From the NCBI GenBank assembly GCA_902386555.1, contig CABMJJ010000009.1, positions 213,680 through 277,679 of the forward strand: a DNA stretch of 64,000 nt, given 5' to 3'. How positions within the stretch are numbered: the first letter of the stretch is position 1; each line of letters begins with the position of its first letter. The translations under genes were made by a program, and so were the position numbers. The stretch comes from Candidatus Bilamarchaeum dharawalense (GTDB taxonomy: Archaea > Micrarchaeota > Micrarchaeia > Anstonellales > Bilamarchaeaceae). The notes under the pieces were generated by a model. The model made no database searches. It had not been told where the DNA came from and saw only the letters and a list, made by a program, of their open reading frames with translations. Shown here in pieces: positions 1 to 64,000 of this stretch.

Positions 1-396
1 GACTCGATCAATTGGTTTTGGAATGAATTTGGTCACACCGAATTTTGACTGGATGGAAATGGGAGTAATGAACTGGGCAATTTTTTCTTGAAGTGTTTTG
101 GTCTGAGCATAGGCAAAATCAATTGCCCGTATCTGCTGTTTTGTTAATTCGGAAGCTTGTTTTTCGATTTCTTCTTTTGGAATTTTTATATTTTCCATGT
201 TGAGACGGAATTTATCAAATTTAAGTGAATAGTCTGCCAATGCAGAAAATTGCCTTTGGTCCATATCTGCAAGTAAAAGTTTGACAGAATCAGAAACAGA
301 AGCAGAGGATCTATTTTTCAATTTAGAAATTTCATTATCATTAGAACGTCTGACTAACCAGCATGTGAAGTAAATCCCTTTCCAATTCCACCTCAT
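1..396 (-). CDS. hisD: Histidinol dehydrogenase, N-terminal part (cut by window edge)
   Basis: An open frame runs off the left edge on the minus strand; it is absent from the ORF track because it is incomplete. The translation carries the HisD N-terminal pattern: a basic segment, then ALADYSLKFDK, then an amphipathic helix ending near IDFAYAQTKTLQEKIAQF. HisD oxidises histidinol to histidine with NAD in the last steps of histidine synthesis. The ATG at 396 is the only in-frame ATG after the preceding stop, but the first 17 residues (rich in Trp and Cys) look unnatural, while another frame over the same bases reads like an amphipathic helix. A sequencing frameshift or a later start is possible. 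The catalytic residues lie outside the window. Confidence 0.72.
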   Translation of the reverse strand, partial: MRWNWKGIYFTCWLVRRSNDNEISKLKNRSSASVSDSVKLLLADMDQRQFSALADYSLKFDKFRLNMENIKIPKEEIEKQASELTKQQIRAIDFAYAQTKTLQEKIAQFITPISIQSKFGVTKFIPKPIDRV

Positions 397-468
397 TCAC
401 CATTTCATTCACCTTTTCATCAATTAAAGATTCCCACAAAATTCCCACTTGATTCCTGTGGCAAACAA

Positions 469-476
469 TTTATAAA
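469..476 (-). promoter_or_regulatory. TATA box for hisD
   Basis: TTTATAAA lies about 73 bases upstream of the hisD start on the minus strand. This predicts a transcript start near 445 and a leader of about 50 nt. The element is nearly symmetric, so its direction is inferred from gene position. Confidence 0.45.
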
Positions 477-505
477 GGTTTGTTTTCTGTGGTAAAAGAT
501 GTAAG

Positions 506-895
506 TTAAAGTTTTTTTATAGATACGACAGTGGCTCCCTTGGACAGGAGTTTTTTCCTCAATTTGACAACATCGTATTTTTCCTTGAAGGCCCCGATGA
601 CACGCCAGACCGCACCCTTGGTCCTCAATACGGAATGAGATTCGGTAACAATCAGGTCAAAACTATTCTCGTAAAGCACAGTGGCCAACCAGGCCAAAGT
701 TCCTGGTTTGTCATTCATGGTTATGGTTATTTGAAAAAGATTTTTCTCGGAATATTGACTTAGGATCAGGGCATTGTTGGCATCATCCAGTGAAACAAAA
801 ACAGGATCATTTTCTCTAAGTCCGATGGCTTCGCGAAACGATTTGGGGATAAGTGCCCGACCTTTTGAATCAAGGTTTGTTTTTTCAATCTTCAT
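506..895 (-). CDS. AbrB-like DNA-binding domain fused to ACT domain (copy 2)
   Basis: Residues 1-45 match a SpoVT/AbrB swapped-hairpin DNA-binding domain, with the SKGRALIPKSFREAIGL signature. Residues 53-129 match an ACT ligand-binding domain, including TMNDKPGTLAWLATVL. The likely role is a transcription regulator responding to a small ligand such as an amino acid; that is inferred from the fold pair. It lies 12 nt downstream of a close paralogue (908-1297) in the same direction, so both are probably one transcript, and hisD follows on the same strand. The two proteins are much more alike in the ACT half than in the DNA-binding half. Confidence 0.75.
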   Translation of the reverse strand: MKIEKTNLDSKGRALIPKSFREAIGLRENDPVFVSLDDANNALILSQYSEKNLFQITITMNDKPGTLAWLATVLYENSFDLIVTESHSVLRTKGAVWRVIGAFKEKYDVVKLRKKLLSKGATVVSIKKL

Positions 896-907
896 ATTTA
901 ACCCTCT

Positions 908-1297
908 TTAGAGATGGATGATGGTAACCGAAGTGGCACCATTTTTCAAAAGATCTTTTTTTAAGTCAGCAGTGGTTGGTTTACCTTTAAAAGTACCAAT
1001 TACCCGCCACCAGGCACCCTTGGTACGAACAATGGAATGGGCTTCAGTAAAAACAAGATCGAAGTGGTGTTCATATAAAACCGTGGCCAACCAGGCTAGA
1101 GTTCCGGGTTTGTCATTCATGGTGATTAGCATCTCATACAAATCCGTAGCGTCAAACTGACTGACCCTAAGCGATTTGTTTTGTTCATCGAGTAAAAGAA
1201 AAACAAAATCATTAACTTTGAGATTTAATGATTCCAAATAGTCGTGTGGAATTTGCAATCTTCCATTCGGACCTATTCTGGTTTTTACTATTTTCAT
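908..1297 (-). CDS. AbrB-like DNA-binding domain fused to ACT domain (copy 1)
   Basis: It has the same 129-residue length and architecture as the next gene: an AbrB-type hairpin (GPNGRLQIPHDYLESLNL) followed by an ACT domain containing MNDKPGTLAWLATVLYE. The stretch TMNDKPGTLAWLATVLYE is shared with the other copy. The pair looks like a tandem duplication whose DNA-binding halves have diverged, so they may form heterodimers or bind different sites. Target genes are unknown; the neighbouring MFS transporter and hisD on the same strand are candidates. Confidence 0.75.
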   Translation of the reverse strand: MKIVKTRIGPNGRLQIPHDYLESLNLKVNDFVFLLLDEQNKSLRVSQFDATDLYEMLITMNDKPGTLAWLATVLYEHHFDLVFTEAHSIVRTKGAWWRVIGTFKGKPTTADLKKDLLKNGATSVTIIHL

Positions 1298-1327
1298 AGA
1301 TATTTATCTCAATCCTAGTTTAAATTT

Positions 1328-2440
1328 TTATGTTACCTGGATTTTCTTTAATTTGATTAGTTCGAATAAAGCTGCATAGATAAGCATGGAAAAACCAACA
1401 AGCATAAGTGGGATCAGCAGACTACCTGTAATCAGATACAGAATAAGTGAGAATACACTCCCCACGCTCCTGCCAAGATTAAGCATTATTTCCCGCGAGT
1501 ACATTATTTCTGGCGGGCATTTTTTGAAATCAAGCATGAGTGCCAGGGGAAATGGAAAAAAGACAACACGGAAAAAGTTCACAAGAGAAACTGCAATGAA
1601 CCACCAAACAAGATCATTTACCGATGCGGCAAAGATGGTGGATAGGGCTACACCAATGGCAGAGATGATGATGAATTCTCTTCTTTGTTTTGACTTGTCA
1701 GATATTTTTGACAGGATAAAAGAGGATGCAATGGAAAGAATTGCCGCAAGTGAAATGAACAAACCAAAGTCAGCGGGCTTTGGAAAGTATTGTATTGAAA
1801 TTATGGTTATTAGAAATACCGGTGCAACTTGATAGAACCCTTCTAAAAAGATGAGAGTTCTGAACCCGGATAAAAGATTTAGGCTTTCACCAAGATGAAG
1901 TGAAACTTTTTTATGGGGAGCGAGTTTCCAAGCAACAATGGCGGCAATTGTAAGTAGAATTGCAGTACCAAGGAAAACATAGTTAAAACCGAATTGCTGT
2001 GCCAAAAGACCAGATAATGCAGGCATCATCAATCCAAGAATCATCATTATCGCATTGTAGAGAGAACTATGAGAGGCATTTTCTTTCTGAATAGAAAACC
2101 AGAAATAATTGAATGGAGTCCAAAATAGGAAAAAAGAAAGTGCACCAATTGCAAAAAGAAGAAATGCACCCACGACACCACCCAGCAGGACATAGGCAAG
2201 ATAGGCAATGGCAACTGAAAAAATACCAAGTGGGATGGAATTTTTAGAATCGTATTCTCTGAACACAAGCAGATAGATCAGAGGGATAAGATAATTAAAA
2301 ATTGACAAAAATAACATTTGTTCGAGCGAAAAACCCAGAGCTGCGAATGAAGGAAAAACAAGATAGCCTGAGAAGGCTAGACCTAAATTCCATAGTAAAA
2401 ATATGACAGTTAAACGCTGAAATTCGCTTGTAAGTTGCAT
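1328..2440 (-). CDS. MFS-type membrane transporter
   Basis: The 370-residue product is strongly hydrophobic with about 11-12 predicted membrane helices and a central loop near residues 175-190 (APHKKVSLHLGES), as in major facilitator proteins. No substrate motif is recognisable. It is slightly shorter than the usual 400 residues. It lies 30 nt upstream of the two AbrB-ACT genes on the same strand, so it may be co-transcribed with them. This suggests, without proving, that the regulators sense its substrate. Confidence 0.7.
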   Translation of the reverse strand: MQLTSEFQRLTVIFLLWNLGLAFSGYLVFPSFAALGFSLEQMLFLSIFNYLIPLIYLLVFREYDSKNSIPLGIFSVAIAYLAYVLLGGVVGAFLLFAIGALSFFLFWTPFNYFWFSIQKENASHSSLYNAIMMILGLMMPALSGLLAQQFGFNYVFLGTAILLTIAAIVAWKLAPHKKVSLHLGESLNLLSGFRTLIFLEGFYQVAPVFLITIISIQYFPKPADFGLFISLAAILSIASSFILSKISDKSKQRREFIIISAIGVALSTIFAASVNDLVWWFIAVSLVNFFRVVFFPFPLALMLDFKKCPPEIMYSREIMLNLGRSVGSVFSLILYLITGSLLIPLMLVGFSMLIYAALFELIKLKKIQVT

Positions 2441-2505
2441 AGTTTCACTCTTTTAGGATAAGCTTTTGTTTTTATTAGTTTCTCACAAGAATAATCTTGC
2501 TTCTC

Positions 2506-2578
2506 AGCCCCGTCGTCTAGTGGTCAAGGATAGGAGGCTCTGGACCTCTTGACAGCGGTTCGAATCCGCTCGGGTCTA
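2506..2578 (+). tRNA. tRNA-Gln (CTG)
   Basis: A full cloverleaf of 73 nt can be drawn. The D arm is of GTC/GAT type, the anticodon stem GGAGG/CCTCT holds loop CTCTGGA (anticodon CTG), and the T arm is AGCGG/CCGCT with loop TTCGAAT. The acceptor AGCCCCG/CGGGTCT has a C-U mismatch at the third pair, unusual for a functional tRNA. No intron is seen. Its last three bases overlap the stop codon of the convergent gene. Confidence 0.88.
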
Positions 2579-2995
2579 TTTTGTTCCATTCCCAGTTGTA
2601 ATGCCAGCAATCTGATCGTAATAGGGCTGAATGGCATCACCAAAGGTAAATGAAGCAGCCATAACAAACGAGACAGTCGAGTTAACTATTCTAGTAAGAA
2701 TAGACATGGAGGGATCACGATCATCACCTGCAACCAGTTTATCTGTTGGTACCTGTTCTCGGACCAGTTTGTATAGCGGAACCGCAGTTTCCAAAGCAGA
2801 TCTAACCTGTTCCAGCGTTGGTTTTTTCCCGTTTGGCCTGATGAGTGAGGGCGTAACACGATCTATTTCTACACAGGACTCCTTCATTCTGCTTAGTTCT
2901 TTAGAAAGTGCCAGCCTAGCAGCTGGCGGAAGATCACTGAAACGTACGGCAGATTTTTGATGAGCTGGTCTAGATGTTGGTAAAGCTGCACCCAT
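2576..2995 (-). CDS. Hypothetical protein, 139 aa
   Basis: I do not recognise this protein. It has a Pro/Ala/Ser-rich N terminus, then a mostly helical body with mixed charge and a moderately hydrophobic segment near residues 107-122 (SFVMAASFTFGDAIQP). A TATA-like CATATTTAAAAGG lies about 27 nt upstream of the ATG, which supports a leaderless transcript and this start. Its stop codon overlaps the 3' end of tRNA-Gln by three bases. Confidence 0.55.
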   Translation of the reverse strand: MGAALPTSRPAHQKSAVRFSDLPPAARLALSKELSRMKESCVEIDRVTPSLIRPNGKKPTLEQVRSALETAVPLYKLVREQVPTDKLVAGDDRDPSMSILTRIVNSTVSFVMAASFTFGDAIQPYYDQIAGITTGNGTK

Positions 2996-3073
2996 AAGAA
3001 TATATCAATAGTAACACCTTTTAAATATGATTACTTACGGATTAAAAAGGATTATCTTCCCATCTAAGCCTAA

Positions 3074-3481
3074 ATGACTCCTATCGAGAGTATTAGTGAT
3101 AGCCTAGCTTCTGCAGAATGGGATGCACTAGCGCATGCCCTGAAAAAAGTGAACATTGGCATACAAGGAAATGATGCGGGTGCAAAAAAATTACGCGCTG
3201 AACTCGGTATTGTTAGGATGATCATGTATGAAGAGATAAGAGAGTGGAATGGAAATAACACCATAGACCTGGCTTTTTTCGTAGCCTCTTTCAAAACCAT
3301 AAGAAAACTGGAAAAGCAATTCGAAAAACGCGGGATTAAAAAGAATGAATTCATGTTATTTCTTAGGCTTCTGTTTTATAAATTTAAAAAGCAGAAGATA
3401 GTAGCAGTAAAACCGCTGGAAAAGATGGGCGAGTTTAAAAAAATGAAGGGGGTAGTGGAGCATGGCTATGGTCTTATATGA
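3074..3481 (+). CDS. Hypothetical basic helical protein, 135 aa
   Basis: No family is recognised. The product is predicted mostly helical, with a strongly basic C-terminal third (KFKKQKIVAVKPLEK). A TATA-like GATTAAAAAGG about 29 nt upstream fits a leaderless start. Its 3' end overlaps the start of the PGI gene by 20 nt, so the two are probably translationally linked. Confidence 0.55.
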   Translation: MTPIESISDSLASAEWDALAHALKKVNIGIQGNDAGAKKLRAELGIVRMIMYEEIREWNGNNTIDLAFFVASFKTIRKLEKQFEKRGIKKNEFMLFLRLLFYKFKKQKIVAVKPLEKMGEFKKMKGVVEHGYGLI

Positions 3482-4178
3482 AAAACCTCTCCACATTGAA
3501 GTGGTTGGGACTAATCTTTTGGTAAATGGACAGCACCACCATAAATCAGTTCGACTTCTGGGCCAAATGAAAAGAACACTGATGAACCCAGTGGAAGGCA
3601 ACCTTAATCCGGAAATGTATTACATGTTTAGAAATGTCTATCTAACTCATGATATTAGATATGACATAACGCTAATCCTGCCCATCGATATAAACGGTGA
3701 ATGCGCAAAAACCTATGGACACTACCACCCAGCAACTGAGAATGGCTTGGCCTATCCTGAAGTTTACCAGGTCCTAAAGGGCGAAGCAGTTTTCCTATTA
3801 CAGAAACCTAACAAAAACGGAAGCGTGGATACCATATTGATCCATGCTAAAGAAAAGGAAGTGCTTCTTATGCCTCCGGGATATGGACATGTATCGATAA
3901 ACCCAGGTGAGGAAGTACTTGTTCTAAGCAATGTTGTTTATGATAAATTCGAATCCATCTACAGCGATTTTGAAGATAATAGGGGTGGTGCCTATTACTA
4001 TCTCAAAGGTGGAGAAGTAGTTCAAAACTCTAATTACATTGTTCAAAGAAACGAAAGGTTGACAACTCAACAGTTGAATGAGAGATATAAATTCTCATGT
4101 AATGATATCCTGAAGGAATTTCACGATCACCCAAAGCAATTCGAATTTCTTGCTAAACCAGAATTACTTGGGAAGTAA
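3462..4178 (+). CDS. pgiA: Cupin-type glucose-6-phosphate isomerase
   Basis: This matches the archaeal cupin phosphoglucose isomerase, a metal enzyme interconverting glucose 6-phosphate and fructose 6-phosphate and unrelated to the classical PGI fold. The cupin motif is visible: GHYHP at residues 86-90 with metal ligands His87 and His89, PEVYQVLKG at 99-107 supplying Glu100, and a late His143 in GYGHVSINPG. Length (238) is slightly above the usual 190-220. A second ATG six bases on (3468) is equally possible. The gene overlaps the upstream hypothetical gene and is followed after 5 nt by an ABC transporter. Confidence 0.88.
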   Translation: MAMVLYEKPLHIEVVGTNLLVNGQHHHKSVRLLGQMKRTLMNPVEGNLNPEMYYMFRNVYLTHDIRYDITLILPIDINGECAKTYGHYHPATENGLAYPEVYQVLKGEAVFLLQKPNKNGSVDTILIHAKEKEVLLMPPGYGHVSINPGEEVLVLSNVVYDKFESIYSDFEDNRGGAYYYLKGGEVVQNSNYIVQRNERLTTQQLNERYKFSCNDILKEFHDHPKQFEFLAKPELLGK

Positions 4179-4183
4179 AGAGA

Positions 4184-4981
4184 TTGCAGGCGATACCAAT
4201 AACATTAGCGATAGATGTACTGAATCTTTCAAAAAAATACGGTGACGTAGTCGCAGTGGACAACATCTCATTCAAAGTAAAGCAAGGATCAGTATTTGCT
4301 TTCCTTGGACCAAATGGAGCTGGAAAGAGTACCACCATCAAGATGCTAACCACCCTTCTTGTTCCGACCAATGGTACTGTGACCCTCAATGGTTTTGATG
4401 TGGCCAAAAAATCAAACGAAGTGAGAAAGAATTTCGGCATAGTATTCCAGGATCCTTCACTGGATGATGATCTTACCGCCTATGAGAATATGGAACTTCA
4501 TGGAGTACTTTACAAGGTTGACAACATGAAGGAACGGATCGAGCAGTTATTGACATTTGTAGAATTATGGGACAGAAAAAATTCCCCGGTCAAAACTTTT
4601 TCAGGTGGAATGAAACGCAGACTGGAGATCGCACGCGGACTTATGCACCATCCAAAGATATTGTTCTTGGATGAGCCAACTCTGGGCCTTGACCCCCAGA
4701 CAAGAAATCACATTTGGAATTACATTAGCAAAATGAATAGGGAAGATGGCACCACGATTTTTTTCACAACCCATTACATGGAAGAAGCTGAGAAAGTTGC
4801 TGATGAAATAGTAATAATTGATCAAGGAAAAATTATAGCTCAGGGAACAAGCACAGAGTTAAAAGCAAAAACAAAGACAAACTCGCTTGAAGACGCGTTC
4901 ATTGACCTTACCGGACACGACATCAGGCCTGAAGAAGCACCGAAAAATGCACGTATGCGGGCATGGCATGGAAGGAGATAG
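4184..4981 (+). CDS. ABC transporter ATPase (DrrA/ABC-2 exporter type)
   Basis: The ATPase has Walker A GPNGAGKST (42-50), Q-loop FQD (88-90), signature SGGMKRR (140-146), Walker B ILFLDEPT (159-166) and H-loop TTH. The C-terminal tail of about 60 residues is typical of DrrA-like subunits. It powers the permease encoded one base downstream. The start is a TTG at 4184; no in-frame ATG lies before the conserved fold. The substrate is unknown: this family exports drugs, lipids or polysaccharide parts. Confidence 0.88.
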   Translation: MQAIPITLAIDVLNLSKKYGDVVAVDNISFKVKQGSVFAFLGPNGAGKSTTIKMLTTLLVPTNGTVTLNGFDVAKKSNEVRKNFGIVFQDPSLDDDLTAYENMELHGVLYKVDNMKERIEQLLTFVELWDRKNSPVKTFSGGMKRRLEIARGLMHHPKILFLDEPTLGLDPQTRNHIWNYISKMNREDGTTIFFTTHYMEEAEKVADEIVIIDQGKIIAQGTSTELKAKTKTNSLEDAFIDLTGHDIRPEEAPKNARMRAWHGRR

Positions 4982-4982
4982 C

Positions 4983-5726
4983 ATGAATACCATCACCATT
5001 CTTTGGCTAAGGCAATTGAAGAAATATTTCAGATCACGATCAAGACTTATTGGGTCCATAGGTCAACCTTTACTTTTCCTTATTGCACTTGGTTTTGGAT
5101 TCGGACCAACCTTCCAGGCAGCAGGCGAAGGAAATTATATGAATTTCCTAGCCCCAGGTATCATTGCCATGAGCATTCTTTTCACGGCAATGTTTTCTGG
5201 AATAGAAATTATTTGGGATAGACAGTTCGGATTTCTGAAGGAAACTCTTGTAGCTCCAGTATCGCGCTATGAGATAATGATTGGCAGGACACTGGGTGGT
5301 GCGACCATTGCTCTGTGCCAGGGCACGATAGTGTTTTTTATTGCCATGTTGGTGGGATTCACTCCAAATCTAGTCATGCTCCCATTTGCATTTGTGTTTG
5401 CCCTACTGATATCATTGTTTTTCACAGCATTTGGTACTGCAATTGCGTCTGCGCTTGATGATATGCAGGGTTTTCAATTAATTATGAATTTTTTGATAAT
5501 GCCGATTTTCTTCCTATCTGGCGCATTGTTTCCACTCAAGGATCTGCCTGAAGTGATCTATTATATTACATTAATCGACCCGCTTACCTATGGAGTGGAT
5601 GGTCTGCGTGGAACTCTAGGTGCAGTAACACAATTCGGTCTATTGACAGACTTCACTGTTCTTGGGATTGCCACTGTAATTACATTGGCAGTTGGAAGCT
5701 ACTTGTTTTCTAGGATACAAGTTTAA
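4983..5726 (+). CDS. ABC-2 type permease
   Basis: The protein has six predicted membrane helices with the ABC-2 layout, including a region like FGFLKETLVAPVSRYEIMIGRTLGG and the C-terminal FLSGALFPLKDLP element. The track starts it at 4887, but GGAG lies seven bases before the ATG at 4983 and the partner ATPase stops at 4981, so 4983 (247 aa) is the better start. It forms the membrane channel of the exporter with the preceding ATPase. The gene ends two bases from the convergent alaS. Confidence 0.88.
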   Translation: MNTITILWLRQLKKYFRSRSRLIGSIGQPLLFLIALGFGFGPTFQAAGEGNYMNFLAPGIIAMSILFTAMFSGIEIIWDRQFGFLKETLVAPVSRYEIMIGRTLGGATIALCQGTIVFFIAMLVGFTPNLVMLPFAFVFALLISLFFTAFGTAIASALDDMQGFQLIMNFLIMPIFFLSGALFPLKDLPEVIYYITLIDPLTYGVDGLRGTLGAVTQFGLLTDFTVLGIATVITLAVGSYLFSRIQV

Positions 5727-5727
5727 T

Positions 5728-8412
5728 CTACAATTTCACCATTTCAACTTTTTTCGTCCTTCCCTGGGCGATTCTATCGCTTCCGCCACCAGAACCACCA
5801 AGTTCTTTCAGCACTTTTTCCAATAACAGTTTGGCACTGGCACCAGAATGCTTGCCAGCTGCGCAAACAAGATTACCATGTTTGTTTATAACACAGGCAG
5901 CTGCCTTATCGCTTTCAGCTATTTTTAGAGCCAGCTTTCTAAGTGAAGATTCATCTAGATCAAGAACTTTCATTATTGGTTTGCCTGCATGATCCTCGAT
6001 AACACATTTGGCCTCATCCTTAACTAGAACTTCTTCCAGGGATTCGATTTTCTTTCTTTGTTCTTTCCATTCCTCAAAAAATCTTTCAATGGTCTTTACC
6101 AGTTCGCTCTCGGAAACACTAACCGTATTTGCAGCCTGTTGTAAAAGCTGTTCTTTTTCCTGCATGTAGGCAATGGCAACCGAACCACATTTGTAGGTAA
6201 TTCGTTCAATTCCATCCTGCACACTTTCTCTTCTTACAATCTTGAAGCAGCCTATTTCGCCAGTGGTATTGAGCATGGTGTGAGTACCACCACAGGCTTC
6301 ATGATCAATGTTGCCAATGCTAACAACGCGAATTTCCTTTCCAGGAACTGCACCACCCTGGTACAGAGTGAAACCATATTTTGCTTCTGCCTGGGTTCTG
6401 GGTAAAATTTCAGTGGTAATTGGCATGTTCTGCATGATGTATTCATTTACTTTTTGTTCAATCCTACCAAGCTCTTCATTGGTTATTTTTTTGTAGTGGG
6501 TAACATCAAGATGGCCCTTCTCCTCGTCTTTATAGGACCCGCCTTGCCAAATATGAGAACCCAGAATTTCTCTGCAGGCTGCATTTACCATGTGTGCTGC
6601 GGTGTGATGTCGGGTGATGGTTTTTCTGCGCCCAACATCAACCATCCCTTTTACCTCATCACCCACAGCGAATTGGGATGGATCTTCCACTTCATGGAGT
6701 ATAACGCCTGCTTGTCGTGTGACAAACTTAACCTTCGCTTGGTTAAGTGTTCCGCCATCAGCAACCTGGCCTCCGCCTTCAGGATAGAATGCAGTGCGAT
6801 CAAGCACCACATATTTTCCCTTTACAATGCCTATTATTCCAGCATCGAATTCTCCCTGCTTATCATAGTAGAGGGACTCTGTCTTGGGAAGGTTCATGAC
6901 ATCAGATGCAAGAATCTTAACTTGTTGATTTTCCATGATTTTTTCTTCGCCTTCTCCTGCACGAACCTGTGCATAGAAATTTCCTGGGACTTCTACGTCA
7001 ACATCATTTTCCTTGGCAACTTCTTGAACTGCTTCTGGTGGAATACCCTGGCTTTTGTAAAGCGTAATTAGTTCATTGGGTGGAATTTTTCCTCCTTTTG
7101 ATTTTTTCACAAGGTTTGTAACTATTGTTTTTGCTTTTTCCTTGGTTGCCTGATATCTTTTTTGCTCTTCAGCAATAACATCTATGGTTGTATCGACACC
7201 ACTCTGCAAATGAGGGAATATGTATTCTAAGAAATCTGCATGACCCTGAATAATTTTTGCATAATCCAGATCATAGCCGAATCTGGATTGGAAACCGAAT
7301 GTACGTCTTAGTAGCATTCTGAGATTGTATCCTCCCCCGGAATTACTTGGGAGCATACCGTCAGTAACAGTAAACAACAGAGTGCACAGATGATCAGCGG
7401 ATGCATAGAGGGCCTGAAGTGGTTCCAAGGTCTCAAATAATTCTTTTTTGCTAACACCAAGAACAGCAGCAATCCTTTCCTTTTCTTTTTCCAAATCTGG
7501 AACTTCATCTTCATTAAGACTACCAGAAATCTTTGCAAACCTAACAAAAAATTCCCTATCTATCTTAACCCCGGCTTTTTTCTTCATGTTTTCGATAACT
7601 GGGCCAAAAACAACTTCATAACTGGTTGGTTCGCCAGAGGTAATCCAGGCAAGTCGGCTAAGACCTGCACCCATATCAATTACCTTGGTATTCAATTCCT
7701 TTGGACCCTTGGGAGTTACTGCATATTGCATAAAGACACAGTTTCCAAGCTCCAGTCCTCGGACAAAATATTCAATGCATGGACCGAAATTTCCTCCCCC
7801 GGCCCAAACATCTTCCTGGAACACTATTTCCTCTTCTGGAATGCCCAGTGCCTTGAGATAGTTAAGATCATGGGTGAGGGCTTCTTCCTTCCAATAAAAA
7901 TTGCCTGTTTTTTTTGTGTTAAACGCGTGCTGCCCTATCATGACAAAATTTGTGTAATGTCTTCCACTCACACCAACATTGCTAATGTCAGAGAAACGAA
8001 TGCATGGCTGGGGAACAATCAATGGATTGTGGGGTGGGTCCAGTTCACCATTCACAACGTAGGGTTGGAAATCATTGATGGATGCAATGGTAAAATAAAG
8101 ATCATCTCGCCACCGTGCCACTGTGGGGTAGGGTTTCACATAGCCATGGCCAGAATCCTTGAAATATTTCTCAATAACCTTCCAGGTATCAACATAACCA
8201 AGTTTCTTTTTTACAGGGGTGGAACCTATGAATTGATAGCCAATACAGGATGGATCACCACACTGGTCTCGGATGTCTTTGGTCCAGAACATTCTGGCGC
8301 ATTTTTTACATTTTTGTCTTTTGAAACCCCTTTGGATAAGAACATCGAGTTTGTAGTGTTTTTCCCATTCTGCAGCAAATTCTTTACGAAGCTGATTTTT
8401 GTCAACATCCAT
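5728..8412 (-). CDS. alaS: Alanyl-tRNA synthetase, archaeal type
   Basis: This class II synthetase (894 aa from ATG 8412) charges tRNA-Ala. The archaeal N-terminal zinc-binding extension is visible (CKKCARMFW then CGDPSC). The catalytic core follows, then the editing domain with HHTAAH and ACGGTH zinc ligands, and the C-terminal DHHA1-like domain ending near GGSGGGSDRIAQGR. The track extends to 8646, but the family alignment begins at MDVDKNQLRKEF. The window also carries a free-standing AlaX editing protein and two tRNA-Ala genes, both with the G3-U70 pair this enzyme recognises. Confidence 0.95.
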   Translation of the reverse strand: MDVDKNQLRKEFAAEWEKHYKLDVLIQRGFKRQKCKKCARMFWTKDIRDQCGDPSCIGYQFIGSTPVKKKLGYVDTWKVIEKYFKDSGHGYVKPYPTVARWRDDLYFTIASINDFQPYVVNGELDPPHNPLIVPQPCIRFSDISNVGVSGRHYTNFVMIGQHAFNTKKTGNFYWKEEALTHDLNYLKALGIPEEEIVFQEDVWAGGGNFGPCIEYFVRGLELGNCVFMQYAVTPKGPKELNTKVIDMGAGLSRLAWITSGEPTSYEVVFGPVIENMKKKAGVKIDREFFVRFAKISGSLNEDEVPDLEKEKERIAAVLGVSKKELFETLEPLQALYASADHLCTLLFTVTDGMLPSNSGGGYNLRMLLRRTFGFQSRFGYDLDYAKIIQGHADFLEYIFPHLQSGVDTTIDVIAEEQKRYQATKEKAKTIVTNLVKKSKGGKIPPNELITLYKSQGIPPEAVQEVAKENDVDVEVPGNFYAQVRAGEGEEKIMENQQVKILASDVMNLPKTESLYYDKQGEFDAGIIGIVKGKYVVLDRTAFYPEGGGQVADGGTLNQAKVKFVTRQAGVILHEVEDPSQFAVGDEVKGMVDVGRRKTITRHHTAAHMVNAACREILGSHIWQGGSYKDEEKGHLDVTHYKKITNEELGRIEQKVNEYIMQNMPITTEILPRTQAEAKYGFTLYQGGAVPGKEIRVVSIGNIDHEACGGTHTMLNTTGEIGCFKIVRRESVQDGIERITYKCGSVAIAYMQEKEQLLQQAANTVSVSESELVKTIERFFEEWKEQRKKIESLEEVLVKDEAKCVIEDHAGKPIMKVLDLDESSLRKLALKIAESDKAAACVINKHGNLVCAAGKHSGASAKLLLEKVLKELGGSGGGSDRIAQGRTKKVEMVKL

Positions 8413-8495
8413 GTGAAACCCCTTGAATAGTAGTTTAGAATCTACCAAAAACTTTAACCAAACAAATTTAACTTCTTTTGTGTTTTTCTTAAACC

Positions 8496-9542
8496 ATGCG
8501 ATTGATGGATTTGCTACTAATATTTGTTCCGATAACACTGGTTTTGAATTTTGTTGGTGCAGACAGCACTGTTCTTTTTGCAAGTTCTCTGTTTGCAATT
8601 CTGCCACTTGCTGCAAAAATGGGTGAAGCAACTGAAGAATTGGCAAAAATATACGGTGGCCAGATAGGAGGGTTGTTGAATGCTACTTTTGGTAATGCGG
8701 CTGAACTTATCATTGCCCTGCTGGCCATAAATCGGGGACTGGTGGACCTGGTAAAGGCATCACTGGCTGGTAGCATAATTGGGAATTTATTATTCGTTTT
8801 TGGATTAAGTATTCTTCTTGGCGGGTTCAGGTTCAAGGAACAGAAATTCTCTGCACCGCTTGCAGGCTTGAATTCCACCATGCTGCTGATCGCATTTATG
8901 AGTATCATGATTCCAAGTCTGTTTCATTTCGTACCTTTGGAACACCGCGGAAATGACGAGGTATTTCTAAGCACCAGCGTATCCGTATTGCTAATTGTAC
9001 TCTATCTTCTCAGCATGGTTTTCTCTCTCAAGACCCATAATTATCTTTTCAGAACAAAAGTAGGCCATGAAGAAAAAGCAAAATGGAGTAGAAATTTTGC
9101 GATTGGTGTTTTGGGTGTATCAACAATAGTGCTTGCACTTATCAGTGAAGTTTTTGTTGGTCAGATAGAACATGTTGCCCTGTCTTTAGGGCTCACCGAA
9201 TTATTTATAGGTGCGATTGTTGTCGCTCTGATAGGCAATGCGGCAGAGCACTTGGCAGCAGTTTCATTTGCATTAAAGAACGAGCTTGATCTTAGCATCA
9301 ATGTAACAGTTGGTTCGAGTCTTCAAATTGCCATGTTTGTTGCACCGGTTGCAGTTATTGCAAGCATATTCATGGGTAAGACAATGGATCTGGTGTTCAC
9401 TCCATTTGAAGTTATTGCAGTTTTTGCAAGTGTACTTATAGTTAATGAGATTTCAAGTGATGGAAGATGCAACTGGTTTGAAGGTGCACAGCTGGTAATA
9501 ATGTATTTGATCATTGCAGTGTTGTTTTTCTTTGTTAGATGA
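8496..9542 (+). CDS. Cation/proton exchanger (CAX / CaCA family)
   Basis: This is an 11-helix membrane protein with both alpha-repeat motifs of the Ca2+/H+ exchanger family: NATFGNAAE at 62-70 and IGNAAEHLAA in the second half. The length of 348 fits CAX proteins. It probably exports calcium using the proton gradient. It is divergent from alaS with an 84-base shared promoter region. Its 3' end overlaps the convergent kinase-like gene by 8 bases. Confidence 0.87.
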   Translation: MRLMDLLLIFVPITLVLNFVGADSTVLFASSLFAILPLAAKMGEATEELAKIYGGQIGGLLNATFGNAAELIIALLAINRGLVDLVKASLAGSIIGNLLFVFGLSILLGGFRFKEQKFSAPLAGLNSTMLLIAFMSIMIPSLFHFVPLEHRGNDEVFLSTSVSVLLIVLYLLSMVFSLKTHNYLFRTKVGHEEKAKWSRNFAIGVLGVSTIVLALISEVFVGQIEHVALSLGLTELFIGAIVVALIGNAAEHLAAVSFALKNELDLSINVTVGSSLQIAMFVAPVAVIASIFMGKTMDLVFTPFEVIAVFASVLIVNEISSDGRCNWFEGAQLVIMYLIIAVLFFFVR

Positions 9543-10308
9543 AGGCTGCGACCATGGCTTGGATAGATGAAGACCGAATAAGAGGCATGAGTGATTGAAT
9601 AAACGTAACAAATCTGTCCATTTGGCCTGCTTTTTCTGCATCTGACTGAGCAGTATGTAAAGTGAACCCCAGGGATCTGGCCTGAGTCTCATAGGTGGTA
9701 AGTCCAGACCCGGACTCTATCACCCAGTCAAGATCAAGGGGTTTTGCTATTCTTCCATGACCTGTTTCAAGCCAATGGAAACAATCGATGGTTGGTGCAT
9801 AGCCTGCATTTATTATACCTGCAAAATTGCTAACAAAGGCAGGGAGATGCGGAGGGACCATGGCATCTAAAAATTTTACATCGCCATAAAAATTGCTTTG
9901 CCCACCTGATTCGAAGACTTCGGAAACCTGTACCCACTCAGTAATACCTGTTGCTGGATTGTCCCAACGTAACATACAACCAACTGGTATATCCACTCCT
10001 TCTTTCAACAAACGAGTTATAGCAGTCTGATAAACAGCAGCCTTGCGGTGATCCATGCCTACCCAGGCCTTGAATCTTTTTACTGCAACTGGAAGAGAAG
10101 TTTCATGAGTGGATGTCATTGTACCTCTTTGCACATAACCATAGTCACCCTCACCAAGCAAAGCACGGCTAACCTGGAGGGAGCGGATATTTTTTGGATT
10201 AAAACATTCATGTAAAGGCAGGCGACCAACTAGGTCAGTGCCTTTTGGAACAGGAGTGGGACCGGGTTTATGGATAGGAATAATAACACCAGCAGATAGT
10301 CTGGTCAA
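9535..10308 (-). CDS. Divergent protein-kinase-like / phosphotransferase-fold protein
   Basis: No close family is recognised, but the N-terminal third resembles a kinase ATP site: a glycine-rich loop (LLGEGDYGYVQRG, about residues 50-62) followed by VAVKRF with the expected lysine. Further on, DCFHWLETGHG then KPLDLDWV resembles the catalytic loop plus metal-binding Asp of the aminoglycoside-phosphotransferase/kinase fold, with the catalytic Asp apparently missing. It could be a degenerate kinase. The only available start is a TTG. A motif shared with the accessory block (10311-10334) sits between this start and a TATA-like element. It ends within the CAX gene. Confidence 0.5.
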   Translation of the reverse strand: MTRLSAGVIIPIHKPGPTPVPKGTDLVGRLPLHECFNPKNIRSLQVSRALLGEGDYGYVQRGTMTSTHETSLPVAVKRFKAWVGMDHRKAAVYQTAITRLLKEGVDIPVGCMLRWDNPATGITEWVQVSEVFESGGQSNFYGDVKFLDAMVPPHLPAFVSNFAGIINAGYAPTIDCFHWLETGHGRIAKPLDLDWVIESGSGLTTYETQARSLGFTLHTAQSDAEKAGQMDRFVTFIQSLMPLIRSSSIQAMVAAFI

Positions 10309-10310
10309 TA

Positions 10311-10343
10311 GTGTATTTAAATGTATTTATGTGGCTTAAAAAC
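10311..10343 (-). promoter_or_regulatory. TATA-like element plus shared operator candidate (kinase-like gene)
   Basis: On the minus strand a TATA-like GTTTTTAAG is followed directly by CCACATAAATACATT. This aligns with CCACTAAAGTATACATT found at the same place before the gene at 41657. The alignment needs small gaps, so it is a weaker member of the set. Confidence 0.4.
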
Positions 10344-10412
10344 TAGATGGTATCAGGAAAGAAAAGATAATAATACCCCGCACTGTAGTTAGACAATATA
10401 TAAGGTGAAAAC

Positions 10413-10886
10413 ATGGTTGATGTTGATTACAAAATGGCTGGGTTAACAATGAAATATCCTTCAGACTGGAAAGTGGAGAGCATGTCACCAGATGCAGCAG
10501 CTTTTTTACCTCCTGGAAAAGAAATAACTGATTTGTTTGGAGAAAAATTCATGATAATGAATTCGGATGTGAAACAATTTTCAAAAATGCCTGGATTGAA
10601 AGACAAGCCATTGACGCTTGAAAATATAGCAGATGAATCCATCAAAGCCATGAAACAACAGGGATATCAGGGCGGAGTCCAAAAAAATGAATCTGTAAAA
10701 ATAGGGGGACTGGCCGCTAAAAAAATGACCATTGAAGCAGAAATGGAAGGAACAAAACTAAAGATAAACCAGTACATTGTTCTCAATGCGGAAAAAGTTT
10801 ATTTGATAACCTACTCTGCAAAATCAGATGAATATGAAACATTCCTTTCTGCCATTGAAAAAATGATTAGCTCTATTCAGTTCTAG
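10413..10886 (+). CDS. PsbP-like domain protein (cytosolic form), 157 aa
   Basis: The pattern of YKMAGLTMKYPSDWKVE at the start and a C-terminal YLITYSAKSDEYETFLSAIEKMISSIQF is typical of PsbP-like/DUF1795 alpha-beta sandwiches. There is no signal peptide. An SD-like AGGTGA lies 5 nt before the ATG. It converges with and overlaps by 4 nt a lipoprotein of apparently the same fold, so the two may be distant paralogues. Function is unknown. Confidence 0.6.
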   Translation: MVDVDYKMAGLTMKYPSDWKVESMSPDAAAFLPPGKEITDLFGEKFMIMNSDVKQFSKMPGLKDKPLTLENIADESIKAMKQQGYQGGVQKNESVKIGGLAAKKMTIEAEMEGTKLKINQYIVLNAEKVYLITYSAKSDEYETFLSAIEKMISSIQF

Positions 10887-11485
10887 ACCAATCGTAGGGA
10901 TCGTAGAATGGCTTCCTTCATATTATAGGCAATGTTGGGATCAAGTGCCACCAGGCGGACATTAAGGTGCATGGAATTTTCAGGGATGAATATACTAAGC
11001 GCATAACCATGATAAACCGTATTGAAATCCGATAATTTGAAAGAGAGTTGGGCAACGTAGAACCTTTCTGCTATGGTAAATTCAGTAACATTACCCAGTT
11101 CGTACCCACGAAGAAGGATGGTCATGGAGTCGTTTTTTCTATCATCAAGCAAAAAGTCAGTGGTTGTTTTGGTCGGATTGTCTAGGTAGATGCTATTTTG
11201 ATTAGGACCATATTTCTCACTGGTATTGGTGTAAACTATGGTCAAGGTTTCTGCTGGTTGATAGCCATAGGGACTTGGTAAATAACGAACACCAGAAAAA
11301 AGTCCGGTCTCACTTTTAGCTACCATATCCGCAGGATAATCAAAACTAAAAATATCATTGGAATATTTTATCCACACCGGAGGGGCTTGAATGATGGGAG
11401 CGGGGGCAGACGGTAACTGCTCGCCAGTGGTATTACTGGTACAACCAAAAAAAAGCAGTGGAAGGAATAATAGGATCCATCTCAT
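10883..11485 (-). CDS. Lipoprotein with PsbP-like domain
   Basis: Starting at ATG 11485, the protein has a lipoprotein signal ending in a Cys (LLFLPLLFFGC), a short Ser/Pro linker, then a domain opening with YSNDIFSFDYPADM and ending with AILRSLRLV, the PsbP-like pattern. It is probably anchored to the outer face of the membrane. The track start (11524) is less likely because AGGAGAG precedes 11485 and the upstream gene ends there with a 4-base ATGA overlap. Confidence 0.65.
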   Translation of the reverse strand: MRWILLFLPLLFFGCTSNTTGEQLPSAPAPIIQAPPVWIKYSNDIFSFDYPADMVAKSETGLFSGVRYLPSPYGYQPAETLTIVYTNTSEKYGPNQNSIYLDNPTKTTTDFLLDDRKNDSMTILLRGYELGNVTEFTIAERFYVAQLSFKLSDFNTVYHGYALSIFIPENSMHLNVRLVALDPNIAYNMKEAILRSLRLV

Positions 11486-11889
11486 AAACCAAACTCTCCT
11501 CTTGTGGAATCTAAAAACCGCCAAGCAAGCAACAGGGCCTGTTTAGATTCGTGTTTTTCAATGTTAAAGATTTTCCGTACGAGCCTTAATAAAACATGAT
11601 AGGAACCAGAACCGGAAGCCAGATCGATGGATTCCAGATGTTTCCATTCTTTAATCGGAAAAGTGGAATAGGTACGATCAAGATAGTCCATGGTTTGGTT
11701 AAGAGTTTTGAAAACACGACCATCACGAAAAAGTATGGCTGAGGACGCCATGCGCACGGAATTACGCGATTCTTCGAAAGCAGCAACATAATTTTTTTCA
11801 TTAAATTTATCTTTTGCAGTATCCAGCATGTACATTGCCACATCCAGAGCAAATGATGCACGAGAAAGATCTGGCTTGGGTTTTTTCAT
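11482..11889 (-). CDS. HEPN-like helical protein
   Basis: The all-helical 135-residue product contains EKNYVAAFEESRNSVRMASSAILFRDG, which resembles the core of HEPN domains. The RNase-type R-x4-6-H motif is not obvious, so it may be a non-catalytic form. It is translationally coupled (ATGA overlap) to the downstream PsbP-like lipoprotein and divergent from glyS. The family call is tentative. Confidence 0.5.
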   Translation of the reverse strand: MKKPKPDLSRASFALDVAMYMLDTAKDKFNEKNYVAAFEESRNSVRMASSAILFRDGRVFKTLNQTMDYLDRTYSTFPIKEWKHLESIDLASGSGSYHVLLRLVRKIFNIEKHESKQALLLAWRFLDSTRGEFGL

Positions 11890-11941
11890 CGCAAGGTTAT
11901 CTTCGGAAAATCATTTAAAACCGCATATACAAGAATAAACC

Positions 11942-13459
11942 ATGCAGCTTAGCGATATGATATTTGAATTAGCTCTCAAGAGGTCATTTTTCTTTCCAAG
12001 CAATGAGGCCTATGGCGCCATAGCCGGTTTCTATGAGTATGGCCCAGTTGGAGTGCTGATAAAACATAAAATAGAGAACCTTTGGCGTGAAACGTTCATT
12101 AAGAGCGAGGGATTTCACGAGGTGGAAACTAGCCTAATAACCCCAGAACCTGTTTTGGTGGCCTCTGGTCACGTTTCCAGTTTTGCCGATCCTGTTGTTG
12201 AATGCCAGAAATGCAAAACCAGAGTTAGAGCAGATAGCTTGGCAGAAGAAAAACACTATAGTTTACATGGAGAAAAATGGGATGGAAAATTGGAAAGTTT
12301 AGACCGAGTGATGGATGAGAAAAAGATAACTTGTCCGAAGTGCAAGGGAGCATTTGGAAAATGTTTCATGTTTAATTTGATGTTCCAAACCGGGATAGGA
12401 GGGGAAAGAACAGCTGCCTATTCCAGACCAGAAACAGCCCAGGGAATTTTTACAGCATTTCCAAGAATCTTCAAAAACCATGGAACAAAATTACCTCTGG
12501 CAGTTGGACAGGTTGGTAAGAGTTTTAGAAATGAGATATCACCAAGAAAAGGTTTGGTGAGAATGAGGGAGTTTACTCAAATGGAGCTGGAATATTTCTT
12601 CAACCCATCTGAACCCAATATGGAGAAGTTTGAAATTGTCAAAAATATGGAATTGACCATGGGCATCAAAAATGACCTCAGGCAGATGACAACCAGCCAG
12701 ATTGTTGAGGAAAAAGTAGCTGCAAACCAGATAATGGCGTATTTTCTTGCACGCCAGTGGGAGTTCTACAAAAAGGTTGGGATCAATGAGAAGAAGATGT
12801 ACCTTCGCGTTCTAGACAGTCAGGAAGTTCCCCACTATTCCAAAGGGAACATAGATATGGAAGTGGAAACCTCGTTTGGAAAAATTGAAACCATAGGAAA
12901 TGCCTACAGAACGGATTTTGACCTGACCTCCCATACAAAACACAGCGGTCAGGATTTCAGTGTTTTTGTTGAATCGGAAAAGAAAAAAGTTATGCCCCAT
13001 GTATTTGAACTTTCCATGGGTGTGGATAGGACATTCTACTGCATACTTGAACATTGTTTTAGGGATAAGGATCAGAAGGATGAAAACGGAAACTGGAAAC
13101 TTGGAACCGGAAAGGAATGGGAGTGGTTTGACTTCCCACCGGTTATTGCACCCTACCATGTTGCTGTTTTCCCACTAATGACAAAAGACGGACTTGATAA
13201 AAAAGCAGAAGAGATTGCAGAATCATTGCGTAGCAGCGGATTGGATGTTGCCTACCGCGACAGTGGAAGCATAGGAAGGAGATATGCCAGAAATGATGAG
13301 ATAGGTGTACCCTATGCACTTACCGTTGATTATGATAGTCTGAAAGATGGTACCACCACCATAAGATATAGAAATGATGGTAAACAGGAAAGAATAAAAA
13401 TTTCCGATTGTGAAAAAATAATTAAGGAGAACGTAAAGAACGGAAAGGTGTCCCTATGA
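11942..13459 (+). CDS. glyS: Glycyl-tRNA synthetase, archaeal/eukaryotic class II type
   Basis: This class II synthetase (505 aa) charges tRNA-Gly. Motif 1 region GFYEYGPVGVLIKHKIENLW, motif 2 with FRNEISPRKGLVRMREFTQMELEYF, the glycine-specific RPETAQGIF segment, and motif 3 (SMGVDRTFY) are all present. The C-terminal anticodon-binding domain starts near PPVIAPYHVAVFP. Two CxxC pairs (CQKC, CPKC) sit in the insertion after residue 80. It overlaps the next gene by four bases (ATGA). Confidence 0.95.
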   Translation: MQLSDMIFELALKRSFFFPSNEAYGAIAGFYEYGPVGVLIKHKIENLWRETFIKSEGFHEVETSLITPEPVLVASGHVSSFADPVVECQKCKTRVRADSLAEEKHYSLHGEKWDGKLESLDRVMDEKKITCPKCKGAFGKCFMFNLMFQTGIGGERTAAYSRPETAQGIFTAFPRIFKNHGTKLPLAVGQVGKSFRNEISPRKGLVRMREFTQMELEYFFNPSEPNMEKFEIVKNMELTMGIKNDLRQMTTSQIVEEKVAANQIMAYFLARQWEFYKKVGINEKKMYLRVLDSQEVPHYSKGNIDMEVETSFGKIETIGNAYRTDFDLTSHTKHSGQDFSVFVESEKKKVMPHVFELSMGVDRTFYCILEHCFRDKDQKDENGNWKLGTGKEWEWFDFPPVIAPYHVAVFPLMTKDGLDKKAEEIAESLRSSGLDVAYRDSGSIGRRYARNDEIGVPYALTVDYDSLKDGTTTIRYRNDGKQERIKISDCEKIIKENVKNGKVSL

Positions 13460-14484
13460 AGAAAATCCTTTTTGGTTTGGTATTGTTCATTTTGCTATTT
13501 GGTTGTTTCGAAGGAACGCCACCGGAGCAGAATCAAACACCCATCGAAGATAATGGATCGACAAATAACAATGGGCAGGTAAATATTATTGTTGGTGGCC
13601 AAACCAATCAGACCATAGGAAAGAATGTAACAGAAAATCAAACAGAGGATAACACAACAATGATAAAAGAATTGGAGTACACCTACAATCCAAATCTTCC
13701 TTTCGGTGTTTATTTTATTGATGTCGGAGGATCGGGGGGACACGGAAATGCTATTTTGATTAAGAAAGGAGATCTTGATGTTCTTGTGGATGCGGGACCA
13801 GCGGAAACAGCAAGCAAGGTTATTGATTTTCTAAGAGCAAAGGAAGTGGATGACATTGAAGTCATGATATCAACAAATGCAGATCCAAAACAATATGGTG
13901 GAATGGCTGCCGTTGCCAACAGCTTCAAAGTGGAACAGTTTTGGTGGAGTGATGATTCCTTTGGTGACAGCGCCTATATTGCAATAGTAGACAAGATGGT
14001 ACAAACAACAAAGGACGTTAAACGCATTGATGCTGGTATGAGCGTGGATCTTAATGGAATGAACTTTACTTTTATCAACCCACCAACCCAGAGGTTTAAT
14101 GATATAAACAATGACGCAGTTGTTACAAAAATTACAGATAGAAATTTTTCTTTGTTGCTCACTTCAGGCATACAAACTGGAGCTCAGGGAAAGCTGATCA
14201 ATCAGCCTGAACTATTGAAAGCAACAATAATGCAAGCACCCTACTACGGTGTTGGCGCTGGAACGAGCAACATTGCCATATTCCTATTGAAAGTTGAACC
14301 CGAAGTCGTAGTAATAACTGGCAGCAGCGATGAATCAGCAATACAGGGTGGATCCAGAGAGCCATTTAAGAGATTGATGACCCAATATGGCATTGCCTGG
14401 AATGAGACCTATTTCAACGGAACAGTGAGGATTGTGAGTGATGGTGAGGGTTATGCCCTGGATGCACTTGGTATGGGTCAATAA
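13456..14484 (+). CDS. Lipoprotein with degenerate metallo-beta-lactamase (ComEC-like) domain
   Basis: The N terminus is a lipoprotein signal with Cys after LFILLFG, then an Asn/Gln/Thr-rich linker of about 60 residues. The body follows the MBL fold of ComEC C-terminal domains: VYFIDVG, ILIKKGDLDVLVDAG, then DDIEVMISTNADPKQYGG. The last should be the metal motif HxHxDH but reads NADPKQ, so metal binding and hydrolysis are probably lost. It may be an extracellular binding protein. It is translationally coupled to glyS by an ATGA overlap, which is unlikely to reflect function. Confidence 0.72.
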   Translation: MKKILFGLVLFILLFGCFEGTPPEQNQTPIEDNGSTNNNGQVNIIVGGQTNQTIGKNVTENQTEDNTTMIKELEYTYNPNLPFGVYFIDVGGSGGHGNAILIKKGDLDVLVDAGPAETASKVIDFLRAKEVDDIEVMISTNADPKQYGGMAAVANSFKVEQFWWSDDSFGDSAYIAIVDKMVQTTKDVKRIDAGMSVDLNGMNFTFINPPTQRFNDINNDAVVTKITDRNFSLLLTSGIQTGAQGKLINQPELLKATIMQAPYYGVGAGTSNIAIFLLKVEPEVVVITGSSDESAIQGGSREPFKRLMTQYGIAWNETYFNGTVRIVSDGEGYALDALGMGQ

Positions 14485-14542
14485 ACCTCCATTTAAATTA
14501 TTTTCTTATGAACATTTCTTCTCCAATGGGCCTGTAGCTCAG

Positions 14543-14590
14543 CTTTGTTTTGCTAATTTTTGCTTCGCAAAAATGCAAAACCTGGAGTAA
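14543..14590 (+). other. D-loop intron of tRNA-Lys
   Basis: The 48-nt insert follows AGCTCAG (position 15). It folds as GTTTTGC pairing with GCAAAAC, enclosing ATTTTTGC-TTC-GCAAAAAT. Nearly the same structure and sequence occur at the same place in tRNA-Ala(CGC) at 49798-49873. Confidence 0.75.
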
Positions 14591-14613
14591 CTTGGTAGAG
14601 CGACGGACTCTTA

Positions 14614-14665
14614 CTTTTGTAAGGTGGAAAGCCAGTTTTGGCTCTACCTTTTACTAAAAGGTGGA
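14614..14665 (+). other. Anticodon-loop intron (37/38) of tRNA-Lys
   Basis: The 52-nt insert begins after the anticodon CTT plus A37. It contains a nested hairpin AGCCA-GTTT-TGGCT and flanking AAGGT/ACCTT pairing, consistent with a bulge-helix-bulge substrate for splicing endonuclease. Confidence 0.8.
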
Positions 14666-14714
14666 ATCCGTGTGTCGAGAGTTCAAATCTCTCCAGGCCC
14701 GTTTTTGTTAAATT

Positions 14715-14733
14715 AAGGAACCTACGGTTCCTT
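14715..14733. repeat. Perfect hairpin with 3-base loop
   Basis: AAGGAACC-TAC-GGTTCCTT is a perfect 8-bp stem between tRNA-Lys and the flavoprotein gene. A related GGAACC-TT-GGTTCC (14769-14782) overlaps the TTG start of that gene, with the strong SD GGAGGTG (14761-14767) between the two palindromes. They could act as a terminator and a translational control element. Confidence 0.6.
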
Positions 14734-14774
14734 GGACTTCCATTTTACGTAATATCTAAAGGAGGTGTGGAACC

Positions 14775-15329
14775 TTGGTTCCGCAAATGAGGATAATTGC
14801 GATTTCAGGATCGCCACGAAGCGGTAACTGCGAACGGTTAGTTAAAGAAGCTGCAGAAGGAGCCAGATCTGAAGGTGCGGAAGTAGAAATTTTTTTATTA
14901 AGAAATTTAAAATTCGCTGGTTGTTGTGGCCGGGACCAGTGCTATCATGATGGAATCTGTTTAGTTAAAGATGAGGTCACACCAGTACTTAAAAAAATAC
15001 AGAAATGCGATGGACTAATTATAGCATCACCAAATTATTTCAATAATGTTTCTGGCCTAATGAAAAATTTCATGGACCGAACCAACCCATATTGTAAAGA
15101 TAAAAAGTGGAAAGGAAAAAAAGCAGCTATAATGGTTGTTGGTGGTGCGACAAAAAGATCAGCCATACGATGCTCCAGGACAATCAATGACTTTTTATGG
15201 ATACATGGAATTGAACTGGTCGGCTCCAGGTCTTTTCTAGCTGAAGGACCAAGAGATGCAGAACAAAATAAAGATTATTTAAAGAAAGCAAGACTGCTTG
15301 GAAAGAACCTTGCAATGGCAAAAAACTAG
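14775..15329 (+). CDS. NADPH-dependent FMN reductase / flavodoxin-like iron-sulfur flavoprotein
   Basis: The fold begins MRIIAISGSPRSGNCERLVKEA, the phosphate-binding loop of the NADPH-dependent FMN reductase family. CCGRDQCYHDGICLVKDE follows, a cysteine set like that of iron-sulfur flavoproteins, and then IIASPNYFNNVSGLMKNFMDR. It probably carries FMN and acts in electron transfer or quinone/iron reduction. GGAGGTG lies 7 nt before TTG 14775 and 19 nt before ATG 14787, so the TTG is preferred although homology begins at the ATG. Confidence 0.85.
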   Translation: MVPQMRIIAISGSPRSGNCERLVKEAAEGARSEGAEVEIFLLRNLKFAGCCGRDQCYHDGICLVKDEVTPVLKKIQKCDGLIIASPNYFNNVSGLMKNFMDRTNPYCKDKKWKGKKAAIMVVGGATKRSAIRCSRTINDFLWIHGIELVGSRSFLAEGPRDAEQNKDYLKKARLLGKNLAMAKN

Positions 15330-15344
15330 AGTTTTTTGACTGCC

Positions 15345-15453
15345 GCGAATTCACCAATTCGCTCCATGGCGAAAAACTAAGGTTGAACAAGGTTCAAGGA
15401 CAGGAACTGAACTGCCAACGCACTTCAGTACTATCTTGAAGCTTTGCTTCAAG
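15345..15453. repeat. Cluster of three perfect hairpins
   Basis: The gap downstream of the flavoprotein gene holds GCGAATT-CACC-AATTCGC (15345-15362), TTGAAC-AAG-GTTCAA (15383-15397) and CTTGAAGC-TTT-GCTTCAAG (15435-15453). The end of the gene (ATGGCAAAAAACTAG) is also echoed by ATGGCGAAAAACTAA at about 15366. Two of the stems have three-base loops, like others in the window. Confidence 0.65.
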
Positions 15454-15511
15454 GACAAGTCTTAATAAATACAATATATCTATAGTCATTTGAGGCAATG
15501 GAGGTATAATT

Positions 15512-16207
15512 ATGGCTAATATTATTTCTGTACGCGGATTAGTATTCCTGACGCTTTTTACTCTATTGGCGCTTGCAGGGATGCAGATTACGTTCTCACA
15601 ATTAGTTGGATCTAGCAACCAATCCCTGACATTCTTCCAATTCCTTGGGCCCATGGCCGGTGGATTTCTAGGGATGTTTGGCGCTGTGGCAGTGTTGGGT
15701 GCACAAATTTTGAATGTGATATTGTTCACTCACAAAATAGATTTGCTTACTGTTGCAAGATTTCTACCTATGATGTTTGGTGCCTATTACTTTAGCCGAA
15801 ATACAAAAAGAGGATTTGATGACCGATTAGGCATTATAATTCCGCTCTTGGCCATGGCCATCTTCTGGATGGACCCAGTAGGCCAACAGGCATGGTATTA
15901 TGCTCTCTTCTGGACAATCCCGCTTTTGGTCAAATTCCTTCCGGATAATTTGTTCCTAAGAAGCTTGGGTGCAACATTTACTGCCCATGCAATTGGAGGA
16001 GCAATCTGGATCCTGGCAGCAATACCAATGACTCCGGAGGCATGGACTGCTCTATTGCCTGTAACTGCAACTGAAAGACTTTTGTTTGCAGCAGGAATAG
16101 CAGTGAGTTATGTGTTTTTCACCAATGTTCTTAGTGCAGTAGACAAAGCAACAGATGCAGGCAAATATTTGAACATTGAAAAGAAGTATGTTTTATTAAA
16201 AAATTAA
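15512..16207 (+). CDS. Integral membrane protein, about 6 helices
   Basis: The 231-residue protein is hydrophobic throughout, with about six membrane helices. Helix 2 is Gly-rich (FQFLGPMAGGFLGMFGAVAVLGAQIL). This arrangement is reminiscent of small substrate-binding membrane subunits such as ECF S components, but no diagnostic motif is seen. GGAGGTATAATT precedes the ATG, a strong SD. It stands alone between a hairpin-rich gap and convergent purN. Confidence 0.65.
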   Translation: MANIISVRGLVFLTLFTLLALAGMQITFSQLVGSSNQSLTFFQFLGPMAGGFLGMFGAVAVLGAQILNVILFTHKIDLLTVARFLPMMFGAYYFSRNTKRGFDDRLGIIIPLLAMAIFWMDPVGQQAWYYALFWTIPLLVKFLPDNLFLRSLGATFTAHAIGGAIWILAAIPMTPEAWTALLPVTATERLLFAAGIAVSYVFFTNVLSAVDKATDAGKYLNIEKKYVLLKN

Positions 16208-16224
16208 TTTTTTATTTTTCTATC
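16208..16224. terminator. T-rich convergent terminator region
   Basis: The 17 bases between the convergent membrane-protein gene and purN, continuing into the purN end, are T-rich on the plus strand (TTTTTTATTTTT). This fits archaeal intrinsic termination by T tracts. Confidence 0.4.
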
Positions 16225-16851
16225 TTATTTTTTAATTGGGAAATTGATGAATTGGGTTCTTCTTCCTTTCAAAACGTAGGCTCCTTTTGAGAATGAATCG
16301 ACTACCTTAGCATAGGCTTTGTGTTCAACTTTCAGGATTTTCGCTGCAGTTTCTTCAGCACTATTGCAATCGCTAATATCAACTGCTTCTTGATAGATGA
16401 TTGGCCCGCCATCCAATGTTTCATCAACAAAATGAATTGTTACGCCAGAAATTTTTACACCTGCATCAAATGCCTGTTTCTGTGCATCTTCACCTTTGAA
16501 TGCCGGTAAAAGTGCTGGGTGAATATTGATGATCCTATTTCTATAGGCCTCAAGCAAAGACTTACCTTTTAGGATAAGCATGTAGCCTGCAAGCACCACA
16601 AGTTCAGTTTTGTACTTGTCTAGAAGCAGTTTTATGTAATCATCCATTTCTTCTCGTTTCTTGAATTTAGTTCTATCAATAAATTCAACTGGGATGGAAT
16701 TTTTCTTGGCAATTTCAATTGCCGGGGCTTCTGGATTATTGGTAATTAGAACTTTTATTTCAGCATTGCACCTACCTGCGTTTATTTCATTGAGAATAGC
16801 TAGAAAGTTGCTTCCTCGGCCTGAGGCTAGAATTGCGATTTTGATTGCCAT
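16225..16851 (-). CDS. purN: Phosphoribosylglycinamide formyltransferase
   Basis: This enzyme transfers formyl from 10-formyl-THF to GAR in purine synthesis. The substrate-binding GRGSN is at residues 11-15. The catalytic triad region is intact: Asn and His in INIHPALLPAF, and the Asp in SGVTIHFVDETLDGGPII. At 208 residues it is the usual length. Its presence implies a folate-type C1 route rather than the formate-dependent PurT. No other pur genes are adjacent. Confidence 0.95.
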   Translation of the reverse strand: MAIKIAILASGRGSNFLAILNEINAGRCNAEIKVLITNNPEAPAIEIAKKNSIPVEFIDRTKFKKREEMDDYIKLLLDKYKTELVVLAGYMLILKGKSLLEAYRNRIINIHPALLPAFKGEDAQKQAFDAGVKISGVTIHFVDETLDGGPIIYQEAVDISDCNSAEETAAKILKVEHKAYAKVVDSFSKGAYVLKGRRTQFINFPIKK

Positions 16852-16905
16852 AGATATAGTTAGGGTAAATTAGATATAAAAAAGGATATTGAAAGAGGGA
16901 GATTG

Positions 16906-16928
16906 GAAAAGAACCGTAGGTTCTTTTC
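16906..16928 (-). terminator. Perfect 10-bp hairpin with GTA loop at gene end
   Basis: GAAAAGAACC and its exact complement flank a three-base loop. The hairpin abuts the stop codon of the zinc-ribbon gene on the minus strand and its minus-strand arm ends in a T-rich run, so it may act as a terminator. It shares the GAAC/GTTC core and three-base loop with hairpins elsewhere in the window. Confidence 0.5.
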
Positions 16929-17166
16929 ATTTCCAGGCTGGCATGGATGCCATTCTTTCATCAACATAGGCTGATGCAGTAGCCCGGTCCTGTTTTTTGG
17001 TCTTCATATAGAAAAGTATCATATTTTCTCTGACTTCATGTCTTGGCTTTAATACACCATTTGGCAGGGTACAGTATTTGCAGTATTTGTTATCCATCTT
17101 CCCGCCACCGAAATCTGATTTCTGAGCCATTGGCATTCCACAACTTTCACACATCACAAGGGTCAT
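16927..17166 (-). CDS. Small putative zinc-ribbon protein
   Basis: The 79-residue protein starts CESCGMPM then KYCKYCTLPNG, giving four cysteines in two CxxC pairs as in the putative zinc-ribbon family often found next to transferases or regulators. The C-terminal half is helical (TASAYVDERMASMPAW). Its role is unknown. It is a stand-alone gene read toward purN. Confidence 0.75.
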   Translation of the reverse strand: MTLVMCESCGMPMAQKSDFGGGKMDNKYCKYCTLPNGVLKPRHEVRENMILFYMKTKKQDRATASAYVDERMASMPAWK

Positions 17167-17304
17167 GTTTTCACCAGGGTTTAGACTAAGTATTATGGAT
17201 TGCTATCGGAGAAAAGCTGTTTATATCTTTCTGTAGTTCAAAAAAATAAAATCAGGATGTAATAAAAAGTTAATTATGCACTTATCATTTCCTAACTCTT
17301 TATC

Positions 17305-17468
17305 GCCGAGGTAGCTCAGTCGGCTAGAGTGCTCGACTCATAGGTAAAATCCGATGAGTGATGAGGGTTCGCCCGATGATATTACCACTCTACCAAACTC
17401 GCGGGGTGTGGGGTATTCCCACAAACTGAGAGATCGAGAGGCCGGGGATTCGAATTCCCCCCTCGGCA
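17305..17468 (+). tRNA. tRNA-Met (CAT), elongator-like, with intron
   Basis: Exons form acceptor GCCGAGG/CCTCGGC with discriminator A, D arm GCTC/GAGT, anticodon stem CTCGA/TCGAG with loop CTCATAA (anticodon CAT), and T arm GGGGA/TCCCC with loop TTCGAAT. The lack of A1-U72 and of the GGG/CCC anticodon stem rules out the initiator. tRNA-Ile with a modified CAT anticodon is the alternative. A 90-nt intron follows position 37. Confidence 0.85.
17343..17432 (+). other. Intron of tRNA-Met with possible C/D box guide RNA
   Basis: The 90-nt intron contains a perfect C box GTGATGA (17358-17364) and a perfect D box CTGA (17426-17429), 72 nt apart overall. This resembles the known box C/D RNA in tRNA-Trp introns of several euryarchaea. 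A good C'/D' pair and a clear target are not evident by eye, so this is a candidate only. Confidence 0.5.
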
Positions 17469-17562
17469 ATATTTCCATATTGACCATAGGGAACAGAATT
17501 TCCTGGTCGGCAAATATTAATTTAGGTAGGTAGATATATTTACACGAATTTTGGGTTTTCAA

Positions 17563-20500
17563 ATGGTCGATTACCTTAGCACATTGCGGGACGAACTTCA
17601 GCGTGCCTATGCAGCAGCCAGCGAAGCTCGCAGACAAGGTTTTGATCCATCTGACGACATAGAAGTAAAAATAGCCAAAGACGTGGCAGCCAGAGTGGAA
17701 GGTATTGTTGGCCCACCGGGAGTTGCAGAGATTATCCGAGCATTGGAAGCAGGAGGAATGCCACGGGAAGATATTGCATTTGAAGTTGCACGGAAAATTG
17801 CTGCCGGAGAAATCATCAAGGCCAGTAAAGAAAAAATGATAGAACAGGCAGTGCGAACTGGATTGGGAATCTTAACCGAAGGAGTACTTGTGGCACCAAC
17901 AGAGGGAATTTCTAAAGTAAAAATAAACACCAATCCAGACGGAAGCGATTATGTTGCGGTCTATTATGCTGGACCAATACGAAGTGCCGGTGGAACTGCA
18001 GCTGCACTTAGTCTTGTTTTGGCAGATATTGCCAGAAAAGTCTGTGGTGTAGGGGACTATCGAGCAACGGATTCCCAGATTATGAGATTTATAGAAGAAG
18101 TCACCACCTACGAGACACGCTGTGTTCACCTTCAATATTTACCTCCTGAGGATGATATTAGGGTTATTGCAGGAAGTTGTCCGATTTGCATCAATGGCGA
18201 TCCAACCGAGGATATAGAAGTTTCAGCATACCGGGGGGTCCCAGGCATTGAAACAGATCGAGTGCGAGGGGGAGTTCCGCTGGTTATGTGCGAGGGTGTG
18301 GCAGCAAAAGCAGCCAAACTTTTCAAATATACCAAAAGGCTAAAACTTGGATGGGACTGGTTGGAAAAAATAATCAAGATCAAAAAGAAACAGGATAAGA
18401 TCGAGATAAAACCAGACTGGACCTATATGGAAGGCTTGGTAGCCGGAAGGCCAGTTTTTAGTCACCCATCGGCAAAGGGTGGGTTCAGACTTAGATATGG
18501 TAGAAGTAAAACAAATGGTCTTATGGGAAAGAATGTTCATCCTGCGACCATGATAATTTTGAGTAATTTTCTGGCCTATGGAACGCACATGAAAATCGAA
18601 CGGCCAGGGAAAGGATGTGTTGTTGCTGCCCATGAGGGATTAGAACCACCAGTGGTAAAATTGAAAAACGGCAGTGTAATCAAAATTAAAACGATAGAGG
18701 AAGCCTATGCCTACACTGAAGAAGTAGAGGAGATTTTATTTCTCGGGGATATGCTTTGCACCTATGGAGATTTTCTTAAATCAAACCATCCCCTGCTGGC
18801 TTCTGGCTATTGTGAAGAATGGTGGCATAAGGAAGTGGAAGCAAAGGGGGTACAGGTACCGGAAAATTTAGACGCTCAAACTGCATTTCATTTTTCCAAG
18901 GTGCATGGCCTTCCCCTTCACCCAAAATTCACCTACCCCTGGCACGATATAAGTTCAGAACAGCTAAATGCGCTTGTCCAGTGGCTCAAGAAAAGTCAGT
19001 TGGAGATGGATGGTACTACACTCAAGGCACTTGTGATTCAGGGCACTGGAGCAAAAAGAGTGCTTGAAGAACTTTTAATTGAACATAGATTAGGAGACGA
19101 AAAAGTAATTGTTGGGGGAGAAGACGGATATGCTTTGCTTTCCTCTCTTGGAGCCATTACACCAGACTGGAAGGTGGATTTCACAAATTTTGATAACAGA
19201 TGGAATGCGACAATTGTACCATTGGAACTTGTCAATGAACTTGCAGGAATAAAGATCAAAGCAAAGGCACCAACCTATATTGGTGCCAGAATGGGCAGAC
19301 CAGAGAAGGCCAAGGAAAGAAAGATGGATGGAAGTCCGCATGTTCTTTTTCCCACTGGCTCGTTCAAAAATCGAAGTTTAAGCAAACAGTACAGACTTCT
19401 GAAAAGCCGGGAAGGAGAAAAAACAATAAACCTGGAAATTGTTAGATTCCGCTGCAGCAAATGCAGAAAGCTTGGATTTTACAGAAAATGCGATGTTTGC
19501 GGTGAGAGAGCAAATGAAGAAAGAATCTGCCAACAATGTGGACGAGTGGTGGAAACAGAAATGCATTGTGACCGAGACACTCTGGTCTATGATCGCAGGC
19601 CAGTGGATTTAATCGAACTTTTTGAAAATGTGAAAAGTGATGTTGGTACGCCATCGGATGATATCAAAGGAGTGAAAGGACTTTCAAATGCAATGAGAAT
19701 TCCAGAAAGATTGGAAAAGGGGTTCCTAAGAGCAAAACATGACGTCTACGTATTTAGAGACGGAACTTCGCGATTTGATGCCACAGATGTCCCACTCACC
19801 CATTTTACACCAAAGGAAGTTGGATTGCCTTTGGAAAGAGCACTTGAACTTGGCTATGAAAAGGACTATTTGGATAACAAGCTGGAAAGAGAGGACCAGC
19901 TAATTCCGCTTCTTCATCAGGATATAATTCTAGCAGATTCTGGAGCAGAGTACTTTATGAGGGTAGCTAATTTTATCGACGATATGTTGGTTAATCTCTA
20001 TGGTCAGAAACCATTTTATAATATTAAAACCAGGGAGGATCTGATTGGCCACATGGCAGTGGGGTTGTCACCACACACCAGCGCAGGAGTTCTGTGCAGG
20101 ATAGTTGGCTTTACCAAGGCAAATGTGGGCTATGGTCACCCCTATTTCCATACTGCTAAGAGAAGAAACTGTGATGGCGACGAAGATTGTGTTATGCTTC
20201 TCATGGATGCACTTCTCAACTTTTCAAGAAAATATTTAAGCGAAAATAGAGGCGGAACCATGGATGCCCCTCTTGTTCTTTCAATTGAAATAAATCCAAA
20301 GGAAGTGGATGATGAAGCCCATAACATTGAATTTGTTTCACACTACCCACTTGAGTTCTATGAAGCGGCTGAGAAGAACACACCACCGGGAGAGGTAAAA
20401 ATAAAGACCGTGAAGGATGTTCTTGGAAGTCCAGAACAATATGAGCTACCAATAACACATCCAGGTGGAACTCTTGATGTTGGCAATAATAGAACAGCCT

Positions 20501-20913
20501 ATGTTACCCTGGAATCCATCCCAGATAAAATAGATATTCAATTCAGACTTCAGGGAAGATTACGACCAGTTGATAGTAAGGACGCTGCCGAGAGGCTTAT
20601 ACTCAGTCATTTCATACCAGATCTCTATGGAAACCTACGTTCCTATTCACGCCAAACCTTCAGATGTGTTTCCTGCAATTCCATATTTCGTCGCGTTCCC
20701 TTGGCTGGAAAATGCAACCGATGTGGTGGCAATCTTCTTTTGACAATAAACAAAGGGGGAATTGAGAAATATCTGCAGATATCACGAGACATTGTGGATA
20801 AATATGACCTTCCAGTTTACCTTAAGCAGCGCCTTGAACTGGTGGAAAGAGAGATCAGAAGTATTTTTGAGGACGACAAGATCAAGCAGATGGGATTGTC
20901 TGACTTCCTATAG
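17563..20913 (+). CDS. polC: DNA polymerase D large subunit (DP2)
   Basis: This is the catalytic subunit of the archaeal replicative polymerase PolD, about 1,116 aa. The catalytic motif NCDGDED is at about residues 869-875, and the zinc clusters appear as CSKCRKLGFYRKCDVCGE, CQQCGR and CVSCNS with CNRCGG. No intein interrupts the catalytic motif, where many archaea carry one. The track begins at TTG 17551, but ATG 17563 (MVDYLSTLRDEL) is the natural start. The small subunit DP1 is not in this window. Confidence 0.95.
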   Translation: MVDYLSTLRDELQRAYAAASEARRQGFDPSDDIEVKIAKDVAARVEGIVGPPGVAEIIRALEAGGMPREDIAFEVARKIAAGEIIKASKEKMIEQAVRTGLGILTEGVLVAPTEGISKVKINTNPDGSDYVAVYYAGPIRSAGGTAAALSLVLADIARKVCGVGDYRATDSQIMRFIEEVTTYETRCVHLQYLPPEDDIRVIAGSCPICINGDPTEDIEVSAYRGVPGIETDRVRGGVPLVMCEGVAAKAAKLFKYTKRLKLGWDWLEKIIKIKKKQDKIEIKPDWTYMEGLVAGRPVFSHPSAKGGFRLRYGRSKTNGLMGKNVHPATMIILSNFLAYGTHMKIERPGKGCVVAAHEGLEPPVVKLKNGSVIKIKTIEEAYAYTEEVEEILFLGDMLCTYGDFLKSNHPLLASGYCEEWWHKEVEAKGVQVPENLDAQTAFHFSKVHGLPLHPKFTYPWHDISSEQLNALVQWLKKSQLEMDGTTLKALVIQGTGAKRVLEELLIEHRLGDEKVIVGGEDGYALLSSLGAITPDWKVDFTNFDNRWNATIVPLELVNELAGIKIKAKAPTYIGARMGRPEKAKERKMDGSPHVLFPTGSFKNRSLSKQYRLLKSREGEKTINLEIVRFRCSKCRKLGFYRKCDVCGERANEERICQQCGRVVETEMHCDRDTLVYDRRPVDLIELFENVKSDVGTPSDDIKGVKGLSNAMRIPERLEKGFLRAKHDVYVFRDGTSRFDATDVPLTHFTPKEVGLPLERALELGYEKDYLDNKLEREDQLIPLLHQDIILADSGAEYFMRVANFIDDMLVNLYGQKPFYNIKTREDLIGHMAVGLSPHTSAGVLCRIVGFTKANVGYGHPYFHTAKRRNCDGDEDCVMLLMDALLNFSRKYLSENRGGTMDAPLVLSIEINPKEVDDEAHNIEFVSHYPLEFYEAAEKNTPPGEVKIKTVKDVLGSPEQYELPITHPGGTLDVGNNRTAYVTLESIPDKIDIQFRLQGRLRPVDSKDAAERLILSHFIPDLYGNLRSYSRQTFRCVSCNSIFRRVPLAGKCNRCGGNLLLTINKGGIEKYLQISRDIVDKYDLPVYLKQRLELVEREIRSIFEDDKIKQMGLSDFL

Positions 20914-20953
20914 AAATATAATTATTGCACCTGATGTGTTTCCAGGTGATAAT

Positions 20954-21394
20954 GTGGATTTTGGTAAGTGCATAAAAGCTGCTATTTTACCTACTTTAGC
21001 GATTATTGTTTTAGGTATTATTGCAGTTGTAATCGGAGCCATCCCTTTCTTGAGTCTTGTGCTATGCTGTGTTGGCTGGCCGATGGGATTGATAACTCTT
21101 GCTCTTCTTACATGGGCAGGGTTTAATGCAGGAAAAGAAGGCCAGGGCATGGGTGGCGGTGCAGTAGCAGGATTGGGTGCTGGTTTACTCAGCTCGATTG
21201 TTATTGCCATATTAAACTTCATAGTATCCCTATTGGGATTTGCAGTTGGAACTGCAATGGGCAATGACCTGGTAAGTGGTCTCATAAACGGTCCTGCAGG
21301 AGCAATAGTACTACAAGCGCTTGGAATTATATTCTGGGCAGTCTGTGGGCTTGTTCTTGGTGTAGTTGGTGCACTTGTTGCAGGCAATAAATAA
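20954..21394 (+). CDS. Small Gly/Ala-rich membrane protein, 146 aa
   Basis: The product has four or five predicted membrane helices rich in Gly, Ala and Ile, and no soluble domain. The track start (20762) lies inside polC. The GTG at 20954 is preceded by AGGTGA at a good distance, so translation probably starts there (MDFGKCIKAAILP). It begins 40 nt after polC on the same strand. Function is unknown; it resembles the many small archaeal membrane proteins with a glycine-zipper helix pair. Confidence 0.6.
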   Translation: MDFGKCIKAAILPTLAIIVLGIIAVVIGAIPFLSLVLCCVGWPMGLITLALLTWAGFNAGKEGQGMGGGAVAGLGAGLLSSIVIAILNFIVSLLGFAVGTAMGNDLVSGLINGPAGAIVLQALGIIFWAVCGLVLGVVGALVAGNK

Positions 21395-21404
21395 ATTATT
21401 TTTT

Positions 21405-21782
21405 TTATTTTATTATTATCTTATCAGCAAAACTACTGATTATTGGTAATCTGAACCTTGATCCATTATAGGCTTTCCATGCAAAGAAAAGACGCAAAAC
21501 AAACATGACCAATGAGAATGCCATAACAACGATCCAGACAATCCAAAATGAAGCAAAAAATCCAAGAAAATTTGCACCTCCTATGACGAATACCAGGGCA
21601 AAGGCAGCGATGGCAATAAAGGAAGAAACAAACATAACAAAGATATCAAACAAAATGGCCTGGGCGGTATGATATTTTACGTATTGATCATCTTTTTTTA
21701 CAATAAACAGGATTAACGCGATCATGATGCCGAAAATGTAACCAATTGCTCCGAAAATATAACTATCCCGGTCTTCAACCAT
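21405..21782 (-). CDS. DUF4870/Tic20-like membrane protein (copy 2)
   Basis: From ATG 21782 (125 aa) the sequence has an FGAIGYIFGIMIAL helix, then VKYHTAQAILFDIF, the conserved H-x-x-Q/A helix of DUF4870-type proteins, then two more helices and a C-terminal Tyr/basic end (AWKAYNGSRFRLPIISSFAD). It lies downstream of a longer paralogue (21832-22272) with the same end motif. The track start at 21863 overlaps that gene and is unlikely. Confidence 0.7.
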   Translation of the reverse strand: MVEDRDSYIFGAIGYIFGIMIALILFIVKKDDQYVKYHTAQAILFDIFVMFVSSFIAIAAFALVFVIGGANFLGFFASFWIVWIVVMAFSLVMFVLRLFFAWKAYNGSRFRLPIISSFADKIIIK

Positions 21783-21831
21783 GAATAGAAATAGGGATGA
21801 GACTTTAAAAATTAATAATAAAAATAAAAAA

Positions 21832-22272
21832 TTATTTGTTTGCCTGTTTCTCTGCAAAGTCACCTATTAGTGGGAGTTTCATTTTTTCTCCTTGATAGGT
21901 TTTGTATGCAACAAACAGCATTGCCAAGAATACTAGTAACACCAAAGGCAATAACAGACAGCTCAATATGGCTCCGATGCCTCCAGTAACCAAACTAATA
22001 ATCATGACTACAATCCAAGCTCCGAAGAATACCACAAACAATAGGATATCAAGAATCAAACCCTGCCAAGCATGGAATGCCAATGTCTTATTCTGTTTCT
22101 TTTCAGTTAATAGGATGAAAAGAGGAACGAATAGGCTCAAACCAAACAAACCAACGTAACAGAGTGCACCGAATAAATTATCCTCGTTACCTGAAGTAGG
22201 TTTTGGTGCTTCTTTTGGTGTCTCTACTGGTTTTGGTGCCTCAACTGGTTCTGTAGTTTTTTTTCCCGCCAT
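21832..22272 (-). CDS. DUF4870/Tic20-like membrane protein with charged N-tail (copy 1)
   Basis: ATG 22272 is preceded by a strong GGAGG, so the track start at 22296 is too long. About 35 residues of Lys/Pro/Glu-rich tail precede the membrane part: NLFGALCYVGLFGLSLFVPLFILL, then LAFHAWQGLILDIL, then YKTYQGEKMKLPLIGDFAEK. The tail end matches the next gene's RFRLPIISSFADK, so the two are tandem paralogues. Function is unknown. Confidence 0.72.
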   Translation of the reverse strand: MAGKKTTEPVEAPKPVETPKEAPKPTSGNEDNLFGALCYVGLFGLSLFVPLFILLTEKKQNKTLAFHAWQGLILDILLFVVFFGAWIVVMIISLVTGGIGAILSCLLLPLVLLVFLAMLFVAYKTYQGEKMKLPLIGDFAEKQANK

Positions 22273-22332
22273 TTTTTTACCTCCTAGCTCCGACACATGC
22301 CGAAGTATTGTAAATCATACTCACATACTATG

Positions 22333-22340
22333 TTTATAAA
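22333..22340 (+). promoter_or_regulatory. TATA box for cysS
   Basis: TTTATAAA-type sequence (TTTATAAATATTT) lies about 30 bases before ATG 22366. This places the transcript start at or next to the start codon, so cysS is probably leaderless. Confidence 0.55.
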
Positions 22341-22365
22341 TATTTTTCGGGACGAAATTCGTCTA

Positions 22366-23817
22366 ATGCAATTTCTGGATTCCCTAACTAAGGAGATAAA
22401 GACGTTTTTACCTGTTCAAAATAGAGTGGTGATGTACGTTTGCGGTCTCACTCCCTATGATAGTGCCCACATAGGACATGCAAGAACCTATGTCTCATTT
22501 GATGTGATAAAAAGATATCTGATAAAAAAAGGCTACTCCGTATTCCACATCCAAAATATTACAGACGTGGATGATAAGATAATAAAAAGATGTAAAGAAA
22601 CTGGTGCGAATCCAAAAAACCTCACTGAACAAAATCACAATGAGGCCCTTGAATTATTTGGACAGCTGCATATCCTACCCGCAGATGTTTACCCGAAAGT
22701 TACCGAACATATTCCCCAGATCATAGATCTCATAAAATTGATTATGGATAACGGAAATGCCTATGAAACTGAAACTGGGGTATATTTTGATGTATCCTCC
22801 TTTGGTGGATATGGAAAGCTCTCAGGCCAGGATATGGAAGAAATAGAGGCAGGTTCAAGAAAAGAAGTGGACGAGAGTAAGAATGACCCTGCGGATTTTG
22901 CTTTGTGGAAAAAAACCAAGAATGAAATAATCGAATTTGACAGCCCCTGGGGACGGGGAAGACCAGGATGGCACATTGAATGCTCTGCGATGGTGAGAAC
23001 GCATGCAAAGCAAACATTGGACATTCATGGTGGTGCACGAGATTTGATTTTCCCCCATCACGAAAATGAAATTGCCCAGAGTGAGGCAGGAACAAAAAAG
23101 AAATTCTGCAATTGCTGGATGCATACCGGGTTCCTAACAGTAAATGGAGAAAAGATGAGTAAATCCTTGGGTAATTTCATAACATTAAGGCAGGCACTTT
23201 CTAATTCCACTCCGAATGCCCTTAGACTCTTTTATTTGCAAGCCCATTATCGCAGTCCGCTGGATTATGATGAAGACAATTTACAGGCAACTGAGGAGAG
23301 TGTGGAGAGGATATTCAATACCCTAGGGCTCCTTAATGAGACTCTTGCAAACGCCGGATCCCATGTGGATCAGGACTTTAGAGAAAAAACAAACTCGCTG
23401 GTAGCGACATTTTACAAGAACATGGAAAATGATTGTAACACCCCAGAAGCATTGTCTTCGCTGTTCAGCCTTCTTCGTATGATCAATGGTCATCTGGCCA
23501 GTGGAAAGGTAGATCATGCACAACTCAGGATTGTAAAAAACGCCCTTCAAGACATGCTGTGGATACTAGGTCTTGAAGAGAAAAGGAAGGGACTGGAGGA
23601 GAAGAAAGAGGACATACTTGCACTGGCGATTAAACTAGGAGCACCAAAACCAGAAACACCGGAACAGGCACTTGAATTTTTAATAAAATTAAGAGAGGAT
23701 TCCAGGGCTGCGAAGGATTATAAAAAATCCGATGAAATAAGGGACAAACTCAAGGCAATTGGAATTATTTTAGAAGATAAAACAGGTACCAGCGGCTCCA
23801 GATGGAAAATTATCTAA
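22366..23817 (+). CDS. cysS: Cysteinyl-tRNA synthetase
   Basis: This class I enzyme (483 aa) charges tRNA-Cys. Zn-binding and HIGH motifs are clear: MYVCGLTPYDSAHIGHARTYVSFD. GRPGWHIECSAM and HHENEIAQSEA complete the zinc site, and KMSKSLGNFITLRQAL is the KMSKS loop. The helical C-terminal domain contains DSRAAKDYKKSDEIRDKLKAIGI. The track start at 22297 covers the TATA box, so 22366 is used. Its 3' end overlaps the convergent glycosyltransferase by 8 bases. Confidence 0.95.
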   Translation: MQFLDSLTKEIKTFLPVQNRVVMYVCGLTPYDSAHIGHARTYVSFDVIKRYLIKKGYSVFHIQNITDVDDKIIKRCKETGANPKNLTEQNHNEALELFGQLHILPADVYPKVTEHIPQIIDLIKLIMDNGNAYETETGVYFDVSSFGGYGKLSGQDMEEIEAGSRKEVDESKNDPADFALWKKTKNEIIEFDSPWGRGRPGWHIECSAMVRTHAKQTLDIHGGARDLIFPHHENEIAQSEAGTKKKFCNCWMHTGFLTVNGEKMSKSLGNFITLRQALSNSTPNALRLFYLQAHYRSPLDYDEDNLQATEESVERIFNTLGLLNETLANAGSHVDQDFREKTNSLVATFYKNMENDCNTPEALSSLFSLLRMINGHLASGKVDHAQLRIVKNALQDMLWILGLEEKRKGLEEKKEDILALAIKLGAPKPETPEQALEFLIKLREDSRAAKDYKKSDEIRDKLKAIGIILEDKTGTSGSRWKII

Positions 23818-24676
23818 CTGGTTTGTAACTTTGAAACGGGGTTTTTCCCATGTGTGATTTAATGAAATTACTAGTGTGAAAAGCAAGATATTTTCTATAC
23901 CCCCATTTTTTCACCCGCCGCATGGACATAAAACAAACCGCATTAGGACGGTAGACCACCCGGCCAACAAGCATCAGTCTTTTCATCAGGTCAGTATCTT
24001 CACCAGTAATCAGAGAAGTATTGAAACCACCTATTCTGTCAAATACATCCTTTCGTACAGCCATGTTTCCAGCTGCGGCAAATGGAGTCTTAACTAAATA
24101 GGAAAAAGATGCAACTGGATGGAGAACTGCGTCGGCAAAAAACTTTTCTATGGTATTACCATCAGCAGGTGCGAGTTTTCCGCAGGTTGCAACAACATCT
24201 TTTCTAAGGGACTTCATGATAATTTTTAGCCATTTTGGAGTGCGGGTAGGGTGATTTTGCAGAGATTTTGTTATTTCTTTCAACCATTTTGGAGATGATC
24301 TGGGATCTTTTTTCAATGTTTTGGTAATTGCCTTCAACCATTTCAAAGAAGAAGTATTTTTATCACAGGACAGGAGTGGATCGGTTATCTCATCCAACCA
24401 GTTGGGGGGGTAGATTGTATCTGCATCACAGGAAACGATTATTTTTCCTTTTGCATATTTTGCTGCAGCCTGCCTGCCCAGGGCAATGATTCCAGGCTCA
24501 ACGGTTACAACTCTGCAGCCATATTCTTTTGCTATGTCCACAGTTTTATCTGAACTTTCCCCATCACCGATGATTATTTCAAATTTTTTACTGGTATTTT
24601 GATTTACTAGGGATTCGAGAGTAGGTCTAAGAAATTTTTCTTCGTTTAAAGTTGCCAGGATTATGGAAACATCCAT
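23810..24676 (-). CDS. Family 2 glycosyltransferase with tandem 18-residue insert
   Basis: The GT-A fold opens SIILATLNEEKFLRPTLESL, has GDGESSDKT and the metal-binding CDADTIYPP (DAD at 84-86), and an acceptor-site segment ITGEDTDLMKRL. It transfers a sugar from a nucleotide sugar, probably in cell-surface glycan or lipid modification. Residues 92-160 are unusual: NWLDEIT is followed by three near-copies beginning KWLKAIT, KWLKEIT and KWLKIIM, each 18 residues apart. This looks like expansion of a normal helix. No membrane helix is obvious. Confidence 0.85.
   Translation of the reverse strand: MDVSIILATLNEEKFLRPTLESLVNQNTSKKFEIIIGDGESSDKTVDIAKEYGCRVVTVEPGIIALGRQAAAKYAKGKIIVSCDADTIYPPNWLDEITDPLLSCDKNTSSLKWLKAITKTLKKDPRSSPKWLKEITKSLQNHPTRTPKWLKIIMKSLRKDVVATCGKLAPADGNTIEKFFADAVLHPVASFSYLVKTPFAAAGNMAVRKDVFDRIGGFNTSLITGEDTDLMKRLMLVGRVVYRPNAVCFMSMRRVKKWGYRKYLAFHTSNFIKSHMGKTPFQSYKPVR
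24197..24403 (-). repeat. Tandem 54-nt coding repeats in glycosyltransferase
   Basis: Each unit starts AAATGGTTG or AAATGGCTA and encodes KWLKxI(T/M)K(S/T)L. There are three units plus a diverged first unit (NWLDEIT). The 54-nt period keeps frame. Confidence 0.8.
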
Positions 24677-24750
24677 GAATAGATGAACCCCATATTGTTT
24701 AAATTACCTTGCTTAGGCTGGCTGAAGAGAAGTGGTGCACGCGCCGAAAA

Positions 24751-25038
24751 TTACACTTTGAATTGACCAAGTTGGGTAGACAGAAGCTGACATTGCTCTT
24801 TTAATTTATTCAGTTCGTCAATGCTGAAGGTAGATCGTTGTGCTTCACGGATCTGACTTATCCTCGATTCCCAGAGCTTGAAACTAAAATTGCTTTTTGT
24901 GGTGTTGATACGTCTTGCTTGTTGCATAAGGATTAGACAATCAAAGTCAATTTTTTTTCTCAGGGTATCAATCATTGTGTCTATTGGCACGGCATCTTGA
25001 ACATCCGGAACCGCAAACCGGTCTGTTTTTCCTGCCAT
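24751..25038 (-). CDS. Hypothetical helical protein, about 95 aa
   Basis: The function is not recognised. It is charged and helical with a possible coiled coil near FSIDELNKLKEQCQLLSTQLGQ. The track start is 25080, but the TATA element AAATATATAAG covers that start; ATG 25038 (MAGKTDRF) sits about 28 nt below it and fits a leaderless transcript. Divergent from the small zinc-ribbon gene at 25205. Confidence 0.5.
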   Translation of the reverse strand: MAGKTDRFAVPDVQDAVPIDTMIDTLRKKIDFDCLILMQQARRINTTKSNFSFKLWESRISQIREAQRSTFSIDELNKLKEQCQLLSTQLGQFKV

Positions 25039-25204
25039 ACTGGCTACTGGGTAAAGCATGCTTATATATTTTCTGTTCATGATTTTTTAGAAGTAATTTT
25101 TCAAAAAAGAGAGAAAAAAATGTTACAAAAAGTTGTTTTTGTGATGGAAAAATGTCGAGGTAAAAACAATCATTTATAATAACGTAATGCGTAATGAAAA
25201 AGGG

Positions 25205-25384
25205 ATGACCATGTCCGATGAGAGAGTAACGTTTCCAGCAGTTGAGGCCAATGTTCCAGTCGCTGCAGCTCTTTCAGAAGCTCAAAAAATTAAGAAAGGT
25301 ATTTGCCCTTCTTGTGATGGCAATCTAGTTTTTCAAGAAGGATGTAAAGTTTGCTATTCCTGCGGCTGGGGCGGCTGCGAATAG
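25205..25384 (+). CDS. Small zinc-ribbon protein, about 59 aa
   Basis: The C-terminal half is a zinc ribbon with CPSCDGNLVFQEGCKVCYSCGWGGC. It resembles the C-terminal zinc-finger tail of B12-dependent ribonucleotide reductases, but no reductase is attached. A TATA element (TTTATAATA, about 25170) lies about 30 nt upstream of ATG 25205, so the track start at 25187 is too early; ATG 25211 is also possible. It may be a free-standing nucleic-acid or protein-binding ribbon. Confidence 0.6.
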   Translation: MTMSDERVTFPAVEANVPVAAALSEAQKIKKGICPSCDGNLVFQEGCKVCYSCGWGGCE

Positions 25385-25508
25385 TCTTTGATTTTCCATA
25401 AAAGATATTGTCTTGACCTAATGGATTGGAATTCCAAGAAATTGACTAATTTTTAAAAGGAATGCTATCCTATTTATGCTGCTTGTATGTGATTAGTAGT
25501 TCTCAAAT

Positions 25509-25580
25509 GGGCTCGTAGCTCAGCAGCAGAGCATTCGCCTTGCACGCGAGAGGCCGGGGGTGCGAGTCCCCCCGAGTCCA
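25509..25580 (+). tRNA. tRNA-Ala (TGC)
   Basis: Acceptor GGGCTCG/CGAGTCC has the G3-U70 identity pair, and discriminator A follows. The anticodon stem TTCGC/GCGAG holds loop CTTGCAC (anticodon TGC). No intron is seen. Two oddities: the D loop is only AGCAGCA and lacks the usual GG, and the T loop is TGCGAGT instead of TTCGAAT. The other tRNA-Ala shares the T loop. Confidence 0.9.
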
Positions 25581-25643
25581 TTTTATATCTATCCATCTAA
25601 TTCTAACTTGCGGTCGTGATGAGAAGAGGTATTTCTGATAATG

Positions 25644-25658
25644 GCAAACTTTGTTTGC
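25644..25658. repeat. Perfect hairpin with TTT loop
   Basis: GCAAAC-TTT-GTTTGC lies in the 163-base gap between tRNA-Ala and the VTT gene. It belongs to the set of three-base-loop hairpins. Nothing else is seen in this gap apart from a possible promoter for the following gene. Confidence 0.6.
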
Positions 25659-25743
25659 TAGAACCTGATGATAACGTCATGTCTGAACCGCTTTTATGAA
25701 TGAAAATCGCCATAAAATTTGAAGGGGTTTCGGGGAATAAAAA

Positions 25744-26268
25744 ATGGATAGGAAAATAGAAGGCGCTGCGCAAATCGCATTTGCAATTATAGTAGTTGCA
25801 GCAGTACTTTATTTTTCAAATGATATTGAAAAACTCCAGACCTATGGCTATCTCGGTGCTTTTCTAATATCCATGCTAAGTTCTGCAACTCTGTTCTTTC
25901 CAGCACCAGGTTGGGCGGCAGTTATTGCCATGAGCAGCATTCTGGATCCAGTATATTTGGGTATAGCCGCAGGATTGGGAAGTGCCATAGGCGAGCTTAC
26001 CGGCTATGTTGCAGGTGATGGCGCACGAGACATACTTAACAAAAACATTAGGGAGAGTAAAAAGATAGAAGAATTCGTAAAAAAATATGATCTGGCAGCC
26101 ATTTTCTTTTTTGCATTCATACCAAACCCACTTTTTGATATAGCCGGTATTGTGGCAGGTGGTTTGAAAATACCATGGTGGCGCTATCTAATTGCCTGCG
26201 CAGCTGGGCGTGTATTAAGATATACTCTGCTAGCCGCGGTGGGTAATTTCGCACTTGCTGCCATCTAA
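25744..26268 (+). CDS. VTT (DedA-like) membrane protein
   Basis: The 174-residue product has a VTT/SNARE-associated domain. It contains GYLGAFLISMLSSATLFFPAPGWAAVIA, then GAGLGSAIGELTGYVAGDGARD-like loops, and the helix pair IPNPLFDIAGIVAGGLKIPWWRYL. These proteins act in lipid scrambling or membrane homeostasis. GGGGTTTCGGGGAATAAAAA precedes the ATG without a clear SD. Its stop overlaps the stop of a small minus-strand ORF. Confidence 0.82.
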   Translation: MDRKIEGAAQIAFAIIVVAAVLYFSNDIEKLQTYGYLGAFLISMLSSATLFFPAPGWAAVIAMSSILDPVYLGIAAGLGSAIGELTGYVAGDGARDILNKNIRESKKIEEFVKKYDLAAIFFFAFIPNPLFDIAGIVAGGLKIPWWRYLIACAAGRVLRYTLLAAVGNFALAAI

Positions 26269-26339
26269 TTACAGACAAGCTCACGTGGAGTATCGTCATT
26301 GAGAACAAGTACTAATTCCAAATCTAATTCATCTCTCAT
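26265..26339 (-). CDS. Candidate 24-residue small protein
   Basis: This ORF is too short for the track. It has a strong SD (GGAGGTGGG) six bases before ATG 26339 and a TATA-like GTTTAAATAC further upstream, and encodes MRDELDLELVLVLNDDTPRE plus LVCN. The acidic N-terminal half is followed by a hydrophobic core and a Cys near the end. Function is unknown; it could be a small regulator or a peptide. Confidence 0.5.
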   Translation of the reverse strand: MRDELDLELVLVLNDDTPRELVCN

Positions 26340-26345
26340 TTAACC

Positions 26346-26391
26346 CACCTCCATATGTTATAATATATGGTAAAAAGAGTATTTAAACATA
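26346..26391 (-). promoter_or_regulatory. SD, imperfect palindrome and TATA of the small ORF
   Basis: Between SD and TATA lies CCATAT-GTTATAAT-ATATGG (26351-26370), an imperfect palindrome that could be an operator. The TATA-like GTTTAAATAC is just upstream. The arrangement argues that the small ORF is really expressed. Confidence 0.45.
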
Positions 26392-26430
26392 TGTATCAAT
26401 AAATTTGAGAGACTAGAAAATAACGGTTGG

Positions 26431-26451
26431 TTTGAACGACTATCGTTCAAA
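26431..26451. repeat. Perfect 9-bp hairpin with CTA loop
   Basis: TTTGAACGA and its complement flank CTA, just downstream of the initiator tRNA on the minus strand. It has the same GAAC/GTTC core and three-base loop as the hairpins near 14.7, 15.4 and 16.9 kb. Confidence 0.6.
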
Positions 26452-26474
26452 GTCCGCAATTTACAAAATAAAAA

Positions 26475-26590
26475 TAGCGGGGGGTAGATTTGAACTACCG
26501 GTCCCTGGGTTATGAGCTTCACCCCTGACATTCTTTAAAAAAATTCGGAATGCCAAGTCCAGTGGGAACTCCAAGCTTCCCTACCCCGCT
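26475..26590 (-). tRNA. Initiator tRNA-Met (CAT) with non-canonical intron
   Basis: The exons give AGCGGGG/CCCCGCT with the A1-U72 pair of archaeal initiators, D arm GGG-AAGCTTGGAGTT-CCC, anticodon stem CTGGG/CCCAG with loop CTCATAA, and T arm GGTAG/CTACC with loop TTCAAAT. The GGG/CCC pairs next to the anticodon loop are the initiator hallmark. A 41-nt insert (26518-26558) splits the 5' anticodon stem after CTGG, before the anticodon, not at the usual 37/38 site. A T tract (26470-26474 region) follows as a terminator. Confidence 0.9.
26518..26558 (-). other. Intron in 5' anticodon stem of initiator tRNA
   Basis: This 41-nt insert, ACTTGGCATTCC through GGGGTGAA, is needed to restore CTGGG/CCCAG pairing. 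Its core GGCATTC/GAATGTC forms an internal hairpin. The bulge-helix-bulge is not perfect by eye. Confidence 0.75.
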
Positions 26591-26651
26591 TTTACTTGGA
26601 GAGTACTAACCCAGTACAGGATAGATGATAGAGAGGTAGCTTATATAAAAG

Positions 26652-27041
26652 CTACTTTTTCCCGGTTTCCATCTTTTTTACCAATCTGTGAATAACAGCG
26701 CGTTTCAATTGGTCTTCCACCTTGCTCTGTTCATCCACCTGGCCCTTGTGATAATAGAATCCAGCCAGGAACATGAGAACTGAAAGCACCAGTAGAAGTA
26801 ATGGCAAACCAAAGTATAGGAAAGGCAAGATCATGGTATTCATGTCTGTCTTTAATTTGGTAAGTTCAGATGGAACTAAAATCCCACATTCTTGAAAATT
26901 AGAAAGACCAATTTTGCCAAGGAAATCGATTATGGCATTAAGCATACCATTGGCATAGCCAGCCGAAAAGAAAACAAAAACCGCGATTAGAAGAATTGCA
27001 AGCAAAACGAAAAGGTAGCCCATGGATTTGGATTTGTTCAT
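26652..27041 (-). CDS. Two-helix membrane protein, 129 aa
   Basis: From ATG 27041 (after GGTG) the protein has an N-terminal helix (GYLFVLLAILLIAVFVFFSAG), a short external segment with one Cys, a second helix (FLYFGLPLLLLVLSVLMFLAG), then a basic cytoplasmic tail (LKRAVIHRLVKKMETGKK). No family is recognised. It starts 17 nt after alaX on the same strand; the track start (27065) would overlap alaX. Confidence 0.6.
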   Translation of the reverse strand: MNKSKSMGYLFVLLAILLIAVFVFFSAGYANGMLNAIIDFLGKIGLSNFQECGILVPSELTKLKTDMNTMILPFLYFGLPLLLLVLSVLMFLAGFYYHKGQVDEQSKVEDQLKRAVIHRLVKKMETGKK

Positions 27042-27057
27042 AATAACACCATAAAGA

Positions 27058-27771
27058 CTATTCATTTAAAGTAAAATAAATCCTTCGGTTTTCCTTTCCT
27101 TTGTTATCCAGCCTCAAAATTGAGATTTGACCCACCTCTTTCAGGTTTTTTATATGAGTTCCACCGTCGGCTTGGATATCTATTCCGGGGATCTCCACTA
27201 TCCTCAGCGTAGTTATGGAAGGAGGAAGTGCACCTGCCAATTTGACCACCCCTTCTATTTTCATTGCATCATCACGTGGCAGTGAATAAATTTTTAGCTC
27301 AACATCCTTCAAAAGCTCCTGGTTGGCCTTTTCAACAACTTTTTCAAAAACATTTCGATCAAATTCTGCCATTGTAAAATCAAACCTGGTTTTATCTTCT
27401 TCCAGTTGATTTCCACTTATCAGAACTCCCAGTTCCTTATACATAACTGAACCCAGAACATGGGCTGCGGTGTGCATTCTCATTAATTTATATCTTCTTG
27501 GCCAATCAAGGATACATTTTACATTGGCTCCAACCACCAGACCAGAACTTTCGGTTTCAAGTTCATGAATAATTTGTCCATCCTTCTTCATAACCATGAC
27601 AACCTTGAATTCCTGACCAGAATCGGAAATAACCTTACCGGTGTCATTTGGTTGGCCTCCACCCCGTGGATAGAAAAGATTTTTATCAAGGACAATGTCT
27701 TTACCAGTAACTGCCACAACCGTTGCTTCGCATTCCTTTAGATAGCTATTTTCAAGATAAAGCGCTTCCAT
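27058..27771 (-). CDS. alaX: AlaX-type alanyl-tRNA editing protein
   Basis: This 237-residue free-standing homologue of the AlaRS editing domain hydrolyses Ser- or Gly-tRNA-Ala. The zinc motif HTAAH is present. The second half of the site reads ADGGTH, where AlaRS in this window has ACGGTH. The FYPRGGGQPNDTG segment matches the alaS FYPEGGGQ region. The length fits the medium AlaX-M class. Its role complements alaS at 5.7 kb. Confidence 0.9.
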   Translation of the reverse strand: MEALYLENSYLKECEATVVAVTGKDIVLDKNLFYPRGGGQPNDTGKVISDSGQEFKVVMVMKKDGQIIHELETESSGLVVGANVKCILDWPRRYKLMRMHTAAHVLGSVMYKELGVLISGNQLEEDKTRFDFTMAEFDRNVFEKVVEKANQELLKDVELKIYSLPRDDAMKIEGVVKLAGALPPSITTLRIVEIPGIDIQADGGTHIKNLKEVGQISILRLDNKGKENRRIYFTLNE

Positions 27772-27809
27772 AATGTTTTAAATAAGAAGAAGGATTATTA
27801 TAGATAGGG

Positions 27810-28292
27810 ATGTTTATGACTGATGATGATACGCAAAGGATGTTATCTAAACCACCTCAGGCAGGTCCGCAAGAATCACTTAGATTCACACCAATAAGGA
27901 CTGATGCTGCGATAAAAGCAGCCGCGGCAGTTGGAGATAGAAAAGCAACTACAGAACAACGCGCCCAGGCAGTAATTCTTCCAGTTGAAGATGAGTTCAA
28001 AAGAGCAGCACTCGCAGGGGACTTTTCCATGAGAGATCAGGCAAAAACTTCCAAACTATTCAAAATAGTCGAACAACCAGGCGCATTTAGGGATTGTAGA
28101 ATGAAATACGCATACGACAATAAACAGGACATCTACAGCGTCTCGGTTACTCTTAATAACCAACCAATGGTAGTGACAGTACGAACCGGCGGCGCGTTTA
28201 CAGAATTATCACTTTCCGATAGACAGGGAAACGTAGTAGAAATGTGGAGACAGGAAGAAGGAAAAGGAGTAAGTGTATACAGGAGAGAATAA
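27810..28292 (+). CDS. Hypothetical protein, 160 aa
   Basis: No family is recognised. The N-terminal half is Ala/Gln-rich and probably disordered; the C-terminal half looks like a small beta sheet (IYSVSVTLNNQPMVVTVRTGG). It is translationally coupled to rpiA (TAATG overlap), so it is expressed with it, but any shared function is unknown. ATG 27816 is an alternative start. Confidence 0.6.
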   Translation: MFMTDDDTQRMLSKPPQAGPQESLRFTPIRTDAAIKAAAAVGDRKATTEQRAQAVILPVEDEFKRAALAGDFSMRDQAKTSKLFKIVEQPGAFRDCRMKYAYDNKQDIYSVSVTLNNQPMVVTVRTGGAFTELSLSDRQGNVVEMWRQEEGKGVSVYRRE

Positions 28293-28945
28293 TGTCTCAA
28301 GAAAAAATCAACGCTGCTAAAGCAGCACTTGAATACGTAAAAAGTGGAATGTGTATTGGGTTGGGCAGCGGTAGCACAACAAAAGAATTTATCAGACTGC
28401 TTGGTGAAAAAGTACGAAAAGGCCTGAAAATAACCTGTGTTACCACCTCTTTTGATTCAAGAATGCTGGCCATTGAAAATGGTATATTCGTTACTGAAAC
28501 TGATGCAATTGACGAGATAGACTTGGCAGTGGATGGAGCCGACAGGGTCACCAAAACCGCTCTTTTGAAAGGTGGAGGCGGTGCACTAACAAGAGAAAAA
28601 ATAATCGGCTATAATGCAAAAAAGTTCATTATAATTGTGGATGAAAGCAAAGTTCAGCACGGAGTATTGGAAGGTGAGGTTAATTTAGAGGTTCTACCTT
28701 TTGCTGCACCACTGGTTATGCGCCAGCTGAAAAAATTTAATCCAAAAATAAGAATGGCCAAAGCAAAACTCGGTCCTGTGATAAGCGATAATGGAAGTTT
28801 TATCATAGATTGTGATATGAAGATAGATGATCCAAAAAAAATGGAAAGTTGGTTGAAAAGCATGCCTGGAATCATTGAAAATGGCATATTTACAAAATTT
28901 GATATGATAATTGTTGGCATGGAAAAAGGCCATCGAATTCTCTAA
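28292..28945 (+). CDS. rpiA: Ribose-5-phosphate isomerase A
   Basis: It interconverts ribose 5-phosphate and ribulose 5-phosphate. The phosphate loop GLGSGSTTKEFI, the DEIDLAVDGADRV segment with catalytic Asp residues and the KGGGGALTREKII motif with the catalytic Glu are intact; 217 aa is the normal length. The track start at 28244 is inside the preceding gene. ATG 28292 overlaps its stop. Together with the cupin PGI it indicates sugar-phosphate metabolism. Confidence 0.95.
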   Translation: MSQEKINAAKAALEYVKSGMCIGLGSGSTTKEFIRLLGEKVRKGLKITCVTTSFDSRMLAIENGIFVTETDAIDEIDLAVDGADRVTKTALLKGGGGALTREKIIGYNAKKFIIIVDESKVQHGVLEGEVNLEVLPFAAPLVMRQLKKFNPKIRMAKAKLGPVISDNGSFIIDCDMKIDDPKKMESWLKSMPGIIENGIFTKFDMIIVGMEKGHRIL

Positions 28946-28953
28946 GGGAGAAA

Positions 28954-29475
28954 ATGAATATCCCTGATGAAATAAAAAATGAACTGAAAAAACCACTGGG
29001 AAGATTGGTTCAGATTCAAGAAATGAAAGAGATTAGTTTGAGTAAAAAGATAATTTCTGTTGGGGATGTTTGCACTCTGAATCTAATATCCATAGGTATA
29101 ACCCCCCACCTGGCTGTTTTTGATCACATTTACATGAGAAAAAACCTTGACCCCGAATCAGTTAGGATACTGCATACAAAATTTTCCAAACCAAAAAAAT
29201 ACAAAAATCCTCCAGGAACCCTGTCCAATAGAATCATAAATGATGCAAAAAAATTGATTGAAAATGGAGGTGCAGTTCTTATCGATGGCGAGGAAGACCT
29301 TACTGCTCTTGCATTCATTCTAGCTGCAAATGAGAATTATGTTGTTGTCTACGGACAGCCAAATGAGGGAATGATTTTGGTTGAACCTGAAAAAGGGATA
29401 AAGAAAAAAATAGAGAAACTAATTTCCGCCGCGGCTCTTGGCCATGAAATAAAGAGCGATGAAAGCGAAAATTGA
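28954..29475 (+). CDS. GTP-dependent dephospho-CoA kinase (DUF359)
   Basis: The 173-residue protein matches the archaeal DUF359 family, which phosphorylates dephospho-CoA using GTP in the last step of CoA synthesis. Typical elements are ISVGDVCTLNLI, VLIDGEEDLTALAFILA and VVVYGQPNEGMILVE. It follows rpiA after 8 nt on the same strand. The 3' end overlaps a convergent small membrane-protein gene by 57 bases. Confidence 0.88.
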   Translation: MNIPDEIKNELKKPLGRLVQIQEMKEISLSKKIISVGDVCTLNLISIGITPHLAVFDHIYMRKNLDPESVRILHTKFSKPKKYKNPPGTLSNRIINDAKKLIENGGAVLIDGEEDLTALAFILAANENYVVVYGQPNEGMILVEPEKGIKKKIEKLISAAALGHEIKSDESEN

Positions 29476-29607
29476 GATGGTTATTGCTATAATTATGAAG
29501 GTTTGTTGATCAAACTTAATTATGGTAGATGAAAAATAGGTCATACCTACTCCTATAATGAGTGAACCCAGTAGAAGCAGGAAATTACCTAAGGCACTAC
29601 TACCCAT
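29419..29607 (-). CDS. Small two-helix membrane protein, 62 aa
   Basis: The translation has two clear membrane helices (FLLLLGSLIIGVGMTYF and FIIIAITISIFAFIALYFM) and a short basic tail, which argues it is real despite overlapping the 3' end of the dephospho-CoA kinase gene. It begins 10 nt after the PRC-barrel gene on the same strand, probably the same transcript. Function is unknown. Confidence 0.6.
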   Translation of the reverse strand: MGSSALGNFLLLLGSLIIGVGMTYFSSTIIKFDQQTFIIIAITISIFAFIALYFMAKSRGGN

Positions 29608-29617
29608 AAGAATACCT

Positions 29618-29875
29618 TTATTCAGGTGCGTTTGGCGCAGATAAACCTTTTGTTACAACGATAACATCTTCAACAGATTTTACATTTTTGTAAAGAATGC
29701 TTTTTTCACGGAGGGCTTTTTTTGCGTCATCTTTACCCAATGGTAAGGATTCGATCAGGATTCTTGAAACTTCTCCACCTTCAAGATCAACAATGAAGTC
29801 CTGTGCATTGCCAATGAACTTTCCTGAGTCCGTAAAAATATCCATACCGTATAGTCTCGATAGCTTTGTGCTCAT
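29618..29875 (-). CDS. PRC-barrel domain protein
   Basis: The 85-residue PRC-barrel contains KLSRLYGMDIFTDSGKFIGNAQDFIVDLEGGEVSRILIE, the usual start of this small beta-barrel family found in RNA-processing and electron-transport factors. Archaeal stand-alone copies have no firm function. It is followed by a two-helix membrane protein. The start ATG 29875 is preceded by CAAGGTGATC, giving a moderate SD. Confidence 0.85.
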   Translation of the reverse strand: MSTKLSRLYGMDIFTDSGKFIGNAQDFIVDLEGGEVSRILIESLPLGKDDAKKALREKSILYKNVKSVEDVIVVTKGLSAPNAPE

Positions 29876-29938
29876 CAGATCACCTTGAACAGTAATCGGG
29901 AAACTAATTAAAAAACCTTTCTCTACCTAAATACGACG

Positions 29939-30523
29939 ATGAAAAGCGAATACATTATCTATATCGCCTATGTGGTGTTTTTTTTATTACTTGTTGGTGC
30001 CGCAATATATGTGCCGATTTTAGCATTTAATGAGGATGCAACCGGGGGATATGTTGCTTTTTCCTATACCTGCCATCAAAAAATTTCACGCTCCCTGTGT
30101 ATTTTCAATACCGACAATTCTTTGTGGATTGGAGATTGTACGCTACAAAATGGAACATTTATTGATAGCAGACAGGATCGCACCACCACCAGAGTGGAAA
30201 CAGGTTCTACAATTGGATACAAAATACCGATTTGTGCAAGGGATTTGGGAATCTACACTGCGATGCTTCTGGCTGCCCTGGTTTATCCATTTGTTCGAAA
30301 GATAGACGATACTCATGTTTACCCTGCAATATTTCTCATCATCGCAATTGTACCATTGGGATTGGATGGAACGGTGCAGCTATTATCTGAACTAGGTATA
30401 CTCCCATTCATCTACGAGAGTACAAATATGACAAGACTGTTAACTGGACTCCTGGCTGGATTTGCGGCCACATTCTACGCCATTCCAATTTTGATGAATA
30501 TGTTCAGAAGCAAAGCTTCTTGA
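29939..30523 (+). CDS. DUF2085 membrane protein
   Basis: This 194-residue membrane protein has conserved CHQ (in YTCHQKISRSLC) and CARDLGIYTAMLL motifs, diagnostic of DUF2085. Four helices are predicted, with an external loop of about 50 residues. The Cys/His set may bind a metal or heme; the family has no established role. A long intergenic-free tail ends at the convergent EndoQ gene. Confidence 0.8.
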   Translation: MKSEYIIYIAYVVFFLLLVGAAIYVPILAFNEDATGGYVAFSYTCHQKISRSLCIFNTDNSLWIGDCTLQNGTFIDSRQDRTTTRVETGSTIGYKIPICARDLGIYTAMLLAALVYPFVRKIDDTHVYPAIFLIIAIVPLGLDGTVQLLSELGILPFIYESTNMTRLLTGLLAGFAATFYAIPILMNMFRSKAS

Positions 30524-30566
30524 CTGCCATGCTATTGTTCGACGTTTAGAACAAAAAACACAGAAA

Positions 30567-31808
30567 TTAAAAATCGTCCAGGCTCTTTTGCTTTCTATCA
30601 ATTGACTTTTTATCATGATTAAAATCATCCAGAATCAGTTGACCAAAAACACCATCATAGCCAGGGATCCAACGAATTTTCCCCTGTTGAACACGCAACA
30701 AAGAATCTGCAATCTCAGGTGTGGTGGCTAAACGAATCTGATCGGTGTGAGCTTCATAAACAGCAAATTCGTTTCCAAAATAACGGACCAGCTTTGAATA
30801 TTCTTCTGCAACTGAGGATGACGTTTCTGGTTTTTTTAGGGTTTTAGAAATTACAGTTGTAAGCGGAACAGTGTATTGAAATGGAACCGCATTTTTTGGT
30901 TTGAATCCAAGTTTTCTGTCGGCCAATTCACACACTCGATTTAATACGCCCAAGGTAAGTTTTTTCTTACAGACAGGACAAATGTTATTATGAGATTGGG
31001 ATTCGGCTGGCGCATAGAGAATGTTACATGCCCTGTGCCCATCGAAGTGATATTTGCCTTCTTCGGGATAAAATTCATAGGTTTTCGTAAACCCTTTTTT
31101 AGTTTTTATGGCATCCATAAGCGAGCCATAGCTCAAATGTTCTAAATCAAAAACATTGGCCTCTCTTCCTAATTTTTCAGGGCTGTGGGCATCACTATTG
31201 GATAGCAAGGAAAAAGAATCAAGCTGGCTCAGCATCCAGTTCATTGACGGATCAGAAGACAATCCAGTTTCCAATGCAAAGACACGATCGGATTTGTCTT
31301 CAAATGCTTCCCTGATCGAGTTCACACCAGTCTCAGAACCGAAAATACCAAAATATGGTGTCCAGGCATGGGCAGGGAATATGAAAAAATCTTTGGATAT
31401 GGACTCGCATTCTTCGATAAGAGCTGCAGAGGATAGTTTAAGCATTGGTCGTCCATCTGCAATCAGACTGCCGTATTTCTTTAAAACATCGTTAAGCTGT
31501 TCTGCCTCTTCCATTCCAGGTGCAAGTACCACATTGTGAAGCCGTAGGGATTTCCCATTGGCTTTATAGAACAAGGCAACTTCGCTGGAGAGGATAAAAT
31601 GAATATCATGGTAAAAAAACAAACCATTGTTTTCTTGCGTTAGGTGTGTTTTCAATTCGTTAAAGTAGGTTGGGTGGGTAAAATCTCCAGTTGCAATAAC
31701 ATTTATTCCTTTGATTTTTGCACCTTCGGCCAGACCAGGAATATCACACCTAGGGCTGGTTGCTCGAGCGTATTTGCTGTGAACATGAAGATCAGCAATA
31801 ATTCGCAT
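30567..31808 (-). CDS. Endonuclease Q (PHP-family DNA repair nuclease)
   Basis: The 413-residue protein has a PHP phosphoesterase domain (IADLHVHSKYARATS with HxH, then ATGDFTHP, PAHAW and SNSDAHSPEKLG) followed by a zinc finger (HRACNILYAP and CPVCKKKL). This matches archaeal EndoQ, which nicks 5' of deaminated bases such as uracil and hypoxanthine. The start is ATG 31808; the track start (31829) adds seven residues before the fold. Endonuclease IV is encoded 6 kb away, so deamination and abasic repair genes are both here. Confidence 0.88.
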   Translation of the reverse strand: MRIIADLHVHSKYARATSPRCDIPGLAEGAKIKGINVIATGDFTHPTYFNELKTHLTQENNGLFFYHDIHFILSSEVALFYKANGKSLRLHNVVLAPGMEEAEQLNDVLKKYGSLIADGRPMLKLSSAALIEECESISKDFFIFPAHAWTPYFGIFGSETGVNSIREAFEDKSDRVFALETGLSSDPSMNWMLSQLDSFSLLSNSDAHSPEKLGREANVFDLEHLSYGSLMDAIKTKKGFTKTYEFYPEEGKYHFDGHRACNILYAPAESQSHNNICPVCKKKLTLGVLNRVCELADRKLGFKPKNAVPFQYTVPLTTVISKTLKKPETSSSVAEEYSKLVRYFGNEFAVYEAHTDQIRLATTPEIADSLLRVQQGKIRWIPGYDGVFGQLILDDFNHDKKSIDRKQKSLDDF

Positions 31809-31860
31809 GGAAATGTTAGGCTGGTGCAAATTAAAAAACAGATATTACAATAGCTTGGAT

Positions 31861-32580
31861 ATGAGCGGGAAAAAGACATTTGAAAAATTAAAAAAACAGA
31901 TCAAGACTTTTTCGCCTTTGGTAACAAGCTGGAACAGTGCCAAAGAGCTTTTTAATCCAAAAACGATCGACAAAACATTAACCGAAATTGTCGGACTGGC
32001 AAACCTGAGGCTGGCAGTGACTATTTTTATAATCGCAGCTTTTCTTTCAACCCTGCTTTCTATTCTGGCATTGATTGAATCGGCACAGCTGGTGAATTTC
32101 ACTTCTGAGACGATAACCGAAGCACTTGGAGTGGAAGGACAGAAGGTTGGTTTCGCAGAAACCGCACCATTGGCCCTATTTCAATTGATAACAGGACTGC
32201 CTCTGGCATTGATTGTTAATATGGTAGGGGAATGGATCGGCTATAGACTAGCAAAAATAAGTGGGGGCAAAGGAACCTTTGAAAAACAATTTTATTTGGC
32301 ATCCGTAATAACACTTTCACTGGCAATGGTTAATGTGTTAGCTCTTTTAACACCAATTCCATGTGTTCAAGTAATCGCCTGGATGGGAATCGTAATCGGA
32401 ATGATCTATCTCGGAGCGTATGTGATGTGCAAAGCCTATTCAATGGTACACGAAATAAGTTTTGTTCACTCGCTTGCCATTGTGCTGATGGTTTCGATTA
32501 TGCGAGCTGCAGTAATAATATTTGTGATGAACTTGATTTCTGCCTGGCTTAATTTGCCGGCATATTTTGAGCTTCAATAA
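31861..32580 (+). CDS. Yip1-like membrane protein
   Basis: Five membrane helices follow a charged N terminus of about 45 residues. The C-terminal part (IYLGAYVMCKAYSMVHEISFVHSLAIVLM) has the Yip1 domain look. The protein from ATG 31861 is 239 aa; the track start at 31807 overlaps the EndoQ start. It is followed after 12 nt by guaAB in the same direction, though no functional link is expected. Confidence 0.65.
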   Translation: MSGKKTFEKLKKQIKTFSPLVTSWNSAKELFNPKTIDKTLTEIVGLANLRLAVTIFIIAAFLSTLLSILALIESAQLVNFTSETITEALGVEGQKVGFAETAPLALFQLITGLPLALIVNMVGEWIGYRLAKISGGKGTFEKQFYLASVITLSLAMVNVLALLTPIPCVQVIAWMGIVIGMIYLGAYVMCKAYSMVHEISFVHSLAIVLMVSIMRAAVIIFVMNLISAWLNLPAYFELQ

Positions 32581-32592
32581 TGGGGGGAGAAA

Positions 32593-33552
32593 ATGGTATT
32601 TAATCCGAAAAAATTCATCGTTGAGTCGCAGGATGACATTAAGAAAAAAATTGGAAAAGAACATGCAATAACTGCACTTTCAGGTGGAGTTGATTCTTTT
32701 GTTGCTGCCACACTTGCTTCAAAGGCATTACCAGGCCAAATCCATGCGTTTTATGTGGACAATGGACTTATGAGAAAGGATGAAACTGAAAAGGTTTCAA
32801 AAGTAGCCAAATCCCTGGGTGTGGAACTAACAGTTATTGATGCAAAAAAACGATTTTTGGATGCGTTGAAAGGAGCCAGCGATCCTGAAACCAAACGTAA
32901 AATAATCGGTGAAACCTTTGTACGAATTTTCGAGGAAGAAGCAAGGAAAAAGAAAAACGTTTCGTTCCTTATCCAGGGAACCATCGCACCAGATTGGATC
33001 GAAAGCGGAGGCATGGGAAGAGACACCATAAAAAGTCATCATAATGTAGGAGGACTTCCTGAAAAAATGCATTTGAAACTTTGCGAACCATTGCGCGAAC
33101 TTTACAAACACGAGGTTAGAATTGTAGGTAAAGAATTAGGTTTGCCGGAGATTGTCCACCAACGCCAACCATTCCCAGGACCAGGTCTTGCAGTTCGAAT
33201 TGTTGGTGAGATAACAGAAGAAAAAGTGAAGATAGTTCAGGATGCGTGTGATATTGTTGAAACAGAATTGGACAATGCGGTTGCGGCTAAAAAAATGGAA
33301 CGACCATGGCAATATTTTGCAGCACTTCTGCCTTCAAAAACAGTTGGAGTGAGGGGCGATGAAAGAGCATACCAGTATACTGTTATCGTGAGGGCAGTCC
33401 GAAGTTTGGATGGTATGACTGCCAACTTTTCACATATTCCCATGGATGTTCTAGAAAGAATTTCAACCAGGATTACCAATGAGATTAGATCAGTTGGCCG
33501 GGTGGCCTATGACATTACAAATAAACCTCCAGGAACAATAGAAATGGAATAA
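32593..33552 (+). CDS. guaAB: GMP synthase, ATP-pyrophosphatase subunit B
   Basis: In many archaea the two halves of GMP synthetase are separate genes; this is the synthetase half, which amidates XMP. The PP-loop SGGVDS is at 30-35, and QGTIAPDWIESGG and QRQPFPGPGLAVRI match the family. Its dimerisation tail ends with PPGTIEME. The glutaminase partner GuaAA is not in the window. GGGGAG precedes the ATG. Confidence 0.95.
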   Translation: MVFNPKKFIVESQDDIKKKIGKEHAITALSGGVDSFVAATLASKALPGQIHAFYVDNGLMRKDETEKVSKVAKSLGVELTVIDAKKRFLDALKGASDPETKRKIIGETFVRIFEEEARKKKNVSFLIQGTIAPDWIESGGMGRDTIKSHHNVGGLPEKMHLKLCEPLRELYKHEVRIVGKELGLPEIVHQRQPFPGPGLAVRIVGEITEEKVKIVQDACDIVETELDNAVAAKKMERPWQYFAALLPSKTVGVRGDERAYQYTVIVRAVRSLDGMTANFSHIPMDVLERISTRITNEIRSVGRVAYDITNKPPGTIEME

Positions 33553-33819
33553 TTAGACTTTTTCCACAAGGGCAGCAAAACGACGATCAAGTGGATTGCC
33601 TTCATTAAAAAGTTTTTGAGCACGATCAGCAACAGCCACAGAACGATCAGCCTTTGGAACAGTGGAATAGGTAGCTTCCGAGGGAACACGAAAGTTCCCA
33701 CCGGCTCGAGAAAGAGTGGTTAGTTCGTCATATTCCCTTCGTTCGGTTCTACTGGCTATGGGAAGTTCTGACAGATTAGGCGGTTTGGCCTTTTTAACGT
33801 CTTGGAGTACTTCAGCCAT
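33553..33819 (-). CDS. Hypothetical protein, 88 aa
   Basis: No family is recognised. The product is small, charged and probably partly disordered (KKAKPPNLSELPIASRTERREYDEL). It abuts the guaAB stop with no gap. A TTTTAAAGG-type TATA element lies further upstream on the minus strand. It may be a species-specific gene, and confidence in expression is limited. Confidence 0.45.
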   Translation of the reverse strand: MAEVLQDVKKAKPPNLSELPIASRTERREYDELTTLSRAGGNFRVPSEATYSTVPKADRSVAVADRAQKLFNEGNPLDRRFAALVEKV

Positions 33820-33894
33820 ATTCCCACATTTTTACATTATTTGTAATAAGACATTGTATAAAACCCTTTAAAAGGTTACCTTCAAAGGGATATT

Positions 33895-34404
33895 ATGGCA
33901 GGATTCGACGAAGCACGAAATCTACTTACTCAGCAGAGATACAAAGAGGCTGCCAGCGTACTGGACAGGGTAATATCAGAGAATAAAAACAAAGATGAGT
34001 TTTGGTATCTTCGTGGAGTAGTATCGCTTAAGCTAAGAAATTACGATGTTGCACAGGAATGTTTTGAAAGAGCATTGCTACTTGACAGAAAATCAAAATA
34101 TTACCAGATAAAAGGAATGGCCCATTTTGAACTTTTCGAAATAGAAGATGCAGTTGAAGCATTCCTAAATGCTTTGGCACTGGAACCAAACAATGCAGCA
34201 ACCAATTTCTTCCTATCCATATGTTACCTGTTCTTGGATGATCCCCGATCAGATTTTTACATTAGAAAGGCACACAATGTGGACTCAAAAAAGACAAAAC
34301 AACTTTTGCTGAATTTTTACACCTTCTTTTTGAAAAATGATCCACGCATGAGCCCAGCAATGAAAGCGAAGGTAGAGGCAAAGCTTCATGATATGCGAAG
34401 TTAG
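33895..34404 (+). CDS. TPR-repeat protein
   Basis: The 169-residue protein contains about three tetratricopeptide repeats, for example EFWYLRGVVSLKLRNYDVAQECFERALLLD and KGMAHFELFEIEDAVEAFLNALALEPNNA. It probably scaffolds protein contacts in the cytosol. There is no signal peptide. It is followed on the same strand by a lipoprotein and a secreted metallopeptidase, but spacing does not force an operon. Confidence 0.82.
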   Translation: MAGFDEARNLLTQQRYKEAASVLDRVISENKNKDEFWYLRGVVSLKLRNYDVAQECFERALLLDRKSKYYQIKGMAHFELFEIEDAVEAFLNALALEPNNAATNFFLSICYLFLDDPRSDFYIRKAHNVDSKKTKQLLLNFYTFFLKNDPRMSPAMKAKVEAKLHDMRS

Positions 34405-34439
34405 AAAAGAATAAGAAAGTTGCAGCTCCTACATTGGAT

Positions 34440-34889
34440 ATGAAATTCTATACCATTCTTGGAATTTTGGTTTTACTAGTTTGTTTTGGTTGTATCCAGC
34501 CAAAAAGCACAACCATTCCTTCAGATTTGGAAATCACCCATAGTTTTGGTGCATGCCATGCTGACTGGGGTACAACGACAATTACCATAGATGCTCAGGG
34601 AGATGGGGTCTATGAAAGTACCAGAGACGGTCAGGTGGAATTTAGAAAAACATTCAAATTAAATGAAGAGGAATTACTCGGATTGCTTAACAAGATAGAA
34701 GAAAGTGGGTTCTATTCACTTAATGATTTTTATAACGACCCAGGTGTAATGGATGGATCCTGTGAATCCGTATTTGTTACAAAAAACAGTTCAACAAAAA
34801 GCGTGGCTGTTTCCAATACTCCGGCACCAAAGGCCTACACAACAGCCGCCGATGCCATAGTTGCAATTGCCGAAGACAAGACAAAATAG
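34440..34889 (+). CDS. Small lipoprotein
   Basis: The N terminus (GILVLLVCFGC) is a lipoprotein signal with Cys about 17 residues from ATG 34440. The rest is a beta-rich domain (TTITIDAQGDGVYEST) with two further Cys. The track start 34434 is a TTG two codons upstream. Family is unknown; related folds occur in small archaeal and bacterial lipoproteins of unknown role. The downstream gene also encodes an exported protein. Confidence 0.65.
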   Translation: MKFYTILGILVLLVCFGCIQPKSTTIPSDLEITHSFGACHADWGTTTITIDAQGDGVYESTRDGQVEFRKTFKLNEEELLGLLNKIEESGFYSLNDFYNDPGVMDGSCESVFVTKNSSTKSVAVSNTPAPKAYTTAADAIVAIAEDKTK

Positions 34890-34917
34890 TTATAATCCTA
34901 TGATGTATTAGCCTACC

Positions 34918-37275
34918 ATGAAACTAATTCTTGTTCTTTTTGTAATTTTTGTTTGGCTATCTCTTTCCTATGCTGAAGTGCCTGAACACGAACCAAGTTG
35001 GGATAGTAATTGTGGCGAAGGATTCCAATGGAGCAGAGGAACTGCAAGTTGTAAGCAGGCTGATTGCCCGTCTGGAGCTGGTAGAACTTATACCTATGAA
35101 TGTAACTGTGGAGAAGCATGGGACAAACCTTTCAGAACATGCTATGATCCAAAGAGACCTGGTTATGTCATAGCTTGTGTGGCAGCAGGAGCCAAATGCC
35201 CTGGAGAAGAGATCAACACCCCACCATCTGCAGAAAGTTGTGATTATGATTCTGACTGCCCAACAGGATATGTTTGTAATCCCACAACCAATAGATGCGA
35301 ACAGCTAGGACCAAGCGGGTGCACATCAGATTATAATTGCCAAAGTGGGTACAGGTGCAAACTATCCAGCCATCAATGTGAAAAAATACCTGAGGATCAA
35401 ACCTGTAACGAAGTCTCCTGCGCGTTATCAGGTGGAACATGTGAAAATGGTAAATGCATAGACAAATGTAAGGACGTAACCTGCAACCCAAAATGTGATG
35501 GAGGAGAATTCAGAACAAGTGGAAGTTGTAGAAGTGGGAACTGCATATATGGAGTTAATGTTCCCTGTAAAGCAGGTTGCTCAAAATTCCCTAGTCGTTG
35601 TAAAATAATTGTGGGGAAATTAAATTTCCTTGATATTGATAACACCCTTAAACCCATAAAAAATGCAAAAATCGAAACAACCTGGTATGATTTATCAATG
35701 GCAGTTAAGGCCAGTTTACCTACTCGCTATTCAAAAGAGGACGGAACCATTGAGTATACGGAAAACGAATTGGAGATGTTTCAAAACGGCACATTGGAAG
35801 TAAAGGTAATTTTTGAAGATCAATTCGATAGGATACAGGTTGTGGATGGGAGTGGATTGACAAACACATCAACTGATGCACAACGCACTGCAGCTCCGGT
35901 AGCACATGCAACATACAGACTTGATCTTAATATGCCAACAAGCCATACTGACCTTAATCTTACTCTTACCAGAACGAATCCAAATGCCGTCTATGCAAAA
36001 ATTTATTTTTATTCACTTCAGGCAGCAGATTTCATGAAAAACGATCTTAAACTGGTGATGAAACATCCACCTGAACGGGTATATGCAAATGACCAAAGCG
36101 CGAATGGCGCTTTCCACAATGGCGGATGTGCGAATGGTATAGCAGATAGAGGGGTTTCCATCGATCCAGTGGCCAGTTCTTTCGATGATCCTGCAGCCCC
36201 AACAAACCGCGAATGGCATGAATTTGGGCACCATATAATGTATGAAGTCTATGGCTATCATCTTTGTGGAAGGACAAAAAACCATGGCGGATATTGGAAT
36301 CCTGATTCAGTTGATTCCTACACTGAAGGATTTGCAGAATTCATGTCCATGATGATGTTGGATTACCATAACTATCCAAAAAAGAATCTTTACTTTGTAG
36401 GGGCCACGCCCTATGACATGGAAGTGAATTACAAGGTCAATTCCAGGGTAGGTCGTATGGAACTTGAAGAAACAGCACTTGCCTCTATTTATTATGACCT
36501 GTTGGACGGAGGACCAAATGACGACGATGGCATACAACTAAGCCGGGAGCAGATTTGGAATCTTATTTCCACAAAACATAATTTGGATGGCAATATGAAG
36601 TATATCGAAAGTATATGGGACGCGTATAGAGTGCTGAATGCAAGCAATCTTCCTGGTCTGCATGATGACTTTTTGTCTGGCTATCTAAACCCAGCATTTC
36701 ATGTAAGCAAACTAGATCGTATTTTCATAACCCACGGGGTATATGCAGATCGAAATTACAACAGTATATGGGAACCTGGTGAAGATGTTGGATTTACCAT
36801 ATTTGCAGGAAGAGCAAGAGCAGATGCACCTGAGAATGAACAGTATAACAAACCAGTGGTAGATGGAAGTTACATAAAAATAAATGCGAAAAACGAGGTA
36901 ACAGGAGATCTTGTGGACCATTACCCGATCCATGTGGTGGAAACCATAACTGGAACAGAAGAAGGGATTCCAGTATCCTACAGTCTTGAATTTGATACCG
37001 TACCAGATGAAAAGGGAGAGATAAACATAAACATGCCACCAGAAGATTACAATACAACCATGAAATTTTCATTTGGCGGGGATGATAACTTTGAAAAAAC
37101 AGATGGATTCGAACTTACCAGCACAGAATTTTTCCAAAAACTAAATCCTGATGTGCATACATTTAACAGCTATACAGTCCAACTGAAACCAAAAATAAAA
37201 ATAGGTGAAATTAGCTGTTGTACTTCTGGGTTTGTTGTACTTCTGTTGGGAGGGGCATTGATCATAAAAAATTAG
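34918..37275 (+). CDS. Secreted cysteine-rich zinc metallopeptidase, membrane-anchored
   Basis: The 785-residue protein starts with a Sec signal peptide (LILVLFVIFVWLSLSYA). Residues 20-230 are Cys-rich, with two copies of a CxxDxDC..GYxC....xxC module (about 103-160) also found ten times in the lipoprotein at 39 kb. The C-terminal two-thirds contains NREWHEFGHHIMYE, a HExxH-type zinc motif (HEFGH), with a likely downstream Glu in YTEGFAEFMS. A final hydrophobic helix (FVVLLLGGALII) anchors it. It is probably a cell-surface protease acting on external protein. The substrate is unknown. Confidence 0.75.
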   Translation: MKLILVLFVIFVWLSLSYAEVPEHEPSWDSNCGEGFQWSRGTASCKQADCPSGAGRTYTYECNCGEAWDKPFRTCYDPKRPGYVIACVAAGAKCPGEEINTPPSAESCDYDSDCPTGYVCNPTTNRCEQLGPSGCTSDYNCQSGYRCKLSSHQCEKIPEDQTCNEVSCALSGGTCENGKCIDKCKDVTCNPKCDGGEFRTSGSCRSGNCIYGVNVPCKAGCSKFPSRCKIIVGKLNFLDIDNTLKPIKNAKIETTWYDLSMAVKASLPTRYSKEDGTIEYTENELEMFQNGTLEVKVIFEDQFDRIQVVDGSGLTNTSTDAQRTAAPVAHATYRLDLNMPTSHTDLNLTLTRTNPNAVYAKIYFYSLQAADFMKNDLKLVMKHPPERVYANDQSANGAFHNGGCANGIADRGVSIDPVASSFDDPAAPTNREWHEFGHHIMYEVYGYHLCGRTKNHGGYWNPDSVDSYTEGFAEFMSMMMLDYHNYPKKNLYFVGATPYDMEVNYKVNSRVGRMELEETALASIYYDLLDGGPNDDDGIQLSREQIWNLISTKHNLDGNMKYIESIWDAYRVLNASNLPGLHDDFLSGYLNPAFHVSKLDRIFITHGVYADRNYNSIWEPGEDVGFTIFAGRARADAPENEQYNKPVVDGSYIKINAKNEVTGDLVDHYPIHVVETITGTEEGIPVSYSLEFDTVPDEKGEININMPPEDYNTTMKFSFGGDDNFEKTDGFELTSTEFFQKLNPDVHTFNSYTVQLKPKIKIGEISCCTSGFVVLLLGGALIIKN

Positions 37276-38168
37276 CCGTCTAATTTTTTCTTCATTTCAT
37301 CCAGCCACACTCGCTCTTTCAATGAGTGAGGGGTAATCTCCTGAGCGAACTTTTCTGCACCCCCGGATTTTTCACGAGACAGCCAGTTCTTTTTTTGCTT
37401 AATTTTTTTTAGGTATTCTGGATTGGCCAGTAGAATTTGTCTTAAAATTCTCTCGTAGCGATTTTTCTTTCTTGAAACTTCTTCAAGTTTTCTTTGGGCT
37501 GCGGTTTCTGCTATGGTACCCTTACCCGTAACTCTCACCAGTTGGGCTTTGGCAACAGATTCCTCATAGCGAAATTGATTTATTTTAGCCATGAATTTGG
37601 CAATTGGAATTTTAATCAAAGAATCAGAAATAAGCAGCAGCCAGCCTTCCTTAAGAACAACTTTTTCTGCATGTTTTATTGCTTCCAGTGCATCGGCTTT
37701 TATCATATCCTGATTGATAAAACCTCGTAGAACAGGATATTTGACTGTCATAGAACGGGAATTGACCTTACCAACCCAGCCACGCAAGGATTCTCTTGCA
37801 TCTTTGATTTGATTACGCCATTCCATAAGCTGGTCAAGTTTAAGTGACGCTTCCTGTGGTGGAACGGATTTGAAATCCAGAAGCCATATTTTCTTGGAAA
37901 CAACCTTACCAACATCCTCATCTTCTACTATAACTTGGAGAAGTTCTGGAAAATATTTATGCAAGGCCCGAAATTCTTCCAAATTTAGAAGGAGTTGGTC
38001 TATCACTTCCCCTCTTTTTTTACCTATTTCCCTCCAGGTGGATGACATTTCTTTCTTTAGATCACCATCGTAAACATTGTGAAACTGACGTTCCAGTTTG
38101 CGTATTTTGGCTTTCTTTTCATGGAGAAAAACAGCAGCCTCTTCAAGATATTCAATAAGCAGCATCAT
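37272..38168 (-). CDS. Coiled-coil basic protein of unknown function
   Basis: The 298-residue product is highly charged and helical, with probable coiled coil near residues 15-60 and 215-260 (AAQRKLEEVSRKKNRYERILRQ). No family is recognised. Its start overlaps the nfo stop by four bases (ATGA), so it is co-translated with endonuclease IV; a DNA-repair link is possible but only by position. ATG 38165 is an alternative start. Confidence 0.6.
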   Translation of the reverse strand: MMLLIEYLEEAAVFLHEKKAKIRKLERQFHNVYDGDLKKEMSSTWREIGKKRGEVIDQLLLNLEEFRALHKYFPELLQVIVEDEDVGKVVSKKIWLLDFKSVPPQEASLKLDQLMEWRNQIKDARESLRGWVGKVNSRSMTVKYPVLRGFINQDMIKADALEAIKHAEKVVLKEGWLLLISDSLIKIPIAKFMAKINQFRYEESVAKAQLVRVTGKGTIAETAAQRKLEEVSRKKNRYERILRQILLANPEYLKKIKQKKNWLSREKSGGAEKFAQEITPHSLKERVWLDEMKKKLDG

Positions 38169-39004
38169 AATCCCTTCTTCATTTTTTCATATTCTTTTTT
38201 CAGCAAGAGGGCATCCAGATCTAATTTTGGTGTCTCACAGATCACTGTTCCAGAATAACCATTTTCAGCAAGTACTTTCATAAATGGTTTGAAGGGAGGC
38301 TCGTTGTTTGTACCGAGGACAAAATGATTGAGTTCTCCCTTATCAGAATAATTTATCTCTGAAAAATGGCAGTGGAATCTTTTAACATAGTCACCCAGTT
38401 CTTTTTCTAATTTGTCAAAGATAGCAAGGTAATCTTTCTCACTGGTTATTCTGAAATCCCCCCGGGCATGAAGATGGGCAAAATCAATCGCAGGTTCAAC
38501 CATTTCCAATTGCTGAGATAATTTAATGTTTTCATCTAACCCACCGAAAGCACTTTTTTTACCAACCGTCTCAGCACCGAGCCTAATTTTGATGGAGTGT
38601 TGCTTAAGTGAGACCTCTATATCCTGTAGGTTTTTCTTTGCAATGGCAAATGCCTCGTCTTTAGATAATTTCTGATAGAAACCAGGATGAAAAACTGTAA
38701 TGTTCCCCCCACAAAGAAAGGTGGTTCTTGCTGATTCAAAAATATGTTTTTTGGAATTGTGTATTTTTTGTTCATCACTGGTACATAGATTCACATAATA
38801 GGGTGCATGGGATGAAAGAGAGATATCCTGTTTTTTAGCCAGGGTGGCAGCTTCCCTGGCCACATCATCCTTCATTCTAACTCCATGAACAAATTCCATT
38901 TCCATGGCACCAAGACCCAGTTTTGAACAGCATTCGATACCTTCGATGGTGCTTGTACCCTGGCATTGAATAGGAATACCTGCCGGACCAAAACGAATAG
39001 CCAT
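38165..39004 (-). CDS. nfo: Endonuclease IV (AP endonuclease)
   Basis: This TIM-barrel AP endonuclease (279 aa) cuts 5' of abasic sites. Metal-binding segments are visible: SSHAPYYVNL, VFHPGFY, GAETVGKKSAFG, DFAHLHARG with HxH, RFHCHFSEI and a final VICETPKLD. All expected His/Glu/Asp ligands appear present. It is transcribed away from the Cys-rich lipoprotein and is coupled to a coiled-coil gene. Confidence 0.9.
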   Translation of the reverse strand: MAIRFGPAGIPIQCQGTSTIEGIECCSKLGLGAMEMEFVHGVRMKDDVAREAATLAKKQDISLSSHAPYYVNLCTSDEQKIHNSKKHIFESARTTFLCGGNITVFHPGFYQKLSKDEAFAIAKKNLQDIEVSLKQHSIKIRLGAETVGKKSAFGGLDENIKLSQQLEMVEPAIDFAHLHARGDFRITSEKDYLAIFDKLEKELGDYVKRFHCHFSEINYSDKGELNHFVLGTNNEPPFKPFMKVLAENGYSGTVICETPKLDLDALLLKKEYEKMKKGL

Positions 39005-39071
39005 GGCTTAGATAAGAAAGTGAAAAGATAAAAAGAAGTTAGAAAGGATGACAAGGACACCCCAGTCCTTT

Positions 39072-39923
39072 TCATTGACAGAGGTGGGTTTGCTGGTTAC
39101 ATTGTTCTCCTTGTACACAATCAGCCACTGTGTTGCAGTAACCTACTTTTGCATTGCAAAAATGGCTGCTATCGCAAACCTGCCAGCTTCCGCAATCTGC
39201 ATTGGTATTGCAGCGATCGCTATCTGGAACACATCTATGGGTTTGGCTGCTGCAGAGTTCCCATTCGTTACATTCGTTGTGTGCCAGACAATAGCCTTGT
39301 CTTGCAACGCATTTGTTGGTGGTTTTATCGCAGCTAGACCAACCAGCAGGACAGTCTTCGCTACTTATACAGAATCCAGATTTAGGAAGACAAACGTGGG
39401 ATTTGACTTCACAGGTCTGCCAACCTACGCAATCACCTTCAACATCACATTTACCAGGAAGAAGAATGCATCTTTTTGAGGTAATTTCACATTGTCTCCA
39501 GGAGTCACAATCTCGAGTATCAACACAAAAACCAGGTGCTGGACCGCATTGGTGTTTAGCAGGATTACAGAACTCGGATGGTTGATTACATTGATTATCT
39601 GCATCGCAATAGCCTGGTGCTGGTCTGCATCTTAATTCAGAATCGCAAACCTGCCAGTTCTGACAATCACTGGTTTTTCTACAGTAACCAGATTTGAAAA
39701 GACAAAGATGAGTTGTGGTTGCATCACAGGAAGTTAAATTGTCAGTACAATCTGTATCCACAAAACAATAGCCAGCGCGTAGAGAGCAAACCTTGCCAGA
39801 TATATTACATGTCTCCCATGCCTGACAGTTGGCATCAGAAGTACATGCAGTTGGTCCGCTACTTCCCCCACATCCAGCTAATAAAAAAACAAGAGCCACA
39901 AGCCCGATTAATATAAGTCTCAT
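39072..39923 (-). CDS. Lipoprotein of ten four-cysteine repeats
   Basis: After a lipoprotein signal (LLAGC at about residues 14-18), the whole protein is ten repeats of about 26 residues with the pattern C-x5-C-x4-7-C-x5-7-C and a spacer ending PG, SG or KG. Each repeat probably has two disulfides, making a stiff rod outside the cell. The W-x-x-C core (QNWQVC, CDSWRQC, CGSWQVC) is the most constant part. The module recurs twice in the metallopeptidase at 34.9 kb. It could be a substrate, partner or adhesin. Confidence 0.8.
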   Translation of the reverse strand: MRLILIGLVALVFLLAGCGGSSGPTACTSDANCQAWETCNISGKVCSLRAGYCFVDTDCTDNLTSCDATTTHLCLFKSGYCRKTSDCQNWQVCDSELRCRPAPGYCDADNQCNQPSEFCNPAKHQCGPAPGFCVDTRDCDSWRQCEITSKRCILLPGKCDVEGDCVGWQTCEVKSHVCLPKSGFCISSEDCPAGWSSCDKTTNKCVARQGYCLAHNECNEWELCSSQTHRCVPDSDRCNTNADCGSWQVCDSSHFCNAKVGYCNTVADCVQGEQCNQQTHLCQ

Positions 39924-39955
39924 GGTGTGTTATTGGATTGATGGTTTTATATTTC

Positions 39956-40615
39956 TTACTTGAATCTATGAAAAATAGGTAAAAGCCCGCCAATATCTCT
40001 TATGGTAAAATCTGCCCTACTTTTAATAGAGGAGTATTTACCTGTTAAAACACGGATAGTTCGGATACCAACCGATTTGGCAGGCAGAATATCAGCATCT
40101 TCTCTATCTCCTATGATTATACATTCTTCTGGCTTGGCTTTCAGTTTAACGAGAATACGTTTGTAGAACATTTGATCTTTTTCTTTTTCAGTAACAAAGA
40201 CCCCATCAAAATAAAGCGCCAACCTCAATCGGATCAGCTTATCCCACTGTTTGATGGAATTTCCACTTGTTGCAACATAGATTTTGAATCCCGACTCCTT
40301 AAGATGCAACAGTGTCAATGGTACTGTGGAGAATGGTTGGATTGCAGTTTTAGTATCATGATAGGCAGCTATGGCAGCTGCAATAAATCGTTCCGGTTCA
40401 CTGACTTTTAATTGCCTGCAGAGTTCATTAAAATGTCCCTCATAATTGGAACCCTTCTTCTCAATGATTTTAGTTAATCTGGAATTCAACGATTGATAAT
40501 TTGTATCAAGCCCCATGCTAATCATTGCATTGAGAGCATTTTTTCTAGCCAGTGTGGAGAATTCAGTTGATGGAAAAAGAGTATCGTCAATATCAAATAA
40601 AACGAATTTAAGCAT
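39956..40615 (-). CDS. HAD-superfamily hydrolase
   Basis: Motif I DIDDTLF is at residues 8-14 with the nucleophile Asp8. Motif II ATSGN, motif III Lys (YKRILVKLKAKPEE) and motif IV GDREDADILPAKSVG are all present. The helical cap (about residues 20-95) fits subfamily I. It is probably a small-molecule phosphatase. The substrate cannot be told. The short 33-base gap to the Cys-rich lipoprotein suggests read-through in the same direction. Confidence 0.85.
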   Translation of the reverse strand: MLKFVLFDIDDTLFPSTEFSTLARKNALNAMISMGLDTNYQSLNSRLTKIIEKKGSNYEGHFNELCRQLKVSEPERFIAAAIAAYHDTKTAIQPFSTVPLTLLHLKESGFKIYVATSGNSIKQWDKLIRLRLALYFDGVFVTEKEKDQMFYKRILVKLKAKPEECIIIGDREDADILPAKSVGIRTIRVLTGKYSSIKSRADFTIRDIGGLLPIFHRFK

Positions 40616-40646
40616 AATATAGAATTAGAGAAATAAAAATAAAGAG

Positions 40647-41657
40647 TTATCTTTCTCTTTCAACTGGGATAGTCACTGGACTCAAGGTCACCGTGCATCT
40701 GCCAGAATCAACCTGGACCAACCCTTTTTGAGCCATTGTAAGTACGTCAGTTTGGCCATCCTGTTTTGTACAGCCACCATTGCCACATTCAACGGTTCCG
40801 CTTTTGATTTTTGGATTGCCTGAATCATCAACATCAATGGATACTGAAACTTCGATTAATTGTCTTTCAGCACCCAATGCTGCTCGGATTGATCGTACTC
40901 TTTGGAATATTGCTTTTTTCATTGATTGGTAAAGACTGTCTGCAACTTCTTCAGAACATTCTGGAACTTTAACTCTCATGACTTTTGGACAGTCAGCTTC
41001 ACAGTAGTTTGGTGCTCTTTTGTTGCATGATTCGTTTACTGTTACTGAAGCGTATTCGTAGGAAGTTGTCCCGTCTGGTCTTGTTACTGGAACTAAAACA
41101 CCAGTCTCAACGTTTCGGTCAACCTTACCATTTCCGCAGTGAGTATCAGCCAAACAAACTTCTGGTTGGGCAGTTTTTGGAGTAACATCAACTTCGCCAG
41201 ATAATCTTGCTTTATCAAATGGAGTATCAACACTTGGGATTTCTAAAGCGCCAACTTTACCATCACCACAGCGGCCACAGCTTGCTTCATCATAATTTGG
41301 TGATCGGTGATCCCCTTCTCCCTTATCCAATTCACATTTCTTATCTCCTTTTACTGGAGGAGGTGCGCAATCAAGGCAGCCTTCTTTTGGAACTGCAACT
41401 GGATAGAATTCAACATCATATTGAACGATTACTTCTTTTTCATGAATAGTAACACATTGCCTTGCTTCTGCTTTTTCTACTGCAACTATTGGTGCTGGAG
41501 TAGTGGCTAATTGAACCGGACTTTCAGTCATTGGACCACCACAGGTCTTAAGAAAAATAAGGGCTGCGGCTACGGCTGCAGTACCACCTACAGTGGCATA
41601 GCTTTTCCATCCTACTTTTCTTGATTCCGACTCAGATGAACGAGATACTCTAGTCAT
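40647..41657 (-). CDS. Membrane-anchored Cys-rich external protein
   Basis: From ATG 41657 (SD AGGTGA) the 336-residue protein has a basic N terminus, one membrane helix (YATVGGTAAVAAALIFL) and an external part with many Cys. It includes CGDGKV, CGNGKVD and CGNGGC elements and NYDEASC/NYCEADC, reminiscent of calcium-binding CGNG...DC repeats of surface proteins. The last 100 residues have alternating strands. No family is recognised. It carries the shared operator candidate and opens the accessory block. Confidence 0.6.
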   Translation of the reverse strand: MTRVSRSSESESRKVGWKSYATVGGTAAVAAALIFLKTCGGPMTESPVQLATTPAPIVAVEKAEARQCVTIHEKEVIVQYDVEFYPVAVPKEGCLDCAPPPVKGDKKCELDKGEGDHRSPNYDEASCGRCGDGKVGALEIPSVDTPFDKARLSGEVDVTPKTAQPEVCLADTHCGNGKVDRNVETGVLVPVTRPDGTTSYEYASVTVNESCNKRAPNYCEADCPKVMRVKVPECSEEVADSLYQSMKKAIFQRVRSIRAALGAERQLIEVSVSIDVDDSGNPKIKSGTVECGNGGCTKQDGQTDVLTMAQKGLVQVDSGRCTVTLSPVTIPVERER

Positions 41658-41695
41658 TTTTTCACCTTTATAACCAAAACCCATCTTGGGTAATT

Positions 41696-41735
41696 GTGTT
41701 ACAATGTATACTTTAGTGGCAAACTATATTTAAAC
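41696..41735 (-). promoter_or_regulatory. Operator candidate plus TATA before membrane-anchored protein
   Basis: On the minus strand GTTTAAATATAG is followed by CCACTAAAGTATAC. The 14-base core is identical to that before the gene at 45.5 kb, and it lies across the expected transcript start. It is the clearest pair in a set of seven. Confidence 0.6.
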
Positions 41736-41766
41736 CTATCATTTGTCAAAAATAAAGAAAAAAACA

Positions 41767-42960
41767 TCATTTTACCTCTAAAGTTGCTGCTTCCCTATCA
41801 AGGTTACCATTTCTTGTTCTCTGAGACCAGGTAACCATGGCTGCCTGAGCAGCACCAAGACCCATGATTATTGGGTTGAATGCAGCACCAAGAAGCTGGC
41901 TGGCTTCAGCAGTAATTGGGGTAAACAACAGTGCAGCATCGATAGCAAGACAAATTGCAGTTGTCACGATCTCAGGAACATATGGTTTTATTCTGAGATT
42001 GGTTAATGTTTCAGCAACTCCGCCTTGGGTTTTTGCAAGTTTTTCAACAACTGGTTTTGGACCCTTGATCAGGTATTCAACTTGTTTACCATCGTGCAAT
42101 CGAGCGGTTAGAGTTATCTTGCCATAGGTGGTTAGTATCTCTCTAGTAACTGCCTCGCCTGCATGAAGACTAATATTTTCTCTTCCTTTTGGAGTGTGAA
42201 GGACCAGGTCGTACTGCCCCGAGGTGGATTTGGTATATTCCAAATAACAACCAGTAAACAATCGCCTTTGTGTACCTGGAAGACCGAGGGTTGTTTTAAG
42301 TGTTTTTGAATGTGGGATATCTGCCGCTTTTTGCAGGATACCTTCAACTTCACCTGCTAATCTTATTGCATCTACATATCTTTTTTCAGCAATAGCAGTG
42401 TTGGCTTCTCCTTTTTTAGCAGCAGCATCAGATAGATCTTTTCCTAATTTCGCTGCAGCATCTATTTTGGCAGATGCTTTATCAACTGCCTTGCGAGCAT
42501 CTTTTTCAGTAGGACCTTTTGGAACTTTTGGTGCTTTGACTGGTTTTACAACAACCGGCTTTGGAGCTGGTGTTGGTGCTATTTTTGGTGGTTCATCAAC
42601 GTGAAATGGAATGGGTGCTGGTGCATCTGCTGCAGATCCAGATGGTTTTGGTGCTTCTCTAACAAATGGAGGATCTCTTGGTAGGTCACCAAGATCAATT
42701 GGTTTATCTCTGTCTGGACCAAAGCCTCTAGCAAGAACATCAGTTCTATCATGTGGTTCTTCTCTTACCGGTGCAACAACTTTTGGTGCTGCTTCTGGTT
42801 TTGGTACTGGACCTCCTGGAAGACCATCAGTCAAACCTTTTTCTGCAACTCTTGCTGCAAGTGGTGCGCCAGGATTAACAGCTCGGTTAGCTGCATCCAA
42901 TCCGGCATTGACTTCATCCCTGAGTGAAGAACCCCCGCCTCTTCCTCGTGGAGGTGCCAT
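41767..42960 (-). CDS. Pro/Ala-rich protein with C-terminal helices
   Basis: Residues 1-150 are low-complexity Pro/Ala/Lys (PAPKPVVVKPVKAPKVPKGP) and probably disordered; a helical stretch follows, then a beta-rich domain (YLEYTKSTSGQYDLVLHTPKG) and a hydrophobic end (IVTTAICLAIDAALLFT). No family is recognised. Part of its N-terminal region, starting ARVAEKGLTDGLPGG, is identical to that of the upstream gene, including 93 identical bases. Its start overlaps the stop of that gene (TAATG). Confidence 0.6.
   Translation of the reverse strand: MAPPRGRGGGSSLRDEVNAGLDAANRAVNPGAPLAARVAEKGLTDGLPGGPVPKPEAAPKVVAPVREEPHDRTDVLARGFGPDRDKPIDLGDLPRDPPFVREAPKPSGSAADAPAPIPFHVDEPPKIAPTPAPKPVVVKPVKAPKVPKGPTEKDARKAVDKASAKIDAAAKLGKDLSDAAAKKGEANTAIAEKRYVDAIRLAGEVEGILQKAADIPHSKTLKTTLGLPGTQRRLFTGCYLEYTKSTSGQYDLVLHTPKGRENISLHAGEAVTREILTTYGKITLTARLHDGKQVEYLIKGPKPVVEKLAKTQGGVAETLTNLRIKPYVPEIVTTAICLAIDAALLFTPITAEASQLLGAAFNPIIMGLGAAQAAMVTWSQRTRNGNLDREAATLEVK
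42767..42859 (-). repeat. 93-base identical repeat, copy 1
   Basis: This segment is identical base for base to 43843-43935 in the neighbouring gene, covering ARVAEKGLTDGLPGG and the following Pro/Ala residues. Identity at synonymous sites points to recent duplication or gene conversion. Confidence 0.8.
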
Positions 42961-44012
42961 TAGGCTTCACCCACTGGTCTTACACTTTCCCAATTAATTT
43001 GAGAAAGGCAAGCGTTGGCTCTGGCAACTACAACAGCAGTACGAAGTTCTATCTGTGCTTTAAGTGCTGCATTTTCTGGTAATGCAAGAGCAGTTGGATT
43101 TGTGTTCTCTTCTGCTGAAATCATTGCAACCACATTTGCACTGACAGTCATATCTGCTAAAATACCTTTGGTTGTTTCAACACCAGATTTTCTAGCGATG
43201 TCAACCACTGGACCAAAGTCTAAACCATTGTCAGCTCTTGTGCCTGCAACTTTTGGATCTTTTGGAAGATTTGCAGTTAATTCACCAAGAACATAGTGGG
43301 AGACTTGCATTACCGTCATTGCTCTGACGATACCTGCACTCTCTGCTCCTGTTCCAAATGCTCGATCAACATCGCTTTCGAGTTGGTCGAGTCTTGCTCT
43401 TAAGCCTTGTGCTGGATTTGGTTCTGCTTCGGTGGGTACTTTACCTTCAATTGCATCAACTAAAGAAGTGATTGAATTTCTTACACCGGCCATGAATGGA
43501 TCAATAACTGTTTGGCGCAATTCTTGCAATACACCAGCAACAAATTCTGGTCTTTGTTTTGCTAATGCAGCTGCAACTAAAGCATCAATATCCAATGGTG
43601 GTTTCTCTTCAGCAACTGATTTTGGTGCTTCAACTGGTGCTGGAGCAGATTGTTTAGGTGGTTCAACAGCTGCAACTACATCGCGTGTTGAAACTTCACC
43701 AGGTTCAGGAATATCAACTGGTGCTGATGATGGTGTAGACGATGCTGAGAATCCTGCAAGTATATCTTCTACTGGTGCAACAACTTTTGGTGCTGCTTCT
43801 GGTTCTACTGGTGCAACAACTTTTGGTGCTGCTTCTGGTTCTACCGGTGCAACAACTTTTGGTGCTGCTTCTGGTTTTGGTACTGGACCTCCTGGAAGAC
43901 CATCAGTCAAACCTTTTTCTGCAACTCTTGCTGCAGCTGGTACAACTGGTGTTACTGGAGCCTTACCCTGTAATCCTATTTTTTTCAATCTATCTGCTAA
44001 TGATTCAGTCAT
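42960..44012 (-). CDS. Pro/Ala-rich helical protein
   Basis: ATG 44012 follows GGTGA; the track's GTG at 44021 overlaps the previous gene. After MTESLADRLKKIGLQGK comes a low-complexity region with three copies of EAAPKVVAPVE. A Pro-rich linker and a helical domain follow (about residues 145-350; FVAGVLQELRQTVIDPFMAG). No family is recognised. It is coupled at both ends to neighbouring genes, so three proteins of similar style are made together. Confidence 0.6.
   Translation of the reverse strand: MTESLADRLKKIGLQGKAPVTPVVPAAARVAEKGLTDGLPGGPVPKPEAAPKVVAPVEPEAAPKVVAPVEPEAAPKVVAPVEDILAGFSASSTPSSAPVDIPEPGEVSTRDVVAAVEPPKQSAPAPVEAPKSVAEEKPPLDIDALVAAALAKQRPEFVAGVLQELRQTVIDPFMAGVRNSITSLVDAIEGKVPTEAEPNPAQGLRARLDQLESDVDRAFGTGAESAGIVRAMTVMQVSHYVLGELTANLPKDPKVAGTRADNGLDFGPVVDIARKSGVETTKGILADMTVSANVVAMISAEENTNPTALALPENAALKAQIELRTAVVVARANACLSQINWESVRPVGEA
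43843..43935 (-). repeat. 93-base identical repeat, copy 2
   Basis: Identical to 42767-42859. It is followed by two further 36-nt repeats encoding EPEAAPKVVAPV, so the locus is repeat-prone. Confidence 0.8.
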
Positions 44013-44017
44013 TATAA

Positions 44018-45511
44018 TCACCCTTTAGAAAGATCAACTGGCGTATCCTTAACCGCAAGACCTTGAGCAATAGTTTCTGTTCTTCCTTCAACTGGTGCTG
44101 CTGTTACTGGATTCTTGAAGCTTGGTTCAGCAATTAGTGCACTCACATCTGGAGAAAGTAACACCTCAAGGGTAATTTCTCCTTTTAAAAATTTGGCAAA
44201 CAAGTCAAGCTTTGCATCTACTGCAGCAAACCCATCTGCAATTGCTTTTGGCAAAGCAGCTAGCTGGCCTTCCACTTTAGTTACAGCCGCCTGAGCGCCT
44301 TCTGCAGCTTTTTGTGCAGCTCCAAGAAGACCTTCAGCTCGTTGTGCTGCAGCTTTTGCTTCTTCAGCTTGTCTTACTGCAGAACCTGCGCTAGTCTTGG
44401 CAGTCCGAACTTCTGAGAAAAGGAAATCAGCAAGTGCTGGACCACGAAGTTCAATATCAGCTTGACCAGGTTCATTTACTTTTAACACAAACACATCTTC
44501 AACTGCTTTTCTTGTCATATCTGGCAGGTCGAATTTTATTTTCTCCAATGCGCCAACAATATGACCAAGTAACGCAACTCCCTTCATTTCAACATTTTCT
44601 ACTTTATCACCTGTTTTAACAGAGACAGTAGCTGTGAAAAGAGATTCCAATGCACCTTGAACACGAGTAGCAAAGGCACCAGCGTCCTGTGCATTTTCAA
44701 TCTGTGCGCATATAAATTCCAATGCCTCGAAACCAGTGATTCTTTCTTTCACCGTGGTTGGTTTACCATCTTGACCATTGGGACCTGGACCCTCACGATT
44801 AACACTAAGCGAACCAATTCCAGTTACAATCTCGCTCAATGCATCAACACCAGTAATGGTGCTTTTTCCGCGTTTAAGTTCCAAACCACTAACATTAGAG
44901 AGTAAAGTTTGCAATGCTTCGGTACCAGACACATCAGACTGACCATATTTCATAGATAGGGCAGCCAGTGCACCTACAATTTCATTAATTTTTTCAAGAG
45001 CCTTTTCACCAGTCAAAGTTTCTTGTTTTCCTTTGACAACAACAGAAATGGAAACTGTGTCTATGGTAGATTTAATATCACGAGCAAGAGTTTCTGTTCT
45101 TTCTGCAGCGTCCTGTGATTTTTGTGCTGCGCCTTTTGCTTCTTCAGTATTGGTTCTAATTTCTCCTGCCAATGTTCTTTCTTCACCGATAAATGCTTCT
45201 ATTGCAGTATTGTTATCATGAACTGCTGCCTGTGCAGCTACGACTTTTTCTCCAGCTTCATGAAGTAGATCTCTTGCTTCTTCAACTTGTTTACCTGCAT
45301 CGGTAGCAGCTTCTTTGGCTCCTCGAGCATCTGCTCTAAGATCATCCAATTGAGCATCAACAACGCCCTTGACTGCGTCCAAACCCTCAGTAAGGCTTGC
45401 GCCAACTGAGCCCTTTTCGCCACCAAGAACTTTTTGAATATTTCTTTTTGCTCCGTCGAAATCTGGTTTCTGTGGAGTAACTTTCTGACCCGGATTACCT
45501 TCGCCTGCCAA
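44018..45511 (-). CDS. Coiled-coil protein with six G-x-x-AL repeat modules
   Basis: The start is probably TTG 45511, six bases after GAGGTG, with the track's GTG 45520 as alternative. A helical N-terminal coiled coil (about residues 60-155) is followed by six modules of a strand, then G-x-x-AL and a helix: LTGEKALEKI, VSGTEALQTL, ITGVDALSEI, ITGFEALEFI, MKGVALLGHI and LRGPALADFL. A second coiled coil (about 375-440) ends it. No family is recognised. It carries the shared operator candidate. Confidence 0.6.
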   Translation of the reverse strand: MAGEGNPGQKVTPQKPDFDGAKRNIQKVLGGEKGSVGASLTEGLDAVKGVVDAQLDDLRADARGAKEAATDAGKQVEEARDLLHEAGEKVVAAQAAVHDNNTAIEAFIGEERTLAGEIRTNTEEAKGAAQKSQDAAERTETLARDIKSTIDTVSISVVVKGKQETLTGEKALEKINEIVGALAALSMKYGQSDVSGTEALQTLLSNVSGLELKRGKSTITGVDALSEIVTGIGSLSVNREGPGPNGQDGKPTTVKERITGFEALEFICAQIENAQDAGAFATRVQGALESLFTATVSVKTGDKVENVEMKGVALLGHIVGALEKIKFDLPDMTRKAVEDVFVLKVNEPGQADIELRGPALADFLFSEVRTAKTSAGSAVRQAEEAKAAAQRAEGLLGAAQKAAEGAQAAVTKVEGQLAALPKAIADGFAAVDAKLDLFAKFLKGEITLEVLLSPDVSALIAEPSFKNPVTAAPVEGRTETIAQGLAVKDTPVDLSKG

Positions 45512-45540
45512 ACATATCACCTCATGATATAGTATAAAAT

Positions 45541-45580
45541 GTGTCTTATGGTATACTTTAGTGGGGATTGTTATTTAAAT
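45541..45580 (-). promoter_or_regulatory. Operator candidate plus TATA before coiled-coil gene
   Basis: The minus strand has CATTTAAATAA, then CCACTAAAGTATACCATAAG. It shares a 14-base identical core with the element at 41.7 kb in the same position relative to TATA. Confidence 0.6.
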
Positions 45581-45612
45581 GTTTGCATTAGTGTTTTTTT
45601 GTAATTTTGGAA

Positions 45613-46614
45613 CTATTGACTGCTCTCGGTGGGTTGGTGGTGTTCATATAATTTAGTGTAACGACCCTCAAACAGAGTTGCCCGTACCAGCCCAAGGATA
45701 AAGCTTGGGGATTCCCTCATTCGTCTAACAGAATAGGGGAACTCATTAGGGCCATATGGTTCATATATTTCAATTGGAACTCCCTGAGTAACCAGTTGAT
45801 CTGCAAGTTTTTTCATAACCCCTCTAAGCATTTGAACTACGAAATAATCTTTTTGGAAATCACCCTGCTGAAATGCCACTGCTTCGGCAATTCGTTCGCT
45901 ATGGTGAGAGCCAATGGCAACACCAAAACTAGAGGATGATTGTGTAAACGCAATTTCTATCAATTCGGCAAATGCACGGTGAATCTCTTCGTTTTTCATA
46001 AATGCAATTCCAGGAGATTCGGGGTAGATTCCTTTTACCAAACGAACCGTGGCCTGATCTCTTTGCATAAGATCCCTAAGGTCATCTGGAGTTCTTTTGA
46101 GATTTGCTTGAAGTACAAGACGAACAAGACGACCCTGCACTTCCAGTAATCTTTTGTATAGTCCTATGGTAAAGTCAGTGGTATCACTACCTTCCATGTC
46201 CATCCAAACAGGAATGCCTTTACGACTGGCAAGAGCAACAATATGTGACATATTTCCTGCAGTATAATTTTCCGGAGTGGACAAACCAGCAACATCCAAC
46301 CCGAACTGGGTGGGTTTCATACTAATTGCTGGGACAAATGTTGGATCGAGTAATTCAGATGAGGAAAGAAAAGTAGCAAGACGTTCTATCAATGTTTCGT
46401 ATGCTTCCATATTATGCATAACTTCTTCTTTAGTTTTACAATGTTCACCAAGATAATTTACAAGGGCGCCTTTACCCTCATCATGATCTTTTTGAATGGC
46501 GCGAAGGACATGTTCCACAGTTGGACCAGCACACCATTTACGTCCAACAGTTGCGTGAAAAATAGCCCCACCAACTCCTGCATGTTGTCTCTGTTTCATT
46601 AGTTCCACCCACAT
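45613..46614 (-). CDS. Proline dehydrogenase
   Basis: The 333-residue protein has the FAD TIM-barrel pattern of proline dehydrogenase: LVNYLGEHCKTKEEV, AISMKPTQFGLD, VWMDMEGSDTTD, LVLQANLKRTPDD, VRLVKGIYPESP, VAIGSHHSERI and YEPYGPNEFPYSVRRMRES. It would oxidise proline to pyrroline-5-carboxylate. No P5C dehydrogenase is in the window. The gene lies among accessory genes and has an element like the shared operator but in reverse orientation. Confidence 0.82.
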   Translation of the reverse strand: MWVELMKQRQHAGVGGAIFHATVGRKWCAGPTVEHVLRAIQKDHDEGKGALVNYLGEHCKTKEEVMHNMEAYETLIERLATFLSSSELLDPTFVPAISMKPTQFGLDVAGLSTPENYTAGNMSHIVALASRKGIPVWMDMEGSDTTDFTIGLYKRLLEVQGRLVRLVLQANLKRTPDDLRDLMQRDQATVRLVKGIYPESPGIAFMKNEEIHRAFAELIEIAFTQSSSSFGVAIGSHHSERIAEAVAFQQGDFQKDYFVVQMLRGVMKKLADQLVTQGVPIEIYEPYGPNEFPYSVRRMRESPSFILGLVRATLFEGRYTKLYEHHQPTESSQ

Positions 46615-46691
46615 TTTGTTCTAAGAAGACACCACAATATACCATAAAATAAACAATTTATAAAAGCTAGTTATTTTTTCCTATTATATAG

Positions 46692-48935
46692 TTAGTTAGA
46701 AAAAGAAACTCTGCGAAGCATTACTGTTTTATCGTCATCGGTTTTACCTGGACGTAACTCGGTGCACTGACAGATGGTTTCGAAACTAGTTACGGCAGTG
46801 GGGGTGGGTTTACCCTCGGCATCCAGAATAGGTTTGCCATCTGGACCTTCCAATACCGGTCCATCCTGATTATCCGCTCTTCTAGATTCAGCCATGTTAA
46901 TAAGCGCAGCTCTTGCCTCCGCAAGATCACCATGGTATAATTCTATTACTCTGGCAAATTCGTGGGGACACACAGGTACTCCAACACCATCGCTATTTGC
47001 AACGACAATATCTCCATTTTCAAGGATTATTGGTTCATGTTGGTATACGCGATTATTGATGAAAATAAGCCCTGCGCCTGCGCCTGCTGCAGAACCAATG
47101 TGATTTGCTGGGAATGGAAATTCTTTGGTTTTTTCAAGAACAAGTTTATAAAACTCTCTTGTTTGCTCTGGAGTAAGGTTGTGCAATTCCAAACCTTTTC
47201 TTCTAAGATCAGCCAGGACAAACTCATAGGCAAAGGAAAGACTTCTAGAATGACCAGTACTTTCCTCGAGTGTTTCACCATCACGAATTATTCTCCAATC
47301 ACTGTCGCCGCAGTGGATACCATAAAATTCTTTGCCTTTTTGAAATGTTACGGTAACCGTAGTTCCCATGTTATTTTCCTGGTAACTGGAATCGTTGGTT
47401 TTGGAGTTAATTTGTTCCATAACAATGGCAAGGTCTATCATGACAATAATACGTCTAACATCTTCCGGTGTTTTGAGCCAGCCAGCTATGGCAGCTAATT
47501 CAAAAACTTCTTTTGCAATTTCACTTGCTCTTTCACCACCAAAATGTCCGCCCATTCCATCAAATACAGCATCCAGTTGGATCACATGGCCACCGGGTGT
47601 GATGATGGTAGCTGAAGAAAAATTATCTTCACAAACTTTCGGATTGCCATTTTCGTCTCTTTTGGCTTTCATCACAGTATCATTGTAGGAAACTTCCCCG
47701 TGGGCTGAATGTTCGACCCAAAGAAAACTACGAAGAAGATTGAATTGTGCTTCTTTGAAAGCAGCTCGCCTAAGAGAACCCAGATCCATTGCCGAATCAA
47801 ATGCTGCAATATCCAGAATATTGGGCTGATATCTGCGATTGCTGGTTGGACTTACAAATGCTCTTCTTAATGCGTTTTGAATTTCTGGACTCAGATCTCT
47901 ATCTGAAAATGATTCGTCCAGGCTTGTGGGTAAATTTTCCGCCGATCGCTTATAACGACCCTTATGCTGGGGAAGAGAAACGAATGAATCAACCAAACCA
48001 ACTTCCTCTCTTGAAAATTTTGGATCAGGATCAAAACGAACTTTGTGAGCTAGAGAAGCAGCAGTAAACAGATCCAAAGAACCATGGTGCCAGTATTGAC
48101 ATCGTTCTTCCATTGGCGTTTTAAACCATAGATCATAGTGTGCATGAAGTTTTTCTCCAATGTGATTATAGGCAGTAGTGGCAACTGAACGATCCAGAAC
48201 AAAACCTTTTTTTCCTGGAGTTAAAATGGAAACGTTTTCAACGCGCTCCAGCCAACGGAGAATTTCAACATCCTGTTCAGTTAATTTTTTCCTTTCAGCA
48301 GTGAGCACTGTTCTAAGGGAATCCAAGGATGCTCGAGATGGATATAGAGCATTCCATAATTTGCTAAGTGTTTGATTATCATTTCCCACCCATGCAGTGA
48401 AGAGTTCAAGTTTCAAAGCCATTTCAGGTGGAACTATGGACTGAAACCGTGCCTGGGTTGGAAGAACAGATCTCATGGGAGTGAACATAAGTGAATTTAG
48501 AAATTGTGCCTGGAGATAGGAGGGTGCGATTGCAACTGCTTCCAATTGCTCCTGTTGTGTTGCTGGAGTGAAATTGCATTTTTCAATAAGTGATTCTACA
48601 GTAGCATTACGGGTTTGAATTTCCTGTTTCCAGGTTGGTAGTGCCCAGCCTTCAGTGACCACAATTTGCATTCTTAAATCTCTCACACCCGCATGCAATT
48701 GTAGAAATTGCTCCAATGTTTGCTGGTCAAAGGGTGTACCTTTTTTACCTAAAACCATGATTATGAAATCTTTTTCTGTTGAGGTTAGTTGAGTAAAAAT
48801 TTGTTCACTGCGATTAATCGGAATGGGTTCGTAGACATGTACCCCCCACTTGTAGGCTAAAGAACGAACAACCATAGCTAGGTGTGGCTGTAATACATGA
48901 TGACCTTGTGAACGACGAGGATCTGTCTCTGCCAT
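46692..48935 (-). CDS. Large PP2C-family protein phosphatase with unknown N-terminal region
   Basis: Residues from about 425 form a PPM/PP2C Ser/Thr phosphatase: VCEDNFSSA, DAVFDGMGGHFGGERAS with the metal Asp pair, MGTTVTVTF, HCGDSDWRIIRDG, VVANSDGVG and TDDDKTVMLRRV. The active site looks intact. The first 420 residues match no family I know, but their start (VVRSLAYKWG) is shared with the orphan at 49976-51643. It is the only clear signalling phosphatase here and may oppose the kinase-like protein at 9.5 kb. Confidence 0.82.
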   Translation of the reverse strand: MAETDPRRSQGHHVLQPHLAMVVRSLAYKWGVHVYEPIPINRSEQIFTQLTSTEKDFIIMVLGKKGTPFDQQTLEQFLQLHAGVRDLRMQIVVTEGWALPTWKQEIQTRNATVESLIEKCNFTPATQQEQLEAVAIAPSYLQAQFLNSLMFTPMRSVLPTQARFQSIVPPEMALKLELFTAWVGNDNQTLSKLWNALYPSRASLDSLRTVLTAERKKLTEQDVEILRWLERVENVSILTPGKKGFVLDRSVATTAYNHIGEKLHAHYDLWFKTPMEERCQYWHHGSLDLFTAASLAHKVRFDPDPKFSREEVGLVDSFVSLPQHKGRYKRSAENLPTSLDESFSDRDLSPEIQNALRRAFVSPTSNRRYQPNILDIAAFDSAMDLGSLRRAAFKEAQFNLLRSFLWVEHSAHGEVSYNDTVMKAKRDENGNPKVCEDNFSSATIITPGGHVIQLDAVFDGMGGHFGGERASEIAKEVFELAAIAGWLKTPEDVRRIIVMIDLAIVMEQINSKTNDSSYQENNMGTTVTVTFQKGKEFYGIHCGDSDWRIIRDGETLEESTGHSRSLSFAYEFVLADLRRKGLELHNLTPEQTREFYKLVLEKTKEFPFPANHIGSAAGAGAGLIFINNRVYQHEPIILENGDIVVANSDGVGVPVCPHEFARVIELYHGDLAEARAALINMAESRRADNQDGPVLEGPDGKPILDAEGKPTPTAVTSFETICQCTELRPGKTDDDKTVMLRRVSFSN

Positions 48936-48945
48936 TTTATCTCCT

Positions 48946-48986
48946 GTACTTATAAGTGTAAATTTGTGGGAATCGATTTATAAATC
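48946..48986 (-). promoter_or_regulatory. Operator candidate plus TATA before PP2C gene
   Basis: On the minus strand GATTTATAAATC is followed by CCACAAATTTACAC and TTATAAGTAC, aligning with the shared element with a few differences. SD GGAGATAAA then precedes the ATG. Confidence 0.45.
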
Positions 48987-49002
48987 TATGGAAAGTTTTT
49001 TA

Positions 49003-49707
49003 CTAGGAAACAGGGACTTGGAAAATGACACCAACCGCATAACCAGCAACTGCAGCAGCACCACCAATTATCATGAGTTCGAATCCACCAACGAACCATT
49101 TGCCGGAAATTTGATGACTTTTGTATGCACCCAAAACAAAGAGAGTGATGAAAGAGAGGATTAATCCTAGCCAAATGGAGGTTGAAACTGGGAAAAAGAA
49201 GAATGGAAAAAGTGGGATCAGAGAACCAATAATTGCACTCACTCCAACAAGAATACTTTGCTTCACTGGACTCATTCCATCCCGTGGATCTTCGAGGTGA
49301 AGCTCGTCCTTCATCATTGTTTCAAGCCAAACTTTTTTATTTGAAATAATTTTATCAACAACCTGATCCAGGAGTTTGCCTGAAAATCCCTTGGCTTTGT
49401 AAATCTGGACGATTTCATCTTTTTCACGTTCAGGAAGATTCTCCATTTCCCAAAGCTCTCGTTTTAGTTCGGCATCGTAATGCTCAACTTCTGCGCGTGA
49501 AGAAGTGAACGCAACTGCAGCCATGCTAACACTTTCAGCAAAGGCAGCCGCAAGACCAGCAAGAATAACTAGAGGCGTTGATTGGGTTGCAACAGCTACA
49601 CCTAATATAATACCAAGAACATTGACCAGGCCGTCCTGTCCACCTAGAATTAGATTTCGGAAAAGTTCACCGCGACCAGTGCGGTGTTGTTCTGCATGTT
49701 CTTGCAT
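49003..49707 (-). CDS. VIT1/CCC1-family iron or manganese transporter
   Basis: The 234-residue protein has the VIT family features: NLILGGQDGLVNVLGIILGVA in helix 1, FAESVSMAAVAFTSSRAEVEHY in helix 2, the charged cytoplasmic metal-binding loop (LKRELWEMENLPEREKDEI), and three more helices. It likely moves Fe2+ or Mn2+ out of the cytoplasm. It lies between two accessory genes but has no shared operator. Confidence 0.88.
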   Translation of the reverse strand: MQEHAEQHRTGRGELFRNLILGGQDGLVNVLGIILGVAVATQSTPLVILAGLAAAFAESVSMAAVAFTSSRAEVEHYDAELKRELWEMENLPEREKDEIVQIYKAKGFSGKLLDQVVDKIISNKKVWLETMMKDELHLEDPRDGMSPVKQSILVGVSAIIGSLIPLFPFFFFPVSTSIWLGLILSFITLFVLGAYKSHQISGKWFVGGFELMIIGGAAAVAGYAVGVIFQVPVS

Positions 49708-49731
49708 ATGTTTTCTTAGTATTATAAACTT

Positions 49732-49736
49732 AAAAA
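49732..49736 (-). terminator. T-tract terminator after tRNA-Ala (CGC)
   Basis: The discriminator A at 49737 is followed on the minus strand by TTTTT, the normal archaeal transcription stop. Confidence 0.45.
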
Positions 49737-49888
49737 TGGACTTGAGGGGACTCGCACCCCTGGCCTCCTGAATGCGAATCAGGCGCTCTGCTTCCAGCTT
49801 TTAGGAATTACTTCCTAAAAGATATTTCTCTAGTTTGACATTTTTCGCGAAGCGAAAAATTAACAAAACCAAACTGAGCTACAAGCCC
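49737..49888 (-). tRNA. tRNA-Ala (CGC) with D-loop intron
   Basis: Exons form GGGCTTG/CAAGTCC with G3-U70 and discriminator A, D arm GCTC/GAGC, anticodon stem CCTGA/TCAGG with loop TTCGCAT (anticodon CGC), and T loop TGCGAGT. The gene is 152 nt long because a 76-nt insert follows AGCTCAG in the D loop. If the mature D loop is AGCTGGAAGCA, it contains the GG that tRNA-Ala(TGC) lacks. Boundaries are inferred from cloverleaf restoration. Confidence 0.88.
49798..49873 (-). other. D-loop intron of tRNA-Ala (CGC)
   Basis: The 76-nt insert starts TTTGGTTTTGTTAATTTTT and folds as ATTTTTCGC-TTC-GCGAAAAAT, followed by an extra hairpin CTTTTAGGAA-GTAA with its complement. The first half is the same element as in the D-loop intron of tRNA-Lys. 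The GAG after its CAAACTA can pair with the 5' D-stem strand, as in tRNA-Lys. Confidence 0.75.
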
Positions 49889-49975
49889 GAAAAATGTTAT
49901 TATATTAATGCCAAATATAAAATAATGCTTTACTGAACACAAAAAATTAGTAAATATATTCTACACGTTAGTTTA

Positions 49976-51643
49976 TTATATAGAACCTGAGTGCGTGCTT
50001 TCTTCCTGATCCCTAGCCCATCTATCGGCCATGGTATCCAGGTGACTGCGAACTCTTTGAAATTTTTCTGCAAGTGCTTTTTGATAGTCTGGATTGCTGG
50101 CATAGTCATCAGATCCATAACCATAGCGCTGCATTTGAGTTATCACAAATCGGGTATATCTTGTGAGTGCAGTTAACTCCCTAGATGTTAGGTCAAATTC
50201 AAGCATTAGACTGGCACGATGGCGTTGTGCAATATCACTCTCACCAGATGGTAATTCTAAAAATAGATCAATGTATTTGTCAAGAGCTTTGGAAAGTTGA
50301 TCGTATCTTTTTGTGACCAGCCCAGAATCTGCATGAACCACTCTCATGGGAAGATGATCTGCCAATGGAAGGATTCGACCATTGGAACGAATGCTTTCCA
50401 AAAATGCATCTATTTCTTGATATCTTTCTTCGCGCATTAATCTATATACTCGCCAGAGACCGGCATTTAATTCAAACAAGGGACTGCTTGGATCATCATG
50501 CAGCCCGAGAATCCTTTTTCTTGTAGTACCATGGCTCATGTCAAAGGAAACCGTATCCTGAACTCTGACTCCCCTTGCCCCGTCTAACTTCCTTTCCCTG
50601 GCTGTTTTTTCAACATACTCTGCATATTCAACTATTGGAGTTAATAGGAAAGACATGGGGTTACTTAACACTGCACCACGGACAGGAGCACCAACAATAT
50701 TAATTCCTGGAGGGTTTTTTGCTTGTGCATATTTCATGAACAAACCTTCATCAGTAACTGCAATGCAAAGATCGTGAAATTTAGTGGAAACCACAAAATT
50801 AAGATGACGACCATAGGCTCCCTCTTTTTTATCTCCAGACCACCAGAAACCAACTAAGGTTGATGGTTTGTCCTCGGGCCTTTGGAAATCAAGTGGAGGG
50901 GCTCCTGATTTCATTGAATTTTGGATCATTCTTTCCGCATTTTTTATCATGTTCTCTGCAACCTGAAGTTCATACTCCCCTTGAGCAACTGCGTTGATTC
51001 CCAATTGTTGCAGGCTAAACAGCATACAGGAACGACCATGGGAGAGAACATGAAGGGTGTGAGCTTTAGCATAAACAGCGTCGATTGTTTTTTGAATATC
51101 CCAATCAAAATTTTGCAAATGTTCATTCTCGCCTTTCCAATAGATTTTACGGGTTTTGCCTTCGTTATCAATATATCTTACTTCGCCAACAAATCTTCGC
51201 CAGCTTTCCTGGGATTTGGAACGGTAGGCAAAATTTAATCTTGTCTCACCATTAACATGTACGAAGACTGGAATAGCTTGATAACCAATGTTAATTGGAC
51301 TGCCAACAGCCACCCAACCATCCTGGATGTTGATAACTTCCCGGATTCGAAATGCTTCTGGATTTTGAGCCATAAGCTCACGGATATAGGTATCATATCT
51401 TTTTACAAGCAATTCGGCAGTTGTCCTTTCTGACGACTCTACGGCAATTGTTGCATTGGGATCAAGAGTGGTAAACTTTTTTGGAACCTGACCGACTTCA
51501 AAAATCCTAGCTGGCTTGGGAGTTTGTTTTGGTAGTACGATTGGATCTGCAAATGGCATGCCCCATTTGTATGCCAGTGATCTTGCTATCACTGACGGAT
51601 CAATACAGTGAGGATTATATTTCAACGGACGTTCTGGGCGCAT
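49976..51643 (-). CDS. Orphan 555-aa protein of the accessory block
   Basis: No family is recognised. The N terminus (IARSLAYKWGMPFADPI) is clearly related to that of the PP2C protein. The middle has a beta-rich part (FWWSGDKKEGAYGRHLNFVV) and the last 150 residues are helical. No signal peptide or membrane helix is seen, so it is probably cytosolic. It may be a partner or a decayed paralogue of the PP2C protein. It carries the shared operator candidate. Confidence 0.6.
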   Translation of the reverse strand: MRPERPLKYNPHCIDPSVIARSLAYKWGMPFADPIVLPKQTPKPARIFEVGQVPKKFTTLDPNATIAVESSERTTAELLVKRYDTYIRELMAQNPEAFRIREVINIQDGWVAVGSPINIGYQAIPVFVHVNGETRLNFAYRSKSQESWRRFVGEVRYIDNEGKTRKIYWKGENEHLQNFDWDIQKTIDAVYAKAHTLHVLSHGRSCMLFSLQQLGINAVAQGEYELQVAENMIKNAERMIQNSMKSGAPPLDFQRPEDKPSTLVGFWWSGDKKEGAYGRHLNFVVSTKFHDLCIAVTDEGLFMKYAQAKNPPGINIVGAPVRGAVLSNPMSFLLTPIVEYAEYVEKTARERKLDGARGVRVQDTVSFDMSHGTTRKRILGLHDDPSSPLFELNAGLWRVYRLMREERYQEIDAFLESIRSNGRILPLADHLPMRVVHADSGLVTKRYDQLSKALDKYIDLFLELPSGESDIAQRHRASLMLEFDLTSRELTALTRYTRFVITQMQRYGYGSDDYASNPDYQKALAEKFQRVRSHLDTMADRWARDQEESTHSGSI

Positions 51644-51660
51644 AAATAAACCTTGGGGAT

Positions 51661-51700
51661 GTGATTATATGTGTTAATTAGTGTAGAAACAGTTTTTAAA
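51661..51700 (-). promoter_or_regulatory. Operator candidate plus TATA before 555-aa orphan
   Basis: On the minus strand TATATTTAAAAAC is followed by ACACTAATTAACACATATAA. It aligns with the shared element mainly through CACTAA and a following AC-rich segment. Confidence 0.45.
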
Positions 51701-51755
51701 TATAACTAAAATGCGGTTTTTTATATATTAGTGTACAATTCCTCCTAAGATTCTA

Positions 51756-52844
51756 ATGTTACCTAATATCTATAAAGGAAATTATGTACTACTGGCAATA
51801 TTCCCGATTATACTGATTGCACTGTCCCTATATTTCATACCATCAATTAAACTTGGTGTGGATTTTCAGGGAGGTACGTTAGTTACACTTTCACTGAAAG
51901 AAAATGTTAATGCAGAAGAACTTCAGAATCAGCTAAAAACAGAAGGTTTGGATGCCTCGGTACAGGTTTTTCAAACTGCAGTTGGAACACGAGCTGAGAT
52001 AGAGGTACCCCAAAGTCAAAATCTCATAAAGGCCGATGACCTACGAACAAAGTTTAATACTTTATTGCCAGAGGTCACCCAGTTGGAGGTTGCCAATTAT
52101 CAAAATGCAACTTTTGATGAGGAGTACAAAGCAAAGAAAGCTGAACTTGATGGAATAGCTGACGAGATGTTTGGCCTTGCAGGAAAAGACCGCAATAAAC
52201 TGAATATTTCAAGCACCAACGAACTGCAACAGGCATTTACTCAAGCCTATTCTGATGTTTATAAAAATTACCAGGATTCTATCTCACAGCCAATAAACAA
52301 ACATGTTCAATATGATTCCATTTCAGTCCAGACCGTAAGTCCTGCACTTACCACACATTTTATCGAGGTTGCAACTAATATCGTAATACTTTCGATTGCA
52401 CTAAGTCTTATTTTGGTCTTCATATTTTTCAGAACAGTGGCCCCAAGTTTAGCAGTTTTACTGGGTGCCTTGAGTGATATTACCATTGCCCTTGGTGCCA
52501 TGGGACTATTGGGGGTACCATTAACACTTGCATCTTTTGCTGCATTGCTTATGCTTCTTGCATTCTCACTTGATACGGATATACTACTAACAACCAGATT
52601 GCTCAAGAGAAAGGGTGACCCAAGGGAAAATGCCTTTGATGCGATGAAAACAGGTATGACCATGAGCATCATGGCCATGATTGCATTTCTTGCATTATTC
52701 ATTCTTGCAAGTCTTACGCACATACCAACCTACTATGAAATATCAGCCGTGGCAATTGCCGGTTTAGTAGGGGACATTTTTGCCACATGGGGCATCAATG
52801 GTGTGATAATTTTATACTATGTCGAACACAGGAGGAGAGCCTAA
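51756..52844 (+). CDS. secF: Protein export membrane protein SecF
   Basis: This is the archaeal SecF, which works with SecD to drive export through SecYE. The first helix and GVDFQGGTLVTLSL match the P1 start, and helices 2-6 contain ALSDITIALGAMGLLGVPL and LAFSLDTDILLTTRLLKRKGD. The external domain is enlarged by about 65 charged residues (about 115-180) beyond the usual archaeal SecF. It overlaps secD by one base (TAATG). Confidence 0.9.
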   Translation: MLPNIYKGNYVLLAIFPIILIALSLYFIPSIKLGVDFQGGTLVTLSLKENVNAEELQNQLKTEGLDASVQVFQTAVGTRAEIEVPQSQNLIKADDLRTKFNTLLPEVTQLEVANYQNATFDEEYKAKKAELDGIADEMFGLAGKDRNKLNISSTNELQQAFTQAYSDVYKNYQDSISQPINKHVQYDSISVQTVSPALTTHFIEVATNIVILSIALSLILVFIFFRTVAPSLAVLLGALSDITIALGAMGLLGVPLTLASFAALLMLLAFSLDTDILLTTRLLKRKGDPRENAFDAMKTGMTMSIMAMIAFLALFILASLTHIPTYYEISAVAIAGLVGDIFATWGINGVIILYYVEHRRRA

Positions 52845-54559
52845 TGGAATTCTACAAAGACACGCATTTTCTTTTCCTGCTGGTCGTGTTCTTGATATTT
52901 GCAGCAGCCATAACCTTCTTTGCAAGCTGGCTACTCATAGTTGCCCTGATGTTCTTTGGAATCACTTCCTTGATGTGGAAGGAGTCACACATTAAATTGT
53001 CTGGAATGGTATTCCTTGTTTTGCTAGCATTGCTAAGTATCTATGTCCATGGTATGAACTTTGGTATTGATTTTGTCGGTGGTACCAGAATTCCGGTTGT
53101 TCTTGAGCATTCCGTTGATCAGCAAACCATGAATGAGATGGTAAACACAATAAAAAGCAGGGCAAACACCCTTGGTCTTAAGGAAATTAAGGCAAGGGCA
53201 GTTGGAAACACGATCATAAATGTTGAAGTTGCAAGCAGTGATGAGGCAACCATTGCATATATTGAAAAAACTCTATCACAGCAGGGCGTTTACCTTGGTG
53301 TTGTTGATGGTAAGGTTGCAGTAAGCGGAGATCATATTTTTAGAACATCAATTCATGCACTTGCAGCAAATGAATTGATACAGCAGGGAAATGCTGATTG
53401 GGGTGTTGGTTTTTCAGTGGATAGGGAAGGGGGAGACCTTTTTGCAAATGCAGCAAAAGGCAAAGCAGATTACCCGGTTTACATGTTCATAGACCGTCCA
53501 AATGATGCGGTATTATTTTACGATAAAGAAACCTTCAAATCATACATGCTAGCTGATGCTGGAGAAAAAGAATCAGTCAAAGCATTAACTGAAATGCTCA
53601 GGCTGGAGGATGGTAAGGATATCCCAGTTTATATCATACAGGATATGCCAGCTAACTTAACTGCTGCGACCAACTTAACAAAGGCAATGGTGGCATCCAA
53701 TGTTTCAGCTGAAGTAAAGGAAAATTTAACCAAACGCGGCTTTACTGTTGTTGAGTACCCAGAAGAAAAAATGAAACCAGGATTCATGAGAACGCGAACC
53801 GGTGTGCTTGTGGTAGATAAACTGGAGGCAGCAGGATTGCTTACCTCACCACTTCTTAGCGGTGGAGTTACCAGCGGGGTTCCAAATTATAATTATGTTA
53901 TCACTGGGCGAGTTGAATCCACAGGCAGTGCAACGGACAAGAACAAAGCGGCACTTGAAAAAGTAAAAAGTATTGAATCTATTTTGAAAGGTGGCGCGCT
54001 TCCAGTCCAGATTTCGCTTGGTTCACGAACAACATTGCCAGCATCACTGGGAAGCCAGTTCTTGGAGTTGAGCTTACTTGCCATAGGCGGATCACTTATT
54101 GCCATTGCAGCACTTATAGGTATTAGATACAGAAATATTCGAGCAACCATGCCCATTGTTCTTATTAGTTTAGCAGAACTGGTTATTTTACTTGCGATAC
54201 TTGGATCATTCACCATTGATTTGGCAGCCATGGCCGGAATTATTGCAGCCATTGGTGTTGGCGTGGATGCACAGATAGTTATTACCGATGAACTTTTGAA
54301 AAAAGATGATCATAAGATGTCTGAAAAAGTCGAATTGGCCTTTGGTATCATCAAAACAAATGCCATTGTTGCAATATTTTCAATGCTTCCACTTTTGTTT
54401 TCCGGCCTTGTTGAGATTATTGGTTTTGCCATGTCTACCATGCTTGGTGCTTTGCTTGGGTATCTTTTGACAAGACCAGCCTATGCAGCATTGGTGGAGA
54501 AGGTATTGGATGCAGAAAAGAAAGGAGAAGAACACAAACACGGACACCCAATTGCCTAG
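52844..54559 (+). CDS. secD: Protein export membrane protein SecD
   Basis: The start ATG 52844 follows GGAGGAG and the secF stop; the track start (52787) is inside secF. The 571-residue protein has N-terminal helices, the GIDFVGGTRIPVVLEH motif, a long external P1 domain and a C-terminal six-helix RND unit with IAAIGVGVDAQIVITDELLKKD. It is the proton-coupled partner of SecF. Gene order secF-secD is the archaeal norm. Confidence 0.92.
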   Translation: MEFYKDTHFLFLLVVFLIFAAAITFFASWLLIVALMFFGITSLMWKESHIKLSGMVFLVLLALLSIYVHGMNFGIDFVGGTRIPVVLEHSVDQQTMNEMVNTIKSRANTLGLKEIKARAVGNTIINVEVASSDEATIAYIEKTLSQQGVYLGVVDGKVAVSGDHIFRTSIHALAANELIQQGNADWGVGFSVDREGGDLFANAAKGKADYPVYMFIDRPNDAVLFYDKETFKSYMLADAGEKESVKALTEMLRLEDGKDIPVYIIQDMPANLTAATNLTKAMVASNVSAEVKENLTKRGFTVVEYPEEKMKPGFMRTRTGVLVVDKLEAAGLLTSPLLSGGVTSGVPNYNYVITGRVESTGSATDKNKAALEKVKSIESILKGGALPVQISLGSRTTLPASLGSQFLELSLLAIGGSLIAIAALIGIRYRNIRATMPIVLISLAELVILLAILGSFTIDLAAMAGIIAAIGVGVDAQIVITDELLKKDDHKMSEKVELAFGIIKTNAIVAIFSMLPLLFSGLVEIIGFAMSTMLGALLGYLLTRPAYAALVEKVLDAEKKGEEHKHGHPIA

Positions 54560-54620
54560 ATTTCTGCACTGGATTTCAATTGAGCCAACAGTTAAAAACT
54601 CTAATTGAATTAGTAGGAAC

Positions 54621-57071
54621 ATGTGTAACTTATACCTAGAAGGTACAAGGGCAATTGTGGACCTGGCCAAGTGTCCCTACGAATTTGCCTCACCTGAATT
54701 TCTTAATCTTCACCTAAAAGATCTTTCCACCACCGAGTCTCCCATAAAAACTCTTAGATATGAGGAAGAAATAGTTGTAGAATTAAATGAAGAAAAGACA
54801 ACCATTCTAACCCAATATGCATCTTTTATTCGCCAACTTGAAACCATATTGCTTAAAGATGATATTTACGGTTTGAAACAGGACCCGGCCAATGAAGGAC
54901 GACGTAAACTACTGAAACGATTTTACGAATATGTTTTCTTGAATCCGATGATGGCATCGCAACAGCTGAGAGACTACAATGAGACCGAACCGGAAAAAGC
55001 AATTTATGTTAAAGGCTATCAAACTTTCAAAAGCTGGGTTGCTGGAATTCTGAAAAGCTACGAAAATACCAAATTGTACAGCCTGGTAAAAGAAACTGGG
55101 GACCTGCGTGCAGCATTTCTGGAATTGGTTGGACTAAAAACACTTTATTTTGTCCCATCATTGGTGTTGGGTATCCCAAAGGAAGCTGTGCCACTAAAAG
55201 GCCCGGAGGCAAAATACAGTTTGCCATTTGGAGTGGATGTGCAGATATATGAAATACCAGGTGCCGAAGCCTATCTTTATGTTCAGGAAAACAAAATCGT
55301 AGATACTCTGTCACAGGACCTGAACAAACTTCTAAAAACTACCATCAACGAGCAATTCAAGGAAACCTTTTCCAATGTCGACTGGGACATTTTAATGAAT
55401 TTGAAAACCAGAGAATATCGCCAATTTTTCATTGACAGGGCCGTTATTGATGGAATAGAGATAACACCTCAACAGGCCATGGCCATGGGTCACGAGTGTG
55501 CAGCTTGGGTGGTTGGTCTTGGGGCACACATAGAAAATTTATCATTGGATAAGGAGAATATTACAGATATCTATATCGACAGTGAAAACTCACCCTTGTA
55601 TGTTGAACATGCAAAATATGGCCTTTGCCACACTCTCTATAGGTATAATCGTGATCTGCTCGACAGATCATTCAAAAATATTGTTTATACACTTAGGGGG
55701 ACTAGAAAATTCGATGAAAGCAATCCCATTGTGGATGTTGTATTGAAAAGACTCTCCATGAGGTGCCACCTTCAAAGACCACCGGCAACATTTGGTGAAT
55801 TACAGGCAGCACTTAGAATTATGAAGGAACAACCATTCACCTATGCCCAGTATCTTAATTTTGGATCGTTTACTCCGCTTTTTGCTGGTTATGATGATAC
55901 CATGGTTACCCTTGGATGTTCGGAAGCAGTTCTCGGACTGAAAGGTGTGGGAAAAACTTCTTTCACTGCAGCTAAGATTACGTCCATAGGTACCAGAAGA
56001 AGAGTGATTCCTGTTCAGGATATTGAGGAAATTCCAGTTCGTGCATTTAGAAAACGAGGATTCCATATTGGTGCTGCCAGAGTTCAGAGTTCTGATTCAG
56101 AAGAATCAAACACCAAGGAACTTGATCTTGTTACCATGGCCAATGCACTTCTGCGTATGGGTGATGCTGCACTTATTATCAACGAAGTCCGATCGCGTGT
56201 CGCAGTTCAGGGTATTATTAACCTGTTAAACACCCAGCCAGGTGTCTTCCTGCTCTACAACCTTCATGCCGAATCTCTTCGAGATATACAGGACAGATTG
56301 GAATTGGTATTTGGTCTTCCTGCGGCAAGTATGTATGCTACCGACAGATACACTTTCCTCAAGAAAGTCAGATTTGGAAGAAAAGGAAGAGTCTATCGTG
56401 TTCTGGGTTTTGAATTTGAAAGTGACATTGAAGAGAAAAAGTTTGCTGAGGTATTTAGATTTAAGAGAGGGGATAGCATAACCAACTGCACCTGGGAAGC
56501 TAAATTCCTAAGAAACCCAGAAGCAAGCATGTGGGACTTTGATAAGGTGAATATCAAAAAACTCACTAAAGAGCTAGATATTGCATTTGTACCACCAGCA
56601 CTTGGAAGAAGAAGTGAAGAAACCGGTATTTCTCCAGAGCAGTACATGTTACAGGCATTCTGGAAGGGAAAAATGTATTATGAAATATTCAAACTCAGCC
56701 AACAAATGAACGATAAGTTGATGCTTGAACTGGATTTTGTACTTAAGGTGAATACGGCGGCAGGAAGATTGCTTGTTTCCATGGAAAAAGAACAGGGAGA
56801 AATTGACTTTGGAGAAGCATGGGAACGCTGGGTGCCTATGTTCAAAGAAGTTGTTAAACAAGACCTGGAAAAACGAAAATTGGGTGCTGTTCCGGATATA
56901 CCTGTGGAAACAGAAGTTGAAGCACCACAACCAAAAAGCGAAATTGAAGATGAACCCGCTGCTGAGGAAGAGAGCGATGAAGGAACCAGACCAGAAGACG
57001 AAGAAGATCCAAGGCTACGAACACTGAGAGAAAAATTAAGAGAAAAAAGATTGGCTGCAAAGAAAAAATAA
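54621..57071 (+). CDS. Type II/IV secretion (pilus assembly) ATPase
   Basis: The 816-residue protein has an N-terminal region of about 280 residues (possible sensory part), then a VirB11/PilT/GspE ATPase: Walker A GLKGVGKTS, an Asp box (VIPVQDIEEIPVR) and Walker B (AALIINEVRSR), then a His box (YNLHAESLRD). The last 80 residues are acidic/basic low complexity. It probably powers a type IV pilus-like machine; four minor-pilin-like genes lie 1.3-2.9 kb downstream on the other strand. No membrane core protein (TadC/FlaJ type) is in the window. Confidence 0.85.
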   Translation: MCNLYLEGTRAIVDLAKCPYEFASPEFLNLHLKDLSTTESPIKTLRYEEEIVVELNEEKTTILTQYASFIRQLETILLKDDIYGLKQDPANEGRRKLLKRFYEYVFLNPMMASQQLRDYNETEPEKAIYVKGYQTFKSWVAGILKSYENTKLYSLVKETGDLRAAFLELVGLKTLYFVPSLVLGIPKEAVPLKGPEAKYSLPFGVDVQIYEIPGAEAYLYVQENKIVDTLSQDLNKLLKTTINEQFKETFSNVDWDILMNLKTREYRQFFIDRAVIDGIEITPQQAMAMGHECAAWVVGLGAHIENLSLDKENITDIYIDSENSPLYVEHAKYGLCHTLYRYNRDLLDRSFKNIVYTLRGTRKFDESNPIVDVVLKRLSMRCHLQRPPATFGELQAALRIMKEQPFTYAQYLNFGSFTPLFAGYDDTMVTLGCSEAVLGLKGVGKTSFTAAKITSIGTRRRVIPVQDIEEIPVRAFRKRGFHIGAARVQSSDSEESNTKELDLVTMANALLRMGDAALIINEVRSRVAVQGIINLLNTQPGVFLLYNLHAESLRDIQDRLELVFGLPAASMYATDRYTFLKKVRFGRKGRVYRVLGFEFESDIEEKKFAEVFRFKRGDSITNCTWEAKFLRNPEASMWDFDKVNIKKLTKELDIAFVPPALGRRSEETGISPEQYMLQAFWKGKMYYEIFKLSQQMNDKLMLELDFVLKVNTAAGRLLVSMEKEQGEIDFGEAWERWVPMFKEVVKQDLEKRKLGAVPDIPVETEVEAPQPKSEIEDEPAAEEESDEGTRPEDEEDPRLRTLREKLREKRLAAKKK

Positions 57072-57073
57072 AT

Positions 57074-58231
57074 TTATTTGCTGTTTTTCATATACCTGGC
57101 TACTCTATCCATTGCCTCATTTATTTGTTCTGGCGATCCGAGGAAAACAACTCGGAAGTATTTGCCCTTGTCGGTTGGCAGGAAACCAGAACCAGGAACC
57201 GTGACCACTCCTTCCTTGAGAAGCCCCCGGACAAATTCTGCATCATTTTTCCAAGGACCATCAACTTTTATGAATGCATAGAATGCACCTTTAGGCGCAG
57301 CCAAACTTAGTCCCGGAATTTCCTTCACTCGTTTTGCTAAAATGTCTCTTCTTTTTTTGAGATCGGCATTGAATTTGGCAATGTGATCATGGGGCCCTTT
57401 TAATGCAGCCATATAGGCACGTTGCATTTCCCAGTTTACAGAAAGTCTCTGGTTACATAAACGTTGGAGTGCATCCTTCATTACGCTCCATTGTTCTCCA
57501 TGAAATGCAATATAGCCAACTCTGGCACCGGGATAGATGTAGTTTTTGGAGATTGAGTTACCGGAAACCAGTGGAACATCCTTGTGGATCGTTCTTAGGT
57601 TTGTATATTCGCCATCAAAAACAAGTTTTTCGTAGGCATCATCAGAAATTATCGGGAGGTTGTGTTCACCGGCAATATCAACAATTGCTTCCAGTGTTTT
57701 TCTGGAATAGACAGAACCAGTTGGGTTGTTTGGATTTATCACCAACAGTGCCCGAGTATATTTGGTAATACTCTTACGAAGATTATCAACATCAGGCTCG
57801 AAATTGGAATCGCAATCATAGAATTCTATGGTACCATAACTAAGACGTTGTTTTGTAAGATAAAGAGGGTAGGTTGGGACTGGAAGAAGGATGTTTCTAC
57901 CTGGGTCCACCAGTGCTTGAAATAGGAAATCAATACCTTCGCTTAAACCAGAAGTAACAAAAACATCTTCCGGTGCAACTTTTTCATAGTTTGCAATTGT
58001 GCTACGAAGCTCTGGATCGCCTTCTGATGGTGCATAGCCAGAATAATTTTGCTTAAGGGCTTCGGCAGCAGCATCAAGAATGTGTTGCGGTGGTCTAAAA
58101 CCAAATGGCGCCGGATCACCAATGTTAAGATAGATCATTTTGGTGCCCTGCTTTTCCAAACGTTTTGCCTCCTGAACAATATCACGAATTGGATATGAAA
58201 CTAATTCGCTTCTTACTGATGGTTGAATCAT
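57074..58231 (-). CDS. PLP-dependent aminotransferase (class I/II)
   Basis: The 385-residue protein has the fold type I pattern: YLNIGDPAPFGFRPP, GYAPSEGDPELR, VTSGLSEGIDFL, VINPNNPTGSVYS, PIISDDAYE and the PLP lysine in SISKNYIYPGARVGY. It is probably an alanine/aspartate-type transaminase; the exact substrate is uncertain. The SD GGAGG seven bases before the ATG is part of a 10-base segment that can be hidden in a hairpin (58234-58309). Confidence 0.9.
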   Translation of the reverse strand: MIQPSVRSELVSYPIRDIVQEAKRLEKQGTKMIYLNIGDPAPFGFRPPQHILDAAAEALKQNYSGYAPSEGDPELRSTIANYEKVAPEDVFVTSGLSEGIDFLFQALVDPGRNILLPVPTYPLYLTKQRLSYGTIEFYDCDSNFEPDVDNLRKSITKYTRALLVINPNNPTGSVYSRKTLEAIVDIAGEHNLPIISDDAYEKLVFDGEYTNLRTIHKDVPLVSGNSISKNYIYPGARVGYIAFHGEQWSVMKDALQRLCNQRLSVNWEMQRAYMAALKGPHDHIAKFNADLKKRRDILAKRVKEIPGLSLAAPKGAFYAFIKVDGPWKNDAEFVRGLLKEGVVTVPGSGFLPTDKGKYFRVVFLGSPEQINEAMDRVARYMKNSK

Positions 58232-58233
58232 TT

Positions 58234-58309
58234 GAAAACCTCCGTTTGTTTTTTAGTGGAGGTTTTCGATCCCAATCGAAGAATCAACTTCAATTAGTTG
58301 AAAACCTCC
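58234..58309 (-). promoter_or_regulatory. Candidate SD-sequestering switch before aminotransferase
   Basis: In the minus-strand direction, segment a GGAGGTTTTC (58300-58309) is followed by b GAAAACCTCC (58258-58267), then c GGAGGTTTTC (58234-58243), which is the SD of the aminotransferase. Segment b can pair with a or with c, not both. This gives an antiterminator-like ON/OFF choice. A short ORF spans a to b, so its translation could decide the fold. Confidence 0.6.
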
Positions 58310-58315
58310 TTTCAT
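58253..58315 (-). CDS. Candidate leader peptide, 20 aa
   Basis: An ATG at 58315 opens MKGGFQLIEVDSSIGIENLH, which ends at a TAA 21 nt before the aminotransferase start. It covers segments a and b of the switch, so a ribosome on it would block the a-b or b-c hairpin. No run of one amino acid is seen, so a classical attenuator is not implied. It could also be chance. Confidence 0.4.
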   Translation of the reverse strand: MKGGFQLIEVDSSIGIENLH

Positions 58316-58402
58316 GGTCCTATAGGAATATCACTACCAAATTAACTAATCAAATAGGGGATGGAATGTTTTTATTGCTGTTGATACGTCAGACGTCGAT
58401 AG

Positions 58403-58759
58403 TTATCTCGATGATATGGAAAACGTAGTTTTTTTCAGTGCACCATTGAAGATAATTGTTTTCGAAATAGATACTAATTTTTTATGGGGCTCACCAGATC
58501 TGCAATTGGTATATTCTATTCCCTCAATAAAAAAACAAAGACTGGTTTGATTACCGATGATACCAAGATCAGATTCGATTTTTGGCCTTCCGAGTTCAGA
58601 TAGGCTCTGGAAATCACCACGCAAGTAAAGAACGCGCCAGACGTCCTCGGCAAGTTGAATCTGGTATAGGGAATGGTCAGGTTGTTCTGTATTTGGAAGA
58701 ATAGGGATTAGTATGGTGATGAAAAATAATAATGACAAAAACGCTTCAATGGATTGCAT
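58403..58759 (-). CDS. Pilin-like protein, 118 aa
   Basis: The start is ATG 58759, overlapping the upstream stop (TGATG). An N-terminal helix (AFLSLLFFITILIPIL) is followed by a soluble domain with one Cys pair. It is the last of four coupled genes with a similar N-terminal helix. The class of signal is not certain. Confidence 0.55.
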   Translation of the reverse strand: MQSIEAFLSLLFFITILIPILPNTEQPDHSLYQIQLAEDVWRVLYLRGDFQSLSELGRPKIESDLGIIGNQTSLCFFIEGIEYTNCRSGEPHKKLVSISKTIIFNGALKKTTFSISSR

Positions 58760-59163
58760 CAGCCACCACACACAAAAAGTTGTTTGATTTGTTTTTCTGA
58801 TCCAATTACTACGATACGATAAATACAGACTGAATAGCTGAGGGATGGACTTTTCACTCCGATATAAAGGGAAGAAAGATCGCTCCCATCACGCAAGGTT
58901 TCAATTGTAATAGCGTTCAGTTTTTTCTCATCGATCCAGTTTGGATAGCGAATCTCACCCTCCTCAACTACTGCTCCACTCTTAACAACATAATCAGCAA
59001 TTCCAACAAGTCTGTTGAATATCTTCTGATGATGGGCGCCGGTAGCAGTTTCGTTTGAAAAAAATGAAACGGTCTCAATTAGTATAATTAGTATTAGTAA
59101 AATTGGGATTAGACTAACCATTGCATCGATGGCAACAAATCCACTAAACCGGTTCCTTATCAT
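58759..59163 (-). CDS. Pilin-like protein, 134 aa
   Basis: From ATG 59163 the protein begins MIRNRFSGFVAIDAMVSLIP: a basic start, then a hydrophobic helix with ILLILIILIE, like a TadE-type or class III pilin N terminus. The C-terminal part is a beta-rich domain with two Cys. The track start at 59271 overlaps the previous gene. It lies in the minor-pilin-like operon. Confidence 0.6.
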   Translation of the reverse strand: MIRNRFSGFVAIDAMVSLIPILLILIILIETVSFFSNETATGAHHQKIFNRLVGIADYVVKSGAVVEEGEIRYPNWIDEKKLNAITIETLRDGSDLSSLYIGVKSPSLSYSVCIYRIVVIGSEKQIKQLFVCGG

Positions 59164-59440
59164 TATTTGCAAAAACACCACCCACTTCGATAAGTTTCCC
59201 TTCATAATTGATGTGTAATTTGTTTTGTTCAACACTAAAGAATTCAGAGACATTGGCATCCAAACCAGCATTCAAAGCCATGTCAACTGCCAATGTTATG
59301 GATTCTGCAGAGTGGACTCGTTCCGACTCTCTTGCCACCATTTTTGCATCGTCAATTTGAAGGGAGATAACTTTGACAAAGAAAAGGATCATAATGGCAG
59401 ATAATAGAAGAGTGATCAAAAATTCAATCGTCAGTGGCAA
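59144..59440 (-). CDS. Pilin-like protein, 98 aa
   Basis: A single N-terminal membrane helix (LTIEFLITLLLSAIMILFFVKVI) is followed by an alpha-helical stalk and a short domain. It overlaps both neighbours (10 and 20 bases), so the four genes are translated in a chain. Function is inferred from this context. Confidence 0.55.
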   Translation of the reverse strand: MPLTIEFLITLLLSAIMILFFVKVISLQIDDAKMVARESERVHSAESITLAVDMALNAGLDANVSEFFSVEQNKLHINYEGKLIEVGGVFANNDKEPV

Positions 59441-59991
59441 GAAATCACCAATTTTGGAAGTTTGGATTTTGTTGAGATAAATTTTGAACTTAGAATGATT
59501 GGAATCTCGCCATCAACGCTCATGTAGTCAAGCGAGAATCCATTTTTGGAGAGTTTGCTGGGTTTTAGAAAAACAGATAATTGGGGGTCAGTGAATGAGA
59601 CTGAAAAATCAGGATCGAATTTATGATTTTTTAAATTTGTAATTTTTTGTTGTGCTGTTTGGATCGCACTGGCACGGGCATCGTTTTCTCTGAAGCAGAT
59701 GGAACATAGATGATCATCGCAATAATTGGGATAGTCTCGATCATAGGTACAAAAATGGTCTTGGCAGTGCCTACACAGTCGGATATCATGATTATTATCA
59801 TAGATGGCAAATCCCTCATTCGCACCCTGTCTTGCAGATTCAATAAGAATCTCCTTGATGTTCATGGAAAGACCATAGGCTCGTTCGATGGCAACTGCTT
59901 GAGAAAAATCACTTTTTGAAACTGAGAGAAGCATGGTAAAAACTAGCAAAAGAGAAACAAAAACAAGAATAAATGTAAAGTAGCCTCGCAT
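59431..59991 (-). CDS. Pilin-like protein with Cys/His cluster, 186 aa
   Basis: A basic start and one helix (YFTFILVFVSLLLVFTMLL) are followed by a stalk, then an unusual CRHCQDHFC and CDDHLCSIC cluster (about 73-100) that could bind a metal. The remainder is beta-rich (DFSVSFTDPQLSVFLKP). It is the first of the four-gene chain, read away from the hypothetical at 60026. Confidence 0.6.
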   Translation of the reverse strand: MRGYFTFILVFVSLLLVFTMLLSVSKSDFSQAVAIERAYGLSMNIKEILIESARQGANEGFAIYDNNHDIRLCRHCQDHFCTYDRDYPNYCDDHLCSICFRENDARASAIQTAQQKITNLKNHKFDPDFSVSFTDPQLSVFLKPSKLSKNGFSLDYMSVDGEIPIILSSKFISTKSKLPKLVISCH

Positions 59992-60025
59992 TCATCCCCC
60001 AAAATAGTAGGTAGACAAAATTAAA

Positions 60026-60538
60026 ATGCCTTTTGGGATAGCACTATGTGGGAAAATGACGCTGGAACCAAAGAGTGTTGAAAACGAAAAAGAATTTGTC
60101 AAGATAATTAGTGAAAGTGCTAACAAAAGTAAATCGAAAAACTTTGTTCTTATGATTGATGCTGGACTTACGGGAAACAATTTCGTAACATTATATGAAG
60201 CTAGTGAAAGCAAATTTCCAACAAAAATAAACGGGATGGAACATATCCCTGAACATCTGCAGGATAGGGAGTTTGTAAAAGGAACGTTGATGGAATTTCT
60301 GGTGGTGGAAAAAAAGAGTCTGGGGAAGATGATAAGTGCTTTGGTTGGTTTTAATGTGGAACCCCAATTTGAACTGGGACAGTTAGAGGATAATGATAAA
60401 CCAAATGAATATGGACAGATCACTGAGGAAACGCTGATTATCGCACTGACAAAAAAAGGCCTGTTTTTTCTTCAAAAACTAACTGTGGAAAAAATAGATT
60501 ATGTAAAAAACGTCTATAGAAAAAATAAGTTAAAATAA
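60026..60538 (+). CDS. Hypothetical protein, 170 aa
   Basis: No family is recognised. It is charged and alpha-beta (KNFVLMIDAGLTGNNFVTLYEA). There is no signal peptide. Its start lies 34 bases from the pilin-like operon, divergent from it. The C terminus is basic (KNVYRKNKLK). Confidence 0.5.
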   Translation: MPFGIALCGKMTLEPKSVENEKEFVKIISESANKSKSKNFVLMIDAGLTGNNFVTLYEASESKFPTKINGMEHIPEHLQDREFVKGTLMEFLVVEKKSLGKMISALVGFNVEPQFELGQLEDNDKPNEYGQITEETLIIALTKKGLFFLQKLTVEKIDYVKNVYRKNKLK

Positions 60539-60576
60539 AAAAAGAAGGACCTTACCCAAAATCCACATGGACCTTT

Positions 60577-60759
60577 TTATCTTACCTTGACTGCATAGCT
60601 GCCAACCACATTCACTTCGACAATTTTGGCAACTTCTGAGCGCTCTGCATCAAGTATAACTACCATGCCAGAGTATTTTTCTGAAAGTTCGCCCTGGCAT
60701 TTTGGACAGACCTTGTCCTTAGTTTGAACTATGTATCTACATTGTTTACAGGCACTCAT
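60577..60759 (-). CDS. spt4: Transcription elongation factor Spt4
   Basis: The 60-residue protein has the Spt4 zinc ribbon (CKQCRYIV and CPKCQGEL) and the following beta strand (VILDAERSEVAKIV). It pairs with Spt5 (NusG-like) on RNA polymerase. Its ATG overlaps the rpo7 stop (ATGA), the usual archaeal order rpo7-spt4. Confidence 0.93.
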   Translation of the reverse strand: MSACKQCRYIVQTKDKVCPKCQGELSEKYSGMVVILDAERSEVAKIVEVNVVGSYAVKVR

Positions 60760-61337
60760 TTCTCTTCACCTTTTTCTTTCTTCTTTTCTTTTTTCGGAGC
60801 TGCCTTTGCTTCAAGCCACTCAGGCCTTCCAAGACCATCCGGTCGCATGGTTAAACCGATTTTCGTATCTGAAGAAGTTGATTTCATACTTACAGTAGAA
60901 ACCTTCACTATGACATCATCACTTTTCTTAATTGCTTTTTTCAAAACCTTGGAGCTCAATGTCTTAGCTTTCTTATCGTAGTAGAATTTCTCCTTGTCTA
61001 TCTGTGAAACGTGCAAAAGACCTTGGAATGGACCAATGGAAGCAAATGCACCGAATTCAACGATTTCTTTTATTTCTGCTTTGTAGACTTCGTTGACCAT
61101 TGGATAGAAGCACAATGCATCATATTGCACTGAATAATAGGCACCACTATCACCGGGTATGATCATACCATCGGAAACAACTTTCGGGTTGTTGACTGAG
61201 AGGATAATACCTAAATCCTTGTAAATGCGCCCTTCATAGCGTTCTCTTAAAATAGCCTGAACTGCATCCTCGAGCTCGCTGCCAAACATGGCAGGGGGAA
61301 CCCTAATCCTGTCTTCAATTGTTTTTATATAATACAT
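60756..61337 (-). CDS. rpoE: DNA-directed RNA polymerase subunit Rpo7 (RpoE1)
   Basis: The stalk subunit Rpo7 (193 aa) begins with an RPB7 N-terminal domain (YYIKTIEDRIRVPPAMFG), then an S1-type OB fold (YKAEIKEIVEFGAFASIGPFQGLLHVSQI), and ends in a Lys/Glu tail of about 15 residues. GGAGGTCAAATT precedes the ATG, a strong SD. It forms a transcription operon with spt4. Confidence 0.95.
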   Translation of the reverse strand: MYYIKTIEDRIRVPPAMFGSELEDAVQAILRERYEGRIYKDLGIILSVNNPKVVSDGMIIPGDSGAYYSVQYDALCFYPMVNEVYKAEIKEIVEFGAFASIGPFQGLLHVSQIDKEKFYYDKKAKTLSSKVLKKAIKKSDDVIVKVSTVSMKSTSSDTKIGLTMRPDGLGRPEWLEAKAAPKKEKKKEKGEEK

Positions 61338-61370
61338 AATTTGACCTCCGTCATTCGCTCTTTTTCACTT

Positions 61371-61386
61371 AGGGGGCATTGCCCCT
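61371..61386. repeat. GC-rich hairpin with ATT loop
   Basis: GGGGC-ATT-GCCCC lies in the 145-base gap upstream of rpo7, in a locally GC-rich stretch. It belongs to the three-base-loop set. Apart from this and a TATA-like GGAATTTAAA further upstream (minus strand), the gap shows nothing. Confidence 0.55.
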
Positions 61387-61482
61387 CAAACCCCCGCGGA
61401 ACGCAGGAGAGAAAAGAGAGAGTCTAGCCAGTAATTTACAGGCGTATTACCTTTGAAGAGGGGGGTTTAAATTCCTATCCCA

Positions 61483-62199
61483 TTAGCCCAGATTGGCCAG
61501 ATGATGCTGGAACGCAGCTATTGCCAAATCCCTTAGATCAGCAAATCTAGGATCCAAAGCTCTAAGGAAATTAAACACTTGAACTGTTTCCAAACGCAGA
61601 TTTATAGAAAGCTCGAGTGTTTCGTATTCAGCAACCTTCAGACGGACAGCCTTGGCAACAGTTGAAGCTATTTTTTCAAGCCTGGAATCACGATCAGCAG
61701 GAACAGAATCGTCTGCATTGCGGATGTATGGAACAGCATAGAAACCGATTATTGTGGCCTCATCAAAACAGGCTGCTCGGATATAAAGTTCACTTGCTTT
61801 TCTAAATTTATCATAGGTTTCAAGAGGAGTGGTGCTATAGGTTGATGCTGCAGAATAAAGCAGAGCTGCAACAAAGGAACTGGCCGGATCAATTTTATCT
61901 TCAAGTTTTTTGGCTTCTCTCATCAAGAAATCATGAATATCTGGCTGTTGTTTGCAACCATCTAAAGCTTCTGTAATCAATGATGCGATCTGGCCTCGCC
62001 TTGGATTCTGACTGGTTTCAAAATCCATAATGCCGTGGGTTGCACTCAGACCATGCCGACCTATTTTCTGACCTTGCTCAATTGCATCCAAAAGAGCCCC
62101 AAATCTTTTTTTGTTATCGAAATAAGCATGTGCTCTTGGAAAATGTCTTGCTAGAAATCCTTTATCCAGTTCTCCTGATTTCCCTGTAAGTTGTTTCAT
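61483..62199 (-). CDS. Helical protein of unknown function, 238 aa
   Basis: ATG 62199 lies 10 bases after the PLP-fusion stop, so they are probably one transcript; the track start (62289) overlaps that gene. The product is all-helical (KLEDKIDPASSFVAALLYSAA, AFDEATIIGFYAVPYI-like), perhaps TPR-like solenoid in the middle. No family is recognised. Confidence 0.55.
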   Translation of the reverse strand: MKQLTGKSGELDKGFLARHFPRAHAYFDNKKRFGALLDAIEQGQKIGRHGLSATHGIMDFETSQNPRRGQIASLITEALDGCKQQPDIHDFLMREAKKLEDKIDPASSFVAALLYSAASTYSTTPLETYDKFRKASELYIRAACFDEATIIGFYAVPYIRNADDSVPADRDSRLEKIASTVAKAVRLKVAEYETLELSINLRLETVQVFNFLRALDPRFADLRDLAIAAFQHHLANLG

Positions 62200-62209
62200 A
62201 AAAATAACC

Positions 62210-63709
62210 TTATGGACAAATGCTCGGAATACGAACATTCTTTGGGCAAATGTCTTTAGATTCTGGTTCATAGACCCGCTCTGAACCACTGTACCAATAC
62301 CATTTGCTTAATTCGTGATCAAAATGCTCCCATATTATTTTACCATCTCGATAATGAAATCTGTTGTGGATGTAGGCATAATAAATGTCTCCAGAGATTT
62401 GCCTTCCGATCATATCATTCATTTTTAGGGCTTCGGTGTGGGCAACATAGTAACCAAGTTCAATATCATTGAATGAATCCATACCGTAAACCAGTCGACC
62501 TGCAAGAGGATGATCGCATTTCTTGCCAGGAATGGATGCACAGATAGACATTGCCTCTTTCTCATCAAGCCAATAATTTCGATCCTCGTCTGCATAGACC
62601 AATGCTTGTGCTTCTAACAATTTTCTGTTAAGGTCTTGAACCTGGATTTCTTGTCTTATGTATCCCCAAACTGCCAAGGTGGTAACTGCAGCAGCTACCG
62701 CAGCCACAGCTGCATATTTCAGCCCAGTTATCAATCTTTTCACCCAGTGTTTTTCAACGGCCTTTTTGTCGTATATACCTTCACCAGTATTGATGATGAC
62801 TACGCGATCATCTGAACTAAATCCATAACTAAAAGCACCAGCAAATCCTGCAGCTGCTGATGGTTCTGAGTGAATTCCAAGCTCTTGTAATCTTCGATAT
62901 GCTCTAAGGATTTTACCATCGCTCACAGTAAGTAGATTCAATCGTCCAGACCTAACCAGATCATCTGCCATTTCATGGTAAGGAGTACAGGGTGCAGTAA
63001 GCTTATCAGCCACGCTTCTATCCCGCTTTTTTGAAAACTCACTGCCAAGTGCAATTGCATTTTTTGGCGTTGTGACGCCAATAATTAGTGGAGCATTACT
63101 TCCCCAAATTCTTCTTGCTTCAGCCTCCAGCTCAACAACCAATTCACCACTACCAATTGGACAAATTAAATGAGTCGGAGGCAGGGTTATACCTTTAGCT
63201 GCTAAATCTTCTTGGATTTCATGAACAATATTGCCATACCCTTGAGGAAGTTTATAGCTTTCAACCATCCTTATTTGTTCATCGCTACAACTAGTCAATT
63301 TTCTTGCAATTTCACGCATTTCTTCTTGAGTGACTTCGTGTTTGCTAAGGTCCATCTCATGAACAATGGAACATTCACGCAATCGATCTTTTACAACTCT
63401 AGGAATATCTTTTGAAACGATATTTACAACTTGAATACGGAAATCTTTCCAGTCTTTTCCTTCAGATTCTGCTAGCTGTTTTGTTAATTCGCCAGTGCTG
63501 AGACCCGAATTGCCACAGGTAATGTGAACCAGCACCGCGCTCTCGTCTGGTTTAATGGTAGCTAGCAAAGCCTCGCATCGCCTATCCTTATGGGTACCTG
63601 AAATTTCATTGGCGCTTTCATCTTTGATAAAAACCTTGGCTCTATGACATAGGCCTGAAATCTGGTGATACTCACGTAGAGGCGTATGACCTATTCTAAG
63701 TTGTCTCAT
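62210..63709 (-). CDS. PLP beta-family enzyme fused to a membrane helix and external domain
   Basis: Residues 1-320 match the tryptophan-synthase-beta/threonine-synthase fold: the PLP lysine in SGTHKDRR, the phosphate loop CGNSGLSTG, a GSGELVVEL loop, and PSAAAGFAGAF near the end. A single membrane helix follows (YAAVAAVAAAVTTLAVWGYI), then about 140 external residues with four Cys that match no family. A PLP enzyme anchored this way is unusual. ATG 63709 is preceded by GGAGAG. It carries the shared operator candidate. Confidence 0.72.
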   Translation of the reverse strand: MRQLRIGHTPLREYHQISGLCHRAKVFIKDESANEISGTHKDRRCEALLATIKPDESAVLVHITCGNSGLSTGELTKQLAESEGKDWKDFRIQVVNIVSKDIPRVVKDRLRECSIVHEMDLSKHEVTQEEMREIARKLTSCSDEQIRMVESYKLPQGYGNIVHEIQEDLAAKGITLPPTHLICPIGSGELVVELEAEARRIWGSNAPLIIGVTTPKNAIALGSEFSKKRDRSVADKLTAPCTPYHEMADDLVRSGRLNLLTVSDGKILRAYRRLQELGIHSEPSAAAGFAGAFSYGFSSDDRVVIINTGEGIYDKKAVEKHWVKRLITGLKYAAVAAVAAAVTTLAVWGYIRQEIQVQDLNRKLLEAQALVYADEDRNYWLDEKEAMSICASIPGKKCDHPLAGRLVYGMDSFNDIELGYYVAHTEALKMNDMIGRQISGDIYYAYIHNRFHYRDGKIIWEHFDHELSKWYWYSGSERVYEPESKDICPKNVRIPSICP

Positions 63710-63716
63710 ATCTCTC

Positions 63717-63750
63717 CATACTTATTGTGGTTGTTTGTGTTTTTAAATGT
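63717..63750 (-). promoter_or_regulatory. Operator candidate plus TATA before PLP-fusion gene
   Basis: On the minus strand ACATTTAAAAAC is followed by CCACAATAAGTATGG, matching the shared element CCAC-TAAAGTATAC with two changes and similar spacing from TATA. Confidence 0.45.
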
Positions 63751-63775
63751 TAGTTTTTATGCAATCTAGTGGAAA

Positions 63776-63827
63776 ATGGAGAAAGTGTTTAAAAATAGAT
63801 GGATATGGAGCAAATGTTTAAATATGG
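63776..63827. repeat. Two direct repeats in divergent promoter
   Basis: ATGGAGAAAGTGTTTAAA and ATGGAGCAAATGTTTAAA start 29 bases apart, each including a TATA-like core. The second is about 29 nt before ATG 63847. They may be two binding sites for the regulator encoded just downstream. Confidence 0.5.
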
Positions 63828-63846
63828 TTTTAGACAGAATAGGCTT

Positions 63847-64000
63847 ATGAAATTCTGTGAAATAGGAGTTTACCATCATGATTGTTGGTTTACTGATGCC
63901 ATAAACAAGTTCCCAGAATTACAGGTTAGAGAGATCAGTGCACGCATTTGCGAATTGGGCTCTGGAGTGAAAATAAACAGAGCAAGTTATCGTATTTTTA
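63847..64000 (+). CDS. Start of probable transcription regulator (cut by window edge)
   Basis: The open frame runs off the right end. It begins MKFCEIGVYHHDCWFTDAIN, resembling the sensory N-terminal part (H-x-x-C-W) of archaeal HTH regulators of the bacterio-opsin-activator type. A TATA-like GTTTAAATATGG lies about 29 nt upstream, so it is probably leaderless. Its DNA-binding end is not visible. It may control the neighbouring PLP-fusion gene. Confidence 0.5.
   Translation, partial: MKFCEIGVYHHDCWFTDAINKFPELQVREISARICELGSGVKINRASYRIF

What the first reader, a model, noticed from the sequence alone, without database searches (positions are those of the whole stretch)
58234..58315. Leader ORF and mutually exclusive hairpins at the aminotransferase
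Three 10-base segments a, b and c (GGAGGTTTTC, its complement, GGAGGTTTTC again) are arranged so that b pairs with a or with c. Segment c is the aminotransferase SD. A 20-codon ORF runs over a and b. This is the design of a translational switch, where translation or a ligand chooses which hairpin forms. Such switches are rarely reported in archaea.
Basis: partly seen in the sequence, partly recalled or inferred. Interest (0 to 1): 0.7.

Follow-up and report, generated by a model that had tools for sequence, protein, structure and literature searches.

The report
Mobile start-codon RNA switch in archaea
The two alternative hairpins ahead of this archaeal aminotransferase gene are one copy of a previously undescribed family of small structured RNA elements found directly at the start codons of dozens of unrelated genes in one Micrarchaeota genus, each apparently giving its gene a masked ribosome-binding site that a short leader reading frame can unmask.

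Summary
The three 10-mers and the 20-codon ORF are real; GGAGGTTTTC occurs only three times in the 1.27-Mb genome, all here. A conserved promoter lies upstream, so all segments should be transcribed.

The site is one member of a dispersed family confined to one Micrarchaeota genus: about 50 copies in 10 of 17 genomes (about 20 in one, 4 here), with no Rfam match. Each lies directly before the ATG of an unrelated gene (uL11, uL14, uS14, L39e, Nop10, eRF1, FEN1, aroA, V-ATPase D/F and others).

Covariation supports b-c pairing (the closing pair switches G-C, C-G, A-U) and a second hairpin, P2, whose loop holds b. It does not support a-b: where a and c differ, b matches c; about half the copies lack a.

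Leader ORFs cross b in 33 of 39 copies (shuffles 17.9±2.9); 12 end as ATGA on the gene. Their frame over the motif varies, so translation rather than peptide appears to matter.

A sister genome shows empty sites and one clean insertion with an 8-bp duplication at the start codon.

Best reading: an insertion element adding a masked, translation-coupled ribosome-binding site. Coupling and transposition are inferred; a ligand switch is unsupported.

The parts
57074..58231 (-). class I/II aminotransferase gene (385 aa) downstream of the element; start codon 58231-58229
   Evidence: ORF; PF00155 E 4e-58; best NCBIfam match is alanine aminotransferase PRK08363, below its cut-off; orthologs throughout the genus
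58229..58309 (-). the element: leader RBS strand a, P2 remnant, b, RBS strand c, start codon
   Evidence: covariance model R1 hit, E 7.9e-12 (in the model's training set); R2 hit 58229-58284, E 4.6e-11 (also a training sequence); similar element ahead of the same gene in G014
58234..58243 (-). segment c: Shine-Dalgarno strand of the aminotransferase, pairs with b
   Evidence: sequence; b-c covariation across the family
58258..58267 (-). segment b: anti-RBS strand; in other copies it forms most of the loop and 3' arm of P2
   Evidence: sequence; invariant AAAACC core
58300..58309 (-). segment a: RBS-like copy upstream, alternative partner of b in this copy; not conserved across the family
58258..58275 (-). 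degenerate P2 hairpin (TTGGG / ATCGAAAA / CCTCC); strong (TGGGG / ATNNAAAA / CCCCA) in most other copies
   Evidence: alignment A2, pair counts, energies
58228..58293 (-). alternative TTG-started leader frame (..RLGSKTSTKKQTEVFK*) whose stop overlaps the gene start as ATGA; same frame as the leader peptides ..RWGSKTPxR..RVFK* of G010 and G014
   Evidence: read directly from the sequence, compared; weak start codon, inference
58368..58377 (-). TATA-like box CAATAAAAAC, upstream of a and b
   Evidence: conserved in element-free orthologs at 48-83 nt from the start codon, 145 nt here

Best explanation
The feature is one copy of a dispersed, structured leader element of about 50-60 nt (about 80 nt with the leader RBS) that inserts at start codons in one Micrarchaeota genus. 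Insertion leaves the gene's old ribosome-binding site, start codon and first codons upstream, where they now start a leader ORF. The insert brings hairpin P2, strand b and a new ribosome-binding site c just before the recreated start codon. In the mRNA, b pairs with c, either as an H-type pseudoknot from the P2 loop (5 bp) or as a hairpin that excludes P2 (7-10 bp), and masks the gene's start. A ribosome translating the leader ORF runs through P2 and b, releases c, and ends at or near the gene's start, often as ATGA, so the gene is translated by coupling to the leader. In the finding's copy P2 has decayed and strand a, an RBS copy that looks like the end of an earlier tandem unit, competes for b. 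Shown by sequence: the dispersal, position, covariation, leader-ORF excess and empty sites. Inferred: masking, coupling, transposition.
For: Two models find about 50 copies in 10 of 17 genus genomes and only weak singles in the rest of the 301-genome phylum set. A pattern without any ATG gave 18 Micrarchaeota matches, all followed by ATG within 1-3 nt, against about 2 of 17 in other organisms. b-c closing pair: G-C 16, C-G 10, A-U 2, 2 unpaired; P2: 7 of 10 pairs change on both sides; covariation score 0.261 against 0.125 shuffled and at most 0.088 when slid. G011's V-ATPase D copy has a wholly different P2 (CATGCTGG/CCAGCATG) yet keeps C-AAAA/TTTT-G. Leader ORFs cross b in 33/39 against 17.9±2.9; ATGA in 12 against 3.6±1.8, in different frames over the motif. 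uS17-uL14 overlap as ATGA in 12 of 16 genomes; in G012 a 60-nt element sits between them and its leader again ends ATGA. All nine G012 copies with a G013 ortholog are empty in G013; the uS14 insertion is exact, with an 8-bp duplication TTATGAAG. Near-identical units stand at unrelated genes in G014 and in tandem arrays. Coupling by upstream translation through base-paired or pseudoknotted start regions is established elsewhere (PMC6728339; PMC12548453).
Against: There are no expression, probing or ribosome data. Six of 39 copies have no ATG leader ORF across b, and many leaders stop 12-25 nt before the gene rather than overlapping it. The CC of b belongs to both P2 and b-c and never varies, so pseudoknot and exclusive hairpins cannot be separated by covariation; the 8th pair is unpaired in six copies. 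The shuffle null for leader ORFs also destroys the conserved motif, so it overstates the contrast somewhat. A clean target duplication is seen at only one site; others (nucT, uL14, G015 C3) are imperfect. No transposase is shown to move it. At the finding itself no filled/empty pair of close relatives shows the insertion directly.
Confidence: 0.62

Rival explanations
1. It is a cis-regulatory RNA family such as a riboswitch or protein-binding leader that senses a signal and is inherited vertically; mobility is only apparent, and the leader ORF is incidental.
For: Strong covariation. Orthologous placement in two or more genomes for uL11, ScpB, PEP synthase, RpoL, pilin, nucleotidyltransferase and V-ATPase D. 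P2 and b-c energies are close in many copies.
Against: The genes are unrelated in function; copies are near-identical between unrelated genes in G014; all nine compared G012 copies are empty in G013; no conserved aptamer beyond the pairing itself; no Rfam match.
Confidence: 0.17
2. It is a neutral mobile repeat (REP/MITE-like DNA hairpin) that survives only where it carries a usable RBS and ATG; it has no regulatory role.
For: Tandem arrays and dispersed near-identical copies. Clean insertion with duplication at uS14. Genomes with six or more elements all carry a Y1_Tnp gene, against 1 of 13 others.
Against: The RBS-masking closing pair is kept by compensatory change, and leader ORFs are kept open in different frames, which a neutral DNA hairpin does not need. 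The Y1_Tnp genes have their own unrelated ends and no element beside them.
Confidence: 0.17
3. One reading: a three-segment switch private to this gene, in which a-b and b-c hairpins alternate under leader translation or a ligand.
For: In this copy the two helices are balanced (0.55 and 0.45) and a is inside the leader ORF.
Against: The element is not private to this gene. Family-wide, b tracks c and not a.
Confidence: 0.04

Closest known systems
Translational coupling by unfolding of a masked start region (UTNI; E. coli atpHA, rplJL, IF3-L35-L20 pseudoknot), described in PMC6728339 and PMC12548453
   Same: RBS of the downstream gene pairs with an upstream translated sequence, sometimes as a pseudoknot; upstream translation opens it
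   Different: There the upstream partner is a normal gene and the pairing evolved in place; here a dispersed module carries leader ORF, pairing strand and RBS together
Termination-reinitiation at ATGA overlaps in archaea and bacteria (PMC6728339)
   Same: Leader stop and gene start overlap as ATGA in 12 of 39 copies; coupling in archaea is established there
   Different: Here combined with a structured RBS and a leader of about 20-25 codons made by insertion
Leader-peptide/pseudoknot control of plasmid rep genes (repY-repZ of ColIb-P9; IncL/M repA), known here only from titles cited in PMC10724649 and own knowledge
   Same: Short leader ORF whose translation remodels an RNA switch involving a pseudoknot near the RBS
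   Different: There, from own knowledge, the pseudoknot activates, an antisense RNA controls it, and it is one locus per plasmid; here dozens of chromosomal loci
REP/RAYT and other short palindromic intergenic repeats; Rickettsia palindromic elements (own knowledge)
   Same: Tiny dispersed hairpin elements in gene-dense genomes; tandem and dispersed copies
   Different: Always abuts a start codon in sense orientation, with compensatory RNA pairing to the RBS; target duplication; no linked transposase found

Membership tests
Known Rfam RNA family | score at or above a family's gathering threshold | tested here: not met
   only tRNAs found in the window and in 20 element loci
Translational coupling by unfolding (UTNI) | RBS pairs with upstream sequence | tested here: met
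   covariation at the b-c closing pair
Translational coupling by unfolding (UTNI) | pairing strand lies inside a translated upstream frame | tested here: inconclusive
   open leader frame crosses b in 33/39 against 17.9 expected; translation itself not shown
Translational coupling by unfolding (UTNI) | downstream translation depends on upstream translation | not testable with these tools
   needs reporters
Metabolite riboswitch | regulated genes share a pathway or ligand | tested here: not met
   ribosomal proteins, V-ATPase, FEN1, aroA, eRF1 and others
Amino-acid attenuator / leader peptide stalling | conserved peptide or repeated codons in the leader | tested here: not met
   leader frames differ between copies over the same RNA motif; peptides not conserved across the family
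Transposable element with target duplication | empty sites and direct repeats of target | tested here: met
   uS14: 59-bp insertion with 8-bp TTATGAAG repeat; only one clean case, nine empty sites
REP elements moved by a Y1 transposase (RAYT) | elements flank the transposase gene | tested here: not met
   co-occurrence across genomes, but no elements at the transposase genes
MITE | terminal inverted repeats of an autonomous element | not tested
   no terminal inverted repeat noticed at the uS14 insert; no systematic search for a parent element

The most novel reading that the evidence does not exclude
A class of very small mobile elements that inserts specifically at start codons, duplicates the start, turns the host gene's old start into a leader ORF and installs its own pseudoknot-masked, translation-coupled ribosome-binding site, so it can spread through essential operons while keeping, and tuning, expression of the genes it enters.
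Probability: 0.45. Interest if true: 0.9.

Novelty: new variant of a known kind. Interest (0 to 1): 0.74.

Why it matters
Structured RNA regulators are poorly known in DPANN archaea, and no Rfam family covers this one. A regulatory RNA that spreads as a unit and lands precisely at start codons would offer a direct way to study how genes acquire new translational control, and how gene order in coupled operons (such as uS17-uL14) survives insertions. It also predicts dozens of short translated leader ORFs that genome annotation would miss.

Tried and rejected
Ligand riboswitch: rejected on gene content. Peptide-sensing leader: the frame over the motif varies, so peptides are not conserved. Family-wide a-b pairing: rejected because b follows c when a differs and a is often absent. 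Virus-borne element: pattern absent from viral contigs. Y1/IS200 transposase as mover: the genes co-occur with element-rich genomes, but their flanks carry unrelated hairpins. Archaeal BHB intron: considered; the conserved pairs are internal and the c-to-ATG spacing fits translation, so not pursued. Bacterial and Methanoregula pattern matches: mostly not beside start codons, and several Clostridia hits form a different long hairpin. Literature searches for such elements in Micrarchaeota gave nothing relevant. Laying the whole genome in the Python box was not available.

Full report
OBSERVATION. On the minus strand the aminotransferase leader reads ATGAAA-GGAGGTTTTC-...-GATC-GAAAACCTCC-ACTAAAAAACAAAC-GGAGGTTTTC-AA-ATG. 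The 10-mer occurs three times in 1.27 Mb, all here. The fold is stable against shuffles (z -2.85), and a-b and b-c are nearly equally populated in silico (0.55 and 0.45); without a, b-c dominates (0.996).

TRANSCRIPTION. Element-free orthologs in the genus share a promoter-like block ending in CAATAAAAAC at 48-83 nt from the start codon. The same block lies 145 nt away here, upstream of a and b. So a, b and c should all be in the mRNA; this is inference from conservation.

A FAMILY. The G014 ortholog carries a similar leader. The pattern GATCGAAAACC..GGTTTTCAA found 12 copies in G014 and one each in G010 and G000, before unrelated genes and partly in tandem arrays. A covariance model (R1) found dozens more in the family. 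A second model with P2 (R2) found four good copies in this genome: before aroA, this aminotransferase, FEN1 and a small kinase, plus a weaker one before NAC. It found copies in 10 of 17 genomes of the genus at E <= 0.01 and only weak singles elsewhere among 301 genomes of the phylum. The 10 and 30 training sequences match their models by construction. A pattern scan of 85,000 species genomes, with no ATG in the pattern, gave 18 Micrarchaeota matches, every one followed by ATG within 1-3 nt. Rfam has no match. Gene names are read from the translated starts by inspection, not from a database search, except for the aminotransferase.

STRUCTURE. The aligned core (A2) is: 5' arm - TGGGG - ATNN-AAAA - CCCCA - 3' arm - about 18 nt - GNGGG-TTTT-N' - 0 to 4 nt - ATG. 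P2 (5' arm with 3' arm) changes on both sides at 7 of 10 pairs, for example CCAAG/CTTGG to CTAAG/CTTAG, and the pair at columns 12-25 is G-C in 23 and C-G in 6. The base before AAAA and the base after TTTT pair in 28 of 30 sequences as G-C, C-G or A-U; a second tabulation by gene gives the same picture with three mismatches. Some copies carry an extra hairpin in the P2 loop (ScpB, PurD, FEN1, G012 PEP synthase, ferredoxin). b-c and P2 share the invariant CC. They can therefore be alternatives, or coexist as an H-type pseudoknot with a 3-nt loop 1 and a 5-bp stem 2. One copy (G011 V-ATPase D) breaks the CC/GG part and keeps the 5 bp, which leans to the pseudoknot.

SEGMENT a. In copies with an a-like strand, it is the RBS of the leader ORF. 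Where a and c end in different bases (G014 C2, G012 nucT, G015 RpoL), b matches c. So the pairing under selection is b-c, and a-b in the finding is a local feature, plausibly left by an earlier tandem unit.

LEADER ORF. An ATG ORF crosses b in 33 of 39 copies (shuffle mean 17.9, sd 2.9, none of 1000 as high) and ends as ATGA on the gene in 12 (mean 3.6, sd 1.8, none as high). Frames over the motif differ: RWGSKTPLR, QDGDRKPVL and YGRIQNRHE all come from the same RNA motif. Continuous reading rather than a peptide therefore appears to be what is kept. The null destroys the motif too, and copies within one genome are related, so treat the contrast as supportive rather than exact.

INSERTION. uS17-uL14 overlap as ATGA in 12 of 16 genomes; in G012 a 60-nt element sits between them and its leader ends ATGA on uL14. 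For all nine G012 copies with an ortholog in the sister genome G013, G013 has no element. At uS14 the insertion is exact...GTGATATTTATGAAG | ACTTATGG...GGGTTTTGC | TTATGAAGCTG against GTGATATTTATGAAGCTG, an 8-bp direct repeat over the start codon. nucT (ATGAAGGCA/ATGAAAGCA), uL14 and G015 C3 show imperfect repeats. Genes carrying elements start ATGAA in 20 of 42 against 22% at G013 starts (rough baseline). Y1_Tnp genes are found in all four genomes with six or more elements and in one of 13 others, but their ends are unrelated: a lead, not evidence of cause.

MECHANISM. Masking of c by b, opening by a ribosome on the leader ORF, and restart at the gene is the simplest account. It has established precedents in upstream-translation-dependent initiation through base-paired or pseudoknotted start regions and in ATGA termination-reinitiation in archaea (PMC6728339; review PMC12548453). 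No step of the mechanism has been shown experimentally for this element.

VERDICT.

Noticed in passing
window 58380-58398 (minus), upstream of the aminotransferase: Conserved CGTCNNNNGACGTAT-like block just upstream of the TATA-like box in several orthologs; looks like a transcription-factor operator.
   Followed up: partly
L036, L038, L091, L092, L179 (genome G014), upstream of start codons: Arrays of another hairpin repeat (AAAAGGAGATTAGAAAAGAACCTTGGTTCTTTT and variants) precede many of the elements; before the HD-domain gene (L179) it stands in place of the element that G010 has there.
   Followed up: partly
L108, L100, L081, L188, L182, L178 (P2 loops): Extra hairpins (GTCC..GGAC, GTCGCGAAC..GTTCGCGAC) inserted in the P2 loop between GGGGAT and ATNNAAAA, flanked by AT on both sides; possibly a second small insertion element with its own covariation.
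   Followed up: partly
L111, L113, L122, L129, L140 (Oscillospiraceae RGIG2067); L115, L130 (Clostridia BRZ_DS bin90): Multi-copy repeat TTTCTTTGGGGATACAAAACCCCGTTTCTTTT..GAAAGAAATGGGGTTTTGA in Clostridia MAGs: a long nested hairpin with the same core motif, mostly not beside start codons.
   Followed up: partly
genomes G010, G011, G012, G014, G015: Y1_Tnp (IS200-like) genes occur in 5 of 17 genus genomes, including all four that are element-rich; their own ends are different hairpins.
   Followed up: yes
L106 positions 1750-2170 (G014 C70): Six tandem units of 63-68 nt before Nop10, most with a 23-codon leader ORF ending ATGA on the next unit (one unit interrupted by Ns).
   Followed up: partly
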